NCBI GenBank assembly: GCA_016210005.1
Contig: JACQVA010000097.1
Coordinates: forward strand, 1 to 64,000
DNA length: 64,000 bases
Source of the DNA: Deltaproteobacteria bacterium
Lineage (GTDB): Bacteria; Desulfobacterota; Binatia; HRBIN30; JACQVA1
Direction of reading: 5' to 3'
Shown here: piece by piece, positions 1-64,000 of the stretch
Layout of the letters: each line of letters starts with the position of its first letter
Position numbering within the stretch: the first letter of the stretch is position 1
Position numbers and translations under genes: made by a program
The notes under the pieces: generated by a model
The model's input: the letters and a program-made list of their open reading frames with translations, nothing else
Told to the model about the DNA's origin: nothing
Databases searched by the model: none

Positions 1-62
1 GGATCGAGCTGATCGAAGCTCAGAACCCGGACTGGCGAGACCTCTATGACGAGATCGTGTAG
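1..62 (+). CDS. GIY-YIG endonuclease-like protein, C-terminal end only (cut by window edge)
   Basis: The window opens inside a reading frame ending IELIEAQNPDWRDLYDEIV and a TAG at 60-62. This is the characteristic tail of small COG2827-type GIY-YIG domain proteins, which usually read Lys-Lys-Trp-Arg-Arg-Ala-Trp-Lys before it. The catalytic half lies outside the window, so activity cannot be judged. The last 57 bases are identical to the 3' end of the degenerate GIY-YIG copy near 62.2 kb, apart from a few bases at the extreme left. Two bases after the stop begins a 177-bp inverted-repeat element of the same family that encloses the 62-kb copy. Family assignment rests on the tail and on that second copy. 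Confidence 0.7.
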   Translation, partial: IELIEAQNPDWRDLYDEIV

Positions 63-64
63 CG

Positions 65-241
65 GTGTGCGACAAAACTGTGGGTAACGTGCAGCCGACC
101 GGGCAAATCCTCACCAGTCTGACAGTACTGTGTACTGTCAGGCCGAGGCCCATGCCGAAAGGGACGCAATTTATCATTCCCGCGAAAGCGGGAATGACGG
201 CGATAACACCGAACCACGTTACCCACGAATTTGTCGCGCAC
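65..241. mobile_element. 177-bp MITE-like inverted-repeat element (copy 1, no internal gene)
   Basis: The ends are imperfect terminal inverted repeats of about 26 bp. The left end reads gtgtgcgacaaaactgtggg and the right end is the inverted equivalent, finishing in tttgtcgcgcac at 241. Inside are two near-perfect hairpins: 119-141 (10-bp arms, 3-base loop) and 174-197 (10-bp arms, loop gaaa). The whole unit matches the outer parts of the element at 61916-62388 in inverted orientation, but lacks the gene between them. The inner hairpin is of the widespread attcccgcg-n-cgcgggaat type. It sits between a GIY-YIG gene end and the convergent topoisomerase gene end. Confidence 0.75.
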
Positions 242-266
242 CCGGCAGGCTGAGGTTCGCGAGCGG

Positions 267-2165
<1,899 letters not shown>

Positions 2166-2260
2166 GAGCGATCATCTACCACAGACCGCCGCTGAGTGCA
2201 GAAGTGGTGCAGGGCCACGGGCAGAGTCAGTTGTTCCTGAACTCGGGTGGCCGGCGCGGC

Positions 2261-4663
2261 TCACAGGGTAAAGTAGAACGTCGCGCCCTGCTCGATGTTG
2301 CCTTCGGCCCAGATGCGGCCGCCGTGGCGGCGAATGATGCGCTGCACCGTGGCCAGGCCGACGCCGGTTCCGTCGAACTCGGTCTCGGTGTGCAGGCGCT
2401 GGAAGGGGGTGAACAGCCGCTCGGAGTAGGCCGGGTTGAAGCCGGCGCCGTCGTCGCGTACGAAGAAGACCGCTTCGCGGTGGGGACTGGAGGCTGGAGG
2501 CGGGAGGCTCCGTTCCGCAATCGGCAGTTGCGAGTCCGCAATCGCCACGGCGGCGAACTCGATGCAGGCAGTGTCGTGCTTGCTGCTGTACTTCCAGGCG
2601 TTGTTGAGCAGGTTGTCGAGCACGATCTCGAGCAGGCGCGGGTCGCCCTGCGCCACCATGCCCGGCTGGATGACGAACTCGACCCGGCGCTCCGGCTGCG
2701 ACTGACATAGCTGGCTTGCCAGACGTTCCGCCAATGCGCTGAGATCGACCGCTTGCGCATGCATCGGCGCGGAGCCGGCACGCGACAAGGTGAGCATGTC
2801 TTCGATCAGCTCTCCCATGCGCTCGGTGCCGGCGCGGATGCGCGTGAGGTAGTGGTTGGCCTGCTGGTCGAGAGTGTCGTGGTAGTCTTCGAGCAGCATC
2901 TTGCTGAAACCGTCGATGGCGCGCAGCGGTGCGCGCAGGTCGTGGGACACGGAATAGCTGAAGGCTTCCAGCTCCTGGTTGCTCGCGGTTAGCTGGGCCG
3001 TGCGCTCGTGCACCCGTTGTTCCAATTCGGCGTTCAGGCGCTGGATCTCGGCCTCGGCCTGTTTGCGCTCGGTGATGTCGGTGGCAATGCCGCATACCGC
3101 AATGGGATAGGGCTTGGCGTCGAAGAGCGGGAACTTGTTGGAGAGGTAGACGCGCGGCTCGCCGTCACGTGGAACGGTCTCCTCCAGCGACAGGGCAGCG
3201 CAGCGTTCGAGGACCGTGCGGTCGTTTGCCCGCAGGGCCTCGGCCACCTCTGGTGGGAAGATATTGCTGTCGGTCTTGCCGACAGCGTCATCGCGGGTGA
3301 TGCCGACACAGGCTTCGAACTCGCGGTTGACGAGCAGGTAGCGGCCGTCGCAATCCTTGATGAAAATGACCGCGGGGGCGTGATCCAGGATCGACTGGAG
3401 TTGCTCGCGGCTTTCGCGCAGCGCGGCCTCGGCATCGCGGCGCGCGGTAATATCGCGGGCGATGCCTTGGATGCCGACCGGCGTGTCGCCTTGGTAGATC
3501 AGGCGCGTGTTGACCTCGACCCGCACCCGATGGCCGTCCTTGGCGATGATGTCCAGCTCATGGGGCGGCAGTGACTCGCCGGCGAGCCGGCGGGCGATTA
3601 TCGAGCGTGCCAGATCGATATGCTCCGGTGCAACAACTTGAGCGATGTTCATGTTGCAGGCTTCGGCTTGGGTGTAGCCCGAGAGGTGTTCAGCGGCGGT
3701 GTTGATGAACATGAAGTTGCCGCTGAGATCGTGGGCATAGATCATGTCGTTGGCGTTATCGAAGAGGTCGCGGTAGCGGGCCTCGCTGGCTTGCAGCTCG
3801 GCTTCCACCTTAACACGATGTGAGATGTCGCGCAGAATGACCGTGTACAGCATCTGCCCGGCCGCCTCGGCCCGAGAGATCGAGGCCTCGGCGGGAAACT
3901 CCTCGCCGCTGGCCCGCAGGCCGATGACCCGCCCGGGTGCGCCCATGCGGCGCTTGGTTGAGCCGCTGTGGCCGAAGGCTTGTGTCGCCCGCGTGTGCTC
4001 CTCGCGAAAGCGCTCTGGAATGAAGCTGTTGAGCGGTTGCCCAATGGCCAGGGCCGCCGGGCACTGATACATCTGCTCGGCGGCGGCATTGAACCGCACG
4101 ATGCACCAGCTCGCGTCCACCGTAATGATGGCGTCCATGGCCGAGTCGATGATGCCGGCCAGACGAGCCTCGCTCTCGCGCGAGCGCTGCTCGGCCAGCC
4201 GGATGCGCAACATCGCACGCACCCAAGCGATCAGCTCGCGGTTATCCACCGGCCGGTTGACGTAGCCGTCGGCGCCGGCTTCTAGACCCTGGGTGTGGTT
4301 GTGCGAGGAGGTGTCGAGCGCGGAGATCAGCAACACCGGGATGCCGGTCAACGTACGGTCGCTCTTGATGCGGCGGCAGACGGTGAGGCCGCTCTCATCG
4401 GCCAGCACCACGTCGAGCAAGATGACGTCGGGCTGATGGGTGCGAGCGAGGCGCAGCCCCTCGTAGCCGGTGGTGGCGCTGACAACGGTGAAGCCCGCCG
4501 ACTCGAGCAGGGCCTGAGTGGCGAAGATATTCCTGGGATTGTCGTCGATGATCAGAACGCAGCCCGCCGAAGTGCCGGAGTCGCGATTTCCCGTGGGCTG
4601 ACGCTCGCCGGCGATGATCGGTGCAAGCGGCTCGCCGGTGCCCTGTGTGCCGGCGAGGTTCAT
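2261..4663 (-). CDS. Hybrid sensor histidine kinase: receiver-PAS-PAS-PAS-HisKA-HATPase
   Basis: This 800-residue cytoplasmic signalling protein has no membrane segment. An N-terminal receiver domain (about 33-152) carries the acidic pair D40/D41 and phospho-acceptor D84 in ILLDVV. Three PAS-type sensor modules follow (about 165-285, 290-410, 415-535), then a short coiled coil, a HisKA dimerisation helix with phospho-acceptor H574 (SVSHDLRAPLRAIDGF) and a HATPase domain with N box (DNLLNNAWKYSS) and G boxes (DDGAGF, GTGVGLATV). The conserved receiver lysine position is Arg137 (NRP instead of KP). The HATPase contains an unusual Pro/Ser-rich stretch at about 706-727, encoded by 7-bp-periodic DNA. 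The start overlaps the stop of the upstream response regulator by 4 bp, so the two are co-transcribed. The ligand is unknown. Confidence 0.93.
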   Translation of the reverse strand: MNLAGTQGTGEPLAPIIAGERQPTGNRDSGTSAGCVLIIDDNPRNIFATQALLESAGFTVVSATTGYEGLRLARTHQPDVILLDVVLADESGLTVCRRIKSDRTLTGIPVLLISALDTSSHNHTQGLEAGADGYVNRPVDNRELIAWVRAMLRIRLAEQRSRESEARLAGIIDSAMDAIITVDASWCIVRFNAAAEQMYQCPAALAIGQPLNSFIPERFREEHTRATQAFGHSGSTKRRMGAPGRVIGLRASGEEFPAEASISRAEAAGQMLYTVILRDISHRVKVEAELQASEARYRDLFDNANDMIYAHDLSGNFMFINTAAEHLSGYTQAEACNMNIAQVVAPEHIDLARSIIARRLAGESLPPHELDIIAKDGHRVRVEVNTRLIYQGDTPVGIQGIARDITARRDAEAALRESREQLQSILDHAPAVIFIKDCDGRYLLVNREFEACVGITRDDAVGKTDSNIFPPEVAEALRANDRTVLERCAALSLEETVPRDGEPRVYLSNKFPLFDAKPYPIAVCGIATDITERKQAEAEIQRLNAELEQRVHERTAQLTASNQELEAFSYSVSHDLRAPLRAIDGFSKMLLEDYHDTLDQQANHYLTRIRAGTERMGELIEDMLTLSRAGSAPMHAQAVDLSALAERLASQLCQSQPERRVEFVIQPGMVAQGDPRLLEIVLDNLLNNAWKYSSKHDTACIEFAAVAIADSQLPIAERSLPPPASSPHREAVFFVRDDGAGFNPAYSERLFTPFQRLHTETEFDGTGVGLATVQRIIRRHGGRIWAEGNIEQGATFYFTL
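2485..2546. repeat. Degenerate 7-bp tandem repeat inside the histidine kinase gene
   Basis: On the + strand, four consecutive heptamers read gactgga, ggctgga, ggcggga, ggctccg. After them come further 7-base units ending in ccgc/aatcg (aatcggc, agttgcg, agtccgc, aatcgcc). The block is about 62 bp and is read through in frame. It encodes a Ser/Pro/Ala stretch in the kinase ATPase domain at a place where relatives normally have only a short turn. Confidence 0.55.
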
Positions 4664-5052
4664 GAGTTTCCTCCAATCAACGCGGCAACAGCGATCTCCA
4701 ACTCCGGCAGTGGGATTCCTTTGTTGAAGACGCCGTGGACCCCGCGGGCGTAGGCCTCGCGTTCGAGCTGTTTAGTTAAGTTCCCGGAGAGCAAGATGAC
4801 GCGGCAGTGCGGGGCGTGGGCGCAAGCGTGCTCGATGACGTCGAGGCCATCGGTGCTGTCCCTGCCGTTCAGGCTCAAGTCGGTGACCACCACGTCGTAA
4901 CCGGTGCCGGCGCGTCGGGCGTTGGCTAGCAAGGCCTGAGCACTCTGGCGGTCCTCGGCGCAATCGACCCGATAGCCCTTGAAGCTGAAGTAGTCTTGGA
5001 GGGCGAAAAGAATCGAGGCTTCGTCGTCAACGATGAGGAGGTGTTGCGTCAT
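4660..5052 (-). CDS. Single-domain response regulator (CheY-like)
   Basis: The 130-residue protein is a lone receiver domain: acidic residues D9/D10, phospho-acceptor D58 in VVVTDLS, the switch residue in LLSG near 89, and K111 in FNKGIP. There is no output domain, so it probably acts by protein contact or phosphotransfer. It overlaps the following hybrid kinase gene by 4 bp, which makes that kinase its likely partner. The usual Lys-Pro is Lys-Gly here. Start chosen at ATG; upstream is a spacer with an inverted repeat. Confidence 0.92.
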   Translation of the reverse strand: MTQHLLIVDDEASILFALQDYFSFKGYRVDCAEDRQSAQALLANARRAGTGYDVVVTDLSLNGRDSTDGLDVIEHACAHAPHCRVILLSGNLTKQLEREAYARGVHGVFNKGIPLPELEIAVAALIGGNS

Positions 5053-5120
5053 GGTCTACCCCTGCGCCGCCAGTGCAGGCGGAAGAAGTGAATAGCGACG
5101 GTCCAGGCGGCCCATCATAA

Positions 5121-5166
5121 CCCTGCTAGCAGCAGGCTCTGTGCCAAGGGCCTGGGGCTAGCAGGG
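5121..5166. terminator. Inverted repeat, possible terminator of the patatin gene
   Basis: The 10-bp arms ccctgctagc (5121-5130) and gctagcaggg (5157-5166) are perfect complements around a loop of 26 bases that can itself fold (aggc...ggcct). It lies between the stop of the upstream minus-strand patatin gene and the start of the minus-strand response regulator. It could be a factor-independent terminator or an operator. There is no clear run of T, so this is tentative. Confidence 0.35.
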
Positions 5167-5261
5167 GCGCTTCCGCGAGGGGTTGTTGGGGGGCGCCGTC
5201 TAGGGCTCAGACCAATTGCTGTCCAAGCCGTCTGAATGCGGGACTCAGAGAGGCGGAGAAT

Positions 5262-6452
5262 TCACGCGGCGGCGCCGGTAGCGGGCTCTTCGAGGTGATC
5301 CACTACCGGTCCGGCGGCCAGCCAGGCGGTGGCGGCACGCCGGCCGGCGGCATGCATGGCTGCCATCACGCCGCGTTCGAAGAACAGATACGAACCGGTA
5401 TCAAAGCAGGCGTTGCGCGCGGGCCGCAGCACGTCGTAGAGGGTGACGGAGCGGTAGTGGCTGCCATCGAGGCGGGCCAAGCGGTTGCGTTCGAGCAACA
5501 ACTTGCGGTCAACGTTGTAAGCGTTTTCGAGCAAGCTATCGACGGTGCGCTCGACGGCGCGGCCGAGGTGGGGCAGGGGGCCGCGTTGCGGGTCGGGCGG
5601 CTCGGTCACCAGCACGGTAATGATCTCCTCGGCTCCCAGCGCCACCACCGGCGCCAGCGGCGTGTTCACCAGCAAGCCGCCGTCCCACAACAGGTAGGTA
5701 CCGATCTGCACTGGCGGGAAGAGCAGGGGGATACTGGCGCTGGCCAGCACCATGTCGACGGTGATGGCGTCGACGATGTGGTAGTCAGGTGGCCGGGTGA
5801 GCGCGGTCTCGGCGTTGACGTAGCGCACTACCTGGCCGCTGTGGGCATCGACGGTGTTGATGGCTAGGCGCAGGCCGTTGCTGGGGATGCTGTCGCCGCC
5901 GAACACCTCCACCAGGCGGTCGCGCAGCTGGGCGGTGTCGGCCAGGAAGGGCTCGCCGACACCGGCTAAGAAGCGGCTGACCAGCTCGAAGCGGGTGGCG
6001 AGCAGGTACTCGACGCACAGGGCCAAGAGGCTGCCGCGGCGCGGCGGCCAGTGGTTGCGCGCGCGCTGCAGGAAGGAGAGGAGCGGCGCGGTCGATTGCA
6101 GCCAGCGGGCGCCTTCTTCCCAAGTCAGCCGCATGAGCGTGCGTGCGGCAGTGCGAAAGAATCGGGCGCTGGCGACCACCGGCGGATTGTCGGCGATCGC
6201 ATTCCAAAACTGCATCATCTCCCGCGGTGACTTACCGGCGGCGATCAGCGCGGCGTTGATGGCGCCGGCGGAAGTGCCGGAAAGCACGGTCGGCCCGGAG
6301 GCGAACCGCTGGTCCTTCAACAACCGCTCGTAAACGCCGACCTGGAAGGCGCCCCGGGCGCCGCCGCCGGAGAGCACGAGACCGAGCCGGTGCGGGCGCT
6401 GCTCGCGCAGCCCCGGTGTGACTCGCCGGTACCTCTTGTCGTCAGGCATCAC
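5262..6452 (-). CDS. Patatin-like phospholipase
   Basis: This predicted serine lipid acyl hydrolase has 396 residues. The oxyanion hole is GGGARGAF near 29-36, the nucleophile elbow is GTSAG with catalytic Ser61, and the catalytic Asp257 sits in DGG of LLWDGGLLVNTP. Ser-Asp is the patatin catalytic dyad, so the enzyme should be active on phospholipid or neutral lipid acyl esters. No signal peptide is visible, suggesting a cytoplasmic or inner-face location (unless exported another way). The start at ATG 6452 gives a short polar N-terminus before the first beta strand. Divergently arranged with the liv transporter genes. Confidence 0.93.
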   Translation of the reverse strand: MMPDDKRYRRVTPGLREQRPHRLGLVLSGGGARGAFQVGVYERLLKDQRFASGPTVLSGTSAGAINAALIAAGKSPREMMQFWNAIADNPPVVASARFFRTAARTLMRLTWEEGARWLQSTAPLLSFLQRARNHWPPRRGSLLALCVEYLLATRFELVSRFLAGVGEPFLADTAQLRDRLVEVFGGDSIPSNGLRLAINTVDAHSGQVVRYVNAETALTRPPDYHIVDAITVDMVLASASIPLLFPPVQIGTYLLWDGGLLVNTPLAPVVALGAEEIITVLVTEPPDPQRGPLPHLGRAVERTVDSLLENAYNVDRKLLLERNRLARLDGSHYRSVTLYDVLRPARNACFDTGSYLFFERGVMAAMHAAGRRAATAWLAAGPVVDHLEEPATGAAA

Positions 6453-6600
6453 CGCTTCTCCACCCTTCGTGTCTCATAGCGGACATGTCATTGCGAGGTA
6501 AAGGGAACTGCGGCCGCGCATGTCACCTGCCCGGGCCACATTGACCGTGCTTGCGGACTCTGTGTATGGTGCGCGCCGTTGTGCGGGACGTGAACTGTTG

Positions 6601-6642
6601 GCAACGGCTCTTGCCCGGATCGCAACGGCCACTGCCAGGATC
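6601..6642. repeat. 21-bp tandem direct repeat upstream of the liv operon
   Basis: Two adjacent 21-base units (6601-6621 and 6622-6642) agree at 17 of 21 positions, both starting gcaacggc and ending ggatc. A 21-bp spacing is two helical turns. The pair lies 44 bp before the chosen livK start and inside the divergent patatin/liv spacer, so it is a candidate regulator binding site. Confidence 0.4.
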
Positions 6643-6685
6643 GAGCGCTCGCGCTGCCATTGTCGGCATGATAGCGGGAGGAATC

Positions 6686-7816
6686 GTGAAACGCACTAGG
6701 AGCCTGCTGATCGCGGTGGTGCTGGCGCTGTGGGGCAGTGCCTGCAGCCAGCAAGCGGACGAAATCAGGATTGGTGAGTACGGCTCGTTGACCGGCGGCA
6801 CCGCCACCTTCGGCACCTCGACGCACGAGGGCGTGCTGCTAGCGCTGACAGAGATCAACGCCGGCGGCGGGCTGCTGGGCAAGCGGGTCACGGTCATCAC
6901 CGAGGACGACCAGAGCAAGCCCGAAGAGGCCGTCACCGCCGTGCTCAAGCTGATCAAGCAGAATCAGGTGGTGGCGGTGGTGGGGGAGGTGGCCTCGAGC
7001 CGCAGTCTGGCGGCGGCGCCGGTGTGTCAGGCGAACAAGATTCCGATGCTGTCGCCCTCGTCGACGAATCCCAAGGTGACACAGGTCGGCGACTACATCT
7101 TCCGCGCCTGTTTCATCGATCCGTTTCAGGGCTCCACCATGGCCAAGTTCGCCATTAACACCCTCAAGGTGCGTCGCCTGGCGATTCTGACCGATACCAA
7201 GAACGACTACTCGGTCGGGCTGACGCAGTTCTTTCGCGACACGGTGAAGAGCTTGGGCGGCGAGATCGTGGCCGAGGAGAGCTACGGCGAGGGCGACATC
7301 GAGTTCAAGGCCCAGCTGACGGCGATCAAGGCCGTGAATCCCGAGGCCATCTACGTGCCCGGCTACTACACCGAATGCGCCCTGATTGCCCGGCAAGCGC
7401 GCGAATTGGGGCTGACGGCCACCCTGCTGGGCGGCGACGGCTGGGACAGCCCGAAGACGGCTGAGATCGGCGGCAAAGCGGTGGACGGGACGTACTTCAC
7501 CAACCACTACTCCGCCGACGAGCAGCGGCCGGAGGTGCAGAAGTTCATCGCCGATTACCGCGCGGCCTACGGCGGCAAGGTGCCCGATGCTATGGCCGTG
7601 CTGGGCTACGACGCGATGCGGATGCTGGCGGCGGCCATCGCTCGCGCCGGCTCCAGCGATGGCCCGGCCATCCGTGCTGCGCTGGCGGCCACCAAGGACT
7701 TCCCCGGCGTCAGCGGCCGCATCACCATCGACGGCGAGCGCAACGCGCGCAAAGCGATTGTGGTGCTGAAGATCGACAACGGCGAGTTCCGCTTCGTCGA
7801 GTCGATTGCGCCGTGA
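6686..7816 (+). CDS. livK: Branched-chain amino-acid-type ABC transporter, periplasmic substrate-binding protein
   Basis: This solute receptor of a HAAT/LIV-type ABC importer captures branched-chain amino acids or related small organic acids in the periplasm. The protein (376 residues) begins with a hydrophobic signal segment followed by SACSQQ, a probable though imperfect lipobox. Family signatures follow: RIGEYGSLTGG, LLGKRVTVITEDDQSKPEEAV, VVGEVASSRSLAAAPV, PMLSPSSTNPKVT, GGDGWDS. GTG at 6686 is chosen because gggagga lies just upstream; ATG 6668 is possible. It heads the livKHMGF cluster. The true ligand cannot be read from sequence, and aromatic-acid or amide binders share this fold. Confidence 0.93.
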   Translation: MKRTRSLLIAVVLALWGSACSQQADEIRIGEYGSLTGGTATFGTSTHEGVLLALTEINAGGGLLGKRVTVITEDDQSKPEEAVTAVLKLIKQNQVVAVVGEVASSRSLAAAPVCQANKIPMLSPSSTNPKVTQVGDYIFRACFIDPFQGSTMAKFAINTLKVRRLAILTDTKNDYSVGLTQFFRDTVKSLGGEIVAEESYGEGDIEFKAQLTAIKAVNPEAIYVPGYYTECALIARQARELGLTATLLGGDGWDSPKTAEIGGKAVDGTYFTNHYSADEQRPEVQKFIADYRAAYGGKVPDAMAVLGYDAMRMLAAAIARAGSSDGPAIRAALAATKDFPGVSGRITIDGERNARKAIVVLKIDNGEFRFVESIAP

Positions 7817-7857
7817 CCGCAGCGGCCTACGCGTCCGAGTGCTAGGAGCCTGACGCG

Positions 7858-8760
7858 GTGGAGCAGTTCATCCAGCAACTGATCAACGGGCTGGCGTGGG
7901 GGGCGATCTATGCCTTGATCGCGCTTGGGTACACCATGGTCTACGGCGTCTTGCGCCTGATCAACTTCGCGCACGGCGACGTTTACATGATCGGGGCGAT
8001 GACGGCCTACTACGTCGCGCACTGGCTCGGCTTTGCCAGCGCGCCCTCGCTGCAAGGCTTCGTGGTGGTGATGATCGTCGCCATGGCGCTCTGTGCCGCG
8101 CTGGGGGCGCTGATCGAGCTGGTGGCGTATCGGCGGCTGCGCCACCAGCCGCGCTCCTCGATGCTGATTACCGCGATCGGCGTCTCGATGCTGCTCGAGT
8201 TCGGCGGCCAGCGCGTGTTCGGTCCCGATCCGAAATTCTTTCCGCAGTTGATCGAGTCGCACTCGCTGTTTCGCGCCGGCGGGGTGGTGCTCACCAACCT
8301 CGATGCGCTGGTGATCGTGGTCTCGCTGGTGCTGATGATCGGGCTGCGCTGGGTGGTGATGAAGACCCGCGTCGGCATGGCTTTGCGCGCGGTATCCTTC
8401 AGCTACGATACGGCGGCGCTGATGGGCATCAACGTCAACACCGTGCTGTCGCTGACGTTCATGCTGGGCTCGGCGCTGGCCGCCGCCGCCGGAGCGATGG
8501 TCGGGCTGCGCAATCCCAAGATCGATCCGCTGATGGGTTTACTGCCGGGGGTCAAGGCGTTCGTGGCGGCGGTGTTGGGTGGCATCGGCAATTTTCCCGG
8601 TGCCGTCGTCGGCGGCGTGCTGATGGGAGTGACGGAGACTTTGGTGGCGGCTTACCTCAGCTCGACCTATCGCGACGCGGTGGCGTTCGTCATCCTCATC
8701 GGCGTGTTGCTGGTCAAGCCCACCGGTCTGTTCGGCAAGGTGACGGTGGAGAAGGTCTGA
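7858..8760 (+). CDS. livH: LIV-type ABC transporter permease LivH
   Basis: Inner-membrane permease of the same importer, 300 residues with about eight hydrophobic segments. Typical features are IQQLINGLAWGAIYALIALG at the start, YGVLRLINFAHGDVYMIGA, MKTRVGMALRAVSFSYDTA (the coupling loop) and VLGGIGNFPGAVVGGVLMG. Start GTG 7858 follows taggagcc. The stop overlaps the LivM start (TGATG), which indicates translational coupling. Confidence 0.96.
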   Translation: MEQFIQQLINGLAWGAIYALIALGYTMVYGVLRLINFAHGDVYMIGAMTAYYVAHWLGFASAPSLQGFVVVMIVAMALCAALGALIELVAYRRLRHQPRSSMLITAIGVSMLLEFGGQRVFGPDPKFFPQLIESHSLFRAGGVVLTNLDALVIVVSLVLMIGLRWVVMKTRVGMALRAVSFSYDTAALMGINVNTVLSLTFMLGSALAAAAGAMVGLRNPKIDPLMGLLPGVKAFVAAVLGGIGNFPGAVVGGVLMGVTETLVAAYLSSTYRDAVAFVILIGVLLVKPTGLFGKVTVEKV

Positions 8761-9716
8761 TGGGCGGCTTGGTGTCGTTGCTGCGGCGCAACGCCGTCCT
8801 GGCGCTGCTGGTGCTGTTGCAGTGGCCGCTCGGGTTGTTGCTCAACCGAGCGCTCAATCCGTACTATCTGCAGATCGTCGTCTACATCGGCATCAACGGC
8901 ATGCTGGCGGTGAGCTTGAACCTGATCAACGGTATCACCGGGCAGTTTTCGCTCGGTCACGCCGGCTTCATGGCGCTGGGTGCCTACGTCGGTGCCGCCT
9001 TCACGATTTACGCTTGGCCGTACGGCGTGGGTGTAATGGGGCTGGCGGCGGCGCTGCTCGCCGGCGGCTGTGCCGCAGCGGCGGCCGGACTGCTGGTCGG
9101 GATGCCGACGCTGCGGCTGCGCGGCGATTACTTGGCGATCGTGACACTGGGATTCGGTGAAATCATCCGGGTGGTGATCCTGAACACCGAGGCCGTGGGC
9201 GGGGCACGCGGTTTGAGCATTCCGGCGGCGGCGACGTTTACCTCCACCTACGTCTGCGCCGTGCTCTGTGTCGGCTTGTTGTGGCGGCTGGTGCACTCGC
9301 CCAAAGGGACGGCGTTTCGGGCTGTTCGTGAGGACGAGATTGCCGCCGCCGCCATGGGCGTGGATACCACCCGCTACAAGATCATCGCCTTCACGCTGGG
9401 CGCGTTCTGGGCGGGCGTGGCCGGCGGCCTGTTTGCGCATTTCATCGGCTACATCCACACCAACTCGTTCACTTTCCTGAAGAGCATCGAGATCGTGGTG
9501 ATGGTCGTGCTCGGCGGCTCGGGCAGCATCAGCGGTGCATTGCTGGCGGCCGCTGCGCTCACCGTGTTGCCCGAGTTGCTGCGCTTCGGTGCCGAATACC
9601 GCATGATCATCTACTCACTGCTGCTGATCGTTATGATGCTGACCCGGCCGGCTGGATTGCTGGGCAGCCAAGAGATCACCCAATGGCGTTTCTGGAAGCT
9701 CAAGACTGCTCGCTGA
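8760..9716 (+). CDS. livM: LIV-type ABC transporter permease LivM
   Basis: Second permease subunit, 318 residues. Signatures include [57 protein letters not shown], the coupling segment [22 protein letters not shown], and [17 protein letters not shown]. Start ATG 8760 shares bases with the livH stop. The C-terminus overlaps livG by 34 bp, a tight coupling. An in-frame upstream extension back to 7896 is only open sequence antiparallel to livH usage and is not part of the gene. Confidence 0.95.
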
Positions 9717-10453
9717 GCTTCGGCGGCTTGAAGGCGGTCAGCCGGTTCAACTTCGCGCTCGACCCGGGCGAGCTGGTCGGGCTGATCGGACCCAACGGCG
9801 CCGGCAAGACGACGGTGTTCAATCTCATCACCGGCGTCTACGCGCCCGACGCGGGCGACATCCGGCTGGGAAACGCTCGCATCGCCGGGCTGGCGCCGTT
9901 TCAGATCAACCGGCGCGGGATCGCGCGGACGTTCCAGGGGATTCGGCTGTTCGCCAACCTGACGGCGTTCGAGAATGTGATGGTGGGCTACAATCGCCAT
10001 CCCCATCACCAGCTGTTGGGGACGATGCTGGGCACGCGCGGGGCGCAAGCGGAACGGAGCCGGATCGAGGCCGAGTGTCGCAAGCTGCTGCAAATGGTCG
10101 GCCTGGAGTCGCAGCTCGACGCGCCCGCGCGCTCGCTGCCGTACGGCTCGCAGCGCCGCCTGGAGATCGCCCGGGCGTTGGCGACGCGGCCGAAACTGCT
10201 CCTGCTCGATGAGCCCGCTGCCGGCACCAACCCGCAGGAAAAGGTCGAGCTGATGGAGAAGATTCGCTGGCTGCGCGATGACCTCGGCCTCGGCATCCTC
10301 ATCATCGAGCACGACATGCCCCTGATTATGCAGATCTGCGAGCGCATTACGGTGCTCGATCACGGCGAGACCATCGCCGTCGGCCCGCCCGAGGTCATCC
10401 GCCGTGATCCCAAGGTGATCGAGGCCTACCTCGGCGAGCAAGCGGGCGGCTGA
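9683..10453 (+). CDS. livG: LIV-type ABC transporter ATP-binding protein LivG
   Basis: Cytoplasmic ATPase energising the importer, 256 residues. Walker A is GPNGAGKTT near 36-44, the Q-loop region reads [13 protein letters not shown], the signature segment is [15 protein letters not shown], Walker B is [13 protein letters not shown] and the switch histidine lies in IIEHDM. The C-terminal YLGE tail is typical of LivG. The signature begins YGSQ rather than LSGG, which is normal for this family. It starts inside the end of livM and ends two bases before livF. Confidence 0.96.
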
Positions 10454-10454
10454 G

Positions 10455-11165
10455 ATGCTGCTCTCGATCAAGAACCTCAACGTCTTCTACGGCGCCATCC
10501 ACGCCTTGCAGGGGGTGTCGCTGTCGGTAGCGCCGGGAGAGATCGTTACGCTTATCGGCTCCAATGGTGCCGGCAAGAGCACGCTGCTGCGTGCAATCAG
10601 CGGCTTGGTGGCGCCGGCGGCCGGGGAAATCGTCTTCGACAAGACGGTGCGGCTCGACCGGCTGCCGCCGCACACAATCGTGCGCGAAGGCATTAGCCAG
10701 GTGCCCGAAGGGCGGCAGGTGTTCGCCAATCTGACGGTGTGGGAAAACCTGCAGCTGGGGGCCTATCAACGTAAAGACCGGGAAGAAGTGCGCGAGACCA
10801 TGGCGCGGGTGTTTGAGCTCTTTCCCGTGCTGCAGGAACGGGTGCAGCAATCGGCGGCAACGTTGAGCGGCGGCGAGCAGCAGATGCTAGCGATTGGCCG
10901 GGCCTTGATGGCGCGGCCGCAGCTGCTGTTGCTCGATGAACCGTCGCTGGGCTTGGCGCCGCTGGTGGTGCAGAAGATCTTTGCCATCATCCGTGAGATC
11001 AACAGCCAGGGCACCACCATTCTGCTGGTGGAGCAAAATGCCCACATGGCGCTGCACGTTGCCGGCCGCGGCTACGTCTTGCAGACCGGACGCATCGTGC
11101 TCGAAGACACCGGCGCCAACTTGCTCAAGAGCCCGGAAGTACGCGCCGCGTATCTCGGTGAGTGA
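10455..11165 (+). CDS. livF: LIV-type ABC transporter ATP-binding protein LivF
   Basis: Second ATPase of the importer, 236 residues, forming a heterodimer with LivG. It shows Walker A GSNGAGKST, the ISQVPEGRQVFANLTVWENL segment typical of LivF, the signature LSGGEQQMLAIGRALM, Walker B LLLLDEPSLGLAP and the switch histidine position within LLVEQN (Gln-Asn, as is normal for LivF). Ends YLGE. It is the last gene of the transporter set; a LOG-family gene follows four bases later on the same strand. Confidence 0.96.
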   Translation: MLLSIKNLNVFYGAIHALQGVSLSVAPGEIVTLIGSNGAGKSTLLRAISGLVAPAAGEIVFDKTVRLDRLPPHTIVREGISQVPEGRQVFANLTVWENLQLGAYQRKDREEVRETMARVFELFPVLQERVQQSAATLSGGEQQMLAIGRALMARPQLLLLDEPSLGLAPLVVQKIFAIIREINSQGTTILLVEQNAHMALHVAGRGYVLQTGRIVLEDTGANLLKSPEVRAAYLGE

Positions 11166-11168
11166 GCC

Positions 11169-11759
11169 ATGACGATTCGCCGCCTGTGCGTCTTCTGCGG
11201 CTCGTCGCCGGGAGCCCGGCCGGCTTACGCCGGCGCTGCGGTGGAGTTGAGCGCTTGCCTGGTGCGGCGGGGTATCGAGTTGGTGTACGGCGGCGGTAAC
11301 GTCGGGCTGATGGGAATCTTGGCCGACGCTATGCTCGCGCGCGGGGGGCACGTGATCGGGGTCATTCCAGAAAGCCTGCGGGCCCTCGAAGTGGCGCACG
11401 TGGGGTTGCCCGACCTGCGGGTGGTGGAGAGCATGCACGGCCGCAAAGCCCTGATGGCCGACCTGGCGGATGGCTTCATTGCCCTGCCGGGCGGCTTGGG
11501 GACGTTGGAGGAGCTGTTCGAGGTCGCCACCTGGCGCCAGCTTGGTTTGCACGATAAGCCCCTTGGCTTGCTCAACGTCGGCGGCTACTTCGACCCTCTC
11601 ATAGCGCTCTTGGACCACGCAGTGAGCGAGCGCTTCTTGCGCCCGGAACATCGCCAACTGCTCTTGGTGGCGCCGGAGCCGGCGGGCTTGATCGAGGCGT
11701 TCCTGGCCTTTAAGCCGCCCGCACCGGAGAAGAAGTGGATCGACCGCAATCAGATGTGA
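11169..11759 (+). CDS. LOG family protein (TIGR00730, Rossmann-fold nucleotide phosphoribohydrolase)
   Basis: This 196-residue protein has the two defining LOG motifs, GGGNVGLMG at about 41-49 and PGGLGTLEE at 107-115, on a Rossmann-like fold that begins [12 protein letters not shown]. Family members hydrolyse nucleoside 5'-monophosphates (cytokinin riboside monophosphate, AMP and relatives) to free base and ribose-5-phosphate. The catalytic Arg/Glu set is present (GRKALM, TLEE). Bacterial physiological roles are poorly known. It directly follows livF and overlaps the next gene (folate metabolism) by 25 bp, hinting at a link with nucleotide/one-carbon housekeeping rather than hormone synthesis. 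Confidence 0.93.
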
Positions 11760-12385
11760 GCGAGCTGCTGCGCGCCAAGGCGGAATGGCGGGTCCGGCTG
11801 CGGGCGCGGCTGGCCGCTATGACGCCGGGGGAGCGGACGGCGCAGAGCCGCCGGATCTGCGAATCGGTGAGCGCCCGGGAAGTATTTCGCCGGGCACCGG
11901 CCGTTCTGCTGTATCGACCGTTGCCGAGCGAAGTGGACGTTACAGCGCTGTGGCGCGAGGCTGAGGCGAGGGGATGCCGGACGTTCTTCCCCCGGATGCG
12001 CGGCCCGAATCAGCCGCTGCGCTTCGTGCGCGTGCACGCGGATACCGAATGGCGCGCCAGCATACAGCCATTCCTGGAGCCGCAGTCTGATGAAGACCTA
12101 AGCGCGACCGAGGCTCGTGACTGCGTTATCATCGTGCCGGGGTTGGGGTTCTCACCCCGCGGTGGCCGCCTTGGACGCGGCCAGGGTTACTTTGACCGCA
12201 CCCTGGTTGCGCCTCCTCTGGGCGGGCAGGGATACCGGATCGGGGTGGCGTTTGCCGAGCAGTTGGTGGAGGACTTGCCCATCGGCCTGCTCGACGTGCC
12301 CATGCACGCCGTCGTCAGCTCGGCCAACGCCTGGATCGAGGGTTTACAGCCCGAAGCGCAACCTGATATCAAGGCACCCCTGTGA
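11735..12385 (+). CDS. fau: 5-formyltetrahydrofolate cyclo-ligase
   Basis: Converts 5-formyl-THF to 5,10-methenyl-THF using ATP, returning a storage folate to one-carbon metabolism. The 216-residue protein has the YgfA/MTHFS motifs: an N-terminal basic R[10 protein letters not shown] helix, [16 protein letters not shown], and the ATP-binding loop [20 protein letters not shown]. The start ATG 11735 lies inside the LOG gene; GTG 11755 would give a protein shorter by about seven residues and cannot be excluded. Next gene is metK, so the pair supplies methyl-cycle functions. Confidence 0.93.
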
Positions 12386-12426
12386 GTTCGGCCGGCCAAC
12401 GGCCCGAACCTGGAGAGGCTCTTACT

Positions 12427-13596
<1,170 letters not shown>

Positions 13597-13752
13597 CGGG
13601 GCAGGCGAGCCAGCGGGGTAGGGCCGCCCCTGCGATCGGGCCGACATGCAGCCGGCAAGAAAGTGGCTTTGCCATTGTTGGCTTTCGTGGTAAACGGGAT
13701 TGGCACTCCCGGGAGGCAGTGGTGGTGAAGCCGGGAGCCGGAGGCTAGGCCG

Positions 13753-14073
13753 GTGCTCGCTAAGATTGATTCTTCCATATTGCACGAGATCGCTCGTATC
13801 ATCCAAGCGCGCTCGAAAGTTCCCGAACGGATCCGTGTGCAAGGGCGGCCGTACCAGATTACCTATCTGGAAGACCACAAGCAGCGGATCGAGGAAGCCA
13901 TCCGGCGCCACGACATCGACCGGTTGGGGATGCTCTTCGGGCAGTTGCAGAGCAAAGTGAAGTACCAGCTCTTGCGCCGTCCGGCGCAACGCAAGAAGAC
14001 GGCACGGCCCCCGGCGCGGCGGACCCGCTCGACGCGGGCGCGATCAACCAGGCGGCGCGCCGCCCGCAGCTGA
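13753..14073 (+). CDS. Small basic protein of unknown function
   Basis: An unrecognised 106-residue protein (GTG start). Residues 1-75 look like a folded helical domain (HEIARIIQARSKVPERIRVQ, YQITYLEDHKQRIEEAIRRH). Residues 76-106 are a Lys/Arg/Thr/Ala-rich tail (RPAQRKKTARPPARRTRSTR) such as is seen in nucleic-acid-binding proteins. It has no signal peptide or membrane segment. It lies 156 bp after metK and 31 bp before the sugar cluster. A DNA- or RNA-binding role is a guess from charge only. Confidence 0.6.
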   Translation: MLAKIDSSILHEIARIIQARSKVPERIRVQGRPYQITYLEDHKQRIEEAIRRHDIDRLGMLFGQLQSKVKYQLLRRPAQRKKTARPPARRTRSTRARSTRRRAARS

Positions 14074-14104
14074 CACGATTACGCCAGTAGCAGCCACTCG
14101 CAGG

Positions 14105-15652
14105 TTGGCTTCCCGGAGATGGGCGGCCAGGCTAGTACGGCTAGGGCAGGGGCCGTGGGCGCGTGGTGCCGCCCCGGTGGCGGTATTGGCGCTTTTCTAC
14201 GGGCTCTCATACTGCGACGCCACCGGCGCTTTCTTCCACTACGACGACTACTGGGTGCTGAGCGAGGCCGCGGCCGTGGATCTGCGCGGGCCGCTGGATA
14301 TCGTGCAGTTCTTTGTTCCGGGTCGAAACGGCTTCGTGCTCTACCGGCCGCTGTCCACGGTGGTCTACTTCCGTCTCTTGCACGCCGCGTTCGGCTACGA
14401 TGCGGCCGGCTATCACGCCGTGCAGGTCCTCTTTCATTGCCTCAATGGGCTGCTCGGTTACGCGATCGCATCGACGGTTTTGCGGTCCCGACTGCTCGGG
14501 CTAGCGGTGGCCTTGGTCTATGCCAGCGCGCCCGGGCACGCCATCGCCGTGTTTTGGATGGCGCTCTTCAGCATGACCGGCACGGCTTTCTTCTACTTGC
14601 TGTGCCTTTGCCTGTGGCTGCGGTGGGATGGTCGCGCCCGGTTGGCGCTGTGTCTACCCCTGTTCCTGGCCGCACTCGGCTGTGGCGAGCACGCGGTTAC
14701 TTTGCCGGTAGTGCTCAGCCTCAGCGTGGTCTTGCTCGAAGGGAGATGGCCGAATCGGCGGGATTGGCTGGCCCAGGCTCCTTTCTATGCCGTGGCGCTA
14801 GCGTACGCGGCGGCCAAGCTGTACTACCTGCGCTTCGTGTTCCCATTTTCGTTCCCCGACCCATTTCGGCAAGCAGCCACGCTGCGAGCCTACGGTTGGC
14901 ATGCCGATCCTTGGGGGATCCTGGACCACCTCGGTCGCTACGCCGCGTTCGGGTTCAACCTGCTGTTTGCCGTAATCGACCCCGGCCCCCCGGGGACGAG
15001 TTGGCCGATCACGGGGATTGGCGGAGTCGTGACCGCGGCGACCGTGGTGGCGGCGGTGTTGGCCCGGCCGGGGCGTCGGATTTCGGCAGAGAAACGGGCC
15101 GTGGCGTTCGGGTTGGCTCTGTTCGCCGTGGCATTGCTGCCGGTACTCGGCCTGCGTGATCACACCTACGGGTACTACGTTGGCATCGCCGGCTTGGGCT
15201 TGGCCCTCGCCGCGGTGGCGGCGTTGGCGGCGCTACCGCGCCGCGGGGTAGCGGCTGCGGCGGCGTGCGCCGGCGTCGTCCTGCTGGTGCACGTGGGGGT
15301 GACCTGGGGCAGCGCCCGGGCGCAACGGGATTTCGATTTCCTTCGCGAATTCTCGCGCTCAGCGGCTCGCTGGCTCTATACGGTGGAATGGATTGCCGAT
15401 CATGATCCGGGCACCCGTGAGCTGGTGGTGGCGCGCAATCCGTTGACATTCATGCTGTTCGACGATACCGGAGCGCATCGCTTGATTCTGCCGGATGTGC
15501 ACCTCGGCGTGCGCTCGGTGGAGGAGGTGTCACGAGTGGAAGCGAGTCCCGGGCGCCGTACGATGAGTGCGCCCTATGTGTTAGCGCCCGGCCAGCCGTG
15601 GCCGGGAAGTCAGCGGCGATGGGATTGGTTGCGATGGCCACCCGTGTCGTAG
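14105..15652 (+). CDS. Polytopic GT-C-type glycosyltransferase-like membrane protein
   Basis: The 515-residue membrane protein has about eleven hydrophobic spans. Right after the first span is the acidic motif FFHYDDYWVL, which matches the position of the catalytic Asp-containing loop in GT-C glycosyltransferases (dolichol-phosphate-mannose-type and bacterial lipid-sugar-using enzymes). A second loop contains RPLSTVVYF, and the last 100 residues form a soluble domain. TTG at 14105 is the likely start; alternatives would remove part of the first basic segment. It overlaps the next gene (epimerase), consistent with surface glycan synthesis. Donor and acceptor are unknown, and a non-enzymatic membrane protein is possible. 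Confidence 0.72.
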   Translation: MASRRWAARLVRLGQGPWARGAAPVAVLALFYGLSYCDATGAFFHYDDYWVLSEAAAVDLRGPLDIVQFFVPGRNGFVLYRPLSTVVYFRLLHAAFGYDAAGYHAVQVLFHCLNGLLGYAIASTVLRSRLLGLAVALVYASAPGHAIAVFWMALFSMTGTAFFYLLCLCLWLRWDGRARLALCLPLFLAALGCGEHAVTLPVVLSLSVVLLEGRWPNRRDWLAQAPFYAVALAYAAAKLYYLRFVFPFSFPDPFRQAATLRAYGWHADPWGILDHLGRYAAFGFNLLFAVIDPGPPGTSWPITGIGGVVTAATVVAAVLARPGRRISAEKRAVAFGLALFAVALLPVLGLRDHTYGYYVGIAGLGLALAAVAALAALPRRGVAAAAACAGVVLLVHVGVTWGSARAQRDFDFLREFSRSAARWLYTVEWIADHDPGTRELVVARNPLTFMLFDDTGAHRLILPDVHLGVRSVEEVSRVEASPGRRTMSAPYVLAPGQPWPGSQRRWDWLRWPPVS

Positions 15653-16596
15653 TTACCGGCGGGGCCGGGTTCATCGGCCGTGCGGTGGTCGGGGAGCTAC
15701 TGCGCCGCGGCTACATCGTCAGTGTTGTCGACGACCTGAGCAAAGAAGGGGCGGCGCCACCGGTGGGCGCACACTTCGAGCGCATCGACCTCACCGATCC
15801 GGAGCGCACGCGTGTTGCCTTCACGGGTCACGACGTCTGCATCAACCTGGCGGCCAAGATCGGCGGCATTGCTTACTTCCACAAGTTTCCCGCTGACATC
15901 CTGGCCGAAAACGATCGCATCTACGCCGCCACTTTCCGCGCCGCCGCCGGGTTGCGCTTTCGCCGCATCGTGTTTGTCTCGTCGTCTATGGTGTTCGAGA
16001 AGGCGACTAGTTTCCCCAGTCACGAGCGCGATGTCTGGGAAATCGCACCACCGCTGACGGCTTACGGATTCAGCAAGTTGGCCGGCGAGTACTACTGCCG
16101 CGCCTTTCATGACCAGTTCGGCCTCCCGTACACGATCATCCGCCCGTTCAACGCCTATGGGCCGGAGGAACTCCCGGGCGACGAGGTCGGCCTCGCCCAC
16201 GTCATCCCCGACTTGATCAAGAAGGCGCTCGATCTCGGCGATTCCGACGAGCCGCTGGAATTACTCGGCAACGGCGAGCAGACGCGTTGCTTCACCCACG
16301 TGCGCGACATCGCCCGCGGCATCGTCGCCGCCATGGAATCCGAGGCCGCCGTCAACGAAGACTTCAACCTCAGTACCGGCGAGGAGACCCGGATCATCGA
16401 GCTGGCGCGGCTGATTCACGATCTCTGCCGCCCGGACGTGCCGTTTAGCGTCCGGCACGTTGAGCCGCTGCAGCACGACATACAGCGGCGGGTGCCGGCG
16501 GTCGGCAAGGCCCGCGAGAAGTTGGGCTGGCAGGCGCAGATTGCGCTGCGGGACGGGTTGGCGGAAGTGATTGCCGCCTATCGGATGCGAAGATGA
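15634..16596 (+). CDS. NAD-dependent nucleotide-sugar epimerase/dehydratase (extended SDR)
   Basis: A 320-residue Rossmann enzyme. The dinucleotide motif TGGAGFIG starts at residue 8 (G9-x-x-G12-x-x-G15), and the catalytic Ser (SSSMVF, about 116-118), Tyr144 and Lys148 (AYGFSK) are all present. The substrate-side motif RPFNAYGP is typical of UDP- or GDP-hexose 4-epimerases and dehydratases. ATG 15634 puts the first strand at the N-terminus; ATG 15619 would add five residues. It overlaps both neighbours, so it belongs to the sugar operon. The exact sugar cannot be read. Confidence 0.92.
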   Translation: MATRVVVTGGAGFIGRAVVGELLRRGYIVSVVDDLSKEGAAPPVGAHFERIDLTDPERTRVAFTGHDVCINLAAKIGGIAYFHKFPADILAENDRIYAATFRAAAGLRFRRIVFVSSSMVFEKATSFPSHERDVWEIAPPLTAYGFSKLAGEYYCRAFHDQFGLPYTIIRPFNAYGPEELPGDEVGLAHVIPDLIKKALDLGDSDEPLELLGNGEQTRCFTHVRDIARGIVAAMESEAAVNEDFNLSTGEETRIIELARLIHDLCRPDVPFSVRHVEPLQHDIQRRVPAVGKAREKLGWQAQIALRDGLAEVIAAYRMRR

Positions 16597-17837
16597 AGAA
16601 GGACGATGGCACCACCGTAGCCGTGGTCGGGCTCGGCCGCGTCGGCTTGCCGCTGGCGCTGGTGTTTGCCGAGCACGGCTGCCGGGTGCTGGGGGTCGAA
16701 GTTGATCCGGCCCGACTCAGCGCGTTGCAGGCCGGCAGGTTGCCGTTCATCGAGGAAGGCGCCGCGGAGCTGCTGGCGCGTCACGCCGGCCGGAGCTTTC
16801 GTCCCGGCGGTGATCCGGCTGCCGTCGGCCAGGCCGACTACGTGGTGTTGACCTTCGGCACGCCGGTGGACGAGCACATGAATCCGGCCTACACCCAGCT
16901 CGAGCGTGTGGTCGCCGGCTTGATTCCGCACTTCCGCTCGGGGCAGACGCTCATCCTGCGCAGCACCGTCGCCCCGGGTACCACGAACTACTTGCGCCGC
17001 TTCATCGAGCGCGAGACCGCTTTGGTCGTCGGCCGCGATTTTTTTATCGCCTTTTGCCCCGAGCGCATTGCCGAGGGCCAAGCGATCCCGGAAATCGCCG
17101 AGATTCCCCAGATCGTCGGCGCCCTCGATCCCGAAAGCTCACGCCGCGCCTCCGACCTTTTCGGTCGCATCGCGCCCGAACTCCTCCACAGCGACGCCAC
17201 TGCCGCCGAGCTGGCCAAGCTGTTCTGCAACATGCACCGCTACATCGACTTCGCCATCGGCAACGAGTTCATGGTCATCGCCATGCAGCACGGCGCCAAC
17301 ATCTACGAGGTCGTCAACCTCGTCAACCACAACTACAAGCGCGCCGGGCTCAAGCTGCCCGGGCTGACCGGCGGGCCGTGCCTGTACAAGGATGGTTTCT
17401 TCCTGGTCGATCGAGTCCCCTTCGCCGACCTCATCTCCGTGGCCTGGAAGATCAACGAGACGGTGCCCGGCTTCCTCATCGAGCGGATCAAGCGCGAGCG
17501 CGACCTGAGCGGGTTGAACGCGGCGATTCTCGGTCTCGCCTTCAAACGCAACATCGACGACAACCGCAACTCCCTAGCGTACAAGGTCCGCAAGATCCTG
17601 GCCGCGGAAGGCTGCCACACGTTGCTGCACGACCCCTACTTTGCCCCGGGGGAAATCGAGCCGGTGGTGCGCCAAGCGGACTTGGTGTTCGTGGCCATGA
17701 ACCACGACGTCTATCGCGAGCTTGGCCGGCGCCGCTTCCGCGCCATGTTGAAGGATGACGCGCTGGTGTGCGACATCTGGAATATGTTCGGCAATGGTGA
17801 AATCGTGTACCGAAAACGAGACCTGCCGCTTGAGTGA
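16593..17837 (+). CDS. Nucleotide-sugar dehydrogenase (UDP-glucose/UDP-N-acetylmannosamine dehydrogenase family)
   Basis: Oxidises the C6 hydroxyl of a UDP- or GDP-sugar to a carboxylate with two NAD. The 414-residue protein has the N-terminal GLGRVGLP dinucleotide loop (13-20), the STVAPGT segment, catalytic Lys near 209 (AELAKLFCN) and the nucleophile Cys263 in GGPCLYKD. A C-terminal UDP-binding domain has GLAFKRNIDDNRNS. PCLYKD instead of GFPKD and the FCPERIAEG segment favour the WecC/Cap-type branch over UDP-glucose dehydrogenase, but the substrate remains uncertain. Start and stop overlap the epimerase and GT2 genes. Confidence 0.92.
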   Translation: MKKDDGTTVAVVGLGRVGLPLALVFAEHGCRVLGVEVDPARLSALQAGRLPFIEEGAAELLARHAGRSFRPGGDPAAVGQADYVVLTFGTPVDEHMNPAYTQLERVVAGLIPHFRSGQTLILRSTVAPGTTNYLRRFIERETALVVGRDFFIAFCPERIAEGQAIPEIAEIPQIVGALDPESSRRASDLFGRIAPELLHSDATAAELAKLFCNMHRYIDFAIGNEFMVIAMQHGANIYEVVNLVNHNYKRAGLKLPGLTGGPCLYKDGFFLVDRVPFADLISVAWKINETVPGFLIERIKRERDLSGLNAAILGLAFKRNIDDNRNSLAYKVRKILAAEGCHTLLHDPYFAPGEIEPVVRQADLVFVAMNHDVYRELGRRRFRAMLKDDALVCDIWNMFGNGEIVYRKRDLPLE

Positions 17838-18591
17838 ACCGACGGACCCAGACCTGTCCATAGTCATTCCCGTGTTCAACGAGGGCGCCAATATCCGCGC
17901 CACTTTGGAAAGCCTCTACGCCCAGGTTCAAGTCCCCAAGCGCGTTTACGTCGTTTACGACTTCGAGGAGGACGACACGCTGCCGGTGGTCCGCGCTCTC
18001 CAGGCGCAGCTGCCGGAGTTGCATCTGCTGCGCAACCGTTTCGGTCGCGGCGCTCACAGTGCGATTCGCACCGGCCTGCTGGCACCCGCCGGCGGTGTGG
18101 CAGTGGTGATGATGGCGGATCTCTCGGATGACGTGCGCGCCCTGCCGCTGATGTACGAAAAGGCCCGCGCCGGCGCGATGGTGGTATGTGCCTCGCGTTA
18201 CAGCCCGGGCGGCCGGCAGATCGGCGGTCCGTGGCTGAAAGGGCGGCTGTCGCGTCTGGCAGGTTGGAGCCTGCACCACTTGGTCGGGCTGCCCACGCTC
18301 GACGTGACCAACTCGTTCAAGGCCTACCGCCGCGAGTTGCTCGACGCCGTTACGATCGAGAGCGATGGCGGCTTCGAGATCGGCATGGAGTTGGTGGTCA
18401 AGGCGTTTGCAGCCGGATATCGAGTGGAGGAGGTGCCCTGCGTCTCCCACGCCGACCGGCCGGCGGGCTCGTCGCGCTTTCAATTGCTGCGATGGTTTCC
18501 CAAGTACCTGCGCTGGTGGGCCTATGCTGTGCGCAATCGCCCGGGGAGAGTTCGCGGTGACCGAGCAACTTCCCGCCCACTGGCGGGTTAG
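17830..18591 (+). CDS. Glycosyltransferase family 2
   Basis: A 253-residue GT-A fold transferase. It shows the opening strand LSIVIPVFNEGANIRATLES, a metal-site region MMADLSDD in place of the usual DxD, the SFKAYRRELL acceptor segment and FEIGMELVVKAFAAGYRVEEVP. These fit the polyprenyl-phosphate mannose/glucose synthase-like group. TTG at 17830 is chosen because it removes an out-of-family N-terminal segment and overlaps the preceding stop by 8 bp. The C-terminus lacks membrane spans, unlike DPM1-type enzymes with tails. Its stop overlaps the sigma-factor GTG by one base. Confidence 0.9.
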   Translation: MSEPTDPDLSIVIPVFNEGANIRATLESLYAQVQVPKRVYVVYDFEEDDTLPVVRALQAQLPELHLLRNRFGRGAHSAIRTGLLAPAGGVAVVMMADLSDDVRALPLMYEKARAGAMVVCASRYSPGGRQIGGPWLKGRLSRLAGWSLHHLVGLPTLDVTNSFKAYRRELLDAVTIESDGGFEIGMELVVKAFAAGYRVEEVPCVSHADRPAGSSRFQLLRWFPKYLRWWAYAVRNRPGRVRGDRATSRPLAG

Positions 18592-19187
18592 TGACGCTGA
18601 GCGCGCTGGTGACGCCGACCGACGACCCCGATGTGCAGCTCATGCTGGCGGTGCAGCGTGATGACCGCAGCGCCTTCGAGATGCTTTTTCGCAAGTACGC
18701 GCGCCCGCTGGTCGGATTCGCACGGCAGTTCGTCGGCAGCCAAGCGCGCGCGGAGGAATTGGTGCAAGACGTTTTCCTGCAAGTCTACCGGACGCGCCGG
18801 CAATATGCGCCGCGGGCGCGCTTTTCCACCTGGCTTTACCGTATCGCCACGAACATGTGCCTGAGCGAGGTCCGCCGCGGCGAGTACCATGGCCGCGTTC
18901 AGTCGTACGACGCCGCGCTCGATGACAGCGAGCGGCCGATGCAATGGGCCGATCCCGAGGCTCATAGCAGCGAGGAGGTCTTATTGAGCCGTGAGGCGGC
19001 CGAGAATATCCTCGCCGTGCTCGGAGCATTGCCGCCGCAACAGCGGGCCGCCCTGCTGCTCGCGCGCGCCGAAGGAATGTCGTACGAAGACGTGGCCGAG
19101 AGTCTCGGATGCTCGCTCTCGGCGGTGAAGAGCCTGATCCATCGGGCGACGGTTACACTACGGGAACGCTTGGGAGAGACGCGGTGA
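18591..19187 (+). CDS. ECF-type RNA polymerase sigma factor (sigma-70 family)
   Basis: A 198-residue extracytoplasmic-function sigma factor. Region 2 is present (DRSAFEMLFRKYARPL, ARFSTWLYRIATNMCL), as is region 4 with a helix-turn-helix (LPPQQRAALLLARAEGMSYEDVAESLGCSLSAVKSLIHRA). Region 3 is absent, as usual for ECF. GTG 18591 is used and overlaps the GT2 stop. The stop at 19187 overlaps the anti-sigma start (TGATG). It is therefore likely co-transcribed with the surface-sugar genes and controlled by the adjacent anti-sigma factor. Confidence 0.95.
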   Translation: MTLSALVTPTDDPDVQLMLAVQRDDRSAFEMLFRKYARPLVGFARQFVGSQARAEELVQDVFLQVYRTRRQYAPRARFSTWLYRIATNMCLSEVRRGEYHGRVQSYDAALDDSERPMQWADPEAHSSEEVLLSREAAENILAVLGALPPQQRAALLLARAEGMSYEDVAESLGCSLSAVKSLIHRATVTLRERLGETR

Positions 19188-19726
19188 TGTTCGGCTGGCT
19201 GGCTATGCGCTGTGACGGGGCGCGCGCCGATTTGGTGGCGTGGGTTGATGGTGCGCTGCCCACGCGCCGCGCCCGACAGCTCGCCCGTCACCTCGACGCG
19301 TGCCAGCAGTGCGCGAGCGAGGGCGCCAGCGTGCGCGCTAGCGCGCGGCAGCAGCAGACGCTGCTACGCTCGCTGACTGGCGCCGAGACGGTCGATGTCG
19401 ACGATCTATGGCGCCGGATGCGCTTGCGCCTGGCGGCCGAGCCGGAGCCGGCGCGCCGGTCGCTCAGCCTGCGTTGGCTGTGGCGTCCGGCGTTGGCATT
19501 CGCAGTCACCTTGGCCGTTGTGTGGGGTGGCGTGACCACGCTCGGCGACCACGATGCCTTGCTGATCAGCACCGGAGTGAAGTCGCCGCCAAAGAAGCTC
19601 GAGGAGAAGCCCGACCTATTCAAGGAATACGCGGTGATCGAAGAGCTGGAGGTGCTCGAACGGTTTCACACCGCCGACACCGATACGATCTTGGCCCCGG
19701 TAACCCCCGAAGCCAACCAAGGCTAG
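19187..19726 (+). CDS. Zinc-binding (ZAS) membrane anti-sigma factor
   Basis: A 179-residue partner of the ECF sigma factor. The cytoplasmic N-terminal domain has the H35-x3-C39-x2-C42 zinc motif (RHLDACQQC), which in ZAS proteins binds the sigma factor. A basic stretch is followed by one transmembrane segment at about 98-118, and the remainder (about 60 residues) would be periplasmic. ATG 19187 is preferred because it couples to the sigma gene stop; the longer upstream frame is antisense-like filler. No protease site can be read. Confidence 0.88.
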   Translation: MFGWLAMRCDGARADLVAWVDGALPTRRARQLARHLDACQQCASEGASVRASARQQQTLLRSLTGAETVDVDDLWRRMRLRLAAEPEPARRSLSLRWLWRPALAFAVTLAVVWGGVTTLGDHDALLISTGVKSPPKKLEEKPDLFKEYAVIEELEVLERFHTADTDTILAPVTPEANQG

Positions 19727-19740
19727 ATCGGCAGCAAGCG

Positions 19741-20136
19741 ATGAGCGTCACTCCCGTCTCCGGTCCCCCGTCTCTCTTCCCCCGTCCCTCTTCCCCCGGC
19801 TCATGTCTTACTTCTCACTTCTTACTTCTCACCCTGTGCAGTGTGCTCGCGGCCAGCGCGGTTGCCGCACCCCCGGGCGGGCTGGCGCAGGGCTGGCAAG
19901 AGTACAGCCCGCGCGAGCGTTACGACGCCTTGCAGAACTATCGCCGCCACGAGACCCTGCCGGCGGAGCGCCAGCAGGACATTGAACGCAACTACCAGCG
20001 CTGGCGCGAGATGCCGGAGCAGGAGCGCAGCCGCATTCGCCAGAACTACGAGCGTTACCGCCAACTAGCGCCCGATCAACGCCAGCGCCTCAAGCGGCGC
20101 TATCAGGAACAGAAGTCCGGAAGCGGAGAGCAGTGA
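19741..20136 (+). CDS. DUF3106-like secreted protein with repeat-derived signal region
   Basis: The 131-residue protein has a hydrophobic N-terminus ending near AASAVAAPP, a probable export signal. A mature helical, highly charged region follows (WQEYSPRERYDALQNYRRHE, LPAERQQDIERNYQRWREMP) with a repeated R-x-x-Q/N-Y-x-R pattern typical of DUF3106. This family often sits next to ECF sigma/anti-sigma genes; its function is unknown. The first 30 codons are encoded by a degenerate 7-bp repeat, so the true start may differ. No strong ribosome site is visible in front of ATG 19741. Confidence 0.72.
   Translation: MSVTPVSGPPSLFPRPSSPGSCLTSHFLLLTLCSVLAASAVAAPPGGLAQGWQEYSPRERYDALQNYRRHETLPAERQQDIERNYQRWREMPEQERSRIRQNYERYRQLAPDQRQRLKRRYQEQKSGSGEQ
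19749..19832. repeat. Twelve-unit degenerate heptamer repeat at the DUF3106 start
   Basis: Consecutive 7-base units run from 19749 to 19832: cactccc, gtctccg, gtccccc, gtctctc, ttccccc, gtccctc, ttccccc, ggctcat, gtcttac, ttctcac, ttcttac, ttctcac. A consensus of the form K-T-C-Y-Y-M-C fits nearly all of them. Because 7 is not a multiple of 3, the reading frame runs through every phase of the repeat. Confidence 0.8.
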
Positions 20137-20160
20137 GCAGGCTTCCCCGGGGGTCGGCCG

Positions 20161-21393
20161 ATGGCTCGTGTCATTCTGCATGCCGACATGGATGCGTTCT
20201 ACGCGGCGGTGGAGCAGCGCGATCGCCCGGAGTTGCGCGGCCGGCCGGTGATTGTCGGCGGGCTCGGTCCGCGCGGCGTTGTTAGCGCGGCCTCGTATGA
20301 GGCGCGGGCATTCGGGGTTCATTCCGCCATGCCGGCGGTCGCGGCTCGCCGGTTGTGCCCCCAGGGCGTGTTCCTGCCGGGCCGCATGGCGCACTACGTC
20401 GCGGTCTCGCGCGAGATTCAGGCGATCTTCGAGGAGTTCACCCCGGAGGTGGAGCCGCTGTCGCTCGATGAGGCGTTTCTCGATGTCACCGCCTCCTTGC
20501 GGTTGCTGGGGGCGCCCGCGGATATCGGCCGGGAGCTGAAGGCGCGGGTGCGCGCGCGCACGGGCTTGATCGTATCGGTCGGGATCGCGCCGTCGAAGAT
20601 GGTGGCGAAGATCGCCAGCGCGCTGAGCAAGCCCGACGGCTTGCTCGAAGTCCAGCCCGGGGAGGTGCCGGCGTTTCTGGCGCCATTGTCGATCGAACAG
20701 CTCTGGGGGGTGGGGCCGGTAGCGCAGGAGCGGCTGCGGCGCGCCGGCTTACACACCATTGGTGATATCGCGCGTGCGGGTGCGGCGGTGCTGCACGAGC
20801 GGCTGGGCGGATTCGGCGTCGAGCTGTGGCAGTTGGCCAGCGGCGAAGACGGCCGGCGGGTCGAGGCGGAACGCGAGCGCAAGTCGTACGGCGAGGAGAA
20901 CACCTTCGAGCGCGACGTCAGCGATGGCGAGCCGCTGCGGCAGACCATCATCGCGCATGCCGAAGCGGTGGCGCAACGGCTGCGGCGCGATCAACGGCGC
21001 GGCCGCACGGTTACCTTGAAAGTGAAGCTGGCGGAGCGCATCGGCCCCGGCCGTTATCCCTTGCTGACGCGGCGGCTGACTCTGCCGGAAGCAACAGATG
21101 ACGGCAAGGTGATCGGCGACGCGGCTCTGGGGCTGTGGCGGAAATGGGCGCTGAAGCGGCCGATTCGGCTGATCGGGGTCTCGGCCAGCGGCATCAGCGA
21201 GGCCGGCCCGCCGCAGCTCTCGCTGTTCGATGATGCGCCGGCGCAACTTGCCCGCAAGCGCGGTGCGCTCAACCGCGCGGTTGACGCCATCGTCGAACGC
21301 TTCGGCGACGCCAGCATCTCCCGCGGCCTGGCCCGTGCCGAGAAGGCTGCCCCCACGCTGTCGCTCAAGTCCCGCCGTAATTCACAATCGTAG
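20161..21393 (+). CDS. dinB: DNA polymerase IV (Y family)
   Basis: Translesion polymerase for bypass of damaged template, 410 residues. The catalytic acids lie in HADMDAFYAAVEQ near residue 7 and in SLDEAFLDVT near 100. It has the steric-gate region YEARAFGVHSAMP, helix-hairpin-helix contacts in EQLWGVGPVAQERL, and a little-finger domain. A QLSLF clamp-binding motif occurs near residue 355, followed by about 50 further residues. Start ATG 20161 is clear. It follows the DUF3106 gene by 24 bp on the same strand. No LexA-type box was identified by eye. Confidence 0.95.
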   Translation: MARVILHADMDAFYAAVEQRDRPELRGRPVIVGGLGPRGVVSAASYEARAFGVHSAMPAVAARRLCPQGVFLPGRMAHYVAVSREIQAIFEEFTPEVEPLSLDEAFLDVTASLRLLGAPADIGRELKARVRARTGLIVSVGIAPSKMVAKIASALSKPDGLLEVQPGEVPAFLAPLSIEQLWGVGPVAQERLRRAGLHTIGDIARAGAAVLHERLGGFGVELWQLASGEDGRRVEAERERKSYGEENTFERDVSDGEPLRQTIIAHAEAVAQRLRRDQRRGRTVTLKVKLAERIGPGRYPLLTRRLTLPEATDDGKVIGDAALGLWRKWALKRPIRLIGVSASGISEAGPPQLSLFDDAPAQLARKRGALNRAVDAIVERFGDASISRGLARAEKAAPTLSLKSRRNSQS

Positions 21394-21772
21394 CGCCGGC
21401 GCCGATACCGGCCGGAGTCCGCCACGTCGCATCTCGCAAACGGGCCACCCTGGTTGACCGCCTGGCCTGAAATCCGGCCGCGGCTCTACAGTGGCCACCG
21501 TTCCGGAGGTGCGGAGGTGCGCGAAAGCACGCGCCGGCTTCGGGGGATTTCCCCCAGCGAAGAGGGGATTCACCCAAGACCGGTCGCGGTTGCCACGCCA
21601 GCGGTCCGAGTGCGTACGCGGATGGCTGTGGGGCATGACTGTTGCTCCCGCAAACTGGCTGGGATGTTAGGCCGAGAAGTCCGAAGAGCCGGCGAGGAGG
21701 CGTGATCGGGAGACACGTTGAAGCTGTTGCGACTCGTCCCCGGATTTCGCACCCGGCTGGAGTTGCCGCAAG
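21394..21772. other. 379-bp non-coding spacer before the cytochrome genes
   Basis: No convincing gene. It contains a stem-loop at 21538-21562 (cttc-ggggg arms, loop attt, ccccc, then gaag), a doubled cggaggtg near 21505-21518, and a moderately GC-balanced stretch before the cytochrome ATG at 21773. No c-di-GMP or cGAMP (GEMM) riboswitch core was found, although such switches precede some Geobacter cytochromes. It probably holds the dinB terminator and the promoter of the cytochrome operon. Confidence 0.5.
21538..21562 (+). terminator. Stem-loop, possible dinB terminator
   Basis: A nine-pair stem (cttcggggg pairing with ccccc and gaag, with a three-base bulge) around an attt loop. It lies about 145 bp after dinB. 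There is no T tract, so it may instead be a leader structure of the cytochrome transcript. Confidence 0.3.
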
Positions 21773-24700
21773 ATGAACAGGGGCACACAGAATACCAAGC
21801 CGCTCTTCATCCTATCCCTTCTGGGTATAGGAGTCGCTGTGTCGGCCCTGACGCTCGCTAGTAGCGCTTTCGCGCGGGGTCCGATCTACCTCAAAGATCC
21901 AAGCGGCAGCGCCGTCGCCGCGGGTAGTAGCACGCCGTACAGCCCGAAGATGACGTGCTCCGGTGCGACTGCGGACGCCGTGCAGTTCTTCGGTTCCCCG
22001 CCCGTGATCGGCAACGCCGGCTGCCACGCCAGCATCATAAATGGCTACGGTCTGAGCCAAAACGACGGAGAGTGCAAGGTTTTCGATGCCGGGGCACCCG
22101 CTTGGATCACGGTGAGCGCGGCCACTCAGGACGCATGCAACACCGCTGGCGGTATGTGGTTCCCCGTTCTCGGCGCCTTATACGAGAGCGATCCGGCCAG
22201 CGCCTCCAAGGACCACGGGGCGGGCTCGCCTGCGTATGCCGTGCCCTTCGCGCGCCACGGTATCTCCGCCGGCTATCACTTCCAGCAGGGGCGCGATGCC
22301 CAGTCGGGCGAGGCCCCGCGGAACTACTTCCGGCTGCCGGGATTCGCCAGCTCCCATGGGATGTTCGGCGGCTTCAAGGACATTTTCGGCCGCCAGCTCG
22401 CCTCCCCTAGTGACAGCTCGCCCGCGCTCTTCGATATGAGCGCGTATGACTTCGCCACTTCGCAGTGCGCCTGGTGTCACCCCGGCGGCGGTAACATGGA
22501 GTATGACCGGGAAGGATTCCGCTACGACGGGGTTGGCGGGCTGTTCCAGAGCGGACCCAACCCCAGCCCCAAGGAAGGTGACTACTACAGCTTCGACCCT
22601 AATACCGGCACACTCGTCTCCAAGGCCCCGGACTGGCAAGCCGGCGGCGCTGGGGAAATCGACTGCCTCATTTGCCACACCGAGACAGCGTACGGTTACA
22701 GCCATCTGGCGCGCAGTCATGCGCTGTCGGAACGAAAAGCCCCCGGATACGCCGCCTCGTTCGGACTCGCGGGTCCAGACGGCGCGAGCGGATACCTGAG
22801 CATCCCGGCCTTGGGCGGTAACGGTGTGAACCCCGATGTCAGCAGCATGACGTGGAACGAGCAGAACTGGTTCTTCAGCTGGCTCACTTACACCAGCGTC
22901 TCAGGTGTCTACATCGAGGACGCCCGCCCCATCCCTCCGAAAGAGGCTTGCGCCCAGTGCCACTTCGCCGACGCGAGCGTCACCGGCAACGGTCCCGCGG
23001 GCCAGCCTCTGGGCTATAGTTCCTTCCAAAAGATCCTGCTCGCGGGAACCGTTGACGACGCCGACATGGTGCTGCCGGGAGGCAAGAACAGCGTGGACTG
23101 GAGGATCTTCCACGGCCGCGCCGGCAGCGACAAGCGGGGCATGTCCATCAACGATGCCAACAACCCCGACGCGCATATTGACGCCGGCACCAACTGCTCG
23201 ACCTGCCATTATCTCTTGGGCGCCGCGGGCAACTATCAGGACCCCTGCCTCGTCTGTCACACCGAGTTCTATGGCGCTCCGTTCACCGATCCGGTAACGC
23301 CCGCGACCCCCGAGATATTCCCCGCCGTGACCGACGGTAGCGGCAACCTCATTCAGCCGGCGCGCGAGGTCTTCAAGATCGATCACCAGTTCGCCCGGGG
23401 CAACAGCAAGCCGGAGGGAGCCGGGACCGACCAGTTCGACAACACGGTGACCTGCCAGAGCTGCCACATCAACCGCACCCACCCCAACACCGGCTCCGCA
23501 CCAGACCCGGCTTCCGCGCACGCGGCTTTTCCTGCCCTGCATTTCGATCGCATCGATTGCAAGACCTGTCACATCCCGCTGGTGAACGGGCCGATGAAAT
23601 TGGACACGGTTGATTTCACCGCCGGCTACTATCAGCAGGGCGCGCGCGAGCAGCGCAGCGCGGCCCCGTCGGGCATCGGCTTCAAGCCGCTGTATGTCTG
23701 GCGGACCAAGACCCATGACGGCAGCGGCATGCACATTGTGCCGGTATCCGTGGTCAGCGTTGCCTGGTGGGGCGACGCCCTCTCGTGGAACCTCGACGGC
23801 AGCGCGGCGGCGCAGCGGCCGGTATTACAGCGCACGGCGCAAGTGGCAGCTGAGGCCCTGCGTGCCGCTTACGGTGACAGCGACGGCAACGGTACCTACG
23901 ATTGGCCGCTGAACCGCGCGCAAGGGGGCGACGTTGCCCTGATCGTCAACACGGCTCCGGAAGTGACCGACATGGTGGCGCGGCTGCGAACCGGCGGCGT
24001 CGCGGAGCCGGTCATGAACCTGTCCTTCGAGCAGCAGACCGTCAATCATAACGTGGCGCCGAAATCGTCCGGCAGGATTCTCGGCTCGCCGGCCGGCGGC
24101 GGTTGCGTCATGTGCCACTCCAGCAGCGATCCGAATAGTCCCGACTACAGCATCAAGTCGGTGGGCTTCTTCGACAAGACCTTCACCCTCTTCGGTCAGC
24201 CCACGGACGGCGGCGCCGGGATCGTACAAACCGCCGTGAATATCGCCGGCAGTGCCACCGCGGCCGAGCGCATCAAGGCCGTGTTTGACACCAAGAGTGA
24301 TACCGGGAGCGCGGTGGTCATCGATTTGTCCGGCTCCCCCGGGAGCACCATTCGTAACACTCTCAATCAAGACGAGCTTCTGGGCCGCGCCGCCTACGCC
24401 GACCCCACCGTCGCCGGTGTCCCTTCACCTACCGCGATGTTCTCCTACGTTCTCAACGGGCTGAGCGTCGCCTTCGATGCCTCCGCCTCCTACTGCCCGA
24501 GCGGGAACTGCTCCTATTCGTGGAACTTCGGCGATTTGTCGGCCGGTTCGGGAGTGGCGCCGTCGCACACCTACGGCGCCGCCGGCACCTTCAGCGTGCG
24601 CGCCACGGTGCTGGACAACGTGAACTTCACCCAGCACACCAAGTCCTCGCCGATTTCGGTCGTGGCCGCCGACCTGCCGCCGCTGGCGAGTTCCGTGTTC

Positions 24701-25366
24701 AGCTTCGGCGCCGACACCTGGACGGCAACCCTCGTCGATGCCTCGGTGGATGACGACGGCGTGCGCCTGGTGACGGTGAACTGGGGTGACGGCACCATGC
24801 TGGCGACGGGATCGGCAGGGGATACCTTTACCCACACCTATTTGAACGTCGGTCCGTTCACGATTACCCACAAAGCCATCGACACGCTGGGCCAGCAGGA
24901 CAGTGAGGCCCTTACCGTCAGCCCGGCCTACTTCACTATTGCCGGTACCGTCGTGAAGAGCGCCACCGCTACTTGGGCCGGTGGTCAGTGCACCATCCAG
25001 TGTTCGACCCAGACGGTCTGCGCCAGAACCGCCGGCGCAAATCCACCCGGCTGCGGGGCAAATTGGAATGCGAGCGCCGGCCGCTGCGAGAAGCCGATAG
25101 GTACGGCTTACGCCAGTCACACCTTCGCCTCGACGCAGCAAGCCTGCACGGCCGTGGTCTCGGCCAGCGTTCAGGTGAAGAAGGGCACAAGCGTTGTCAG
25201 GACCGTCTATACGGCGGCCAATGGGACGTTCTCGGCCGGCTCGCTCAAGCCGGGCACATACACACTGACGGTGACCAAAGCCGGCTACAGCTTCACCGCG
25301 CCGGCGGCCACGATTGCGCTGGGGCCGAGCAGCCTGGGCAACGGCATCGCCGCCACCGCCCCGTGA
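21773..25366 (+). CDS. Secreted octahaem (or larger) cytochrome c with PKD domains
   Basis: A 1197-residue exported electron carrier. The signal peptide runs to about 35 (LASSAFA|RG). Eight CxxCH haem sites start at residues 232, 298, 393, 475, 492, 561, 596 and 778. A further His-preceded cysteine pair, C62 and C84-H85, could form an extended CX21CH site, because the flanking YSPKMTC and CHASIINGYG match the surroundings of a normal first haem motif. Two PKD-like beta domains follow (about 885-970, YSWNFGD...HTYGAAGTF; about 975-1050, VNWGDG...HTYLNVG), then a Cys-containing linker and a carboxypeptidase-regulatory-like module (GTFSAGSLKPGTYTLTVTKA). The layout suggests surface display or release. 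The stop lies 16 bp before the second cytochrome, so they form an operon. Confidence 0.9.
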   Translation: MNRGTQNTKPLFILSLLGIGVAVSALTLASSAFARGPIYLKDPSGSAVAAGSSTPYSPKMTCSGATADAVQFFGSPPVIGNAGCHASIINGYGLSQNDGECKVFDAGAPAWITVSAATQDACNTAGGMWFPVLGALYESDPASASKDHGAGSPAYAVPFARHGISAGYHFQQGRDAQSGEAPRNYFRLPGFASSHGMFGGFKDIFGRQLASPSDSSPALFDMSAYDFATSQCAWCHPGGGNMEYDREGFRYDGVGGLFQSGPNPSPKEGDYYSFDPNTGTLVSKAPDWQAGGAGEIDCLICHTETAYGYSHLARSHALSERKAPGYAASFGLAGPDGASGYLSIPALGGNGVNPDVSSMTWNEQNWFFSWLTYTSVSGVYIEDARPIPPKEACAQCHFADASVTGNGPAGQPLGYSSFQKILLAGTVDDADMVLPGGKNSVDWRIFHGRAGSDKRGMSINDANNPDAHIDAGTNCSTCHYLLGAAGNYQDPCLVCHTEFYGAPFTDPVTPATPEIFPAVTDGSGNLIQPAREVFKIDHQFARGNSKPEGAGTDQFDNTVTCQSCHINRTHPNTGSAPDPASAHAAFPALHFDRIDCKTCHIPLVNGPMKLDTVDFTAGYYQQGAREQRSAAPSGIGFKPLYVWRTKTHDGSGMHIVPVSVVSVAWWGDALSWNLDGSAAAQRPVLQRTAQVAAEALRAAYGDSDGNGTYDWPLNRAQGGDVALIVNTAPEVTDMVARLRTGGVAEPVMNLSFEQQTVNHNVAPKSSGRILGSPAGGGCVMCHSSSDPNSPDYSIKSVGFFDKTFTLFGQPTDGGAGIVQTAVNIAGSATAAERIKAVFDTKSDTGSAVVIDLSGSPGSTIRNTLNQDELLGRAAYADPTVAGVPSPTAMFSYVLNGLSVAFDASASYCPSGNCSYSWNFGDLSAGSGVAPSHTYGAAGTFSVRATVLDNVNFTQHTKSSPISVVAADLPPLASSVFSFGADTWTATLVDASVDDDGVRLVTVNWGDGTMLATGSAGDTFTHTYLNVGPFTITHKAIDTLGQQDSEALTVSPAYFTIAGTVVKSATATWAGGQCTIQCSTQTVCARTAGANPPGCGANWNASAGRCEKPIGTAYASHTFASTQQACTAVVSASVQVKKGTSVVRTVYTAANGTFSAGSLKPGTYTLTVTKAGYSFTAPAATIALGPSSLGNGIAATAP

Positions 25367-25382
25367 GCAAGAGGGCGCCGCC

Positions 25383-28300
25383 ATGACCGGCGAATTGCCG
25401 TGCGCCCAGCAGCGCTTACCCGCAATCGGACGGCCAGCGCCGCTGTTGCTTGCGCGGTTGTGCGTCTTTCTCCTGCTGAGCGGCGGGGCGCTTCCCATCG
25501 CGGCACTCGACTATCCCCATAACGCCGCCAACAGTATTGACTGTCGCTCGTGCCATCAGGTGCACCAGGGAGTCCTGCCAAGCTGGCTGCCAAGTTCGGT
25601 GCAGCACGTGCCCGAGAACCTCGACAACACCCCGCGCAACTCCTGGTGTTGGAGCTGTCACAACGACATTGTGGCCCCATTCGTGAAGACGCACTCGAGC
25701 TTAGCGGTCGGCAGCAAGTACGGCAGTTGGAGTGTCGAGTGCACAACTTGCCACGAGGTCCACAAGCAGCGGCAGCTCCAGAGCTACGGTAGTGCGAGCG
25801 ACCTGTTCGCCGGCGTGTTGACGGCGGTGTCGCCGCAGACGATGACGATGGCGGGCGCCGGTTGGACTCCCGACCGTTGGGCGGGAAACATCGTCATCGG
25901 CGATATCGCGGATCGCTCCGTTAACTATCACATTGTGTCAAACACGATCGACACCCTCACCGTCACAGGGACAGTCGATCAGGCGCGTAGTCGCCCGGGC
26001 GACGCCTTCGCGATTGCTTACGGCGGGCTCATCCGGGCCACCGTCACGACGCCCAGCAGCGGTCCGCGAGCGGTGCGCTTCTTTGCCGATACCGGCTCCT
26101 ACTCCTTCGCCGACGGCGACAGTACTTACGACGGCATTTGCGAGATCTGCCACACGCAGACCGGCCACTTCCGCAACGACGGCAGCGCCCCCGATCAGAA
26201 CCACGCCAACATCGGCGGCGGGGCTGGACGCAAGTGCACCACTTGCCACACTCACGCGGCTGGGTTTGCATTTGCCGGGCACACCGGCGCTACCGGCGGC
26301 AGCTGCGGTACGGCCACCACCTGCCACGGCACCCAAGGCTCGCATGCAATCCACGTGGGGCCGCAGTTGGGGTTGGGCTGCGCCACCTGCCACGACACCG
26401 CCAACTTGCCGCTCTTCAATGACGCGCAAGACCTGGCGATCACTACGGCTTGCAGCCCCTGCCATAGCCCCGGTGGCAGCTACGACGGTGTGAACGATAC
26501 GGTGGTCGGCGCCAAGAACAACTGGGAGACCGGGGTCTATGCCGGGGCGGAGTTGAAACCCGGTAAGGAGCATTGGTGCATCACCTGCCACGACGAAGTA
26601 CCCTCGGTCGTCCAAGGCCGAAGCGCGCCGAACAAGGTGGGAAACAACAGCAGCTACGGGTACTACGTCACCGGACACGGCCGGCCGGCAACATACCCGG
26701 CGATGTCGTGGCAAGCCACCTCAGGTGACAGCGGCAACCCCGGAGCGAACCAGAGCTGCACCAATTGCCACGACGCCAGCGCGCCACACATCGGTGCCAG
26801 CAGCGAGCGGTTGCGTTATCCGAACAACCAGGACAACACGCTCTGCACCCAATGTCACGAACCGGGAGGCCCCGCGCACCACTCTCCGGACTTCTACACG
26901 ACGTCCGCAGCGTTCGAGACCTCGGCCCACGCCGGCGCGCTCTGTACCGATTGCCACGAGGTGCACGGAACCTCGTCCGCTGCGATGACGAAAGCCAACA
27001 AGGAAGGCCTCTGTGATTCATGCCACAGCGGTCACGCCGGTCACGCTCTTCATGTGGAGTTCGCAACCGGCGGCAAGAGCTATTCCCTCGAATGCGTCTC
27101 TTGCCACAATGTCCACATCGTGACCGGACTGACGTCGGCGGCGAATCCCAATGTCTCAGCACTGACCAGGTTCACCAACAATACCGCGGTGTGGGGGGAC
27201 AAGAACGGCCAGAAGATGAGCAACTACGCCGGCAGCGGCAAGTATCAGACGCCGAGCGGCGATGTTATGGATGGCACGCAACTCCCAGACTACGTCACCT
27301 TCTGTCTCGATTGCCACTCCACTCCGCAGGCGGAGTTCGGGCCGCACGGCAGCATCAGCTGGTCCAGTGACAACCATGGGCTCGTCTCTGCCAACGTCCC
27401 CAACGGGGGCGGCGCCGCCCCGAACTGGTTCTCGTTCGGCGTGGCGGAGGGCTGGGATGGCGACGATTGCACCGGCGCTCAGGCGCAGTGCTGGCCGGTT
27501 ATTCCGCGAGGGCGCGGCGAGATGGTCTGGTCGCGCTCCGCTTACGCCCAACAGGAGCGGATCGCCGGCGTCAACTTCGTGCTGTCGTGCAGCGACTGCC
27601 ACGTTACGCACGAGGCCGGAATCGGCGCCAAGATGAGAGCGACGATCAACGGCAACCCCGGTGGCCGCTCACACAATACGCTCTGCAACGCGTGCCACTA
27701 CTATTACTCGGATTGGCACGCCGGCATGTCGTGCGGTAACGCCGGTTGTCACAACGCCGGCAATTGGGGTCCGCGGGATTGCGACAATTGCAACACTATC
27801 CATGGCATGTATCACGCGAGCGGCGCCGGCTCGACTCGGACATGGAACGGAGCGCTCGTGCTCGATCTCCGCTTCGAGGGCGGCCTGAACGACTCCGGCA
27901 GCTTCCGGCTCCACGGTCGCTGGTACTCAGCCGCCGGCTCATTCGCCGCCGGCAGGGTCGGCCAGGCGGCAGTGTTTGGCGAAGACGTCGGCGTGGCAGT
28001 CGGCACCAAGGACAACTATTGGTCCACGGACGAAGGCAAGCACGGCACCTGGAAATATACGGAGATGAAATACGCCACCACGCTCGAAGCCTGGGTCAAT
28101 CCGAACGATGACAGCAAGAGCGAATATACGATTTTTCGTAAACACACCGGCTACGACTCGGGGGGGTACGGCTTCTCGCTGAAACAAGTCGGCGCCACTC
28201 TGCGCGCGGCTTTCAACATGCAGGCCGACAACAACGGCTTCGCTCAGGGCGGCGCCGCCGGGGTGCGCGGCGCGTACAGCGCGGTCGCCGTACCGCTCAA

Positions 28301-30170
28301 CCGCTGGACCCATGTCGCCGCTGTCTTCGACGGCGCCGGCCCGGACCGTAATCCGGCCGATCCGCGGGTGGGCAGAGTGCGGATCTACGTCGATGGGGAG
28401 GACGTGACCACCAGCGATGCCACCGGCAACAGCATGCAGCCGGAAGCCGGCGAGACATCGATCTTTGCGTATTCGGAGAACAGCCCGTGGAATCAGACCA
28501 TTTGCTACCAAGCGCAGTGGTGTGCTTCGGAGTTCGCGGTCGGAGGTTTCGACTGGGAGGCAACCAACTTCCTGGGCATGATCGATGAGGCCAAGGTCTG
28601 GAACGTGAGCAAGGACGCCGGCTATTTCGCCGCGGTCGATGCGCAGTCCGCGCCGCGAATCAGCACGGTCACGGGGATGTACGGAAGCGACGAGCTGGAA
28701 GTTCTCTTCTCGGAAGGCGTCTATGCCACCACGGGCGGCAGCTTGCAGCCGGACGATTTCACCCTCACCGATCTCGACGACGGGCGCACGATAGTCGGCG
28801 TCAGTCACGGGGCCGGGGCGGGTAGGGCAACCGTGCGCTTGAGCGCGCCGCTGGATACCGCGAATGACGCCGGAGTTGATGCACTGGCTCCCGCCAGCAC
28901 CTCCGTCTTCGACGAGTACGACAACGCCGCCGCAACTGACGCTGTCACGATTACGGTGGCGGGTGGATGCCCCAGCGGCGAAACCAGCTTCCAGTTCGAC
29001 GAGCCCGCGGCCACCGCTGCCATCGTTGACCAACAGCAGGTGCTGTTCGGCGCCGTCAACGATCCGGCGCAGACGCTGTCGGGCGATGGCTACTACACCG
29101 GCGATGGCGTCAATAACTACGTTGACTTCGAGTACAACCCCACCTGCCTGCAGGCGTCAACGAGCATGACGATCGAGGCCCGCATCAAGCCCACCGGCCT
29201 GGCCGGCACCGCCCAATACGTTAAGCGTGTGTTCGCTCGGGACGGAGGCGGCAATTACCAGATGTCGGTCTGGCGCAACAACAGCTGGGCGGGCGGCACG
29301 TTCAACGCCCCGAGCGGCACGGCCGCAATCGCCTTCTGGGTTAGTCCGGTCGATGCTCACGGTGGTAGTGCATGGAAGCCGGTGCTGACCGACTACGTCG
29401 CCTGCCCGATCGTGTCGGATCACTGGTATCGAGTGAAAGCCGTTTGGAGCTCGAACAAGCCCGGCGGCGTACCGGGCCAGTTCTTTGTGCCGGCGGACAT
29501 CTACGTCGATGACGAAGGAACAGACGGAAGCGGAACGGGAGAGAGTTGGTCGGGCAGCGCCAACTGTACCAACAGCAGTCAATCCTACAGCAGCGATATC
29601 TCCAAGCTCTACACCGGAGATCAGATCAAGACCGCTGACGGTGCCTTCACCATCGGCGCTAACGTCACCAATCACGCCAACAACGTCTTTCAGGGACTGA
29701 TCGACTGGATCAAGCTCGACCTCACGGCGCCCGCCGGCACGCTCGGCCTCGAGCGCACCGGCATGCCCGCGGTGACGCCCACGGCCAGCGCATTCCGCTT
29801 GCCGACGACAGTGAGCCAGCACACGCCGGCGACGCCGATGGCAAAGCCGCCCGATGCCTCGACGCCGACACCGGCAGCCACGGCGACCCGCACGCCGGCG
29901 CCGACTCCCATACCAACCGTGACCCCTTCCGCCACCGCGACGCCGACCGAAACCCCCGCCATCACACCGCCGACCCACAGCTCAGAGGTGGCCCACCCGC
30001 GCCCACGCCAGAGACTGCGCCGATCGCGGCCGAAGGCCGCCGAATCCGTACGCCTTGGAACTTCACCCGGCACAAGGTGCAGCTGGCCGCCGCGTGGCCG
30101 AGATTGTCAGGGCACAGCTTTGCCAGCTCATGCCCTTTGGGGTCTCCCCAGACGTATTTCGCAGGATTGA
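25383..30170 (+). CDS. Giant secreted multihaem cytochrome c (16 CxxCH plus two non-standard sites) with LamG-like domains
   Basis: 1595 residues. An N-terminal hydrophobic export signal (about 20-42) is followed by an 800-residue haem region. Canonical CxxCH sites start near 54, 89, 120, 253, 285, 333, 357, 399, 459, 488, 521, 544, 571, 641, 736 and 768. In addition there is a CX5CH (CGTATTCH, 308), a CX4CH (CGNAGCH, 784) and a decayed CDNCN at 800. Many distal histidines (EVH, SHAIH, GHALH) can serve as sixth ligands. Two LamG/concanavalin-like modules follow (LDLRFEGGLNDSG...; FQFDEPAATAAIVD...) with an Ig-like segment between them (LEVLFSEGVYATTGGSLQPDDF), then a Thr/Pro-rich linker and a basic tail that may be out of frame. 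ATG 25383 chosen. Likely partner of the preceding cytochrome. Confidence 0.9.
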   Translation: MTGELPCAQQRLPAIGRPAPLLLARLCVFLLLSGGALPIAALDYPHNAANSIDCRSCHQVHQGVLPSWLPSSVQHVPENLDNTPRNSWCWSCHNDIVAPFVKTHSSLAVGSKYGSWSVECTTCHEVHKQRQLQSYGSASDLFAGVLTAVSPQTMTMAGAGWTPDRWAGNIVIGDIADRSVNYHIVSNTIDTLTVTGTVDQARSRPGDAFAIAYGGLIRATVTTPSSGPRAVRFFADTGSYSFADGDSTYDGICEICHTQTGHFRNDGSAPDQNHANIGGGAGRKCTTCHTHAAGFAFAGHTGATGGSCGTATTCHGTQGSHAIHVGPQLGLGCATCHDTANLPLFNDAQDLAITTACSPCHSPGGSYDGVNDTVVGAKNNWETGVYAGAELKPGKEHWCITCHDEVPSVVQGRSAPNKVGNNSSYGYYVTGHGRPATYPAMSWQATSGDSGNPGANQSCTNCHDASAPHIGASSERLRYPNNQDNTLCTQCHEPGGPAHHSPDFYTTSAAFETSAHAGALCTDCHEVHGTSSAAMTKANKEGLCDSCHSGHAGHALHVEFATGGKSYSLECVSCHNVHIVTGLTSAANPNVSALTRFTNNTAVWGDKNGQKMSNYAGSGKYQTPSGDVMDGTQLPDYVTFCLDCHSTPQAEFGPHGSISWSSDNHGLVSANVPNGGGAAPNWFSFGVAEGWDGDDCTGAQAQCWPVIPRGRGEMVWSRSAYAQQERIAGVNFVLSCSDCHVTHEAGIGAKMRATINGNPGGRSHNTLCNACHYYYSDWHAGMSCGNAGCHNAGNWGPRDCDNCNTIHGMYHASGAGSTRTWNGALVLDLRFEGGLNDSGSFRLHGRWYSAAGSFAAGRVGQAAVFGEDVGVAVGTKDNYWSTDEGKHGTWKYTEMKYATTLEAWVNPNDDSKSEYTIFRKHTGYDSGGYGFSLKQVGATLRAAFNMQADNNGFAQGGAAGVRGAYSAVAVPLNRWTHVAAVFDGAGPDRNPADPRVGRVRIYVDGEDVTTSDATGNSMQPEAGETSIFAYSENSPWNQTICYQAQWCASEFAVGGFDWEATNFLGMIDEAKVWNVSKDAGYFAAVDAQSAPRISTVTGMYGSDELEVLFSEGVYATTGGSLQPDDFTLTDLDDGRTIVGVSHGAGAGRATVRLSAPLDTANDAGVDALAPASTSVFDEYDNAAATDAVTITVAGGCPSGETSFQFDEPAATAAIVDQQQVLFGAVNDPAQTLSGDGYYTGDGVNNYVDFEYNPTCLQASTSMTIEARIKPTGLAGTAQYVKRVFARDGGGNYQMSVWRNNSWAGGTFNAPSGTAAIAFWVSPVDAHGGSAWKPVLTDYVACPIVSDHWYRVKAVWSSNKPGGVPGQFFVPADIYVDDEGTDGSGTGESWSGSANCTNSSQSYSSDISKLYTGDQIKTADGAFTIGANVTNHANNVFQGLIDWIKLDLTAPAGTLGLERTGMPAVTPTASAFRLPTTVSQHTPATPMAKPPDASTPTPAATATRTPAPTPIPTVTPSATATPTETPAITPPTHSSEVAHPRPRQRLRRSRPKAAESVRLGTSPGTRCSWPPRGRDCQGTALPAHALWGLPRRISQD

Positions 30171-30201
30171 GGGCTTTCTCAACCAAGTGCCGGCAACTAT
30201 T

Positions 30202-33081
30202 TCACTTCTTGTGGTGCGCGCTCCCCACTGGGTGGCGGGCGCGCCAACGGCGCACGCCCAACAACAGCGTCACCGCCACCGCGACCAGAAGTGCCGCAGG
30301 CGAGGCTGCCGGCGCGATTACGGTGCGGTCCGTGCAAGTTCCTTCCTGGCCCGCAACGTCGCATTGCTGCCGCAGGCCGCCGCAGGAAGAGTTGCAGCAC
30401 ACGCCGTCGGCGCAAAAGCCTGAAGCACACTGGGCAGGATCGCTGCACGGGTCGCCATCGTCATGCTGCGGCGGCGGGCAGCCGCAATCCGGCTGGCACT
30501 CCCCAGGGCAGGCGACGTCATCTGTGCCGTCGCACTGCTCGCCCGGATCGAGATTGCCATCGCCGCAATCGGGAGGGCAGGCGCCGCTGGACTGCTCGAC
30601 GCATTGCGGCCCGCTCTGGCTATCCACGCACAGGTTGGAGCTGCACACCCCGGTTTGATTGCAGCTGATCGAAGGCTCCCCGCGGCACTGTAGGCCGGCG
30701 GGGCTGCTGACGCACTTGTCGCCGCTGGTGCAGGCGCTGCCGTCGTCGCACGGGTCGTTTTCGTTTTTACCATCGCAGGGCGTGGTCGAACAGGTGGCCG
30801 GACAGGTATCGCCGACCTCATCGCAGCAGTTGCCGGCCCCGACGCAGGGATTGCCCGCGTGGTTGCCGCAGACGCCCAGAGCACACGTGTCGGCCCCGTT
30901 ACAGTATGAGCCGTCGTCACACGCGCCCTGACTCGCGGTTAGCTGGCAGTTACCGAATTCACCAACGAAGATGCACTGGTCGGTAGTGCACGGATTGCCG
31001 TCGTCGCAGCCGGCAGAGGTGCTACAGGGCAGACCTTGCTTGGTGCCGCTGCTGCCTCCCGGCACCCCGTCGCGGCAGACCGCACCGAACTTGGTGACCG
31101 CCGACTCCGCGATTACCAGCGGCTGGGCTGCGTTAGGATCGTACTGGCAGAGATCGAAGCAACCGCTCTTCTCGGTCTGGTTACAAAGCCATTGCTGGCC
31201 TGATGGCAACGCGCTCTGCGAGACCGGAAAGAGAACCTCGGTAAGATTCGCCGCCACCGGCGGAGCGATGGCGACGTTCTCGCAGTTCGGGTCGGGGCAC
31301 GGGCCCCCGTTGACGCCGAAGCCGCAGTCGTAATCAGCGGGAACTCCGGCCTTGGGGAGGCAGGCCGAATAAATGCTGTCCGGCAGGAAGAGGCAGATGT
31401 TACACGGGAACTGAAGCGGCTTGAGCAAGTCGCGCGGGTCGCCGGGCGTCAACTGCGGCGGCGGCGGTGGTGGTTGATCGGCGGGCGGCGGCTGGTTGAG
31501 ACACTCGGACACGAACGCCAGGCCGTTTTCATTGCCGGCACTGAAGCTGGAGAACTGGCTATATGATTGCGGCCCCGGTTGCGGCGGCACGCCGATGATT
31601 ATTCTGGCCTCCGCAAGCGGCCCAAGGGCAACGTTGTCCTGGACCTGCGGGTTGATGACCGGAACCTCTTTGTGAATGTGGAAGTGCTTGGTGTAAAAGC
31701 CGAGGTCGATCGAGAAATCGATGCGGATTCCTGCCTTGACCAGCAGCTCGGCGAAGGTCTCGAGGGCGCTGCGCAGCACGACGGCGGTGTCCGGAGCGGG
31801 ATTGCAGTCCGGGGGCAGGCTCTTGAACCGGCCTTCCTCGAAGGAGAGCTGAAACTGGCTTGAAAATGCCGCGTCGAGATCCGAGGTGGCGTACACTTCG
31901 GCGTTATCGAGGCTGAAGGGCGGAATGCTCAGCTTGATGCCAAGCGCATCGAGGCCATAACTAACCTTGACCCCGGCACGAAAGCGGTTGGCCGGCTTCT
32001 TCTCGTCCGCGGCACGCGCCACCGAAAAGTCGAAGTCAGGCCGCGGCGGAAAGTTTCCCGGCGGCGGGCTCCACGCCGGGCTGGCGTGATCGGGGTCACG
32101 ACCGCCCAGCCCAAGGATCGAATCCCAGCCGGAAGTCGGCTCAAGGGATTGCCCTGCCAGATTCGATGCCAGCAGTGCGCCGCTCGAATCGCCGACATCG
32201 AGCAAGCGGCGAGTGGCGCACGACAGCGCACGCTCGGTACGAAAGTTCCCGTCGGCCCAGTTGGACGTCGCCGCCTCGAAATTGGCTTCGTAGTCGAGGC
32301 GCGGCGTCACGCTCACCGGCCCAATCGGGGTGTAGATCGAAAACGGGCCGACCTTCAGGGTGAGGTTGTGTTCAAGGTCGTCGCTGTTCATCCGCAGCAG
32401 CCACGGGTCTTCAAAGGCGTAGTCGGCACAAGTGATGGGGCCATCGGAATCGTGCACCAACTCCGCGGTAAAGTTCTGGGTCTGGTTGTTCACGCAGCCG
32501 AGCACCGGCAGGCAGAAGTTGACCGAGTGGTAGCCGCGCATGCGGCGGGCGGGCAGGTTGAAGTTGACGAATCCGACGCGCTGGTCGATGGCTATGTTGC
32601 CGATCACGATCGGCAGGCTCTTGCTCAGGTGGATGCCGGGTCCGCCCAACGACGGGTTGCGAGCCGGCTTGGCCAGGTCACGCAGTAGACACAAAGCGGC
32701 TTCGCCGATCGGCTGCCCTCGTCCGCCCAACCCGCAGTAGTCGATCGGAACCGGCTTGACGGGGCTGAGGTCGGTACCGGCCACCAGGTCGGTGATCGGG
32801 TGCCGGCAGCATTCACACCTGCCGCACTGCGCCGGTGCGATGCCGAGATTGCAGAGATCCGTGATGACCTCTTCGACGAAGCTGCCCACTCCCGAGGGAC
32901 AAGCGCTGGCCGTGCAGGCCACGCTCGTTCCCAACAGCGGCACACCCGTCTCACCCCCTTGAGTGGTGATTCCCGGGCACTCGGCGGGTGCCGCAAGAAC
33001 CGGCGGCGCAGGTAACAGCAGTGCCGCCAAGAACACGGCGCGCCAAAGGCCTCTACGACCGCCAAGTCGGCCAGACGACAT
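30202..33081 (-). CDS. Large secreted cysteine-rich protein with C-terminal sorting tail
   Basis: A 959-residue protein, function unknown. ATG at 33081 is chosen because it gives a clear signal peptide (RAVFLAALLLPAPPVLAAPA); the open frame upstream overlaps ileS and is rejected. The middle (to about 700) is beta-rich with scattered cysteine pairs. The last 250 residues are dense in Cys-rich repeats of the DUF4215/Myxo-disulfide kind (CDDGNPCTTDQC, CDDGSYCNGADTC, CGDGNLDPGEQCDG). It ends in a hydrophobic segment plus Arg cluster (PAALLVAVAVTLLLGVRRWR) that resembles PEP-CTERM/MYXO-CTERM sorting signals but without a clear processing motif. No CxxCH is present. It is convergent with the cytochromes and divergent from ileS. 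Confidence 0.85.
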   Translation of the reverse strand: MSSGRLGGRRGLWRAVFLAALLLPAPPVLAAPAECPGITTQGGETGVPLLGTSVACTASACPSGVGSFVEEVITDLCNLGIAPAQCGRCECCRHPITDLVAGTDLSPVKPVPIDYCGLGGRGQPIGEAALCLLRDLAKPARNPSLGGPGIHLSKSLPIVIGNIAIDQRVGFVNFNLPARRMRGYHSVNFCLPVLGCVNNQTQNFTAELVHDSDGPITCADYAFEDPWLLRMNSDDLEHNLTLKVGPFSIYTPIGPVSVTPRLDYEANFEAATSNWADGNFRTERALSCATRRLLDVGDSSGALLASNLAGQSLEPTSGWDSILGLGGRDPDHASPAWSPPPGNFPPRPDFDFSVARAADEKKPANRFRAGVKVSYGLDALGIKLSIPPFSLDNAEVYATSDLDAAFSSQFQLSFEEGRFKSLPPDCNPAPDTAVVLRSALETFAELLVKAGIRIDFSIDLGFYTKHFHIHKEVPVINPQVQDNVALGPLAEARIIIGVPPQPGPQSYSQFSSFSAGNENGLAFVSECLNQPPPADQPPPPPPQLTPGDPRDLLKPLQFPCNICLFLPDSIYSACLPKAGVPADYDCGFGVNGGPCPDPNCENVAIAPPVAANLTEVLFPVSQSALPSGQQWLCNQTEKSGCFDLCQYDPNAAQPLVIAESAVTKFGAVCRDGVPGGSSGTKQGLPCSTSAGCDDGNPCTTDQCIFVGEFGNCQLTASQGACDDGSYCNGADTCALGVCGNHAGNPCVGAGNCCDEVGDTCPATCSTTPCDGKNENDPCDDGSACTSGDKCVSSPAGLQCRGEPSISCNQTGVCSSNLCVDSQSGPQCVEQSSGACPPDCGDGNLDPGEQCDGTDDVACPGECQPDCGCPPPQHDDGDPCSDPAQCASGFCADGVCCNSSCGGLRQQCDVAGQEGTCTDRTVIAPAASPAALLVAVAVTLLLGVRRWRARHPVGSAHHKK

Positions 33082-33204
33082 GGCCCGCCCAGCTACCACA
33101 AAACCTTCCGGCCTCCAACCGGTGCTGCTCGCTCGCGCGCAAGCGTTGGGCGAATTGAATCCGTGCATCGCCGCTGGTAAGAGTCCCGCACACCGCTGTT
33201 CGTC

Positions 33205-35988
33205 ATGGACTACAAGCACACGCTCAACTTGCCCAAGACCTCGTTCCCGATGCGCGCCAATTTGCCGCAGCGCGAACCCGAGATGCTGGCTCAGTGGGAG
33301 ACGATGAGCATCTACGAGCGCTTGCAGCAGGCAAACGCCGGGAAGCCGAAGTTCATCCTGCATGACGGCCCGCCGTACGCCAACAACAACATCCACCTCG
33401 GCCAGGCGCTCAACAAGATCCTCAAGGACTTCATCGTCAAGCTGAAGTCGATGTCCGGCTACTTGGCGCCTTACATTCCGGGCTGGGACTGCCACGGCCT
33501 GCCGATCGAGCTGCAAGTCGAGAAGAAGCTCGGCCGGGGCCGCGGCGGCGCGGACCCGGCCGAGGTCATCAGCCGCTGCCGCGCGCACGCGCTGCAGTTC
33601 GTCGATATCCAACGCGAGGAGTTCAAGCGGCTCGGCGTGTTCGCCGATTGGGAACACCCGTACTTAACGCTTGACCCGCAATACGAGGCGGCCGAGGTGC
33701 GCGAGCTCGGCCGCTTCATGGCCTCGGGCGTGCTCTACCGGCGCAAGAAGCCGGTGTACTGGTGCCCGTCGTGCGTGACCGCGCTGGCCGAAGCCGAAGT
33801 CGAGTACGCCGATCACCAGTCGGCGGCAATCTATGTGGCTTTCAAATTGAGCGAGCCCTTACCGGCGGCGCTGGCGCCACTGCGCGGCCGCGAGGCGGCG
33901 GTGATCATCTGGACCACCACGCCGTGGACTTTGCCGGCCAACCTGGCGATCGCATTCCATCCCGATTTCGAATACCTCGCCGTCGAAGTCGACGGCCGGG
34001 TCTACCTGGTCGCGCACGGGCTGCTGGCCGCCACCGCGGCGGCGCTGAAATGGGCGGCACCGCGCGAGCTGGTGCGCATCAGCGGGGCGGAGTTGCACGG
34101 CGGCCGCGCACGCCATCCTTGGCTCGCCCGTGACTCGGTGTTTCTACTTGGCAGCCACGTAACCCTGGAGCAGGGCACCGGCTGTGTGCACACGGCGCCC
34201 GGGCACGGGGCCGAGGACTACGAAATCGGTGTCGCCAACGGCTTGGACGTCTACTGCCCCGTCGATGGCCACGGCAAGTTCACCAAGGACGTACCCGAGT
34301 TGGCCGGCCAGTTTGTGTTTAAAGCCGACGAGGCCGTGCTCGGTATGCTGCGGGCCGCGGGCGCGCTACTGGCGCAGCAGCGCTATACCCATTCCTACCC
34401 CCATTGCTGGCGGTGTAAACAGCCGGTGATCTTTCGCGCCACGGAGCAGTGGTTCATCCCGATGGAGAAGAACGATCTGCGCGCCCGGGCGCTGTCGGCG
34501 ATCGACCGGGTGCAGTGGATTCCGCCGTGGGGCCGCGACCGTATCCGCGGCATGATGGAAAGCCGCCCGGACTGGTGCATCTCGCGCCAGCGGGTGTGGG
34601 GCGTGCCGATCACGGCGGTGTACTGCGAGGGCTGCGGCGAAGCGATCGCGGATGCCAGCGTGGCCGAGCACGCGGCGGCGCAGATCGCCGAGCACGGCTC
34701 CGGCATTTGGTTCACCGGCAGCAACGAGCAATTGCTGCCCGCCGACCTCCGCTGCCCGAAGTGTCACGGCCGGCAGTTCCGCCGCGAACGCGACATCCTC
34801 GATGTCTGGTTCGACTCCGGCGTGAGTCACGCGGCGGTGGTGGAAACCCGCCCGCAGCTCGGCGGGCGCGCCGATCTCTATCTCGAAGGCAGCGACCAGC
34901 ATCGCGGCTGGTTTCACACCTCGTTGCTGACGGCGATCGGCACCGGTCGGCCGGCGCCCTACGGGGCGGTGCTGACGCACGGCTTCTTCGTCGATGCCGA
35001 GGGCAAGAAGATGTCAAAGTCGCTCGGCAACGTGGTGGCGCCCAAGGAGCTGACCAGCAAGTACGGCGCCGAGATCCTGCGCCTGTGGGTGTCGGCGGCG
35101 GACTATCGCGACGACATGCGCATCTCGCCCGAGATCCTCGAGCGCTTGCTGGAGGCCTATCGCCGCATCCGCAACACCGCGCGCTTCCTGCTGGGCAATC
35201 TCTATGATTTCTCCCCCGACCGCGACCGTGTGCCGCCGGCGGAGATGCCTGAGCTCGATCGCTGGATCGTGCACCGCACCCAGGCGCTGATCGCCCGTTG
35301 CCGTGAAGCCTATGATAACTACGAGTTTCATCTGGTCTACCACAGCCTGAACAATTTCTGTGTCGTTGATCTCAGCGCGCTCTATCTCGACATCGTCAAG
35401 GACCGGCTCTACTGTTCGGCGGCGGGGAGCCGCGAGCGGCGTGCGGCGCAAACGGTGCAGTGGCTCGTAGTCGATGCCTTGGCCCGGCTGATGGCGCCGA
35501 TCCTGTCGTTCACCGCCGAGGAGATCTGGCAACATACGCCGGCAAGCGCCGGCAAGACGGCGAGTGTGTTTCTGGCCGGCTTGCCGGCGGCGGCGGCTGC
35601 GACCGACAGCGAGGCGCTGGGCGCCCGCTGGGAGCGTCTGCTGGAGGTTCGCGCGGCAGTAACCAAGGCCTTGGAAGAGGCCCGGCAGAGCGGGCAGATC
35701 GGCCACTCACTCGATGCCCGCGTGCAGCTGGCGGCCGCCGACGGGCTGCGCCCCGCTCTGGCGGCGGCGGCCGCGGATCTGCCGGCGCTGTTCATCGTCT
35801 CGCAGGTCGAGTTGGTCGAGCGCTTGGAGGTGGAAGCCAGCCCGCTGTTGCGCGAGCTCAGGGTGCAAGTGCAGCCGGCGCGCGGCGCCAAGTGCGAGCG
35901 GTGCTGGAACTACAGCGAGGCCGTGGGCACACACGCGGATCATCCCGGCTTGTGCGATCGCTGCCAGGGCGTGGTGGCGAGCGCATGA
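33205..35988 (+). CDS. ileS: Isoleucyl-tRNA synthetase
   Basis: Charges tRNA-Ile. The 927-residue class I synthetase has the HIGH-type motif HLGQ at 64-67 (PPYANNNIHLGQALNK), the editing domain (WTTTPWTLPAN, GTGCVHTAPGHG), the GWDCHGLPIE segment, KMSKS at about 603-607 (GKKMSKSLGN) and a C-terminal zinc ribbon (CERCWNYSEA...CDRC). This is the bacterial type 1 form. ATG 33205 matches the usual N-terminus (YKHTLNLPKTSFPMRANLPQ). The stop overlaps the lspA start (ATGA), a common ileS-lspA arrangement. No T-box leader was seen in the 123-bp upstream spacer. Confidence 0.98.
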   Translation: MDYKHTLNLPKTSFPMRANLPQREPEMLAQWETMSIYERLQQANAGKPKFILHDGPPYANNNIHLGQALNKILKDFIVKLKSMSGYLAPYIPGWDCHGLPIELQVEKKLGRGRGGADPAEVISRCRAHALQFVDIQREEFKRLGVFADWEHPYLTLDPQYEAAEVRELGRFMASGVLYRRKKPVYWCPSCVTALAEAEVEYADHQSAAIYVAFKLSEPLPAALAPLRGREAAVIIWTTTPWTLPANLAIAFHPDFEYLAVEVDGRVYLVAHGLLAATAAALKWAAPRELVRISGAELHGGRARHPWLARDSVFLLGSHVTLEQGTGCVHTAPGHGAEDYEIGVANGLDVYCPVDGHGKFTKDVPELAGQFVFKADEAVLGMLRAAGALLAQQRYTHSYPHCWRCKQPVIFRATEQWFIPMEKNDLRARALSAIDRVQWIPPWGRDRIRGMMESRPDWCISRQRVWGVPITAVYCEGCGEAIADASVAEHAAAQIAEHGSGIWFTGSNEQLLPADLRCPKCHGRQFRRERDILDVWFDSGVSHAAVVETRPQLGGRADLYLEGSDQHRGWFHTSLLTAIGTGRPAPYGAVLTHGFFVDAEGKKMSKSLGNVVAPKELTSKYGAEILRLWVSAADYRDDMRISPEILERLLEAYRRIRNTARFLLGNLYDFSPDRDRVPPAEMPELDRWIVHRTQALIARCREAYDNYEFHLVYHSLNNFCVVDLSALYLDIVKDRLYCSAAGSRERRAAQTVQWLVVDALARLMAPILSFTAEEIWQHTPASAGKTASVFLAGLPAAAAATDSEALGARWERLLEVRAAVTKALEEARQSGQIGHSLDARVQLAAADGLRPALAAAAADLPALFIVSQVELVERLEVEASPLLRELRVQVQPARGAKCERCWNYSEAVGTHADHPGLCDRCQGVVASA

Positions 35989-36479
35989 GCCGTTACGTCT
36001 TCGTTGGCGCTCTGGCGCTGGCGGTGGTCGGGCTCGATCAGGCCGCCAAGTGGGCGGTCCAGAGCCGGATGGAGCTGTACCAGTCGATCCCGCTGGTCGA
36101 CGGCTTCTTCCACCTGACATACGTGCGCAACAGCGGCGGTGCCTTCGGCTTCTTGCGCGAGACCAGCGCGGCGGTGCGGCTGCCGTTCTTTATCGCGGTT
36201 TCGAGCGCCGCGGTGGTTGCGCTGTTGTACTTCGTGCGCCAAGTCGCCCCCGGCCACCGCCTGCTGCTGTTCGCCCTCGGGGGCATTCTCGGGGGCGCGC
36301 TGGGAAATCTGATCGACCGCATGACCGCCGGTACCGTGGTTGACTTCTTAGACGTGCACTGGCGCGGCTGGTACTGGCCGACCTTCAATGTCGCCGATTC
36401 GTTCATCAGTACCGGCGTAGTGATTCTGCTACTGCACTCACTGTTTGTGCGCGAGGAGAAACCGCCGGCGGGTGCCTGA
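35985..36479 (+). CDS. lspA: Lipoprotein signal peptidase (signal peptidase II)
   Basis: Cleaves prolipoproteins after diacylglyceryl modification of the lipobox cysteine. The 164-residue membrane protein has four hydrophobic spans and the conserved motifs VGLDQAAKWAV, VRNSGGAFGFL, GALGNLIDRM (catalytic Asp) and FNVADSFISTGV (second catalytic Asp). It is translationally coupled to ileS. It is relevant to the nearby lipoprotein-like LivK. Confidence 0.97.
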   Translation: MSRYVFVGALALAVVGLDQAAKWAVQSRMELYQSIPLVDGFFHLTYVRNSGGAFGFLRETSAAVRLPFFIAVSSAAVVALLYFVRQVAPGHRLLLFALGGILGGALGNLIDRMTAGTVVDFLDVHWRGWYWPTFNVADSFISTGVVILLLHSLFVREEKPPAGA

Positions 36480-36512
36480 GCGGTGCGGCGAGGCGTCGGC
36501 GAAACGCCGGCT

Positions 36513-37364
36513 CTACTTGAAGGGCCGCGGTTGCCACCACGGATAGAACGGCGGCAGGTCGCGGCTGGGCTTCATGGTAAACGCGGGCGGACGTTTTTCG
36601 AGAAATGACTTCACCCCTTCCACCGCATCGGGCGAGCTGCCCATGAAGAAGATGCACTGCGAGTCGAGCTGGTGCGCGGCCATGGGGTGATCGGCCCCGA
36701 GCATGCGCCAGAGCATTTGGCGTGAAAGCGCCACCGACATTGCCGAAGTGGTGTCGGCGATCTCGCGGGCGAGGGCGTGAGCGGTGGGCAGCAGCGCTTC
36801 CGGTGCCAGTACGCGGCTCACGAGCCGAGCCTGCAGTGCTTCCGCGGCGTCGAAGACGCGCCCGCTGTACACCCACTCGGCCGCCTGGCTGATGCCGACG
36901 ATGCGCGGCAGGAAGTAGCTGCTGCATGCCTCCGGCACGATGCCGCGGCGGGCGAAAACGAAGCCGATGCGGGCGCTGCTGGCGGCCAGGCGGATGTCCA
37001 TCGGCAAGGTCATGGTGATGCCGACGCCGACGGCGGGCCCGTTGATGGCGGCGATAACGGGCTTGGTCGATTCGAAGATCCGCAAGCTCACCAGGCCGCC
37101 GCCGTCGCGGTGATCGGCAATGGTGTCGCGCGCGGTGTTGTCGAAGGTGTCGCCGCCAGTGCTGAGGTCGGCACCGGCACAGAAGGCGCGCCCGGCACCG
37201 GTGACGATGACTACCCGCACATCGTCGTCGCGATCGGCCCGCTCGAAGGCGTCGAGCAGCTCGCGGCACATGGTCGGGGTGAAGGCGTTGAGCTTGTCGG
37301 GCCGGTTCAGCGTGATGGTTAGAACGCGATCGGTGACCTCGTACCGGATTTGCTCGTATTGCAT
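36513..37364 (-). CDS. Enoyl-CoA hydratase/isomerase family protein
   Basis: A crotonase-fold enzyme, 283 residues. The oxyanion-hole segments are GAGRAFCAGADL (about 55-66) and GPAVGVGITMTLPMD (about 107-121), followed by IGFVFARRGIVPEACSSYFL with the acidic residue expected near the catalytic site. Crotonases hydrate enoyl-CoA or isomerise double bonds in fatty-acid or aromatic degradation; the substrate is not identifiable. ATG 37364 is chosen, as the upstream frame lacks family similarity. It is convergent with lspA and separated from the next minus-strand gene. Together with the acyl-CoA dehydrogenase at 58.4 kb it fits a beta-oxidising organism. Confidence 0.93.
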   Translation of the reverse strand: MQYEQIRYEVTDRVLTITLNRPDKLNAFTPTMCRELLDAFERADRDDDVRVVIVTGAGRAFCAGADLSTGGDTFDNTARDTIADHRDGGGLVSLRIFESTKPVIAAINGPAVGVGITMTLPMDIRLAASSARIGFVFARRGIVPEACSSYFLPRIVGISQAAEWVYSGRVFDAAEALQARLVSRVLAPEALLPTAHALAREIADTTSAMSVALSRQMLWRMLGADHPMAAHQLDSQCIFFMGSSPDAVEGVKSFLEKRPPAFTMKPSRDLPPFYPWWQPRPFK

Positions 37365-37453
37365 CTCAGCCCTCCGGCGTGTGGGCTTACTGCGGGTGCA
37401 ACCCGGCAGGCAACATGTCGGATGCAGTCGCCCAAGGCTGCTGGTGAGCGGCG

Positions 37454-37963
37454 TCACTTGATTACGACAAATCCGGTGTAGCCGGCTCCTGGTCCCTCGA
37501 TCAGCAGCTGGCGCTTGCAACTCCACCAGGGTGCGATGGGGGTGCCGTTGCTGGGCGAACTGGTTTTGAGATCGTCGCACTCGACCTTGGCGGCAGACCA
37601 CACGGAGGTGATCACCACCACCTCGCGGACGGCGGGAGTGAGCTTGAGTACGCACGGCTCGCTTCCGGGACAGGCCTCACCGACCGGCTTGCCCGTGGCC
37701 AGTAGCGCGGCCAAGTTGCGCAGCTCGACCGGCAGCGGCAGCGGATCGCGTAGCTCGACCGGCTGCGGGTCCCGCGTCTGCGTGCCCGCCTGCGGATTGA
37801 GCCGCAAACGGCGGCGCTCAGCGCGTTCGACGGCGCGCTGGGTTGCGCGGGCCTCAGGCTCAGGGACTTGCTCCTGAGCCAAGCCGGGAGGTGCAGCCAA
37901 CAACACACCGCCGACAGCCAAAAGCATCAAGGACGCGGCCGTATAATTAGCAAGTCTACCCAT
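37454..37963 (-). CDS. Secreted protein of unknown function
   Basis: 169 residues, unrecognised. It has a clear signal peptide (ASLMLLAVGGVLLAAPPGLA|QE), then a charged, Pro/Arg-rich segment and a compact C-terminal half containing Cys pairs (GEACPGSEPCVLKLTPA, KVECDDLK, WWSCKRQLLIEG) that may form disulfides. No catalytic motif is visible. It sits downstream of a strong hairpin that separates it from the beta-repeat protein gene. Confidence 0.7.
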   Translation of the reverse strand: MGRLANYTAASLMLLAVGGVLLAAPPGLAQEQVPEPEARATQRAVERAERRRLRLNPQAGTQTRDPQPVELRDPLPLPVELRNLAALLATGKPVGEACPGSEPCVLKLTPAVREVVVITSVWSAAKVECDDLKTSSPSNGTPIAPWWSCKRQLLIEGPGAGYTGFVVIK

Positions 37964-38015
37964 TGAAGCCCTCCGTGTGTCGAGTCCGCCGTCGCAAGCC
38001 CGTCCTACGGGCCCG

Positions 38016-38043
38016 CCCGCCCGTGCGCTTGCGCACGGGCGGG
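38016..38043. terminator. Perfect 13-bp hairpin, probable transcription terminator
   Basis: The arms cccgcccgtgcgc and gcgcacgggcggg flank a two-base tt loop. It lies in the 119-bp gap after the stop of the minus-strand beta-repeat protein, where its terminator would be expected. The stem is very GC-rich; a T run is missing on both sides, so termination may be Rho-assisted. Confidence 0.55.
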
Positions 38044-38082
38044 TGGGATGTCGCGGCTATCGGATGCAGATGCTGGGTGCGT

Positions 38083-39477
38083 TCAGCTGCACGCCGCCAT
38101 GGCCGTGGGAATGATGGTAGCGGCTGGGTTGACCGTGCCGTTCAAAGTTGGGCTATTGACGCAGGCGGCAGGTGTGTCGCACACGCCATCTGCGGGGGTG
38201 GTGTCGACACAACGGCAATAAATGAGGTTGCCGCCGTCGTCATCTGCGAGCATCGACGAACCCGCGTTGGCGGTAAAATTGTTGCGGTACCTGACGATGT
38301 TGGTGCCGGAGTCGAGATTGGTATTGCGCGTATCGAACACCCCGGAGTGCGTTACGCTGCAGCCGGACACCTCGACGGTGCCGTCCGAAGCATCGGTGCC
38401 ACTCGAGTCGGCTTCGAGTCGGCTGTTAGCCGTGACTAGGGCGGTGCAGCCGGAGCCCGCACCGGCATCGATGGTGATATCTCCGCCCCAAGCCATTTCA
38501 CCCTGACCCCCCACATCCATGTCACAGTCGACACTAGCGCCGCAGGTTGCCGTTATATCGATGTAGCCGCCGTCGCCACCACCGGAACCGCCGGTGGCGG
38601 TTATTGCGCTCACGGTGGCGCAGGAGAAGTAAGCTGCGTCGATGGAGATGTCACCGCCGTAGCCGCCATCGGTGCCGGCGCCATTGGCGTTGATGTCGCC
38701 GTTGATCGCGGCACTGCCCGCGGCGGTCAGGTCAATGGTGCCGCCGTCGCCTCCGGAAGCGCCCTTGGCTTGCATTCGTCTAGTGCTGGTGCCAACCGTA
38801 AGCGCGTCAGCCGAGTCGACGGTAATGTAACCGCCCCAGCCGTAGCTGCCACCGCCGTTCGTGGTGACGTTTCCAGTCAGGCTCACCGCGCCGGTTGTGC
38901 TGCTGATGTCTAGATTTCCCCCGTCACCACCATCGCCGCCATCGGCATGGACGGCACTGGTGCCGCTGACCGAAGAGCCGATAATGGCGATGTCGCCGGC
39001 GTAGCCGGCACTGTTGTCGGCATCGACATTCCTGCCATTCAGGGTGACGGCCCCACCCGCCGTGATGTCGGCCGAGCCGCCATCGCTCACGTCGATCGTG
39101 CCGGCGGAATTGCTGACGATGTTCGTCGTGACGTAGCCGGTGGTGGTGACGGTGATACACCCAGCTCGCGCCCTGAGCGTGCCCGAGACAATTAGGTTGG
39201 CGGCTTCGATGCTGAAGCAGCAGCCATCGGCTCTCAGTGTGGCGCTGGGGGCGATGGTGACGGTCTTGCTGCCGAAGTTGAGATCGCAAAGGCAGTCGAT
39301 GTAATGCGTCCCCGTAATCGTGCAGGGGTCGCCGCTACAGATGCTGGTGTCGCATTCGGCCAGGGCCGGGCCGGCGCTGGCGGCTAGCGCTAATGTACAG
39401 GCGGCGATGGTACGCCAGGCGCGGCCTGCGGTCTTGGTAATGCTCCGAGTGGTCCTTAGTTGACGATACGTCTTCAT
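38083..39477 (-). CDS. Secreted Gly/Asp-rich parallel-beta-helix-like protein
   Basis: 464 residues. A signal peptide (TIAACTLALAASAGPALA) is followed by a Cys-rich start (CDTSICSGDPC, CLCDLNF). There are then at least seven repeats of a gly-gly-asp-gly-gly-x-ile-asp-(ile/leu)-x pattern (GGDGGNLDISS, GGYGGDISIDAA, GGDGGYIDITATCG, AWGGDITIDAG), as expected of right-handed beta-helix or pectin-lyase-like folds. The C-terminus carries several Cys. The protein is likely exported to the surface. No lyase catalytic residues were recognised, so a structural or adhesive role is as likely as an enzymatic one. Confidence 0.75.
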   Translation of the reverse strand: MKTYRQLRTTRSITKTAGRAWRTIAACTLALAASAGPALAECDTSICSGDPCTITGTHYIDCLCDLNFGSKTVTIAPSATLRADGCCFSIEAANLIVSGTLRARAGCITVTTTGYVTTNIVSNSAGTIDVSDGGSADITAGGAVTLNGRNVDADNSAGYAGDIAIIGSSVSGTSAVHADGGDGGDGGNLDISSTTGAVSLTGNVTTNGGGSYGWGGYITVDSADALTVGTSTRRMQAKGASGGDGGTIDLTAAGSAAINGDINANGAGTDGGYGGDISIDAAYFSCATVSAITATGGSGGGDGGYIDITATCGASVDCDMDVGGQGEMAWGGDITIDAGAGSGCTALVTANSRLEADSSGTDASDGTVEVSGCSVTHSGVFDTRNTNLDSGTNIVRYRNNFTANAGSSMLADDDGGNLIYCRCVDTTPADGVCDTPAACVNSPTLNGTVNPAATIIPTAMAACS

Positions 39478-39669
39478 AGCGCCCCTCCAAGGCAGTTGGT
39501 CAGAATAACACTGAACTCACGAGTCGAGTTGTGAATTGGCCTCTTGTCGCGCCCGCCTCACATTGCGATCACCCCCTTGCCATCAGATGTTGCGTTGTGC
39601 GCTGTGCTATGCGATCTTGCAAAGTATCTTGGACGAAAGACCGGGTCGTCAACAGGCCGATGATGTCAT

Positions 39670-39718
39670 TGACGTAGTTGACTCAGTAAGTCGGAACATA
39701 CTGACGTAGTATTCTCAG
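39670..39718 (+). promoter_or_regulatory. Pair of 17-bp direct repeats before the orphan zinc-ribbon gene
   Basis: tgacgtagttgactcag (39670-39686) and tgacgtagtattctcag (39702-39718) agree at 14 of 17 positions and start 32 bp apart (three helical turns). The second ends 18 bp before the ATG at 39737. The surrounding 39478-39736 stretch is AT-richer than the rest of the window and contains no gene. It could be an operator, or the left end of an old insertion sequence. Confidence 0.4.
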
Positions 39719-39736
39719 AACGAGCGAGGCGCGGGT

Positions 39737-40156
39737 ATGCCGGAGATGGTGGGCACTGGTAGTCAGCCACAAGACCTGGCCCGAGCGCTGCGCTACTTCG
39801 CCGATCCGCAGGCGTGCGCGCGTATGGTGGCAAAGGTTCGCTGGCCGGGGGGCGTGACCTGCCCGCAGTGCGGCGGTAAGCGGGTACGCTTCATAGCCAC
39901 GCGTTGCCTGTGGGAATGCGCCACCAAGCATGAGAAGCGGCAGTTCTCCGTCCGCGTTGGGACAATCTTCGAGGACAGCGCCGTCGGGCTGAACAAGTGG
40001 CTGGCAGTGATCTGGATGCTGGCCAACGGTAGAACGCGCATCAGCTCGCGGCAGGTCCAGCGAGTGCTGGGGGTGAGCCAGAAGACCGCGTGGTTCATGT
40101 TGCGGCGGCTGTGGTTAGCGCTGGAATTGGGCGGTGCCGCCGGCGCCGAGGGTTAG
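39737..40156 (+). CDS. Orphan IS1595-type transposase N-terminal (zinc-ribbon) protein
   Basis: 139 residues matching only the N-terminal third of IS1595/ISXO2-like transposases. A zinc ribbon (CPQCGG...CLWECATK) is followed by RQFSVRVGTIFEDSAVGLNKWL, WMLANGRTRISSRQVQRVLG and the helix-turn-helix segment VSQKTAWFMLRRLWLALE. The protein ends there in GGAAGAEG. The DDE catalytic domain (roughly 150 further residues) is missing, so it cannot transpose by itself. It is either a remnant or a domesticated DNA-binding protein. A small gene follows 47 bp downstream on the same strand. Confidence 0.85.
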   Translation: MPEMVGTGSQPQDLARALRYFADPQACARMVAKVRWPGGVTCPQCGGKRVRFIATRCLWECATKHEKRQFSVRVGTIFEDSAVGLNKWLAVIWMLANGRTRISSRQVQRVLGVSQKTAWFMLRRLWLALELGGAAGAEG

Positions 40157-40203
40157 CCGGCCGCGGGCGCGGCCGCAGGATCGCGTTAGGAAAAGGGGGG
40201 TGC

Positions 40204-40377
40204 ATGGCAGGCGAGGAGCAAGGCCATTCGAGCGAGCCGGTTACGTTTCAGCGATTCGAGGCTCTGCTGAAGCGGCTGATAGCGGTGCCGAAGCGGGAAT
40301 TGGATCGGCGCATCGCTGCCTATCGGACGCCGCGAAAGCAGAAACAGGACTGGCAGCGAGAGAAGTCCAGCCAGTAA
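40204..40377 (+). CDS. Small IS1595-associated protein (FEALLKRLIAVPKRELDRR type)
   Basis: 57 residues, start ATG 40204. The core RFEALLKRLIAVPKRELDRR resembles short proteins frequently found beside orphan IS1595 zinc-ribbon genes; their role is unknown. Charged, helical and without membrane or export signals. It reads as the second gene of a two-gene unit with the zinc-ribbon protein. The family link is from memory of similar pairs and has not been checked. Confidence 0.55.
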   Translation: MAGEEQGHSSEPVTFQRFEALLKRLIAVPKRELDRRIAAYRTPRKQKQDWQREKSSQ

Positions 40378-40475
40378 CGGCTCGCCCAGCTGTGGGCTAC
40401 CTTCGGATAGGGTAGCTTGATTCTGGCTGGTACCAACGCTGAAACGGGCTAAGGTGTCGGACGCAGAGAACCAAA

Positions 40476-41171
40476 ATGAACCGAATGCGGAGCGACTTCC
40501 ACCAGCCGAGGATGCCGGCGCCGGAAGAGGCGCATCCGGGCCGCACGGCCCGGATGCCGGTGCCGGCGACTCATTTCGTTACCGGTGCGCGCCTCGAGCC
40601 GCCGTTTCCCGAGGGCAGCGCGCTGGCGTTGTTCGGCATGGGCTGCTTCTGGGGCGCCGAGCACAAGTTCTGGACGGTTGCGGGTGTGTACACGACCGCT
40701 GTCGGTTATGCCGGTGGCTACACTCCCAATCCGACCTATCGGGAGGTGTGCACAGGTTTCACCGGCCATAACGAAGTGGTGCGGATCGTTTTCGACCCGG
40801 CTGTGGTCGATTACCTGACGTTGCTGAAGGTCTTCTGGGAGAGCCACGACCCGACGCAGGGGATGCGCCAGGGCAACGATGTCGGCACCCAGTATCGCTC
40901 GGGGATCTACTACTACGACGGGGCACAGCGAGAAGCGGCGCAAGCCTCACGTGACGCGTACCAGCGCAGGCTGAGCGCCGCTGGTTACGGGCGGATCACG
41001 ACGGAGATCCTGCCGGTGCCCGAGTTCTACTACGCCGAGGCGTACCACCAGCAGTATCTGGCCAAGAATCCGGCCGGCTACTGCGGCCTCGGCGGTACCG
41101 GAGTCACTTGCCCGATCGGAGCCGGAGTGGCGGGGCAGGCGAAACGTCAGTGCTCGGCCGGTGAGGCCTGA
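40476..41171 (+). CDS. msrA: Peptide methionine-S-sulfoxide reductase MsrA
   Basis: Repairs methionine S-sulfoxide in proteins. The 231-residue protein has the catalytic motif [13 protein letters not shown] with Cys57, then [23 protein letters not shown], a Glu/Asp/Tyr-containing active site ([20 protein letters not shown]), and a C-terminal Cys in GVTCP for recycling by thioredoxin. The N-terminal 45 residues extend beyond the core family. It is convergent with the Fe-S carrier gene, and the two coding ends overlap by 25 bp. Confidence 0.96.
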
Positions 41172-41548
41172 GCTTCTTGCGACACGGAGAACGACGAGCC
41201 ACAGCCGCAAGTGCGCGTGGCGTTCGGGTTCACGAACTTGAACCCGGCCCCATGCAGGCCGCTGACGTAATCGATGGTGATGCCGGCGAGGTAGGGGACG
41301 CTCGTCGCGTCCACCAGCATGCGCACGCCATCCTGGTCGATCACCTGGTCGTCGGGCTTGGGCGCGTTATCGAAGTTGAGCGAGTACTGAAAGCCGGAGC
41401 AGCCGCCGCCGACCACGGCGACCCGAAGGGCGTAGTCCTGTGCGAGGCCTTCGCGGGCGATGGCCTCTCTCACCATCGCCACGGCTCGCTCGGTCAGGGT
41501 AACCGGCGCGCTGGCGCTGGCGGCTTCAGGCGGTGCGGCATGCTCCAT
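41147..41548 (-). CDS. erpA: A-type iron-sulfur cluster carrier protein (ErpA/IscA family)
   Basis: Delivers Fe-S clusters to target enzymes. The 133-residue protein has the three A-type ligand cysteines, C50 ([11 protein letters not shown]), C114 and C116 ([10 protein letters not shown]), in the expected spacing. ATG 41548 is chosen, behind an aagga ribosome site and an Ala-rich N-terminal extension of about 15 residues. It diverges from the gspC gene and converges on msrA. ErpA versus IscA cannot be separated by eye. Confidence 0.93.
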
Positions 41549-41723
41549 AAGCTGATCCTTTGGCTGATCCTTCGTGCGCGGCCACGGGTGAAGATTCAAC
41601 AGCGTCGTTCGTCCACAGACCGTAGCCGCGAGATTCCGCTGTGTCAAGGCGATGTTGGACGCGAAACGCGCTTGCTTGAATTGACTGCCGGGTTTGGCTT
41701 ATACAGGCGCAACGCGGCCAATC

Positions 41724-42623
41724 ATGACGATCTCACCCCGATACCTCGTTCTTGCCAACCTCGTAGTGCTGGCGGCGATCGCGTATGCGGGGTCAGCGGT
41801 GGTTGGGACGGCGATCGCCTCCCGCCTCATCCCGGCACCGGCCGTGCATATCAGCGATGCCCCACCGCCGTTGGCGCGCGAGGGGCGCAAGCCCAACTCG
41901 TATTATGCCCTCATCAGCACCCGCGATATCTTCAACTCCACCAAGCCTGCGCCCGAGGTTCCCAAGGGCCCGCCACCGATAACCGAGCTGAAGGTTCGCT
42001 TGTGGGGAGTGGCGATCCACGCCGGCGGCAATTCCTCGTGCGTGATCGAGGACCTCAACACCCACCAGCAAAAGCTCTATAAAGTCGGCGACACGATCCA
42101 AGACGCCACCGTCAGCAGTGTGGAATGGGAACGAGTGATCCTGACCCGCGACGGGCGAGAGGAGATCCTGCAGATCACCCCCGACGCCCGCAAGCATGCA
42201 AGCCTGGTCGCCTCGGCCGTCGGGCACGGGGGGCCCGCTGCCCCTGCACCCGGAGCGGGCGCCGGTTCCAGGCCTGGGGACGATCGCATCCAGCTGGTCG
42301 GTGAGAACCAGTACGCCATCGATCGTAGTGAGGTCGACAGCGCGCTGGAAAACATGAGCCAGCTCTTCACCCAAGTCCGCGCCGTGCCGCACTTCGAGGG
42401 CGGCCGTTCCACCGGTTTCCGCCTGTTCGCCATCCGCCAAGACAGTCTGTTCGACAAGATCGGGCTCAAGAACGGCGACATCCTGCAGCGGATCAACGGT
42501 ATCGAGATCAACGATCCCGGCCGGGCGATGGGGTTGTTCCAGGAACTGCGCAACGAACGGGAAGTGACGGTCGACCTCGTGCGCAATAAAGAGCCCAAGA
42601 CCCTGAGCTACCAGTTCAGGTAG
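41724..42623 (+). CDS. gspC: Type II secretion protein GspC
   Basis: Inner-membrane linker of the T2SS that contacts the secretin. 299 residues: one N-terminal transmembrane segment (VLANLVVLAAIAYAGSAVVG), then the homology region (YYALISTRDIFNS, LWGVAIHAGGNSSCVIEDLN, YKVGDTIQDATV), a Pro/Ala/Gly linker, and a C-terminal PDZ domain (FRLFAIRQDSLFDKIGLKNG, DILQRINGIEINDPGRAM). ATG 41724 is preferred to the upstream ATG at 41694. First gene of the gsp operon. Confidence 0.95.
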   Translation: MTISPRYLVLANLVVLAAIAYAGSAVVGTAIASRLIPAPAVHISDAPPPLAREGRKPNSYYALISTRDIFNSTKPAPEVPKGPPPITELKVRLWGVAIHAGGNSSCVIEDLNTHQQKLYKVGDTIQDATVSSVEWERVILTRDGREEILQITPDARKHASLVASAVGHGGPAAPAPGAGAGSRPGDDRIQLVGENQYAIDRSEVDSALENMSQLFTQVRAVPHFEGGRSTGFRLFAIRQDSLFDKIGLKNGDILQRINGIEINDPGRAMGLFQELRNEREVTVDLVRNKEPKTLSYQFR

Positions 42624-42634
42624 CAGACTCGTCC

Positions 42635-45385
42635 ATGCGAGGAACTATGCCCCTAATGCGTCGTCCCGTCATTGTCCTAGCCGTGGTGATGGGCCTGTTG
42701 TGGAGCCTGCCCGCGGGCAGCCGTGCTCAAGAGGCCGAGGCGGAGGGCGATGAGAAGCAAATAACGATGGACTTTCAGGACGTCGATCTCGCCGTCCTGG
42801 TGAAGTTCATCAGCGACATCACCCACAAGAACTTCATCGTGGACGAGAAGGTCAAGGGCAAGATCACGATCATTTCGCCCTCGAAAATCAGCGTGGACGA
42901 GGCCTATTTGGTGTTCCAGTCGGTGTTGCAGGTGAAGGGATTCACCACAGTGCCGAGCGGAACGGTGATCAAGATCCTGCCGACCAAAGAGGCGAAGACC
43001 TCGACCTTGCGGACCATCGTGCCGAAGGGCGGTGTCTCACCCAGCGATGAGTTCATCACGCGCCTGATACCGCTCGAACACGTCGATGCCAACAACATGG
43101 TGAGCATCATGCAGCCCATGGTGTCGCCCGATGGCCTGCTGGCTGCCTACGCTCCGACGAACTCATTGATCCTCATCGACACCGCTGCCAACTCCGCCCG
43201 CCTACTGCGCATCCTGATCGAACTCGACGTCGAGGGGCGCGAGCGTGGGATCGAGGTGTTGCGGCTCAACTACGCTTTTGCCACCGAGATTGCCGCCACG
43301 CTGGCGCAGGTACTCGAGGAGGGGCAATCCCCGCAAGCAGGCGCCATGCCGCCGCCGGCCGCATCTCGGGCCGCCCGCGGCGGCGCCCCGGCTGCGGCTG
43401 GCGGGGCGGTTACCGGCGGGGTCACGCCGCAGCGCTCCTTCAAGATCATTCCGGACGAGCGCACCAACACGCTGATCGTCTTGGCCGGCCCGCTGGAAAT
43501 GCGCCGGATCAAGGACCTCGTAACGCGGCTGGACGTGCCGTTGCCGCTCGGGACCGGGCGCATTCACGTCTACTACCTCAAGTACGCCAACGCTTTCGAA
43601 CTCGTCGCTGTACTCGCCGATCTGATCGGCAGCGGTGGCGGTGGCGGTATGGGAGGCATGGGTGCGGGACTGCGCTCGCGTGGGATGCTCGGAGCAGCGG
43701 GCGGCATTCGGGGCGGACGAACAGGCCGCACCGGCATCGGCGGCGGGGGAGGTGGTTTTGGCGGGGGCTTCGGCGATGGCTTCGATGGCGGCGGCGGAAT
43801 GGGCGGTGGCTTCGCTGCCGGCTCGCTGCGCGGCGGCAGCCGCGGCGGCCGCTCGGGCTCCCGTGCCGGCCTGAGCGCTGCAACTGGCTTCGGCGGGGCA
43901 GCCGCGGGCTCTGGGGCCGCGGGCGGCATCGGCGGTGCCGGCAGCGCAGAAGCTGACGGCGTGCGCATTACGGCCGACCCGGCCACCAACGCCTTGATCG
44001 TCAACGCCTCGCCACAGGACTACGAGACGATCAAGGAAGTTATTGAGAAGCTCGATGTGCGCCGGCGCCAGGTATACGTCGAAGCCATCATTCTGGAGGT
44101 GCGCTTGAATAAAGCGCGGGACCTCGGCTTCGATTTCCAGGGCGGCGCCGGACTCGCCAAAGGCGTCGGCCTCGGCCGTATCAACCTCAGCGGTAACCTC
44201 AACCAAATGCTCACCAGCCCGGCCGGGCTCGATGGTCTGATCCTGGCCGCGGCCAGCAATCAGACGGTGCGCTTGCCCGACGGCAGTACGGTCCCGGCGC
44301 AGGTCGCTTTGTTCACCGCGCTGCAAAACGATAGCGACGTGAACATCCTGTCGGCTCCCAACCTGCTCACCACCGACAACCAAGAGGCCGAGATCGTCGT
44401 CGGCCAGAACTTACCCTTTGTCGCCAGCCGCTCGACCAGTGAGACCAACCTAGCCAACCAGTTCAATACCATCGAGCGGCGCGATGTCGGCATAACGCTG
44501 CGGATCACGCCGCAGATCTCCGAGGGTGGCACGGTGCGGCTCGACCTCTTCCAGGAAGTCTCGGCGGTGGTGCCGTCGGCCTCGGATGCCCAGGCCATCG
44601 CCCTTGGGCCCACCACCACGATTCGCTCGGCAACCACGACGGTGGTGGCGCGCGACAACCAGACCGTGGTGATCGGCGGCCTGATCTCCGACGACATGGA
44701 CAACAGCCACAGTCGGGTGCCGTTCCTCGGCGATATTCCCGTCTTGGGCAATCTCATGCGCAACACCAGCTCGCGCCGCGAGAAGATCAACCTGCTCATA
44801 TTCCTGACGCCGCATATCGTGCGCAGCGAAGAAGACCAGCGCCGCCTGTCGCTCGAACAGCGCGATCGCTTGAAAGCATTCATGGAAGAGCAGCGCATCC
44901 CGAACAAGCGCACCGAAGTGCTCGACCGGCCCTCGTGGGAGACCCTGCCGCCGCCGGCAAAGGGCGGCGAGAAGAGCGACGAGAACGGCTCCAACTCCAA
45001 TGGGCAGCCGCCCGCGGCGGGCTCCACCCCGCCGCTCAACGGCGCCGCCGTGGAGCCGCCTCGCTACGCGCTGCTGGCGAGCTTCTGGGAACACGGAAAG
45101 GCACCGGCAAGTCTGGCCGCTGCTAATGGCTTGGTGCCGCTGGCGCTGCCGGAGGACTCGGAGCTGCGTGGCCTGTTCGTCCGGGGCCAGGACGTCCGCT
45201 TTGAGAGCGACACCTACACCGCCTTCTTCCACTGCCTCGATACCTTTACCACCCAGGAGGAGGCATTGGTGGTTTACCCCGAAGGCCTGCGGGTGAGCGG
45301 CGAGCCGCGCGAGCTGCTACACTGGCGCGATCTCGCGAGTGACGCCTCGGCGCGCAACGCGCACTCGTGGACCGCGGCGCATTAA
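42635..45385 (+). CDS. gspD: Type II secretion secretin GspD with glycine-rich insertion and C-terminal extension
   Basis: Outer-membrane channel of the T2SS. 916 residues: signal peptide (VLAVVMGLLWSLPAGSRA), N0 domain (ITMDFQDVDLAVLVKFISDI, KNFIVDEKVKGKITI), N1-N3 domains, and a secretin core (about 480-735; VPFLGDIPVLGNLMRN). Between the N3 repeats, about 330-445, is a glycine-rich insertion of over 100 residues (runs of GGGG, GGMGGGF). After the usual secretin end there is a 150-residue acidic/Pro linker and an extra domain (RYALLASFWEHGKAPASLAA, FESDTYTAFFHCLDTFTT) not typical of GspD. Start 42635 or 42656. Confidence 0.95.
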   Translation: MRGTMPLMRRPVIVLAVVMGLLWSLPAGSRAQEAEAEGDEKQITMDFQDVDLAVLVKFISDITHKNFIVDEKVKGKITIISPSKISVDEAYLVFQSVLQVKGFTTVPSGTVIKILPTKEAKTSTLRTIVPKGGVSPSDEFITRLIPLEHVDANNMVSIMQPMVSPDGLLAAYAPTNSLILIDTAANSARLLRILIELDVEGRERGIEVLRLNYAFATEIAATLAQVLEEGQSPQAGAMPPPAASRAARGGAPAAAGGAVTGGVTPQRSFKIIPDERTNTLIVLAGPLEMRRIKDLVTRLDVPLPLGTGRIHVYYLKYANAFELVAVLADLIGSGGGGGMGGMGAGLRSRGMLGAAGGIRGGRTGRTGIGGGGGGFGGGFGDGFDGGGGMGGGFAAGSLRGGSRGGRSGSRAGLSAATGFGGAAAGSGAAGGIGGAGSAEADGVRITADPATNALIVNASPQDYETIKEVIEKLDVRRRQVYVEAIILEVRLNKARDLGFDFQGGAGLAKGVGLGRINLSGNLNQMLTSPAGLDGLILAAASNQTVRLPDGSTVPAQVALFTALQNDSDVNILSAPNLLTTDNQEAEIVVGQNLPFVASRSTSETNLANQFNTIERRDVGITLRITPQISEGGTVRLDLFQEVSAVVPSASDAQAIALGPTTTIRSATTTVVARDNQTVVIGGLISDDMDNSHSRVPFLGDIPVLGNLMRNTSSRREKINLLIFLTPHIVRSEEDQRRLSLEQRDRLKAFMEEQRIPNKRTEVLDRPSWETLPPPAKGGEKSDENGSNSNGQPPAAGSTPPLNGAAVEPPRYALLASFWEHGKAPASLAAANGLVPLALPEDSELRGLFVRGQDVRFESDTYTAFFHCLDTFTTQEEALVVYPEGLRVSGEPRELLHWRDLASDASARNAHSWTAAH

Positions 45386-45392
45386 ACACCCC

Positions 45393-47105
45393 ATGGCTGT
45401 CGCAACCAGGTCGCTGGAGGCCTTTCTCATCGAGCACGGCGGCGTCTCCGCCGCTACGCTTGACAAGGCGCGCGAACGCCAACGCGACGGCCGCGGCCTC
45501 GGCGACGTGCTCCAGGAAATGGGCGCCATCGATAGCCGCACCTGGGCTCATGCCCTGGCCGAACACTACGGCCTGCCGTTTGCCGACCGCCTGCCCGACA
45601 ATCCCGAGACCGTCAAGCTCATCAGTGCTCTGCCGATCAACTTCGCCAAGCGCTACCAGCTGCTGCCGATCGGTGTCGACGGCGATTGGCTGACTGTCGC
45701 CAGCGCCGACCCCGGTAACTTCGGGCCGATCGACGATGTGCGGCTGCTGTTGCGCCACCCGGTGCGCGTGCTGGTGGTGCCCGCTCCGGTAGTAGAGGCG
45801 GCCATCAACCGCGCCTACGACCAGGCCTCGGGTTCCGCCTCGGAGCTTATGGAAGGCCTCGAAGGCGAACGCCTCGACCTGCTCGCCACCGAACTCGAAC
45901 ACGAACCGCGCGACCTCCTCGAAGCCGACGAAGAAGCCCCCATCATCCGGTTGGTTAACTCGTTGCTGTTTCAGGCGGTCAAGGATCGCGCCAGCGATAT
46001 TCACATCGAGCCCTTCGAGCGCGATCTGGCGGTGCGCTTCCGCATCGATGGCATCCTCTATGACATCCTTTCGCCGCCGAAGCGCTTCCAGCCCATCATC
46101 ACCTCGCGCGTCAAGATCATGGCCGGGCTCAACATCGCCGAAAAGCGGCTGCCGCAAGACGGGCGCATTCGCATCCGCCTGGCGGGCAAGGACGTCGATA
46201 TCCGTGTCTCGATCGTACCCACCGCCTTCGGCGAGCGCGTGGTGATGCGCTTGCTCGATCGCGCCAGCACACTGTTGCAACTCGAAGACCTCGGCTTGAT
46301 CGGCAACAAGCATGACCTGGTCGATAAGCTGATACGGCAGACCCACGGCATCATCCTGGTCACCGGGCCGACCGGTAGCGGCAAGACCACCACGCTCTAT
46401 GCCGCGCTATCCAAAATCAACACCACCGACAAGAACATCATCACCATCGAGGACCCGATCGAGTACCAGCTGCACGGGGTCGGGCAGATTCAGGTCAATC
46501 CCAAGATCGAGCTGACGTTCGCCAGCGGTCTGCGCTCGGTTCTGCGCCAGGACCCGGACGTCATCATGGTCGGTGAAATCCGCGACGTGGAGACGGCTGA
46601 AATCGCCATTCAAGCGGCGCTCACCGGCCATCTGGTCTTCTCCACGCTGCACACCAACGACTCCTTCGGTGCCATGACCCGCTTGCTCGACATGGGCATC
46701 GAGCCGTTCCTGGTTTCGTCGTCGGTGATTGCGGTGATGGCTCAGCGCTTGGTGCGCCGCGTCTGCCCCGACTGCCGCGTGCCTTACGTTCCCGCGGTCG
46801 AGGAGTTGCGCGAGCTCGGTATCCGCCCCGACCGCGCCGCCGGCCGCACCATGTATCGTACCGGCTCCGGCTGTGCCGCTTGCAAGCAGACCGGCTACCG
46901 CGGGCGCACCGGCATCCACGAACTGCTGGTGGTTGACGACGAGATCCGCAACCTGATCATGAAGAACGCCGATGCCGCCACCATCCGTCGCGAAGCCACG
47001 GGCAAGGGCATGGACACCTTGCGCCAGGACGGGGCGGACAAGGTGATCAACGGAATCACGACGATCGAAGAGATCCTCCGCGTCACGCAAGAGGACCTGG
47101 TGTAA
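45393..47105 (+). CDS. gspE: Type II secretion ATPase GspE
   Basis: Cytoplasmic motor of the T2SS, 570 residues. It has an N-terminal MshEN/GspE_N domain (VSAATLDKARERQRDGRGLG) and Walker A GPTGSGKTTT. An Asp box (ITIEDPIEYQL) and a Walker B region (DPDVIMVGEIRDVETA) follow, then a His box (STLHTNDS) and a four-Cys zinc module (CPDCRVP...CAACKQTGYRGR). ATG 45393 lies 8 bp after the gspD stop. All catalytic motifs intact. Confidence 0.97.
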   Translation: MAVATRSLEAFLIEHGGVSAATLDKARERQRDGRGLGDVLQEMGAIDSRTWAHALAEHYGLPFADRLPDNPETVKLISALPINFAKRYQLLPIGVDGDWLTVASADPGNFGPIDDVRLLLRHPVRVLVVPAPVVEAAINRAYDQASGSASELMEGLEGERLDLLATELEHEPRDLLEADEEAPIIRLVNSLLFQAVKDRASDIHIEPFERDLAVRFRIDGILYDILSPPKRFQPIITSRVKIMAGLNIAEKRLPQDGRIRIRLAGKDVDIRVSIVPTAFGERVVMRLLDRASTLLQLEDLGLIGNKHDLVDKLIRQTHGIILVTGPTGSGKTTTLYAALSKINTTDKNIITIEDPIEYQLHGVGQIQVNPKIELTFASGLRSVLRQDPDVIMVGEIRDVETAEIAIQAALTGHLVFSTLHTNDSFGAMTRLLDMGIEPFLVSSSVIAVMAQRLVRRVCPDCRVPYVPAVEELRELGIRPDRAAGRTMYRTGSGCAACKQTGYRGRTGIHELLVVDDEIRNLIMKNADAATIRREATGKGMDTLRQDGADKVINGITTIEEILRVTQEDLV

Positions 47106-47151
47106 CGCGGATAGAATGAATGCCGGCGCGACGCGTCGCTAGCAAACAGAC

Positions 47152-48408
47152 ATGCCGGTTTACGCCTACAAGGGCCTCACCAACGAAGGCAAGGCCGTCA
47201 ACGGCATCGTTGACGCCGAGAGCCCCAAGGCGGCCCGGCTCAAGCTGCGCCGCACCGGCGTTTTTCCCACCGACCTGGCTGAAGATCGCACCGGCCGAGT
47301 CACGACCAAGACCGCCACGCCGAGTGCCGCCAGCCGCTTCCAACTGAATCTCGGGCTCGGGCAGCTCTTCGAGCGGGTCTCGCCGCAGGACCTAGCCCTG
47401 ATGACCCGCCAGCTGTCGACCCTGGTGGGTGCCGGCCTGCCGCTGGTCGAGTGCCTGACCGCGTTGATCGAGCAGATCGACAGCGCCCGGCTCAAGCGCA
47501 CGCTGTCGCGGGTGCGCGAGCAAGTGGTCGAGGGCCGGGCTCTGGCCGAGGCCCTGCGCGAGCATCCGCGCGTATTTTCCGATCTCTACGTCAACATGGT
47601 GCGCGCCGGTGAGGCCAGCGGTGCTCTCGACGTCGTGCTGATGCGGCTGGCCGAGTACACCGAGAGCGCGGCGCGGCTGCGCGCCAAAGTGCGCAGCGCG
47701 CTCACTTATCCGGTCTTGATGGGCGTGCTCGGCAGCTCGATTCTGCTGTTCCTCATCTCCTATGTCGTTCCGCGCATCACCCGCATCTTCGAGGAGAACA
47801 AGCAGGCGCTGCCGGTGATGACGACGATCTTGCTGGCCATCAGCGGCTTCTGCGCCGAGTACTGGTGGGCGATCGTGGGCACGGCGGTCGCCGCCGTCAT
47901 CTCGGTGCGCGTCTCCATCCGCACCCCGGAAGGGCGCCGGCGCTATGATGCCTACACCTTGCGTATCCCGTACTTCGGCAAGCTGCTCAAGAAGGTGGCG
48001 CTGGCGCGCTTCGCGCGCACGCTCTGCACGCTCTTGCGCAGCGGCATCGCCCTGCTGACCTCGCTCGACATCGTCAAGAACGTCGTCGGCAATCTGGTGC
48101 TGAGTGACGCCATAGATAACGCCCGCAACAGCATCCGCGAGGGCCAAAGCATCGAGCCGCCGCTGCGCAAGAGCGGCTTGTTCCCGCCGCTGCTGCTGCA
48201 CATGATCGCCGTCGGCGAGCGCAGCGGCGAGCTCGAGGAAATGCTCTCGCGCGCCGCCGATGCCTACGACAACGACGTCGAGGCCAGCGTCAGCGCCCTC
48301 ACCAGTATTTTGGAGCCGATGATGATTATTGTGATGGGCGGCGTCGTCTTATTCATCGTGCTGGCAATCCTGGTGCCGATCTTCGAACTCAACCAGCTGG
48401 TTCGTTGA
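47152..48408 (+). CDS. gspF: Type II secretion inner-membrane protein GspF
   Basis: Platform protein of the T2SS, 418 residues. It shows an N-terminal YAYKGLTNEGKAVNGIVDAE segment, two T2SSF repeats (RQLSTLVGAGLPLVECLTAL; ARTLCTLLRSGIALLTSLDI), the conserved MVRAGEASGALD and IAVGERSGELEEML, and three hydrophobic spans. Lies 46 bp after gspE. Confidence 0.97.
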   Translation: MPVYAYKGLTNEGKAVNGIVDAESPKAARLKLRRTGVFPTDLAEDRTGRVTTKTATPSAASRFQLNLGLGQLFERVSPQDLALMTRQLSTLVGAGLPLVECLTALIEQIDSARLKRTLSRVREQVVEGRALAEALREHPRVFSDLYVNMVRAGEASGALDVVLMRLAEYTESAARLRAKVRSALTYPVLMGVLGSSILLFLISYVVPRITRIFEENKQALPVMTTILLAISGFCAEYWWAIVGTAVAAVISVRVSIRTPEGRRRYDAYTLRIPYFGKLLKKVALARFARTLCTLLRSGIALLTSLDIVKNVVGNLVLSDAIDNARNSIREGQSIEPPLRKSGLFPPLLLHMIAVGERSGELEEMLSRAADAYDNDVEASVSALTSILEPMMIIVMGGVVLFIVLAILVPIFELNQLVR

Positions 48409-48464
48409 ACTGCCCTGGGGGCGGTGTTACGCTCAAATCCGTGCCACAAGGAGGACGGTTTCAC

Positions 48465-48890
48465 ATGACGCGCGTGCAGGGCCAATCCGGATTCACGCTG
48501 ATCGAGATCATGGTGGTGGTGTTTATCCTCGGGCTGCTCGTCGCCCTTGTCGGCCCTAAGATCATGGGCCGCACCGACGACGCCCGCGTCGTCAAAGCCA
48601 AGGCCGACGTCAAGGGCATCGAAGAGGCGCTGCACTTGTTCAAGCTCGACTGCGGCCGCTACCCCAGCACCGGCGAGGGCTTGGAGGCGCTGGTGGCCCG
48701 CGGCGGCGGCAGCAATTGCCGCAAGTATAGCCCCGAGGGCTACCTCGATAAGGTGCCCCACGATCCCTGGGACAACCGCTACGCTTACTTTAGCAACGGC
48801 CAGGACATCATCATTAAGTCCTACGGCGCCGATGGCCAAGAGGGCGGCGAAGGCAAGAATGCCGACATCGATAGCCGAGCGCTCGATTGA
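48465..48890 (+). CDS. gspG: Type II secretion major pseudopilin GspG
   Basis: Main subunit of the T2SS pseudopilus, 141 residues. It has a prepilin leader with cleavage site SG|FTLIEIMVVV (glycine before Phe, Glu at +5), a hydrophobic helix, and the GspG core (DLKGIEEAL-like helix, YPSTGEGLEAL, DPWDNRYAYFSNG, SYGADGQEGGEG with calcium-binding Asp). An excellent ribosome site (aaggagg) precedes ATG 48465. No prepilin peptidase gene is in the window. Confidence 0.97.
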   Translation: MTRVQGQSGFTLIEIMVVVFILGLLVALVGPKIMGRTDDARVVKAKADVKGIEEALHLFKLDCGRYPSTGEGLEALVARGGGSNCRKYSPEGYLDKVPHDPWDNRYAYFSNGQDIIIKSYGADGQEGGEGKNADIDSRALD

Positions 48891-49419
48891 CGATCGGCCG
48901 CGCCGGCGCGCGGCCGGCTTCACCCTCATCGAGGTCGCGCTGGTCCTGCTCATCATCTCGATCGTGCTGGCGCTCACTATCCCACGCCTGCGCAGCGTCT
49001 CGCGTGCCGAGCTGGGAGCCCAGGCGCGCCGCTTGACCAATACCTTCCGCTTCTTGCGCAGCGAGGCGATTCTGACCGGTCAGATTTGCCAACTGCGCTA
49101 CGATCTCAACCGCGAACGCTACTGGGTCACCGTTAGTGATCCGGGAGGCGAGAGCAGCGCACCGCTGCGGGCAGGCGGTCCACTTGCCCGCGGCGTCAGC
49201 CTGGAGTCGCCCGTCGGCATCAGCGACATCGTCCTCCCCGAGAGCGTCGGCAAGGTCCAAGAAGGGCAGTGGTTGACCAACTTCTATCCCGACGGCACCA
49301 TCGACCTGACCGTGATCCACATCGACAACGGCACCGATGCCTTCACCCTCTGGGTCAACCCGCTCACCGGCCGGCTCTTCCTCAGCCCGGGCTACCAGGA
49401 GGTGGATTATGGCGCCTAG
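48859..49419 (+). CDS. gspH: Type II secretion minor pseudopilin GspH
   Basis: 186 residues with prepilin site AG|FTLIEVALVLLIISIVLALT, followed by a GspH-like globular domain (LTNTFRFLRSEAILTGQICQ, RLFLSPGYQEVD). Start ATG 48859 overlaps gspG by 32 bp, and the stop overlaps gspI by 11 bp. One of the minor pseudopilins that cap the pseudopilus. Confidence 0.92.
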   Translation: MPTSIAERSIDDRPRRRAAGFTLIEVALVLLIISIVLALTIPRLRSVSRAELGAQARRLTNTFRFLRSEAILTGQICQLRYDLNRERYWVTVSDPGGESSAPLRAGGPLARGVSLESPVGISDIVLPESVGKVQEGQWLTNFYPDGTIDLTVIHIDNGTDAFTLWVNPLTGRLFLSPGYQEVDYGA

Positions 49420-49795
49420 GCCGCGCGGCGGCCGGGGTTTTACCCTCATCGAGGTGCTGGTCGCTGTGGTGATCATTGCCGTTGCCTTCACCTCGTTGCT
49501 GGCACTGCAGAATCGCAACTTGGCCCTAGTGGGGCGTGGCCAGAACGTTACCACGGCTACCCTGCTGATGCGCGAGTTGGTGGCCCGCGTCGAGCTCTAT
49601 CCGGAGTTCTCCGAGCTCGGCACCGCCACCGGCGAGTTCGACGGTTTCCCGGGTTTTCGCTGGGAACGGGATGTGAGTGCGACCACCTTCGAGGAGTTAC
49701 GCGAGGTCCGACTCCACGTCATGTGGGGCGAGGGTGCGCGGCAGGGCGCAGACTTGCTGTACTATGTTCACCGGGAACCCGAAGCCGCACGCTGA
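49409..49795 (+). CDS. gspI: Type II secretion minor pseudopilin GspI
   Basis: 128 residues with prepilin site RG|FTLIEVLVAVVIIAVAFTSL and a GspI-like tail (LLMRELVARVELYPEFSELG, GFRWERDVSATT). Lies between gspH and gspJ with overlaps on both sides, which is the expected order. Confidence 0.92.
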   Translation: MAPRPRGGRGFTLIEVLVAVVIIAVAFTSLLALQNRNLALVGRGQNVTTATLLMRELVARVELYPEFSELGTATGEFDGFPGFRWERDVSATTFEELREVRLHVMWGEGARQGADLLYYVHREPEAAR

Positions 49796-50543
49796 AGCGG
49801 GCTTTACGTTGCTCGAGGTGCTGGTCGCCATGACCATCCTCGGCATCATCTTGCTCACCGTCTACGGGGCGCTCTCGCGGGCGCTCTACACTAAGGCCTA
49901 CGCCGAGGATCGCGCCGAGTTGTACGCCGCCGGTCGCGAGGCGGTGCTGCGAATCGCCGACGACCTCGAGGCCGCGTTGCCCCCGAGGCCGCGCGGGGAC
50001 CTTGCTTTTCACGGCCTCAGCCACGGCGAGCGGCCGCCGGTCGACGCTGTGCAGTTCAGCCGGCGCACGCACAGCGGCCTGCGGCCGATCGCCTTGCAGA
50101 GTGGACGGGCGACGGTGACCTACTCACTCGATCCCCTGGGCGAAGGCAGTAAAGCCTTCGTGCTGCGCCGGGACGAGGTGCCGCTCATGACCGAGTTGCC
50201 CGAGGGCGAAGAGGACCTCGCCGGCGACACGCTCGAGGCGCTGCCCACCCCCAAAGCTACGGCTATCTATCTCCTGGACCCGGCCGACTGCACCGAAGGC
50301 CGCTTCTGCGTCGTTGGCCTGCGCTTTCGCCACCTCGATCCCATCACCGAGGAGTGGGTCTCGCAGTGGGACTCCACCGAGAAGGAACAGCTCAATCGCC
50401 TGCCCGCCGCCACCGAGGTGGCGCTCTACTTGAGCGACAGCAACGGTGCGGTGCACGACTTCTCGACCGTGGTGGATCTCGTGCTGGCGGCCGCCAGCAT
50501 CCCGACTCCGACGGTGGCGCCCTCCCGGCGCGGTGGCCCGTAA
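49764..50543 (+). CDS. gspJ: Type II secretion minor pseudopilin GspJ
   Basis: 259 residues with prepilin site AG|FTLLEVLVAMTILGIILLTV, then the larger globular domain typical of GspJ (RADDLEAALPP-like helix, VQFSRRTHSGLRPIALQSGR). Start ATG 49764 overlaps gspI; stop TAATG overlaps gspK. Confidence 0.92.
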   Translation: MFTGNPKPHAEAGFTLLEVLVAMTILGIILLTVYGALSRALYTKAYAEDRAELYAAGREAVLRIADDLEAALPPRPRGDLAFHGLSHGERPPVDAVQFSRRTHSGLRPIALQSGRATVTYSLDPLGEGSKAFVLRRDEVPLMTELPEGEEDLAGDTLEALPTPKATAIYLLDPADCTEGRFCVVGLRFRHLDPITEEWVSQWDSTEKEQLNRLPAATEVALYLSDSNGAVHDFSTVVDLVLAAASIPTPTVAPSRRGGP

Positions 50544-51643
50544 TGAGCAACGAGCGCGGCATCGCCCTGGTGATTACCCTGTTGGTGGTAACACTGCTGG
50601 TGATCACGGTGGTGGAATTCAGCTATTCCGTGCTGGTGGACCAGCAGCTGGTGCGCAATTCGCTCAGCGCCATGCAGGCCTCGATGCTGGCGCGCTCGGG
50701 CATCAATCTGGGCCAGGCGGTGCTGGCGCGCGACAGCGACGACCCCCAAGCCGATTGGTACTTCGAGGACTGGGCCAACCCGGATATCGCGGCTGTGGTC
50801 AACCTCGACTCGGACCAACGCCTGCGCGTGCAGGTGGTCGATGAGGGCGGCAAGATCAACGTCAACCGCACCCGCCCGCGTGCCGGCACCCCGCCGCCCC
50901 GCTCCGGCCAGCCCAACCTCAGCCAAGACGCCTTCGTGCGCGACGCCTTGCGCCGGCTGTTCGAGGCCAACGAAATCGACGTGCAAATCCCCGATCGCCT
51001 GCTCGACTACTGGGGCGTGCAGGATCAGCCGCGTAAACCCGGCGGCGCGCAGCAGCCGGTGGCGGTGGTGGAGGATTTCCGCTCGCTGGAGGATTTCGCC
51101 GGCACTTTCGGCATCGGCGGGAACAAGCTGACCAAGCTCAGCAAGTTCCTCACCGCGTTGCCGGCCCTGACCACAGGCGGGGGCGCCGCCGCGGCGATAC
51201 CGCAGAGCTGCATCAATGTGAATACCGCCCCGGTCGAGGTCTTGGCCGCGGTGATAAATGACTCCGCCCGGGTCGACCAAATCGTGCAGCAACGCGAAGG
51301 CGAGGAGCCGCTGACTCCGGCCGACGTTAACGGTATCTTGCAGGGGGTCGAGCACCAGGCACAGGTGGGTCAGCTGTTCTGCACGCGAAGTTGGTACTTT
51401 CGGATCTATTCCAGTGCTATGGTCAGCGCCGACCCGACCGGGCAACGCTCGGGTGGGGTCGGGCAAACCGTGGTGGCGCTGGTCAATCGCCGCCGCAAGC
51501 CCGGGGTCGCTGCCAATGCCCCCCCCGACATGCCGCGCTGGACTTTGACCCCACTTGATTGGCAGAAGAGGGGGGGCGCCGAACTGCTCGTGCGCCCCCA
51601 GGGCGAGAATAACGGGCAGGACGACACTCTCACCCAACGGTGA
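50543..51643 (+). CDS. gspK: Type II secretion minor pseudopilin GspK
   Basis: Tip pseudopilin, 366 residues. The prepilin-like start is MSNERG|IALVITLLVVTLL, lacking Glu at +5 as is normal in GspK. A large alpha-helical insertion and a SAM-like fold follow (VDEGGKINVN, DRLLDYWGVQDQPR, INVNTAPVEVLAAV). Overlaps gspJ by one base. Confidence 0.93.
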   Translation: MSNERGIALVITLLVVTLLVITVVEFSYSVLVDQQLVRNSLSAMQASMLARSGINLGQAVLARDSDDPQADWYFEDWANPDIAAVVNLDSDQRLRVQVVDEGGKINVNRTRPRAGTPPPRSGQPNLSQDAFVRDALRRLFEANEIDVQIPDRLLDYWGVQDQPRKPGGAQQPVAVVEDFRSLEDFAGTFGIGGNKLTKLSKFLTALPALTTGGGAAAAIPQSCINVNTAPVEVLAAVINDSARVDQIVQQREGEEPLTPADVNGILQGVEHQAQVGQLFCTRSWYFRIYSSAMVSADPTGQRSGGVGQTVVALVNRRRKPGVAANAPPDMPRWTLTPLDWQKRGGAELLVRPQGENNGQDDTLTQR

Positions 51644-51666
51644 GGGGAAAGAAGGATTAGGCGGCC

Positions 51667-53184
51667 ATGCCGCAAAGAATTTTAGCGCTCGATATCGAGG
51701 ACGCCGAGGTCAAAGCGGCGGTCCTGGAAACCAGCTTTCGCGATTATCGCATCGCCGGGCTTTACCACGACGTGTTGCGCGCCGACGGCGGATCGCTGCC
51801 GGAGCAGCTCAAGCGCTTCCTCGAGCGTCACGAGTTGAAGGGCGATACGGTGGTCTCCACCCTGCCGGGCCGCCTGGTCTCGCATCGGGTGTTCTTCCTG
51901 CCGTTTCGTGATCGCAAGCGACTGAACCAGACCATTCCGTTCGAGCTCGAAACCCAGGTGCCCTTCGGCCTCGACGAAGTGGTCGTGGACTATCAGGTGC
52001 TCCACCGCGACCGCGCCGGCACCACCGTGCTGGCCGGGATGGTGCAAAAGCCCGACCTCGAAGCCCACTTGGCGCTGTTGCAGGCGGCGGGCATCGATCC
52101 CAAGGTGGTCGACTTCGCGCCGCTGTCGGCGCTCAACGTGCTGCGCGTGCTCGGACGCGATCTGCCGCCGACTTTCGCCTTCGTCGAGTTCACCGGCCAG
52201 GCTGGCAACGTCGCCCTCTACCGCAACCTGGAGCTGGTAGGTGTGCGCACCCTGTCGGTGGTGCGCGCGGCCAGTGCCGCCAACAGCGAGGGTGGCAACG
52301 GACACCTCGAGGGGGCGGCGGCGGCTCAACTCACGGGCGAGATCGCCAAGAGCGTCGCCGCCGAGCTGCGATGGAGCCTGATGGTGCTCAACGGGGCGCC
52401 GCTGGACGAGCAGATGCCCTGTTACCTCGCGGGTGAGCCGGCCTGGTTGGACGCGATTGCCCCGCTGCTCGAGCGTGAGCTGGCGCTGGCGGTGCGGCGG
52501 CTGGAGTCCGAACCGCTGCAGGCCGTAACCAGCGAAAACCGCGCCGCCGTGCCTAACTGTGCCGCCCCGCTCGGCCTCGCCCTGCGCGAGGTGGCGCCGG
52601 CGAACACGCTCGGCCTCAATTTCCGGCGTGGCGAGTTCACTTACCATCGCGGGCAGCAGGAAGTCCGCCGCGCCCTGGCCCGGCTGGCGGCGCTGGCGGG
52701 GGTGTTGGTGGTGTTGGCCTTCGCCAACATCTTCGCCGACTATCAGTTGCAGCTCAACCGCCTGGCCGCTCTCGATACCCAAGTACGCAAGGTCTTCAAG
52801 GCCACCCTGCCCGAACAACGGCCGGTGAATGAACGCGAGCAGCTGCAAGGCGAAATCGACAAAGCCGAGCAAAAGATGCAACTGCTCGGTGGCATCGCTT
52901 CGCTCTCCGGCGTTGCCAGCATCGATATCCTGCGCGCCGTCAGTGCCGCGCTGCCCGAAAGCGTGAAGCTCGACATCGACGAGTACGCGCTCGACCCCGA
53001 GGCGGTGCGCATCCGTGCGCGTACCGAATCGTTCGATGTCGTCGACACCATCAAGCAGCAGCTCGCTGCCGTCGCTTTGTTCAAGGACGTGCAGGTGAAG
53101 GACGCCAAGCAGTCGCCCGACGGCAAAGACGTCAGCTTCCGGCTGATCCTGATCATGACCAAAGACTCCGAGGCGGTAAGTTAA
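51667..53184 (+). CDS. gspL: Type II secretion protein GspL
   Basis: Links the GspE ATPase to the inner-membrane platform. 505 residues: a cytoplasmic actin-like/PilM-like domain (RILALDIEDAEVKAAVLETS, STLPGRLVSHRVFFLPFRDR, PFELETQVPF), one transmembrane span (about 337-358), and a periplasmic ferredoxin-like, PilN-like domain (DILRAVSAALPESVKLDIDE). The Cys/actin-like part is longer than in enterobacterial GspL, as seen in deltaproteobacteria. Confidence 0.9.
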   Translation: MPQRILALDIEDAEVKAAVLETSFRDYRIAGLYHDVLRADGGSLPEQLKRFLERHELKGDTVVSTLPGRLVSHRVFFLPFRDRKRLNQTIPFELETQVPFGLDEVVVDYQVLHRDRAGTTVLAGMVQKPDLEAHLALLQAAGIDPKVVDFAPLSALNVLRVLGRDLPPTFAFVEFTGQAGNVALYRNLELVGVRTLSVVRAASAANSEGGNGHLEGAAAAQLTGEIAKSVAAELRWSLMVLNGAPLDEQMPCYLAGEPAWLDAIAPLLERELALAVRRLESEPLQAVTSENRAAVPNCAAPLGLALREVAPANTLGLNFRRGEFTYHRGQQEVRRALARLAALAGVLVVLAFANIFADYQLQLNRLAALDTQVRKVFKATLPEQRPVNEREQLQGEIDKAEQKMQLLGGIASLSGVASIDILRAVSAALPESVKLDIDEYALDPEAVRIRARTESFDVVDTIKQQLAAVALFKDVQVKDAKQSPDGKDVSFRLILIMTKDSEAVS

Positions 53185-53778
53185 ATGGCCTTCGACCCCC
53201 GGGAGATGTTCAACTTCTACCAGCGCCTGTCCCCGCGCGAGCGCTTCTTGCTGGCGCTGGCACTCGGCTCCGTGCTGGTGATTTCGCTCTACAGCTTCGT
53301 CTGGGATCCGCTAGTGGCCGGCCGGGCCGCCTTACAGCGCCGCATCGCCACCCGTGAGCAGGACATGGCCGCGATTCAAACCCAACGCTCGCGCTACCTC
53401 GAGCTGTTGCGGCAGATGGAGGCGAGCCAGGCCGTGCTCATGCGCACGGACCAGAACTTCTCGCTCTTCGCCCACCTGCAGAGCGCCGTCACGCAAGTAA
53501 TCTCGCGCGAGCACATTCAGTCGATGAATCCGTCCGACAAGAACCTCACCGACGAGTACCAGGAGCAGACGGTGGAGATTAAGCTGTCGGCGATCACTTT
53601 GGAGCAGATGGTGAACATGCTGTATCGCATCGAGAAGGGGGACCAGCCGTTGCGGGTGGCGCGGCTGCAGGTCAAGAAGCGCTACAACGAGCCCCGCAGC
53701 TTCGATATCGTTGCGACGGTGTCGTTGCTCAAGCCGCGCACGGCGGCGGCACCGCCGGTCGCTGGCGGGGCCAGCTGA
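53185..53778 (+). CDS. gspM: Type II secretion protein GspM
   Basis: 197 residues: a short cytoplasmic start (FYQRLSPRERFLLALALGSV), one transmembrane span, a coiled coil (about 50-75) and a ferredoxin-like periplasmic domain (EIKLSAITLEQMVNMLYRIE) as in GspM/PilO. Starts immediately after the gspL stop and overlaps gspN by one base. Assignment rests on fold pattern and position. Confidence 0.88.
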   Translation: MAFDPREMFNFYQRLSPRERFLLALALGSVLVISLYSFVWDPLVAGRAALQRRIATREQDMAAIQTQRSRYLELLRQMEASQAVLMRTDQNFSLFAHLQSAVTQVISREHIQSMNPSDKNLTDEYQEQTVEIKLSAITLEQMVNMLYRIEKGDQPLRVARLQVKKRYNEPRSFDIVATVSLLKPRTAAAPPVAGGAS

Positions 53779-54701
53779 TGCGCTTCCCGCGCCTGCGCCT
53801 GCGACTGCCGCGGCCCTCGTTCGAGTGGCTCGGCGGCGCCATTAACCGCACCACCGTGCTCTACGGGCTCTTCACCCTGGTGCTCTTCCTGGTCTTTCTA
53901 GTGGTGAACTTCCCCCACGACGTGTTGGTGCGCAGAGTCGTCAGCCGGCTCAACCTCAGTCCGCTGGCGTTGGATTTCAACTCCGCGGGTTTCGCTTGGC
54001 ACAAAGGCTACGAGCTGCGCGGCTTGCGCCTGTCGGCCGCGGCCGCACCCGAGGCAGCGCCCTTGCTCGAGTGCACCACCTTAGACGTGCGCCCGCTGCT
54101 GGCCGGTTTGCTGCGAGGGCAGCTGAGCGGGCTGACCTGGCAGGGCGAACTCTACGGCGGCAGTGCCGGCGGGCAGTGGACCATCACTAGCAACGGCGGC
54201 GCCGGCCAAGTTGACTTCGCGCAGCTCGATCTCGGCCGCTACCGCCCGCTGACGGCGTACCTCGAAGAGGGCCAACTCGGCGGACAGGTGGCTGGAAGCT
54301 TCAGCGTGCAGCTCGGTGGCGGGGAGCAGCGCTCGGCGCAGGTAGCGGGCGAGCTGACGGTGAACCGCCCCGGCCTGATCGGGGCCAGGATCGCCGGCAT
54401 CAAACTACCCGACCTGCAGTTTGCCCAGGCCAAAGGCCAGCTCAACCTCAAGGGCGAGCGCCTCGAGCTGCAAGAGGTGCGCCTCAGCGGTGACCAGTTG
54501 AGCGTCTCGCTCAGCGGCCAGATGACTTTTCGCGAGCCGCTCGGCAGCAGCGCGCTGAACCTGCGGATAACCTTCGAGCAAAGCGCCGCCACCCCCACCG
54601 AGATCAAGGCGCTGCTGGCCTTGATTCCACGCCCGGCCAACGCGCGCCCGGATGCTCCGATCACGCTCGCGGGCACCCTGGCCGCGCCGCAGGTTCGCTG
54701 A
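53778..54701 (+). CDS. gspN: Type II secretion protein GspN-like
   Basis: 307 residues: one N-terminal transmembrane span (GLFTLVLFLVFLVVNFPHDV), then a beta-rich periplasmic region with GspN/AsmA-like repeats (LSGLTWQGELYGGSAGGQWT, LNLKGERLELQEVRLSGDQL). It ends the gsp operon. GspN is present in only some T2SS; its role is unclear. Family call is moderate. Confidence 0.78.
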   Translation: MRFPRLRLRLPRPSFEWLGGAINRTTVLYGLFTLVLFLVFLVVNFPHDVLVRRVVSRLNLSPLALDFNSAGFAWHKGYELRGLRLSAAAAPEAAPLLECTTLDVRPLLAGLLRGQLSGLTWQGELYGGSAGGQWTITSNGGAGQVDFAQLDLGRYRPLTAYLEEGQLGGQVAGSFSVQLGGGEQRSAQVAGELTVNRPGLIGARIAGIKLPDLQFAQAKGQLNLKGERLELQEVRLSGDQLSVSLSGQMTFREPLGSSALNLRITFEQSAATPTEIKALLALIPRPANARPDAPITLAGTLAAPQVR

Positions 54702-54803
54702 GCCGCCGGCCCAACGCCGCGAGCGCGACCTTGATCTTTACCCGTGCCGCGGGCAGCATACTGCGTTGTCCATGGCTCTCAACCCACGTCGGATGACGCG
54801 CGC

Positions 54804-58421
<3,618 letters not shown>

Positions 58422-58433
58422 GGCCGCTCGCCT

Positions 58434-60164
58434 TCAGGCCGCCGGCAGCTGCAGAATGCGGTCGTACCTCTTGATCCGCGAGGCATCGCCGCTGCTGATG
58501 CGCCGCGCGTTCATCTCGACTGCCAACATGTGCCGGCTGATGAAGGTGGCCGCCAGCTCGCGCTTCTCGTCGGCTAGGCGCGCTTGCAACAGCAACTCGG
58601 CCGCTACCACCACGTCGATCACCATCTCGCAGACGCGCTTGGCGTTGAGCAAGGCGTACTGCGGATCACCCATCAGCGCCGGCAGCGAGGTGTTGATCCA
58701 GTCGATGCCGGCGCAGACCTGCTGGACCAGATCGGGATCGCTAGCCCGCAATGACTCCAGCTCACCGCGCGTGTTGTCGAGGGTGGCCAGCAGCGCCCCC
58801 TTGGCCATTTCCTTGAGCGCGAAGCTGGCTTGGATCTCCGAGGTGCCCTCGTAGATCGTGGTGATGATGGAGTCGGAGTGGTAATGGCCCGCCGGCGACT
58901 CGGCCATGTAGCCGATGCCGCCGTGCACCTGGATGCCTTTGCGGGTGACGTCGTTGCTGATCTCGGTGGCGTAGTACTTACACAGCGGCGTGAAGAAGCG
59001 GATCAACTGGCTGTTGCGCTCGAACTCTTCCTGCAAGCGGGCACGGCCGGAGTCGGCCGCGCTGCGAGTCGAGGCCAGATACAGGCGGATCGCCTCGGTG
59101 TGGTCGATCAGGGCGCAGGTGCGGTAGAGCAGGGCGCGCGCCGCTTGGATGTTGATCGCCATCAGGGTGAGCAGCGACTTGACCAGCGGCTGCTCGATGA
59201 TCGGTGCGCCGAATTGTACCCGTTCCAGGGCATAGGCCCGGGCCTGGCCGAAGGCCGCCTCGGCAATCCCGATGGCTTGCGCGGCAACGCCGAGCCGGGC
59301 TTGGTTCATTAGATCGAGCATCGCGCGAAAGCCGGCGCCGGCTTTGCCCAACAGGAATGCCTGGGCGTGGTTGAACTCGACCACGCACGTGGGCGAGCCG
59401 TGGATGCCGAGCTTGGTCTCCGTGCGCGCCACCCGCACGGTGTTGGGCTGGCCGTCAGGCAGTACTCGCGGGCAGAGCAGCAAGCTGAGTCCGTTGGTGG
59501 TGCCTTTGGACTGCGCGAATGACGCGGCGTCACGCGCCAGCACCAGGTGTACATCCGCGCCACCGTTGGTGATGAAGATCTTCTCGCCGTCGATGAAGTA
59601 GCGGCCGCCTTCTGCGCTTACCCGTGTCACGATGCCGCCGAGATCCGAGCCCGCCTGGGGCTCGGTCAGATCCATCGAGCCCTGCAATTCGCCGCTGGCG
59701 AAGCGTGGCAGGTAGCTTCGTTTCAGCTCCTCGCTGCCGTACTTCTCGATGTCGCCGGCAACCCCGGCTTGCAGGCCGACGATGGTCATCAAGCTGGCAT
59801 CGGCCCGCGCCACCATTTCCAGGTAAGCGCAGTTGAGCAACAGCGGCAGGCCATAGCCGCCGTAATCCGGGCTCAAAGGCAAGCAGATGAGACCGGCGGC
59901 GCGCAGCTTGTCGTAGCCGGCGGCGATGTGCGCCGGCACCACCACCTGGCCGCCGAGCAGGCGCACCTCCTCGTGCCAATGGGCGCGGGCGTTTTCGGCG
60001 ATATCCTCACAGACTGTGGCGGTGGTGCGCATGATCGCCTTGTAGGTGTCGAGCTCTTCGGCCACGCTCGCCGCCTCGCCGCGGCAAAGGCGGAAATAGC
60101 GCGGCCAGTCAACCCGGTGGTCGATGAACAGATGCATATCCCGGTGGAAGAAATCGTTGATCAT
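58434..60164 (-). CDS. Acyl-CoA dehydrogenase
   Basis: FAD enzyme oxidising an acyl-CoA to the 2-enoyl-CoA. The 576-residue protein has the FAD/substrate segment MDLTEPQAGSDLGGIVTRVS, the FITNGG motif (IDGEKIFITNGGADVH), the helical region RVQFGAPIIEQPLVK, and the catalytic-base loop IYEGTSEIQ. The long C-terminal domain (acyl-CoA dehydrogenase C-terminal/Z-type) and N-terminal helix place it in the large FadE-type group. ATG 60164 is preferred over the upstream ATG 60215 because gggagga lies in front of it. Chain-length specificity is unknown; it could also act on aromatic or dicarboxyl-CoA substrates. Confidence 0.95.
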   Translation of the reverse strand: MINDFFHRDMHLFIDHRVDWPRYFRLCRGEAASVAEELDTYKAIMRTTATVCEDIAENARAHWHEEVRLLGGQVVVPAHIAAGYDKLRAAGLICLPLSPDYGGYGLPLLLNCAYLEMVARADASLMTIVGLQAGVAGDIEKYGSEELKRSYLPRFASGELQGSMDLTEPQAGSDLGGIVTRVSAEGGRYFIDGEKIFITNGGADVHLVLARDAASFAQSKGTTNGLSLLLCPRVLPDGQPNTVRVARTETKLGIHGSPTCVVEFNHAQAFLLGKAGAGFRAMLDLMNQARLGVAAQAIGIAEAAFGQARAYALERVQFGAPIIEQPLVKSLLTLMAINIQAARALLYRTCALIDHTEAIRLYLASTRSAADSGRARLQEEFERNSQLIRFFTPLCKYYATEISNDVTRKGIQVHGGIGYMAESPAGHYHSDSIITTIYEGTSEIQASFALKEMAKGALLATLDNTRGELESLRASDPDLVQQVCAGIDWINTSLPALMGDPQYALLNAKRVCEMVIDVVVAAELLLQARLADEKRELAATFISRHMLAVEMNARRISSGDASRIKRYDRILQLPAA

Positions 60165-60306
60165 GCCTTTTCCTCCCGGCTTTGGTCCGTGATCTCGCTT
60201 GATGCGACGCATCATACCAGGAATTGCGGGGTAGGGTACCCTGGCAGCGGGCGGTTGTCATTCGTGTGCCCCGCAGATAGGGGAACACGGCGATGACAGG
60301 CCGGGG

Positions 60307-61815
60307 ATGCAGGGCGAGGGCGTAATAACGGCAGGGGAGAGCCGCTTCGAGACCGTGCGGCGGCGCAGCGGGTTGATCGGGGCACCGCTGGTATTCGCGG
60401 CGGTTTGGCTGGCGGCGCCGGACCTGCCCGCGCCGGCGCACCGTCTGGCAGCGATCTTGGCGGCGGTGGTGGTGTTGTGGGTCAGCGAGGCCATCCCGAT
60501 GGCCATGACCGCCTTCATTGGTGTCGCCGCTGCCGTGGTATTGCAGGTGGCGCCGGCTGCGGCCGCCTTCGCGCCTTTTGCCGATCCGTTGATCTTCTTG
60601 TTCATCGGTACCTTCATGCTGGCGCAGGCGATCTTCTTCCACGGCCTCGATCGCCGCTTCGCCTTCGCCATCCTGGGGCTGCCGGGAGTCGGCCAGCGGC
60701 CCGGGCGCATCCTGGTCGCCTATGCGCTGGTGGCCTGCTTGATCTCGATGTGGATCAGCAACACGGCCACCACCGCCATGATGTTCCCGATCGGGGTCTC
60801 GCTGCTCGCGTTTCTGGAGTCGCACCGGCAGGCCGGCCGCCTGCCGGCGGCATACGGTACCGTGCTGCTGCTGTCCAATGCGTTTGCCGCCTCGATCGGC
60901 GGACTGGCCACGCCGGTGGGTACGCCTCCCAACCTCATCGGGATCGGCTTCATCCGGCGGGAAACCGGCATGGCTCTGCCCTTCTTCACTTGGATGGCGC
61001 TGGCAGCCCCAGTAGCGGCGGTGCTCTTCGCCTGGGCGGTATTCAACCTGCGGCGCAGCGGCGTGCGCGGCAACCTGGCGCTGAGCGGGGTGACGGAGCT
61101 GATCCAAGCCGAACGCGCGGCGCTGGGTCCATGGACTCGCGGTCAAATCAACACCATGGTTGCCTTCGGCTCTACGGTTGCGCTCTGGGTGCTTCCCGGA
61201 GTTGTCGCCTTGATTGCCGGTCAGGAGCATCCGCTCTACCGCCAGCTGGCCGCGACTTTGCCGGAAGGGGCGGTGGCGCTATTGGGTGCCGGCTTGCTCT
61301 TCATCCTGCCGATCAATCTAGGCCGGCACGAGTTCACTCTCAGTTGGGCCGAGGCCGTGAAGATCGATTGGTGGATTGTCTTTCTATACGGTGGCGGCAT
61401 TGCCCTTGGTACGCTGGCGTTTCAAACCGGTCTGGCTGACGCGCTCGGGCGGGGCTTGACCGGTCTGCTCGGCGTACGCAGCAGCCTGGGGCTGCTCGCG
61501 CTCTCGACCGCCTTGGCGACAGTGCTGTCGGAGACCACCAGCAACACCGCCTCCGCCAACATGGTCGTGCCGGTGGTGATCGCCTTTGCCCGTTCTGCTG
61601 GCATTGATCCCGTGCTGCCCGCCATCGGCGCCACCATGGGCGCCTCGCTCGGCTTCATGCTGCCGGTGTCGACCCCGTGCAACGCCATTGTTTACGGCTC
61701 TGGGCGCATACCGCTCACCGCCATGATGAGGCACGGCGTTCTGCTCGATGTCGCCGGCGTCGTCGCCATCATCGCCGTCCTCGGCCTGCTCGGGCCATTG
61801 ATACTGGGCCGCTAG
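60307..61815 (+). CDS. DASS-family (SLC13-like) sodium/anion symporter
   Basis: 502-residue membrane protein with 11-12 hydrophobic spans. It carries the two Ser-Asn-Thr repeat motifs of the family (WISNTATTAMMFPIG and SETTSNTASANMVVPV) and the ion-site loops GGLATPVGTPPNLIGIG and LPVSTPCNAIVYGSG. These transporters import dicarboxylates, citrate, sulfate or phosphate with sodium; the substrate cannot be read. Divergent from the acyl-CoA dehydrogenase with a 142-bp gap, which fits uptake of a carboxylate feeding acyl-CoA metabolism, an inference only. Confidence 0.93.
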   Translation: MQGEGVITAGESRFETVRRRSGLIGAPLVFAAVWLAAPDLPAPAHRLAAILAAVVVLWVSEAIPMAMTAFIGVAAAVVLQVAPAAAAFAPFADPLIFLFIGTFMLAQAIFFHGLDRRFAFAILGLPGVGQRPGRILVAYALVACLISMWISNTATTAMMFPIGVSLLAFLESHRQAGRLPAAYGTVLLLSNAFAASIGGLATPVGTPPNLIGIGFIRRETGMALPFFTWMALAAPVAAVLFAWAVFNLRRSGVRGNLALSGVTELIQAERAALGPWTRGQINTMVAFGSTVALWVLPGVVALIAGQEHPLYRQLAATLPEGAVALLGAGLLFILPINLGRHEFTLSWAEAVKIDWWIVFLYGGGIALGTLAFQTGLADALGRGLTGLLGVRSSLGLLALSTALATVLSETTSNTASANMVVPVVIAFARSAGIDPVLPAIGATMGASLGFMLPVSTPCNAIVYGSGRIPLTAMMRHGVLLDVAGVVAIIAVLGLLGPLILGR

Positions 61816-61915
61816 CGCGCCGGCCCGGCGGCATGCGTTGGCGTACAAGGGCATTCATGCGGAATCCGCTTGATCCGCTCAATCCGTTATAAGCCTTCTG
61901 TCTTCTGCACTCCGG

Positions 61916-62388
61916 GTCCGCGACAAACTTGTGGGTAACGTGGTGCCGACCCTGATCCTGTTCGGTGTTATGGCCGTCATTCCCGCGAAAGCGGGAATCC
62001 AGTTTGGCGTTTGGCGCTATGGACAAGCAGTTCTGCGTTTACATCCTGGCCAGCAAACTGAACGGCGCGCTGTACATTGGGGTGACCTCACAGCGAAGCG
62101 CACGGCTGCGCAGAGCCCGCAATCGTGCGGGAGAAGCAGCTGAAGAAGTGGCGCCGCGCCTGGAAGAGCTGATCGAAGCTCAGAACCCGGACTGGCGAGA
62201 CCTCTATGACGAGATCGTGTAGCGCTGGCGGGTCGTAGCGAGCCGGTGGCGTGGATTCCCGCTTTCGCGGGAATGACAAATTGCGTCCCTTTCGCCCATG
62301 GGCCTCGGCCCCTGACAGTACACAGTACTGTCAGACTGGTGAGGATTTGCCCGGTCGGCTGCACGGTACCCACAGATGTGTCGCACAC
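61916..62388. mobile_element. 473-bp inverted-repeat element enclosing a GIY-YIG pseudogene (copy 2)
   Basis: Outer imperfect terminal inverted repeats of about 26 bp: gtccgcgacaaacttgtggg at 61916 and the inverted equivalent ending tgtgtcgcacac at 62388. A second, perfect 25-bp inverted repeat lies inside (61976-62000 and 62253-62277), each arm being the attcccgcgaaagcgggaat hairpin with flanks. The gene sits between the inner repeats. A 23-bp hairpin matching copy 1 occurs at 62312-62334. The outer regions match the 177-bp element at 65-241 in inverted orientation, which shows they are one mobile family. The 62223-62472 stretch up to mlaE holds only this element and its flank. Confidence 0.75.
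62019..62222 (+). pseudogene. Degenerate GIY-YIG endonuclease gene
   Basis: Reads MDKQFCVYILASKLNGALYI then GVTS: the intact first strands of a COG2827-type GIY-YIG domain (YVYIL, LYIG). The next expected part, with the catalytic Arg/His helix (about 30 residues), is missing. After it, the residues REKQLKKWRRAWK occur only in another frame, and the frame returns for ELIEAQNPDWRDLYDEIV. Compared with the copy at the window start, four bases (atcg) are absent just before ELIE. So an internal deletion plus a 4-bp deletion leave an open but scrambled 67-residue frame with no catalytic Arg or Glu. Confidence 0.8.
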
Positions 62389-62472
62389 CCCTTGTGGGCA
62401 GGCGACGGCGGCGGCGCGTGAACCCGCAGTCGTCCTGTGCTAGAGGCAAGGGCCGCATGCCGCGTTTGTTCC

Positions 62473-63555
62473 ATGGCTGAGGAAGTGGTGATGGAAGCGC
62501 CGACGCAGCTGCGCGCGCTCACCGCGGCAACCCAGTTGCTGGCGCGCGGGCGGGCGGAGATTGCCCGCGGCCGTTCACTGGTGGTCGATCTCAGCGGCGT
62601 CGGGGTAATCGGCTCGAACGGGGCCGCCGCGCTGCTGAGCCTGCGCCACGCCGCGCAAAAGGCCGCGCTCGGCTTCACTTTGCGGGGAGTACGCCCCGCC
62701 CACGTGCAGGAGCTCGCGCAACTGCCGGCGCCGCAGATGTCCGGCGAAGGCCGCGAGGAAGAGACCACCCTCGCGCTTTACCTGGGAGCGATCGCCGAGG
62801 AGGTGGCGGCGCAGTGCGTCGATTTCCTCAGCCTGATGGCCGACACCGTCTACTGGTGCGGCTTGCGGCTGGTGGGCCGCGGCCCGTGGCGGCGCGGGCA
62901 GTTCGTGCGCGAGGCCATCGCCATCGGCAACGAGGGGCTGCCGATCGTCGCGGTGGTGGCGTTGCTGGTCGGGCTGGTGACCGCCTTTCAAGCCGCCGAT
63001 CAACTGCGCCAATTCGGGGCTAACATCTTCATCGCCAACCTCGTCGGCCTGGGGGTGGTGCGCGAGCTGGGGCCGCTGATTACGGCCATCCTGATTGCCG
63101 GCCGCAGCGGCTCGGCGATGGCGGCCGAGTTGGGCACCATGGCGGTGGAAGAAGAGATCGACGCGCTGCGAGTAATGGGCATCGACCCGGTTCCCTACCT
63201 CGTCGTTCCCAAAGCCTTCGCGACCCTGGTCAGCGTCCCGGCGCTGACCATGTTGGCCAACATCGTCGGCATACTCGGTGGCTTCATCATCGCCATCGGC
63301 TATCTCGATCTCTCCCCCGATGCCTTCTACGCCCAACTTGTCAGCGCGCTCGATCCGTGGGACCTACTCACCGGCATCATCAAGAGCGTGCTGTTCGCCG
63401 CCGTGATCGTCAGCGTCGGCTGCCACTTTGGCTTGCGTCTGCACGGGGGCGCGGAAGACGTCGGGCGAGCAGCGACCGACGCCGTGGTGGCCTCGCTGTT
63501 CTTGATCATTCTGGTCGACGGCATCTACGTTACGCTCGAAACGGTGTTCACATGA
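62473..63555 (+). CDS. mlaE: MlaE-type ABC permease with N-terminal STAS domain
   Basis: Inner-membrane permease of an Mla-like phospholipid/hydrophobic-molecule transporter that maintains outer-membrane lipid asymmetry. 360 residues: a STAS-like domain at 1-90 (SLVVDLSGVGVIGSNGAAAL, in the position of the separate MlaB protein), then the MlaE core with about five spans (VALLVGLVTAFQAADQLRQF, ANIFIANLVGLGVVRELGPL, LIAGRSGSAMAAELGTMAVE and EEIDALRVMGIDPVPYLVVP). ATG 62473 chosen; GTG 62437 would add 12 residues. Stop overlaps mlaF. Confidence 0.94.
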   Translation: MAEEVVMEAPTQLRALTAATQLLARGRAEIARGRSLVVDLSGVGVIGSNGAAALLSLRHAAQKAALGFTLRGVRPAHVQELAQLPAPQMSGEGREEETTLALYLGAIAEEVAAQCVDFLSLMADTVYWCGLRLVGRGPWRRGQFVREAIAIGNEGLPIVAVVALLVGLVTAFQAADQLRQFGANIFIANLVGLGVVRELGPLITAILIAGRSGSAMAAELGTMAVEEEIDALRVMGIDPVPYLVVPKAFATLVSVPALTMLANIVGILGGFIIAIGYLDLSPDAFYAQLVSALDPWDLLTGIIKSVLFAAVIVSVGCHFGLRLHGGAEDVGRAATDAVVASLFLIILVDGIYVTLETVFT

Positions 63556-64000
63556 GCGGCGAGCCGCTGGTCGAAGCCGACAACGTGGTGGTCGAGTTCG
63601 GCGAACATCGGGTGCTGAAGGGCTTGACGCTGACGATCAATGCCGGCGAGGTGGTGTGTTTGATCGGCGGCAGCGGTAGTGGCAAGACCACCTGCCTGCG
63701 CGCACTGCTCGGCCTGATCATGCCGGTCAGCGGCTCGATTCGGGTGCTGGGGGTGGATCTGGTGCGCGCCGACGAGCACCAGCGGGCGCACGTGGCGCGG
63801 CAGATGGGGATGCTTTTCCAACATGGGGCGCTGCTGGGCAGCCTGACGACCGAGGAGAACGTGGCCTTGCCGCTGATGCAACGGGGCGATCTGGCTCCGG
63901 AGATGATCCGCAGCCTGGCGCGTACCCGACTGGCGCAGGTGGGCTTGGGCGACGCAGTGTGCAATTATCCGCGCGAGCTGTCCGGGGGTATGCAGAAACG
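63552..64000 (+). CDS. mlaF: Mla-type ABC transporter ATP-binding protein, N-terminal part (cut by window edge)
   Basis: The frame opens at ATG 63552 over the mlaE stop and runs off the window. The visible 149 residues include VVEFGEHRVLKGLTLTINAG, Walker A GGSGSGKTT, the Q-loop MGMLFQHGALLGSLTTEENV (MlaF-like FQxGALFxS) and the start of the ABC signature ELSGGMQKR. Pairs with MlaE. No stop is in the window, which is why the gene is partial. Confidence 0.95.
   Translation, partial: MSGEPLVEADNVVVEFGEHRVLKGLTLTINAGEVVCLIGGSGSGKTTCLRALLGLIMPVSGSIRVLGVDLVRADEHQRAHVARQMGMLFQHGALLGSLTTEENVALPLMQRGDLAPEMIRSLARTRLAQVGLGDAVCNYPRELSGGMQK

Follow-up and report, generated by a model that had tools for sequence, protein, structure and literature searches.

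A tandem pair of multihaem cytochrome genes in a deltaproteobacterium, one of them from a predicted selenocysteine/cysteine octahaem family

Two adjacent multihaem protein genes were found in a 64,000-nucleotide stretch of DNA from a deltaproteobacterial genome (the whole stretch is referred to as the window). Our best reading, held tentatively, is that their products form an electron-transfer pair that is secreted or sits at the cell surface, consisting of a wire (gene 2) and a reductase-fold protein (gene 1) without the selenocysteine (Sec) or cysteine of its family.

The gene pair and its surroundings

Gene 1 and gene 2 are on the same strand with a gap of 16 bp. Their features were as follows.

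21773..25366, + strand: gene 1, multihaem protein of 1197 aa with 8 CxxCH sites, one CX21CH site and a PKD and CarboxypepD_reg tail
21956..22027, + strand: haem-1 site of gene 1, CX21CH (C62, C84, H85), located by alignment to relatives
22376..22378, + strand: Lys202 codon of gene 1, AAG; most relatives have UGA (predicted Sec) or Cys there
22466..24118, + strand: canonical haem sites of gene 1, at residues 232, 298, 393, 475, 492, 561, 596 and 778
24449..24658, + strand: PKD domain of gene 1 (Pfam, E 3e-17)
25151..25315, + strand: CarboxypepD_reg (Ig-like) domain at the end of gene 1 (Pfam)
25383..30170, + strand: gene 2, multihaem protein of 1595 aa with a LamG-like domain and a Thr/Pro-rich C-terminal part
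25542..27752, + strand: haem region of gene 2, with 16 CxxCH, a CX5CH at 26304-26327 and a CX4CH at 27732-27752
28071..28454, + strand: LamG/concanavalin A-like domain of gene 2 (Laminin_G_3, Pfam, E 1.3e-17)

The length of gene 2 was counted from an ATG; the mechanical ORF begins at an upstream TTG (25314). An earlier note on this DNA had reported tandem multihaem genes, and both ORFs were confirmed, with the 8 and 16 CxxCH motifs far above the shuffle means of 0.024 and 0.04. The canonical count is too low for both genes, since each also possesses non-canonical haem sites. The long beta-domain tails that the note described were recovered by Pfam as the PKD, CarboxypepD_reg and Laminin_G_3 domains listed above, and the PKD domain is followed by a second PKD-like stretch (about residues 970-1049). 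As to the export signals it reported, signal-peptide-like N-terminal stretches were recognised in both proteins by eye only, and the two proteins are presumably exported. The Sec/Cys position and the CX21CH haem had been overlooked.

Promoter and terminator scans gave a roughly chance-level number of matches. No riboswitch was detected 5′ of gene 1 at gathering score, and the one weak match was far under its cut-off. The two genes are presumably co-transcribed. Contamination is an unlikely source of the pair, since the GC and GC3 of both genes resemble those of their housekeeping neighbours and the window belongs to a longer contig (106,768 bp) from a genome of 5.9 Mb with 97.6% completeness and 4.5% contamination. 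The flanking genes in the window encode DNA polymerase IV, a convergent Cys-rich protein, isoleucyl-tRNA synthetase and a type II secretion cluster. The Cys-rich frame (30202-33657, minus strand), which converges on gene 2, is long and has no Pfam match; one stretch of it resembles an export signal, and its C-terminal segment is hydrophobic and contains basic residues. Another multihaem PKD protein is encoded elsewhere in the same genome (L086:3-3626, G000 contig C127, minus strand), with at least 16 CxxCH and truncated by the contig boundary. It shares 49% identity with gene 1 in the PKD part, and in the haem part it shows weak similarity to a protein encoded next to the nearest relative of gene 1.

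The two proteins differ from known conduits, as had been proposed: by model score they are not MtrC/OmcA or ExtKL, and the MtrB/PioB porin (PF11854) of an MtrCAB/PioAB-type conduit had no match anywhere in the 97.6% complete genome. The view of the pair as one new conduit was not upheld, as the genes belong to two families. A search for co-occurrence in the phylum-sample genomes recovered homologues of each gene, but these were neither adjacent nor strictly co-occurring.

Gene 2

Judged by sequence, gene 2 is a cytochrome of a family separate from that of gene 1. Its CX4CH site reads CGNAGCH, and its CX5CH site (CGTATTCH) is conserved in the closest homologue found, a 1518-aa cytochrome in another genome (L081 in G154) that matches residues 44-535 with 39% identity (E 1e-105). 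The mass per haem is 4.5-5.0 kDa. Counting the query genome, 8 of the 395 phylum-sample genomes had relatives, and some of these are encoded by very large open frames. Those of L139/L149 (G376) and L141/L151 (G220) span about 3,390 and 4,790 aa and contain 19 and at least 15 CxxCH, respectively. Residues 449-652 are locally similar to DmsE/MtrA-type decahaem cytochromes (TIGR03508, E 4e-13). However, this partial match reached only 49.4 bits against a cut-off of 192.2, gene 2 has a LamG tail, and its closest homologue is, unlike DmsE/MtrA, another giant cytochrome.

The gene 1 family

With the query genome counted, 30 of the 395 genomes in the phylum sample had relatives of gene 1. A relative was also found on one contig labelled Nitrospirae, for which 13 of the 345 genomes of the corresponding phylum sample were positive. 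Within its own class, gene 1 was restricted to the query genome (1 of 148 genomes), and the viral contigs searched contained no relatives. The Cys pairs of eight haem sites were invariant across the 27 aligned proteins, which include the window protein and place it in the family; among the others, L112 alone shares haem site 492. For gene 1, all NCBIfam matches were below threshold, and none of its models covers the Sec/Cys octahaem family, which is apparently undescribed.

The gene 1 haem part matched no PDB chain in a sequence search, and structure prediction with one homologue gave a pLDDT of 25. A family profile built from the 27-member alignment had as its top PDB match the octahaem tetrathionate reductase (OTR) 1SP3 (E 8.9e-7), so that gene 1 probably has a fold of the OTR/NrfA/HAO superfamily. 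The CxTCHIP haem of the gene 1 family aligns with its counterpart in OTR, as does the last haem together with the His upstream of it. Unlike OTR, the family has an extra Sec/Cys site before haem 2, and the window protein adds a PKD tail. With the OTR model TIGR04315 the window protein scored 18.1 bits and its relatives at most 52, against a curated cut-off of 375. By these comparisons the Sec/Cys octahaem family is distantly related to OTR and is not part of the OTR family. The earlier note had named close homology across the full haem region with a characterised periplasmic enzyme as evidence against its proposal; no such homology was found.

The haem-1 site (C62/C84-H85) aligns with one that is invariant in all 27 relatives, and 21 residues separate its cysteines. 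Spacing at this site is variable in the family (CX2CH, CX4CH, CX7CH and CX8CH, with CX21CH in the window protein). Published long haem motifs are CX15CH in MccA, which requires a dedicated haem lyase, and CX14CH in OmcZ (PMC7096707, PMC6976685, PMC11208441). A literature search limited to spacings 14, 15 and 17 found no longer motif described. The genome encodes three PF01578 proteins. MccA/SirA sulfite reductase is likewise an octahaem enzyme with one long-loop motif, CX15CH (PMC7096707, PMC6976685). However, the long loop of gene 1 is a CX21CH at the first haem, and neither the gene 1 sequence nor the family profile had an MccA/SirA match in PDB.

The Sec/Cys position

Many relatives have a frame-breaking TGA at a conserved position between haems 1 and 2, a short distance ahead of the latter, in the context SSPGMxGKY-U-PPSNRQLA or PGQYGGRW-U-xPAP. 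The codons 3′ of the site (CGC CAG TTG GCG) were nearly fixed in UGA members and varied synonymously in Cys members. A SECIS-like hairpin with a stem of at least 5 pairs followed the site in 20 of the 22 UGA members and in none of the 11 Cys members (Fisher p 4e-7, an optimistic value, as the sequences have common ancestry). The two remaining UGA members had a four-pair version, recognised by eye. Sequencing error was rejected as the source of the TGA, because many independent genomes have it at the same position and the hairpin follows in nearly all of them. The in-frame UGA and the hairpin give strong computational support for Sec insertion, and the UGA relatives are therefore predicted selenoproteins.

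The window gene has AAG at this site and no SECIS-like hairpin after it, and is thus not a predicted selenoprotein. It departs from the family motif before haem 2, GMxG-x-x-[U/C], by Lys202 in place of Sec/Cys, in an ungapped alignment (GMFGGSCPSYSRRLA against GMFGGFKDIFGRQLA). Its closest relatives (L112, L113 and L115) carry Cys. In the tree it grouped with L112 (support 88/83), and both fell in a clade (100/99) that comprises Sec and Cys proteins. A separate clade (L047, L049, L055 and others) also had other residues at the site, with no single replacement, which indicates that Sec/Cys was lost more than once. Loss of the Sec machinery was rejected as the cause of Lys202, since the genome encodes SelB (over the cut-off) and tRNA-Sec.

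Neighbourhoods of relatives and other selenocytochromes

In the phylum sample of G527, giant relatives were clustered with other multihaem proteins, an NHL-repeat protein and a peptidyl-prolyl isomerase. A 669-aa protein in these clusters, without a Pfam match, might be a barrel. Short family members (L040, L042, L046, L050, L051, L056 and L122) were found within arsenic-type clusters, which hold LMWPc/ArsC-like, SBF/Acr3-like, ArsP, ArsR, ArsM-like, DsbD and thioredoxin genes. Cytochrome b561 was fused in L040 and adjoining in L042, L046 and L122. Because of this b561 association and the arsenic-type clusters, the shorter relatives suggest that the ancestral role of the family was that of a quinol-linked reductase. 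These features also suggest that the short members are a quinol-linked enzyme, hitherto undescribed, with a role in arsenic or arsenic/sulfur chemistry.

The ExtKL selenocytochrome of Geobacter (NF040886) is, like UGA members of the gene 1 family, a multihaem cytochrome with a predicted UGA-encoded Sec. Unlike them, it has five haems, with Sec after the haems in AGHxIPDGU. The window protein gave no NF040886 match at E 0.01 (cut-off 250 bits). ExtKL was rejected as a member of the same family, since profile comparison aligned only 98 CxxCH-rich columns and Sec is placed differently. At L041:10117-13540 and L130 (G017 contig C10), an ExtKL selenocytochrome gene lies shortly after a Sec octahaem gene, which puts two different predicted selenocytochromes side by side. 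In a 2026 review the multihaem c-type selenocytochromes comprise ExtKL and one TIGR04315 entry (PMC13188914). The latter, a GenBank selenoprotein, may belong to the gene 1 family, whose scored members were far below the cut-off of that model.

Possible roles of the pair

Cytochromes with more than 7 kDa per haem are classed as catalytic and those with less than 5 kDa as electron-transfer proteins (PMC7096707). Describing the pair as two cytochromes of one kind misses a likely division of labour, because the gene 1 core has 9.7 kDa per haem, the build of a catalytic protein, and gene 2 about 5 kDa, that of a wire. In our tentative reading gene 2, with 16-18 haems and a LamG tail, would anchor or dock at the surface and conduct along it. 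Gene 1 would be a 9-haem protein with a reductase-type fold, derived from the Sec/Cys octahaem family, that acts as an electron relay between gene 2 and a partner outside the cell. It would most likely be without the chalcogen chemistry of the family, since the nucleophile or ligand Sec/Cys is now Lys202 and haem 1 has a 21-residue loop. The reading builds on the genes, haem sites, domains, family membership, predicted Sec of the relatives and Lys, as read from sequence, and would further involve export of the proteins, their placement at the surface, electrons passing directly between them and loss of the ancestral chemistry. It is supported by the tandem 16-bp spacing, the PKD and LamG-like tails, the eight invariant haem sites, the 1SP3 profile match, the Lys at a site that is Sec/Cys in nearly all relatives, the mass-per-haem contrast and the type II secretion genes in the window. 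The lack of adjacency between gene 1 and gene 2 homologues elsewhere counts against it, and would suit a chance neighbourhood in which a giant adhesin-like cytochrome and a periplasmic octahaem protein, unrelated to it, each have a role of their own. Such a coincidence is improbable given the short spacing on one strand and the fact that both are multihaem proteins with beta-domain tails.

The main alternative, possible but on the whole unlikely, is that gene 1 remains enzymatically active, as a reductase acting on another small substrate. In this view Lys202 would replace Sec/Cys as a haem ligand or acid-base residue, and gene 2 would be the electron donor. Lys is the catalytic haem ligand in NrfA (PMC7096707), and by this analogy the activity of gene 1 may have been kept. 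The distant kinship with OTR, the catalytic-type mass per haem and the retention of all family haem sites, haem 1 being rebuilt and not lost, are in line with an enzyme. However, no structure puts Lys202 close to a haem, the prediction having the low pLDDT given above, and the other clade that lost Sec/Cys did so without any one residue replacing it. The restriction of gene 1 to one genome of its class, and the alteration of both the Sec/Cys that the family conserves and its short haem-1 motif, could also point to a decaying, horizontally acquired copy without function. This is very improbable, as the 1197-codon frame is open, all other family haem sites are intact and GC and GC3 are like those of the neighbours.

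A broader claim, which we consider unlikely, would join several of these points: that a natural series from Sec through Cys to Lys at an active site, together with CX21CH, has produced a cell-surface reductase with new haem ligation or chemistry, and that the parent family is a new class of selenoprotein reductases.

Very few families of multihaem cytochromes with Sec are known. A further family, present in both phylum-level samples, in which Sec and Cys were exchanged repeatedly and one member has Lys, would offer a test of the role of a chalcogen next to haem. The same family could show whether such proteins change between enzyme and wire.

Follow-up and report, generated by a model that had tools for sequence, protein, structure and literature searches.

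An ISKra4-type MITE that very probably carries a captured GIY-YIG nuclease cassette with CGTC-tagged REPs

The repeats that enclose a GIY-YIG gene in the DNA described here very probably represent two nested mobile systems, an outer ISKra4-type MITE and an inner GIY-YIG/CGTC-REP cassette that the MITE captured as a passenger. This DNA, referred to below as the window, is the whole analysed stretch of 64,000 nucleotides and corresponds to positions 1-64000 of contig C97 in an assembly of 5.9 Mb in 268 contigs. In the mechanism we propose, an ISKra4-family transposase would act in trans on the 29-bp TIRs and leave 9-bp target duplications. The MITE would have captured the cassette, a GIY-YIG gene between inverted CGTC REPs, and would have multiplied it as its passenger. 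The captured cassette decayed in turn through deletions (often from palindrome to palindrome) and neutral substitutions. Other bacteria have the same cassette outside any MITE, as a REP-bounded unit that some relatives possess and others lack, and there it is associated with CGTC REP populations.

The outer layer and its copies

The complete MITE copy in the window spans 61914-62390 on the plus strand (477 bp including the terminal GG/CC) and has paired outer ends. Its left TIR, at 61914-61942 on the plus strand (GGGTCCGCGACAAACTTGTGGGTAACGTG), bears a likeness to ISKra4 ends in two other genomes (G113 and G126), and its right TIR lies at 62362-62390 on the minus strand (...CGGTACCCACAGATGTGTCGCACACCC). 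The two outer arms match imperfectly over 27-29 bp, and no 9-bp target-site duplication was found at this copy. Inside the arms are two 20-bp palindromes inverse to each other, ATTCCCGCGAAAGCGGGAAT at 61979-61998 and ATTCCCGCTTTCGCGGGAAT at 62255-62274. The first forms the centre of a CGTC-tagged REP at 61975-62002 (plus strand; CGTC + ATTCCCGCGAAAGCGGGAAT + CCAG), which is of the CGTC-1/dRS3 type (PMC3733652) and whose tag faces away from the gene; the second is part of the inverse REP at 62251-62278 (minus strand; GTGG + ATTCCCGCTTTCGCGGGAAT + GACA). Between them, an Ssn/COG2827-like GIY-YIG pseudogene occupies 62019-62222 on the plus strand. Because about 110 bp of its middle are deleted, the active-site region with R, H and E is gone (tail 'SQRSARLRRARNRAG...'), and the remainder scores 21.7 bits against Pfam PF01541, just under the cut-off of 22.6. 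What remains in the window is a dead gene with an internal deletion.

At the opposite end of the window, a gene-less MITE derivative occupies 63-243 on the minus strand, in which the gene was lost between the palindromes and one fused palindrome remains. The 177-bp unit at 65-241 (copy L046) retains both outer ends, reversed in orientation, and lacks the gene; its lone palindrome, at 176-195 and not assigned to a strand, has CGTC-type tags at both sides. The same arrangement of a single palindrome between CGTC-type tags is seen in L047, L048 and L049, and it is a pattern that a palindrome-to-palindrome deletion would leave. The unit lies directly 3' of the final codons of another GIY-YIG cassette copy (1-62, plus strand, stop at 60-62), which are homologous to 62161-62222 and are cut by the contig end. 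Position 1 of the window is C97:1, so the view to the left of the unit stops there, and an assembly chimera at this point is possible.

The palindrome occurs at 198 sites in the 5.9-Mb genome. The left outer end was found at about 110 sites, a count that is approximate because the 3-mismatch pattern also picks up some right ends, and 142 sites have the right outer end, with 0 for the reversed-pattern controls; each MITE end is present in roughly 100-140 copies. About 40 of the first 50 listed palindromes lie in this element, and ten in a second REP-pair family described below. A repeat search against Rfam gave no match. There are 31 complete copies inside contigs, at differing sites and 86-484 bp in size, and they contain GIY-YIG fragments only, with no transposase gene.

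Most of the 268 contigs terminate within the element, which is therefore a main cause of the fragmented assembly. The same fact would fit a reading of the copies as chimeras formed at the contig ends of a metagenome assembly. We give that reading almost no credence, since the 31 complete copies are located within contigs, at different sites, and some of them are bordered by exact 9-bp duplications.

Such duplications were scored directly outside the 29-bp TIRs (GGGTGYGCGACAAATYTGTGGGTAACGTG; outer ends GGGTG...CACCC). They are exact in 7 of 30 copies and match at 8 or more of 9 positions in 9 of 30, compared with 2 of 870 control pairs mismatched from the flanks of different copies. The peak in duplication length is at 9 bp alone, and no other length stands out. 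Around two thirds of the complete copies are without a recognisable target duplication, which is likely explained by ectopic recombination or assembly errors. Outer and inner inverted repeats around a GIY-YIG gene, together with the gene-less sibling at 63-243, had been described in a sequence-only reading as a small mobile family. The arrangement is confirmed by the coordinates and by copy counts far above chance, and the existence of a mobile family is borne out by the number of copies, 198 palindromes included, and by the excess of 9-bp target duplications over the control. A homing endonuclease gene was also considered and is ruled out by copies at many unrelated sites, some of them with 9-bp duplications.

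A class-wide search for the TIR core GGGTGYGCGACAWATTTGTRGGT, allowing up to 3 mismatches, located it in other genomes; in two of these, G126 and G113, which belong to the same class, it lies 4-7 nt 3' of the stop codon of an ISKra4 transposase gene (7 nt in G126, 4 nt in G113; NF033572, E 5e-77). The p-MULT elements, which include the ISKra4 group, have IRs of 18-39 bp and direct repeats of 8 or 9 bp (PMC3942029). On account of the 9-bp duplications, the TIR core beside ISKra4 transposases and these published IR and direct-repeat sizes, we assign the outer layer to an ISKra4-type MITE; the match in both TIR and duplication suggests that it is mobilised by an ISKra4-family transposase. ISKra4 IS (p-MULT 4, Mutator-like DDE) and their derived MITEs share with it a TIR of about 29 bp starting with GGG and direct repeats of 9 bp, and the ISKra4 ends in related genomes have a TIR core nearly identical to that of the MITE. 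Unlike an ISKra4 IS, the MITE has no internal transposase, and a GIY-YIG gene and two REPs take its place.

An intact ISKra4 element of the source genome (C12:9810-11646) is flanked by a perfect 9-bp duplication (GGTTGCTAG); its ends (GGGCGCACGAC...) are related to those of the MITE but divergent in TIR. No ISKra4 element with a TIR identical to that of the MITE was found in the assembly, which may lack the transposase partner with the MITE's own TIR. With 2 mismatches or fewer allowed, none of 97 relatives has the MITE TIR; it was found in 0 viral contigs, and plasmids gave two weak matches. The search for an assembled transposon combining the MITE TIR with a different interior gave none; the lone non-standard end, at L256, is a mutated left end. 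Solo outer ends (L076, L089, L096, L099-L102 and L104) were considered as autonomous copies and rejected, being truncated elements; the ORF lists of L076 and L089 include no transposase.

The nuclease gene inside the MITE

The source genome has 54 matches to the GIY-YIG protein versus 0-4 in the 97 related genomes. PF01541 matches number 47, including two (L023 and L029) that are UvrC- or Cho-like and lie outside the family; copy L018 reaches 54.3 bits, above the cut-off. Substitutions among the GIY-YIG copies show an N:S of 118:38, that is 3.1 compared with a neutral expectation of 3.55, and frameshifts are present in 16 of 67 GIY-YIG segments. The GIY-YIG copies decay neutrally.

The shortest copies possess neither REP nor gene (L095, 86 bp; L090 and L098, 145 bp). 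All three have target duplications, that of L090 becoming visible when its end is shifted by one base. A derived junction is common to L090 and L098 at different sites, indicating that a REP-less form transposed. Another common junction is shared by the gene-less two-REP copies L014, L069, L063 and L058, which occupy several sites with different duplications. Transposition of copies without REPs, together with the neutral decay of the gene, makes the nuclease a passenger of the MITE in this genome.

These results bear on the proposal of the sequence-only reading that the whole unit spreads through the action of its own GIY-YIG nuclease, which would cut the palindromes and copy the unit to new sites. 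In every intact copy the gene is accompanied by the palindromes, the cassette appears to move in other genomes, and several copies have breakpoints and small duplications inside or right beside a palindrome, all of which such a nuclease would account for; yet the outer ends with their 9-bp duplications are outside the palindromes, and copies without REPs transposed while most gene copies are broken. Spread of the outer unit by the nuclease is rejected on the outer duplications, the transposed REP-less copies and the neutral decay, and we consider it improbable that the nuclease spreads the unit as a whole. Multiplication of the unit seen in the window is explained by its ISKra4-type ends. The notion of one nuclease-repeat system is accordingly divided: the pairing of the nuclease with the inner palindromes holds, whereas the outer layer is assigned to a DDE transposase that would act in trans.

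A second family of repeats, about 190-230 bp long, occurs in the same genome (L004:1400-1552, L008:1380-1620, L009:255-500, L270, L272, L273, L274 and L275). It contains two differing CGTC REPs, ATGCCCGC and ATTCCCGCCTTC, inverse to each other and with their tags outward, between conserved arms (...AGCGCGGGCTTGGCCCGCAGCCC... and ...TTTCGGCCATAGTAGTTCAG), and it looks like a REPIN-type element. In L013:1420-1566, the right palindrome runs on into the flank of this second family (GACGGAGGGAAATCT) with the switch exactly at the REP, which looks like a recombination between REPs of the two families. The left palindrome of L002, L019, L041, L058 and L085 contains a partial tandem repeat (GGCCGTCATTCCCGCGAAAG joined to GCCGTCATTCCC...) with the breakpoint within the palindrome, and L042 and L097 break a few bases beyond that point. 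The palindrome breakpoints may be the trace of hairpin cutting or slippage, or of one event inherited by descent.

Pairing of the nuclease with CGTC REPs in other bacteria

The inner palindromes are CGTC-tagged REPs, in which CGTC, stem, loop, stem and CCAG follow each other and the tag, at one end, is unpaired. CGTC REPs, of which CGTC-1 is the dRS3 of Neisseria, 'apparently lack a dedicated transposase' (Di Nocera et al. 2013, PMC3733652). The REPs described here share with CGTC-1/dRS3 (PMC3733652) the CGTC tag, the stem ATTCCCGC, a short loop, an arrangement in inverted pairs and an abundance of up to hundreds per genome, and 30 bp are identical to N. gonorrhoeae copies. They differ in that most copies in the source genome were multiplied within a MITE, and in that we propose a gene for a dedicated enzyme.

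The homologues of the nuclease that were examined are the best 80 found by a pattern scan and not a random sample. They come from many phyla at 58-71% identity, and the catalytic residues Y, Y, R, H, E and N are at least 95% conserved among these best 80 aligned sequences. For the nuclease, NCBIfam had no model above its cut-off and solved structures offered no useful relative. L153 and L229, two of the loci studied, represent one contig sequence, and one of the same-class genomes is a groundwater deltaproteobacterial MAG.

Palindromes of the ATTCC...GGAAT form lie within 300 bp of 60 of the best 80 homologues, and the tested palindrome forms are missing near the other 20. Under the strict CGTC definition, REPs are present at 49 of the best 80 loci. 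The density of CGTC REPs over the 80 loci is 118 per 46 kb near the gene versus 11 per 142 kb far from it, a 33-fold enrichment (p ~1e-58), and the closest upstream REP has its tag directed outward by 31:6. At ten other GIY-YIG genes, UvrC and Cho-like ones among them, no CGTC REPs were found (0/10). The stem varies by lineage (ATTCCGGC, ACCCCGGC, ATTCTCGGG and ACACCGGC) and the CGTC tag is constant. At the level of genomes, at least 20 CGTC REPs occur in 7 of the 8 with a close homologue versus 6 of 89 others, with p = 1e-6 uncorrected for shared ancestry. Some genomes combine one gene with hundreds of REPs (458 in G067).

Could an ordinary repair or house-keeping nuclease simply lie near REPs because REPs are abundant, palindromes and GIY-YIG being unrelated? 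Some of these genomes do contain hundreds of REPs, but the 33-fold enrichment is measured over DNA of the same loci, outward orientation is conserved, REPs are missing from other GIY-YIG genes, and the tag is kept while the stem changes with lineage. We regard a chance neighbourhood as very improbable. The tie between GIY-YIG genes and palindromes, already suspected from the window, is upheld by this near-versus-far comparison and extends across phyla. The GIY-YIG family is the best candidate partner of CGTC REPs.

In one genus of the same class, G067, G092 and G107 have 314-477 CGTC REPs by the strict pattern, and G067 and G092 each have a single GIY-YIG homologue. Remoter homologues of about 50% identity in G022 and G071 (L235 and L236) are flanked by CGTC REPs with stem ATTCTCGGG, so the association with REPs may reach far outside the close subfamily. 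The cassette at L286:540-930 (Rhizobium sp. CIAT894 plasmid pRheCIAT894e) is very regular in its order of CTCCGTC-hairpin, GIY-YIG gene and hairpin-GACGGAG; it has extended inverted repeats at both ends, and an IS4-family transposase is near. Two records labelled N. gonorrhoeae plasmids, NZ_CP119140.1 and NZ_CP119142.1, are of chromosome size (2.17 Mb) and were probably mislabelled in the source collection.

The arrangement resembles the RAYT/REPtron system (TnpA-REP with GTAG REPs) in that inverted REPs flank the enzyme gene and one gene is matched by many dispersed REPs in trans. Identity with that system is ruled out, because the enzyme here is a GIY-YIG protein and not an HUH tyrosine transposase, and the tag is CGTC and not GTAG.

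Mobility of the inner cassette

Presence and absence of the inner unit were observed in two groups. A unit composed of REP pair, GIY-YIG gene and REP pair, about 550 bp in all, separates sufB from sufC in Azospirillum lipoferum 4B, while in five other Azospirillum the two genes are close together without it. At one Shinella locus, three plasmid records contain a GIY-YIG block bounded by REPs, and four lack it at the same place. Because of these presence/absence patterns, the inner cassette appears mobile by itself. The outer edges of the unit are near the outermost REPs (about 20 bp in Azospirillum). Divergence of the intergenic DNA makes the precise ends and any target duplications unreadable; the edges are resolved to about 20 bp, and the nuclease is a candidate for the mover of these units.

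The nuclease family described here is presumably Ssn-related. Its nearest relative with a tested activity, Ssn of N. meningitidis, is reported to be a site-specific single-strand nuclease that acts on a repeat with hundreds of copies and modulates transformation. Ssn is likewise a short GIY-YIG protein of about 95 aa, of the same protein family by sequence, with a genome-wide repeat association. In contrast to Ssn, the nuclease here occurs in many, mostly broken copies within a transposon. N. gonorrhoeae has one GIY-YIG homologue, at 59% identity, among CGTC REPs on both sides. A literature search found no paper on GIY-YIG together with REPINs or dRS3.

Two accounts of the cassette outside the MITE were weighed. 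In the first, the Ssn-type GIY-YIG protein would serve CGTC REPs as their dedicated enzyme: it would form a self-mobile REPtron, the dispersed REPs would be non-autonomous, and in the source genome the system would have been hijacked by an ISKra4 MITE. The enzyme would cut the palindromes in single-stranded DNA, and REPs and cassette would move or shuffle as a result. We put this forward tentatively, at somewhat less than an even chance. In the second, the cassette is moved by slippage, REP recombination or passing transposases, and the enzyme uses the REPs otherwise, for example in limiting DNA uptake. This fits the effect on transformation reported for Ssn in Neisseria and the gonococcal homologue within clusters of CGTC REPs, and we rate it at close to even chances; against it, the gain at the sufB-sufC junction by a single Azospirillum species, the block in only some Shinella and the spread of proteins of 58-71% identity over many phyla all argue that the unit travels, although they leave the mover unspecified.

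The window is a rare case in which one mobile system, an ISKra4 MITE, captures and amplifies another. The oriented and specific link between gene and REPs, their co-occurrence among genomes and the two presence/absence cases make the GIY-YIG family a concrete, testable candidate for the enzyme of CGTC REPs. If this is true, a single-strand nuclease would take the role that RAYTs hold for GTAG REPs.
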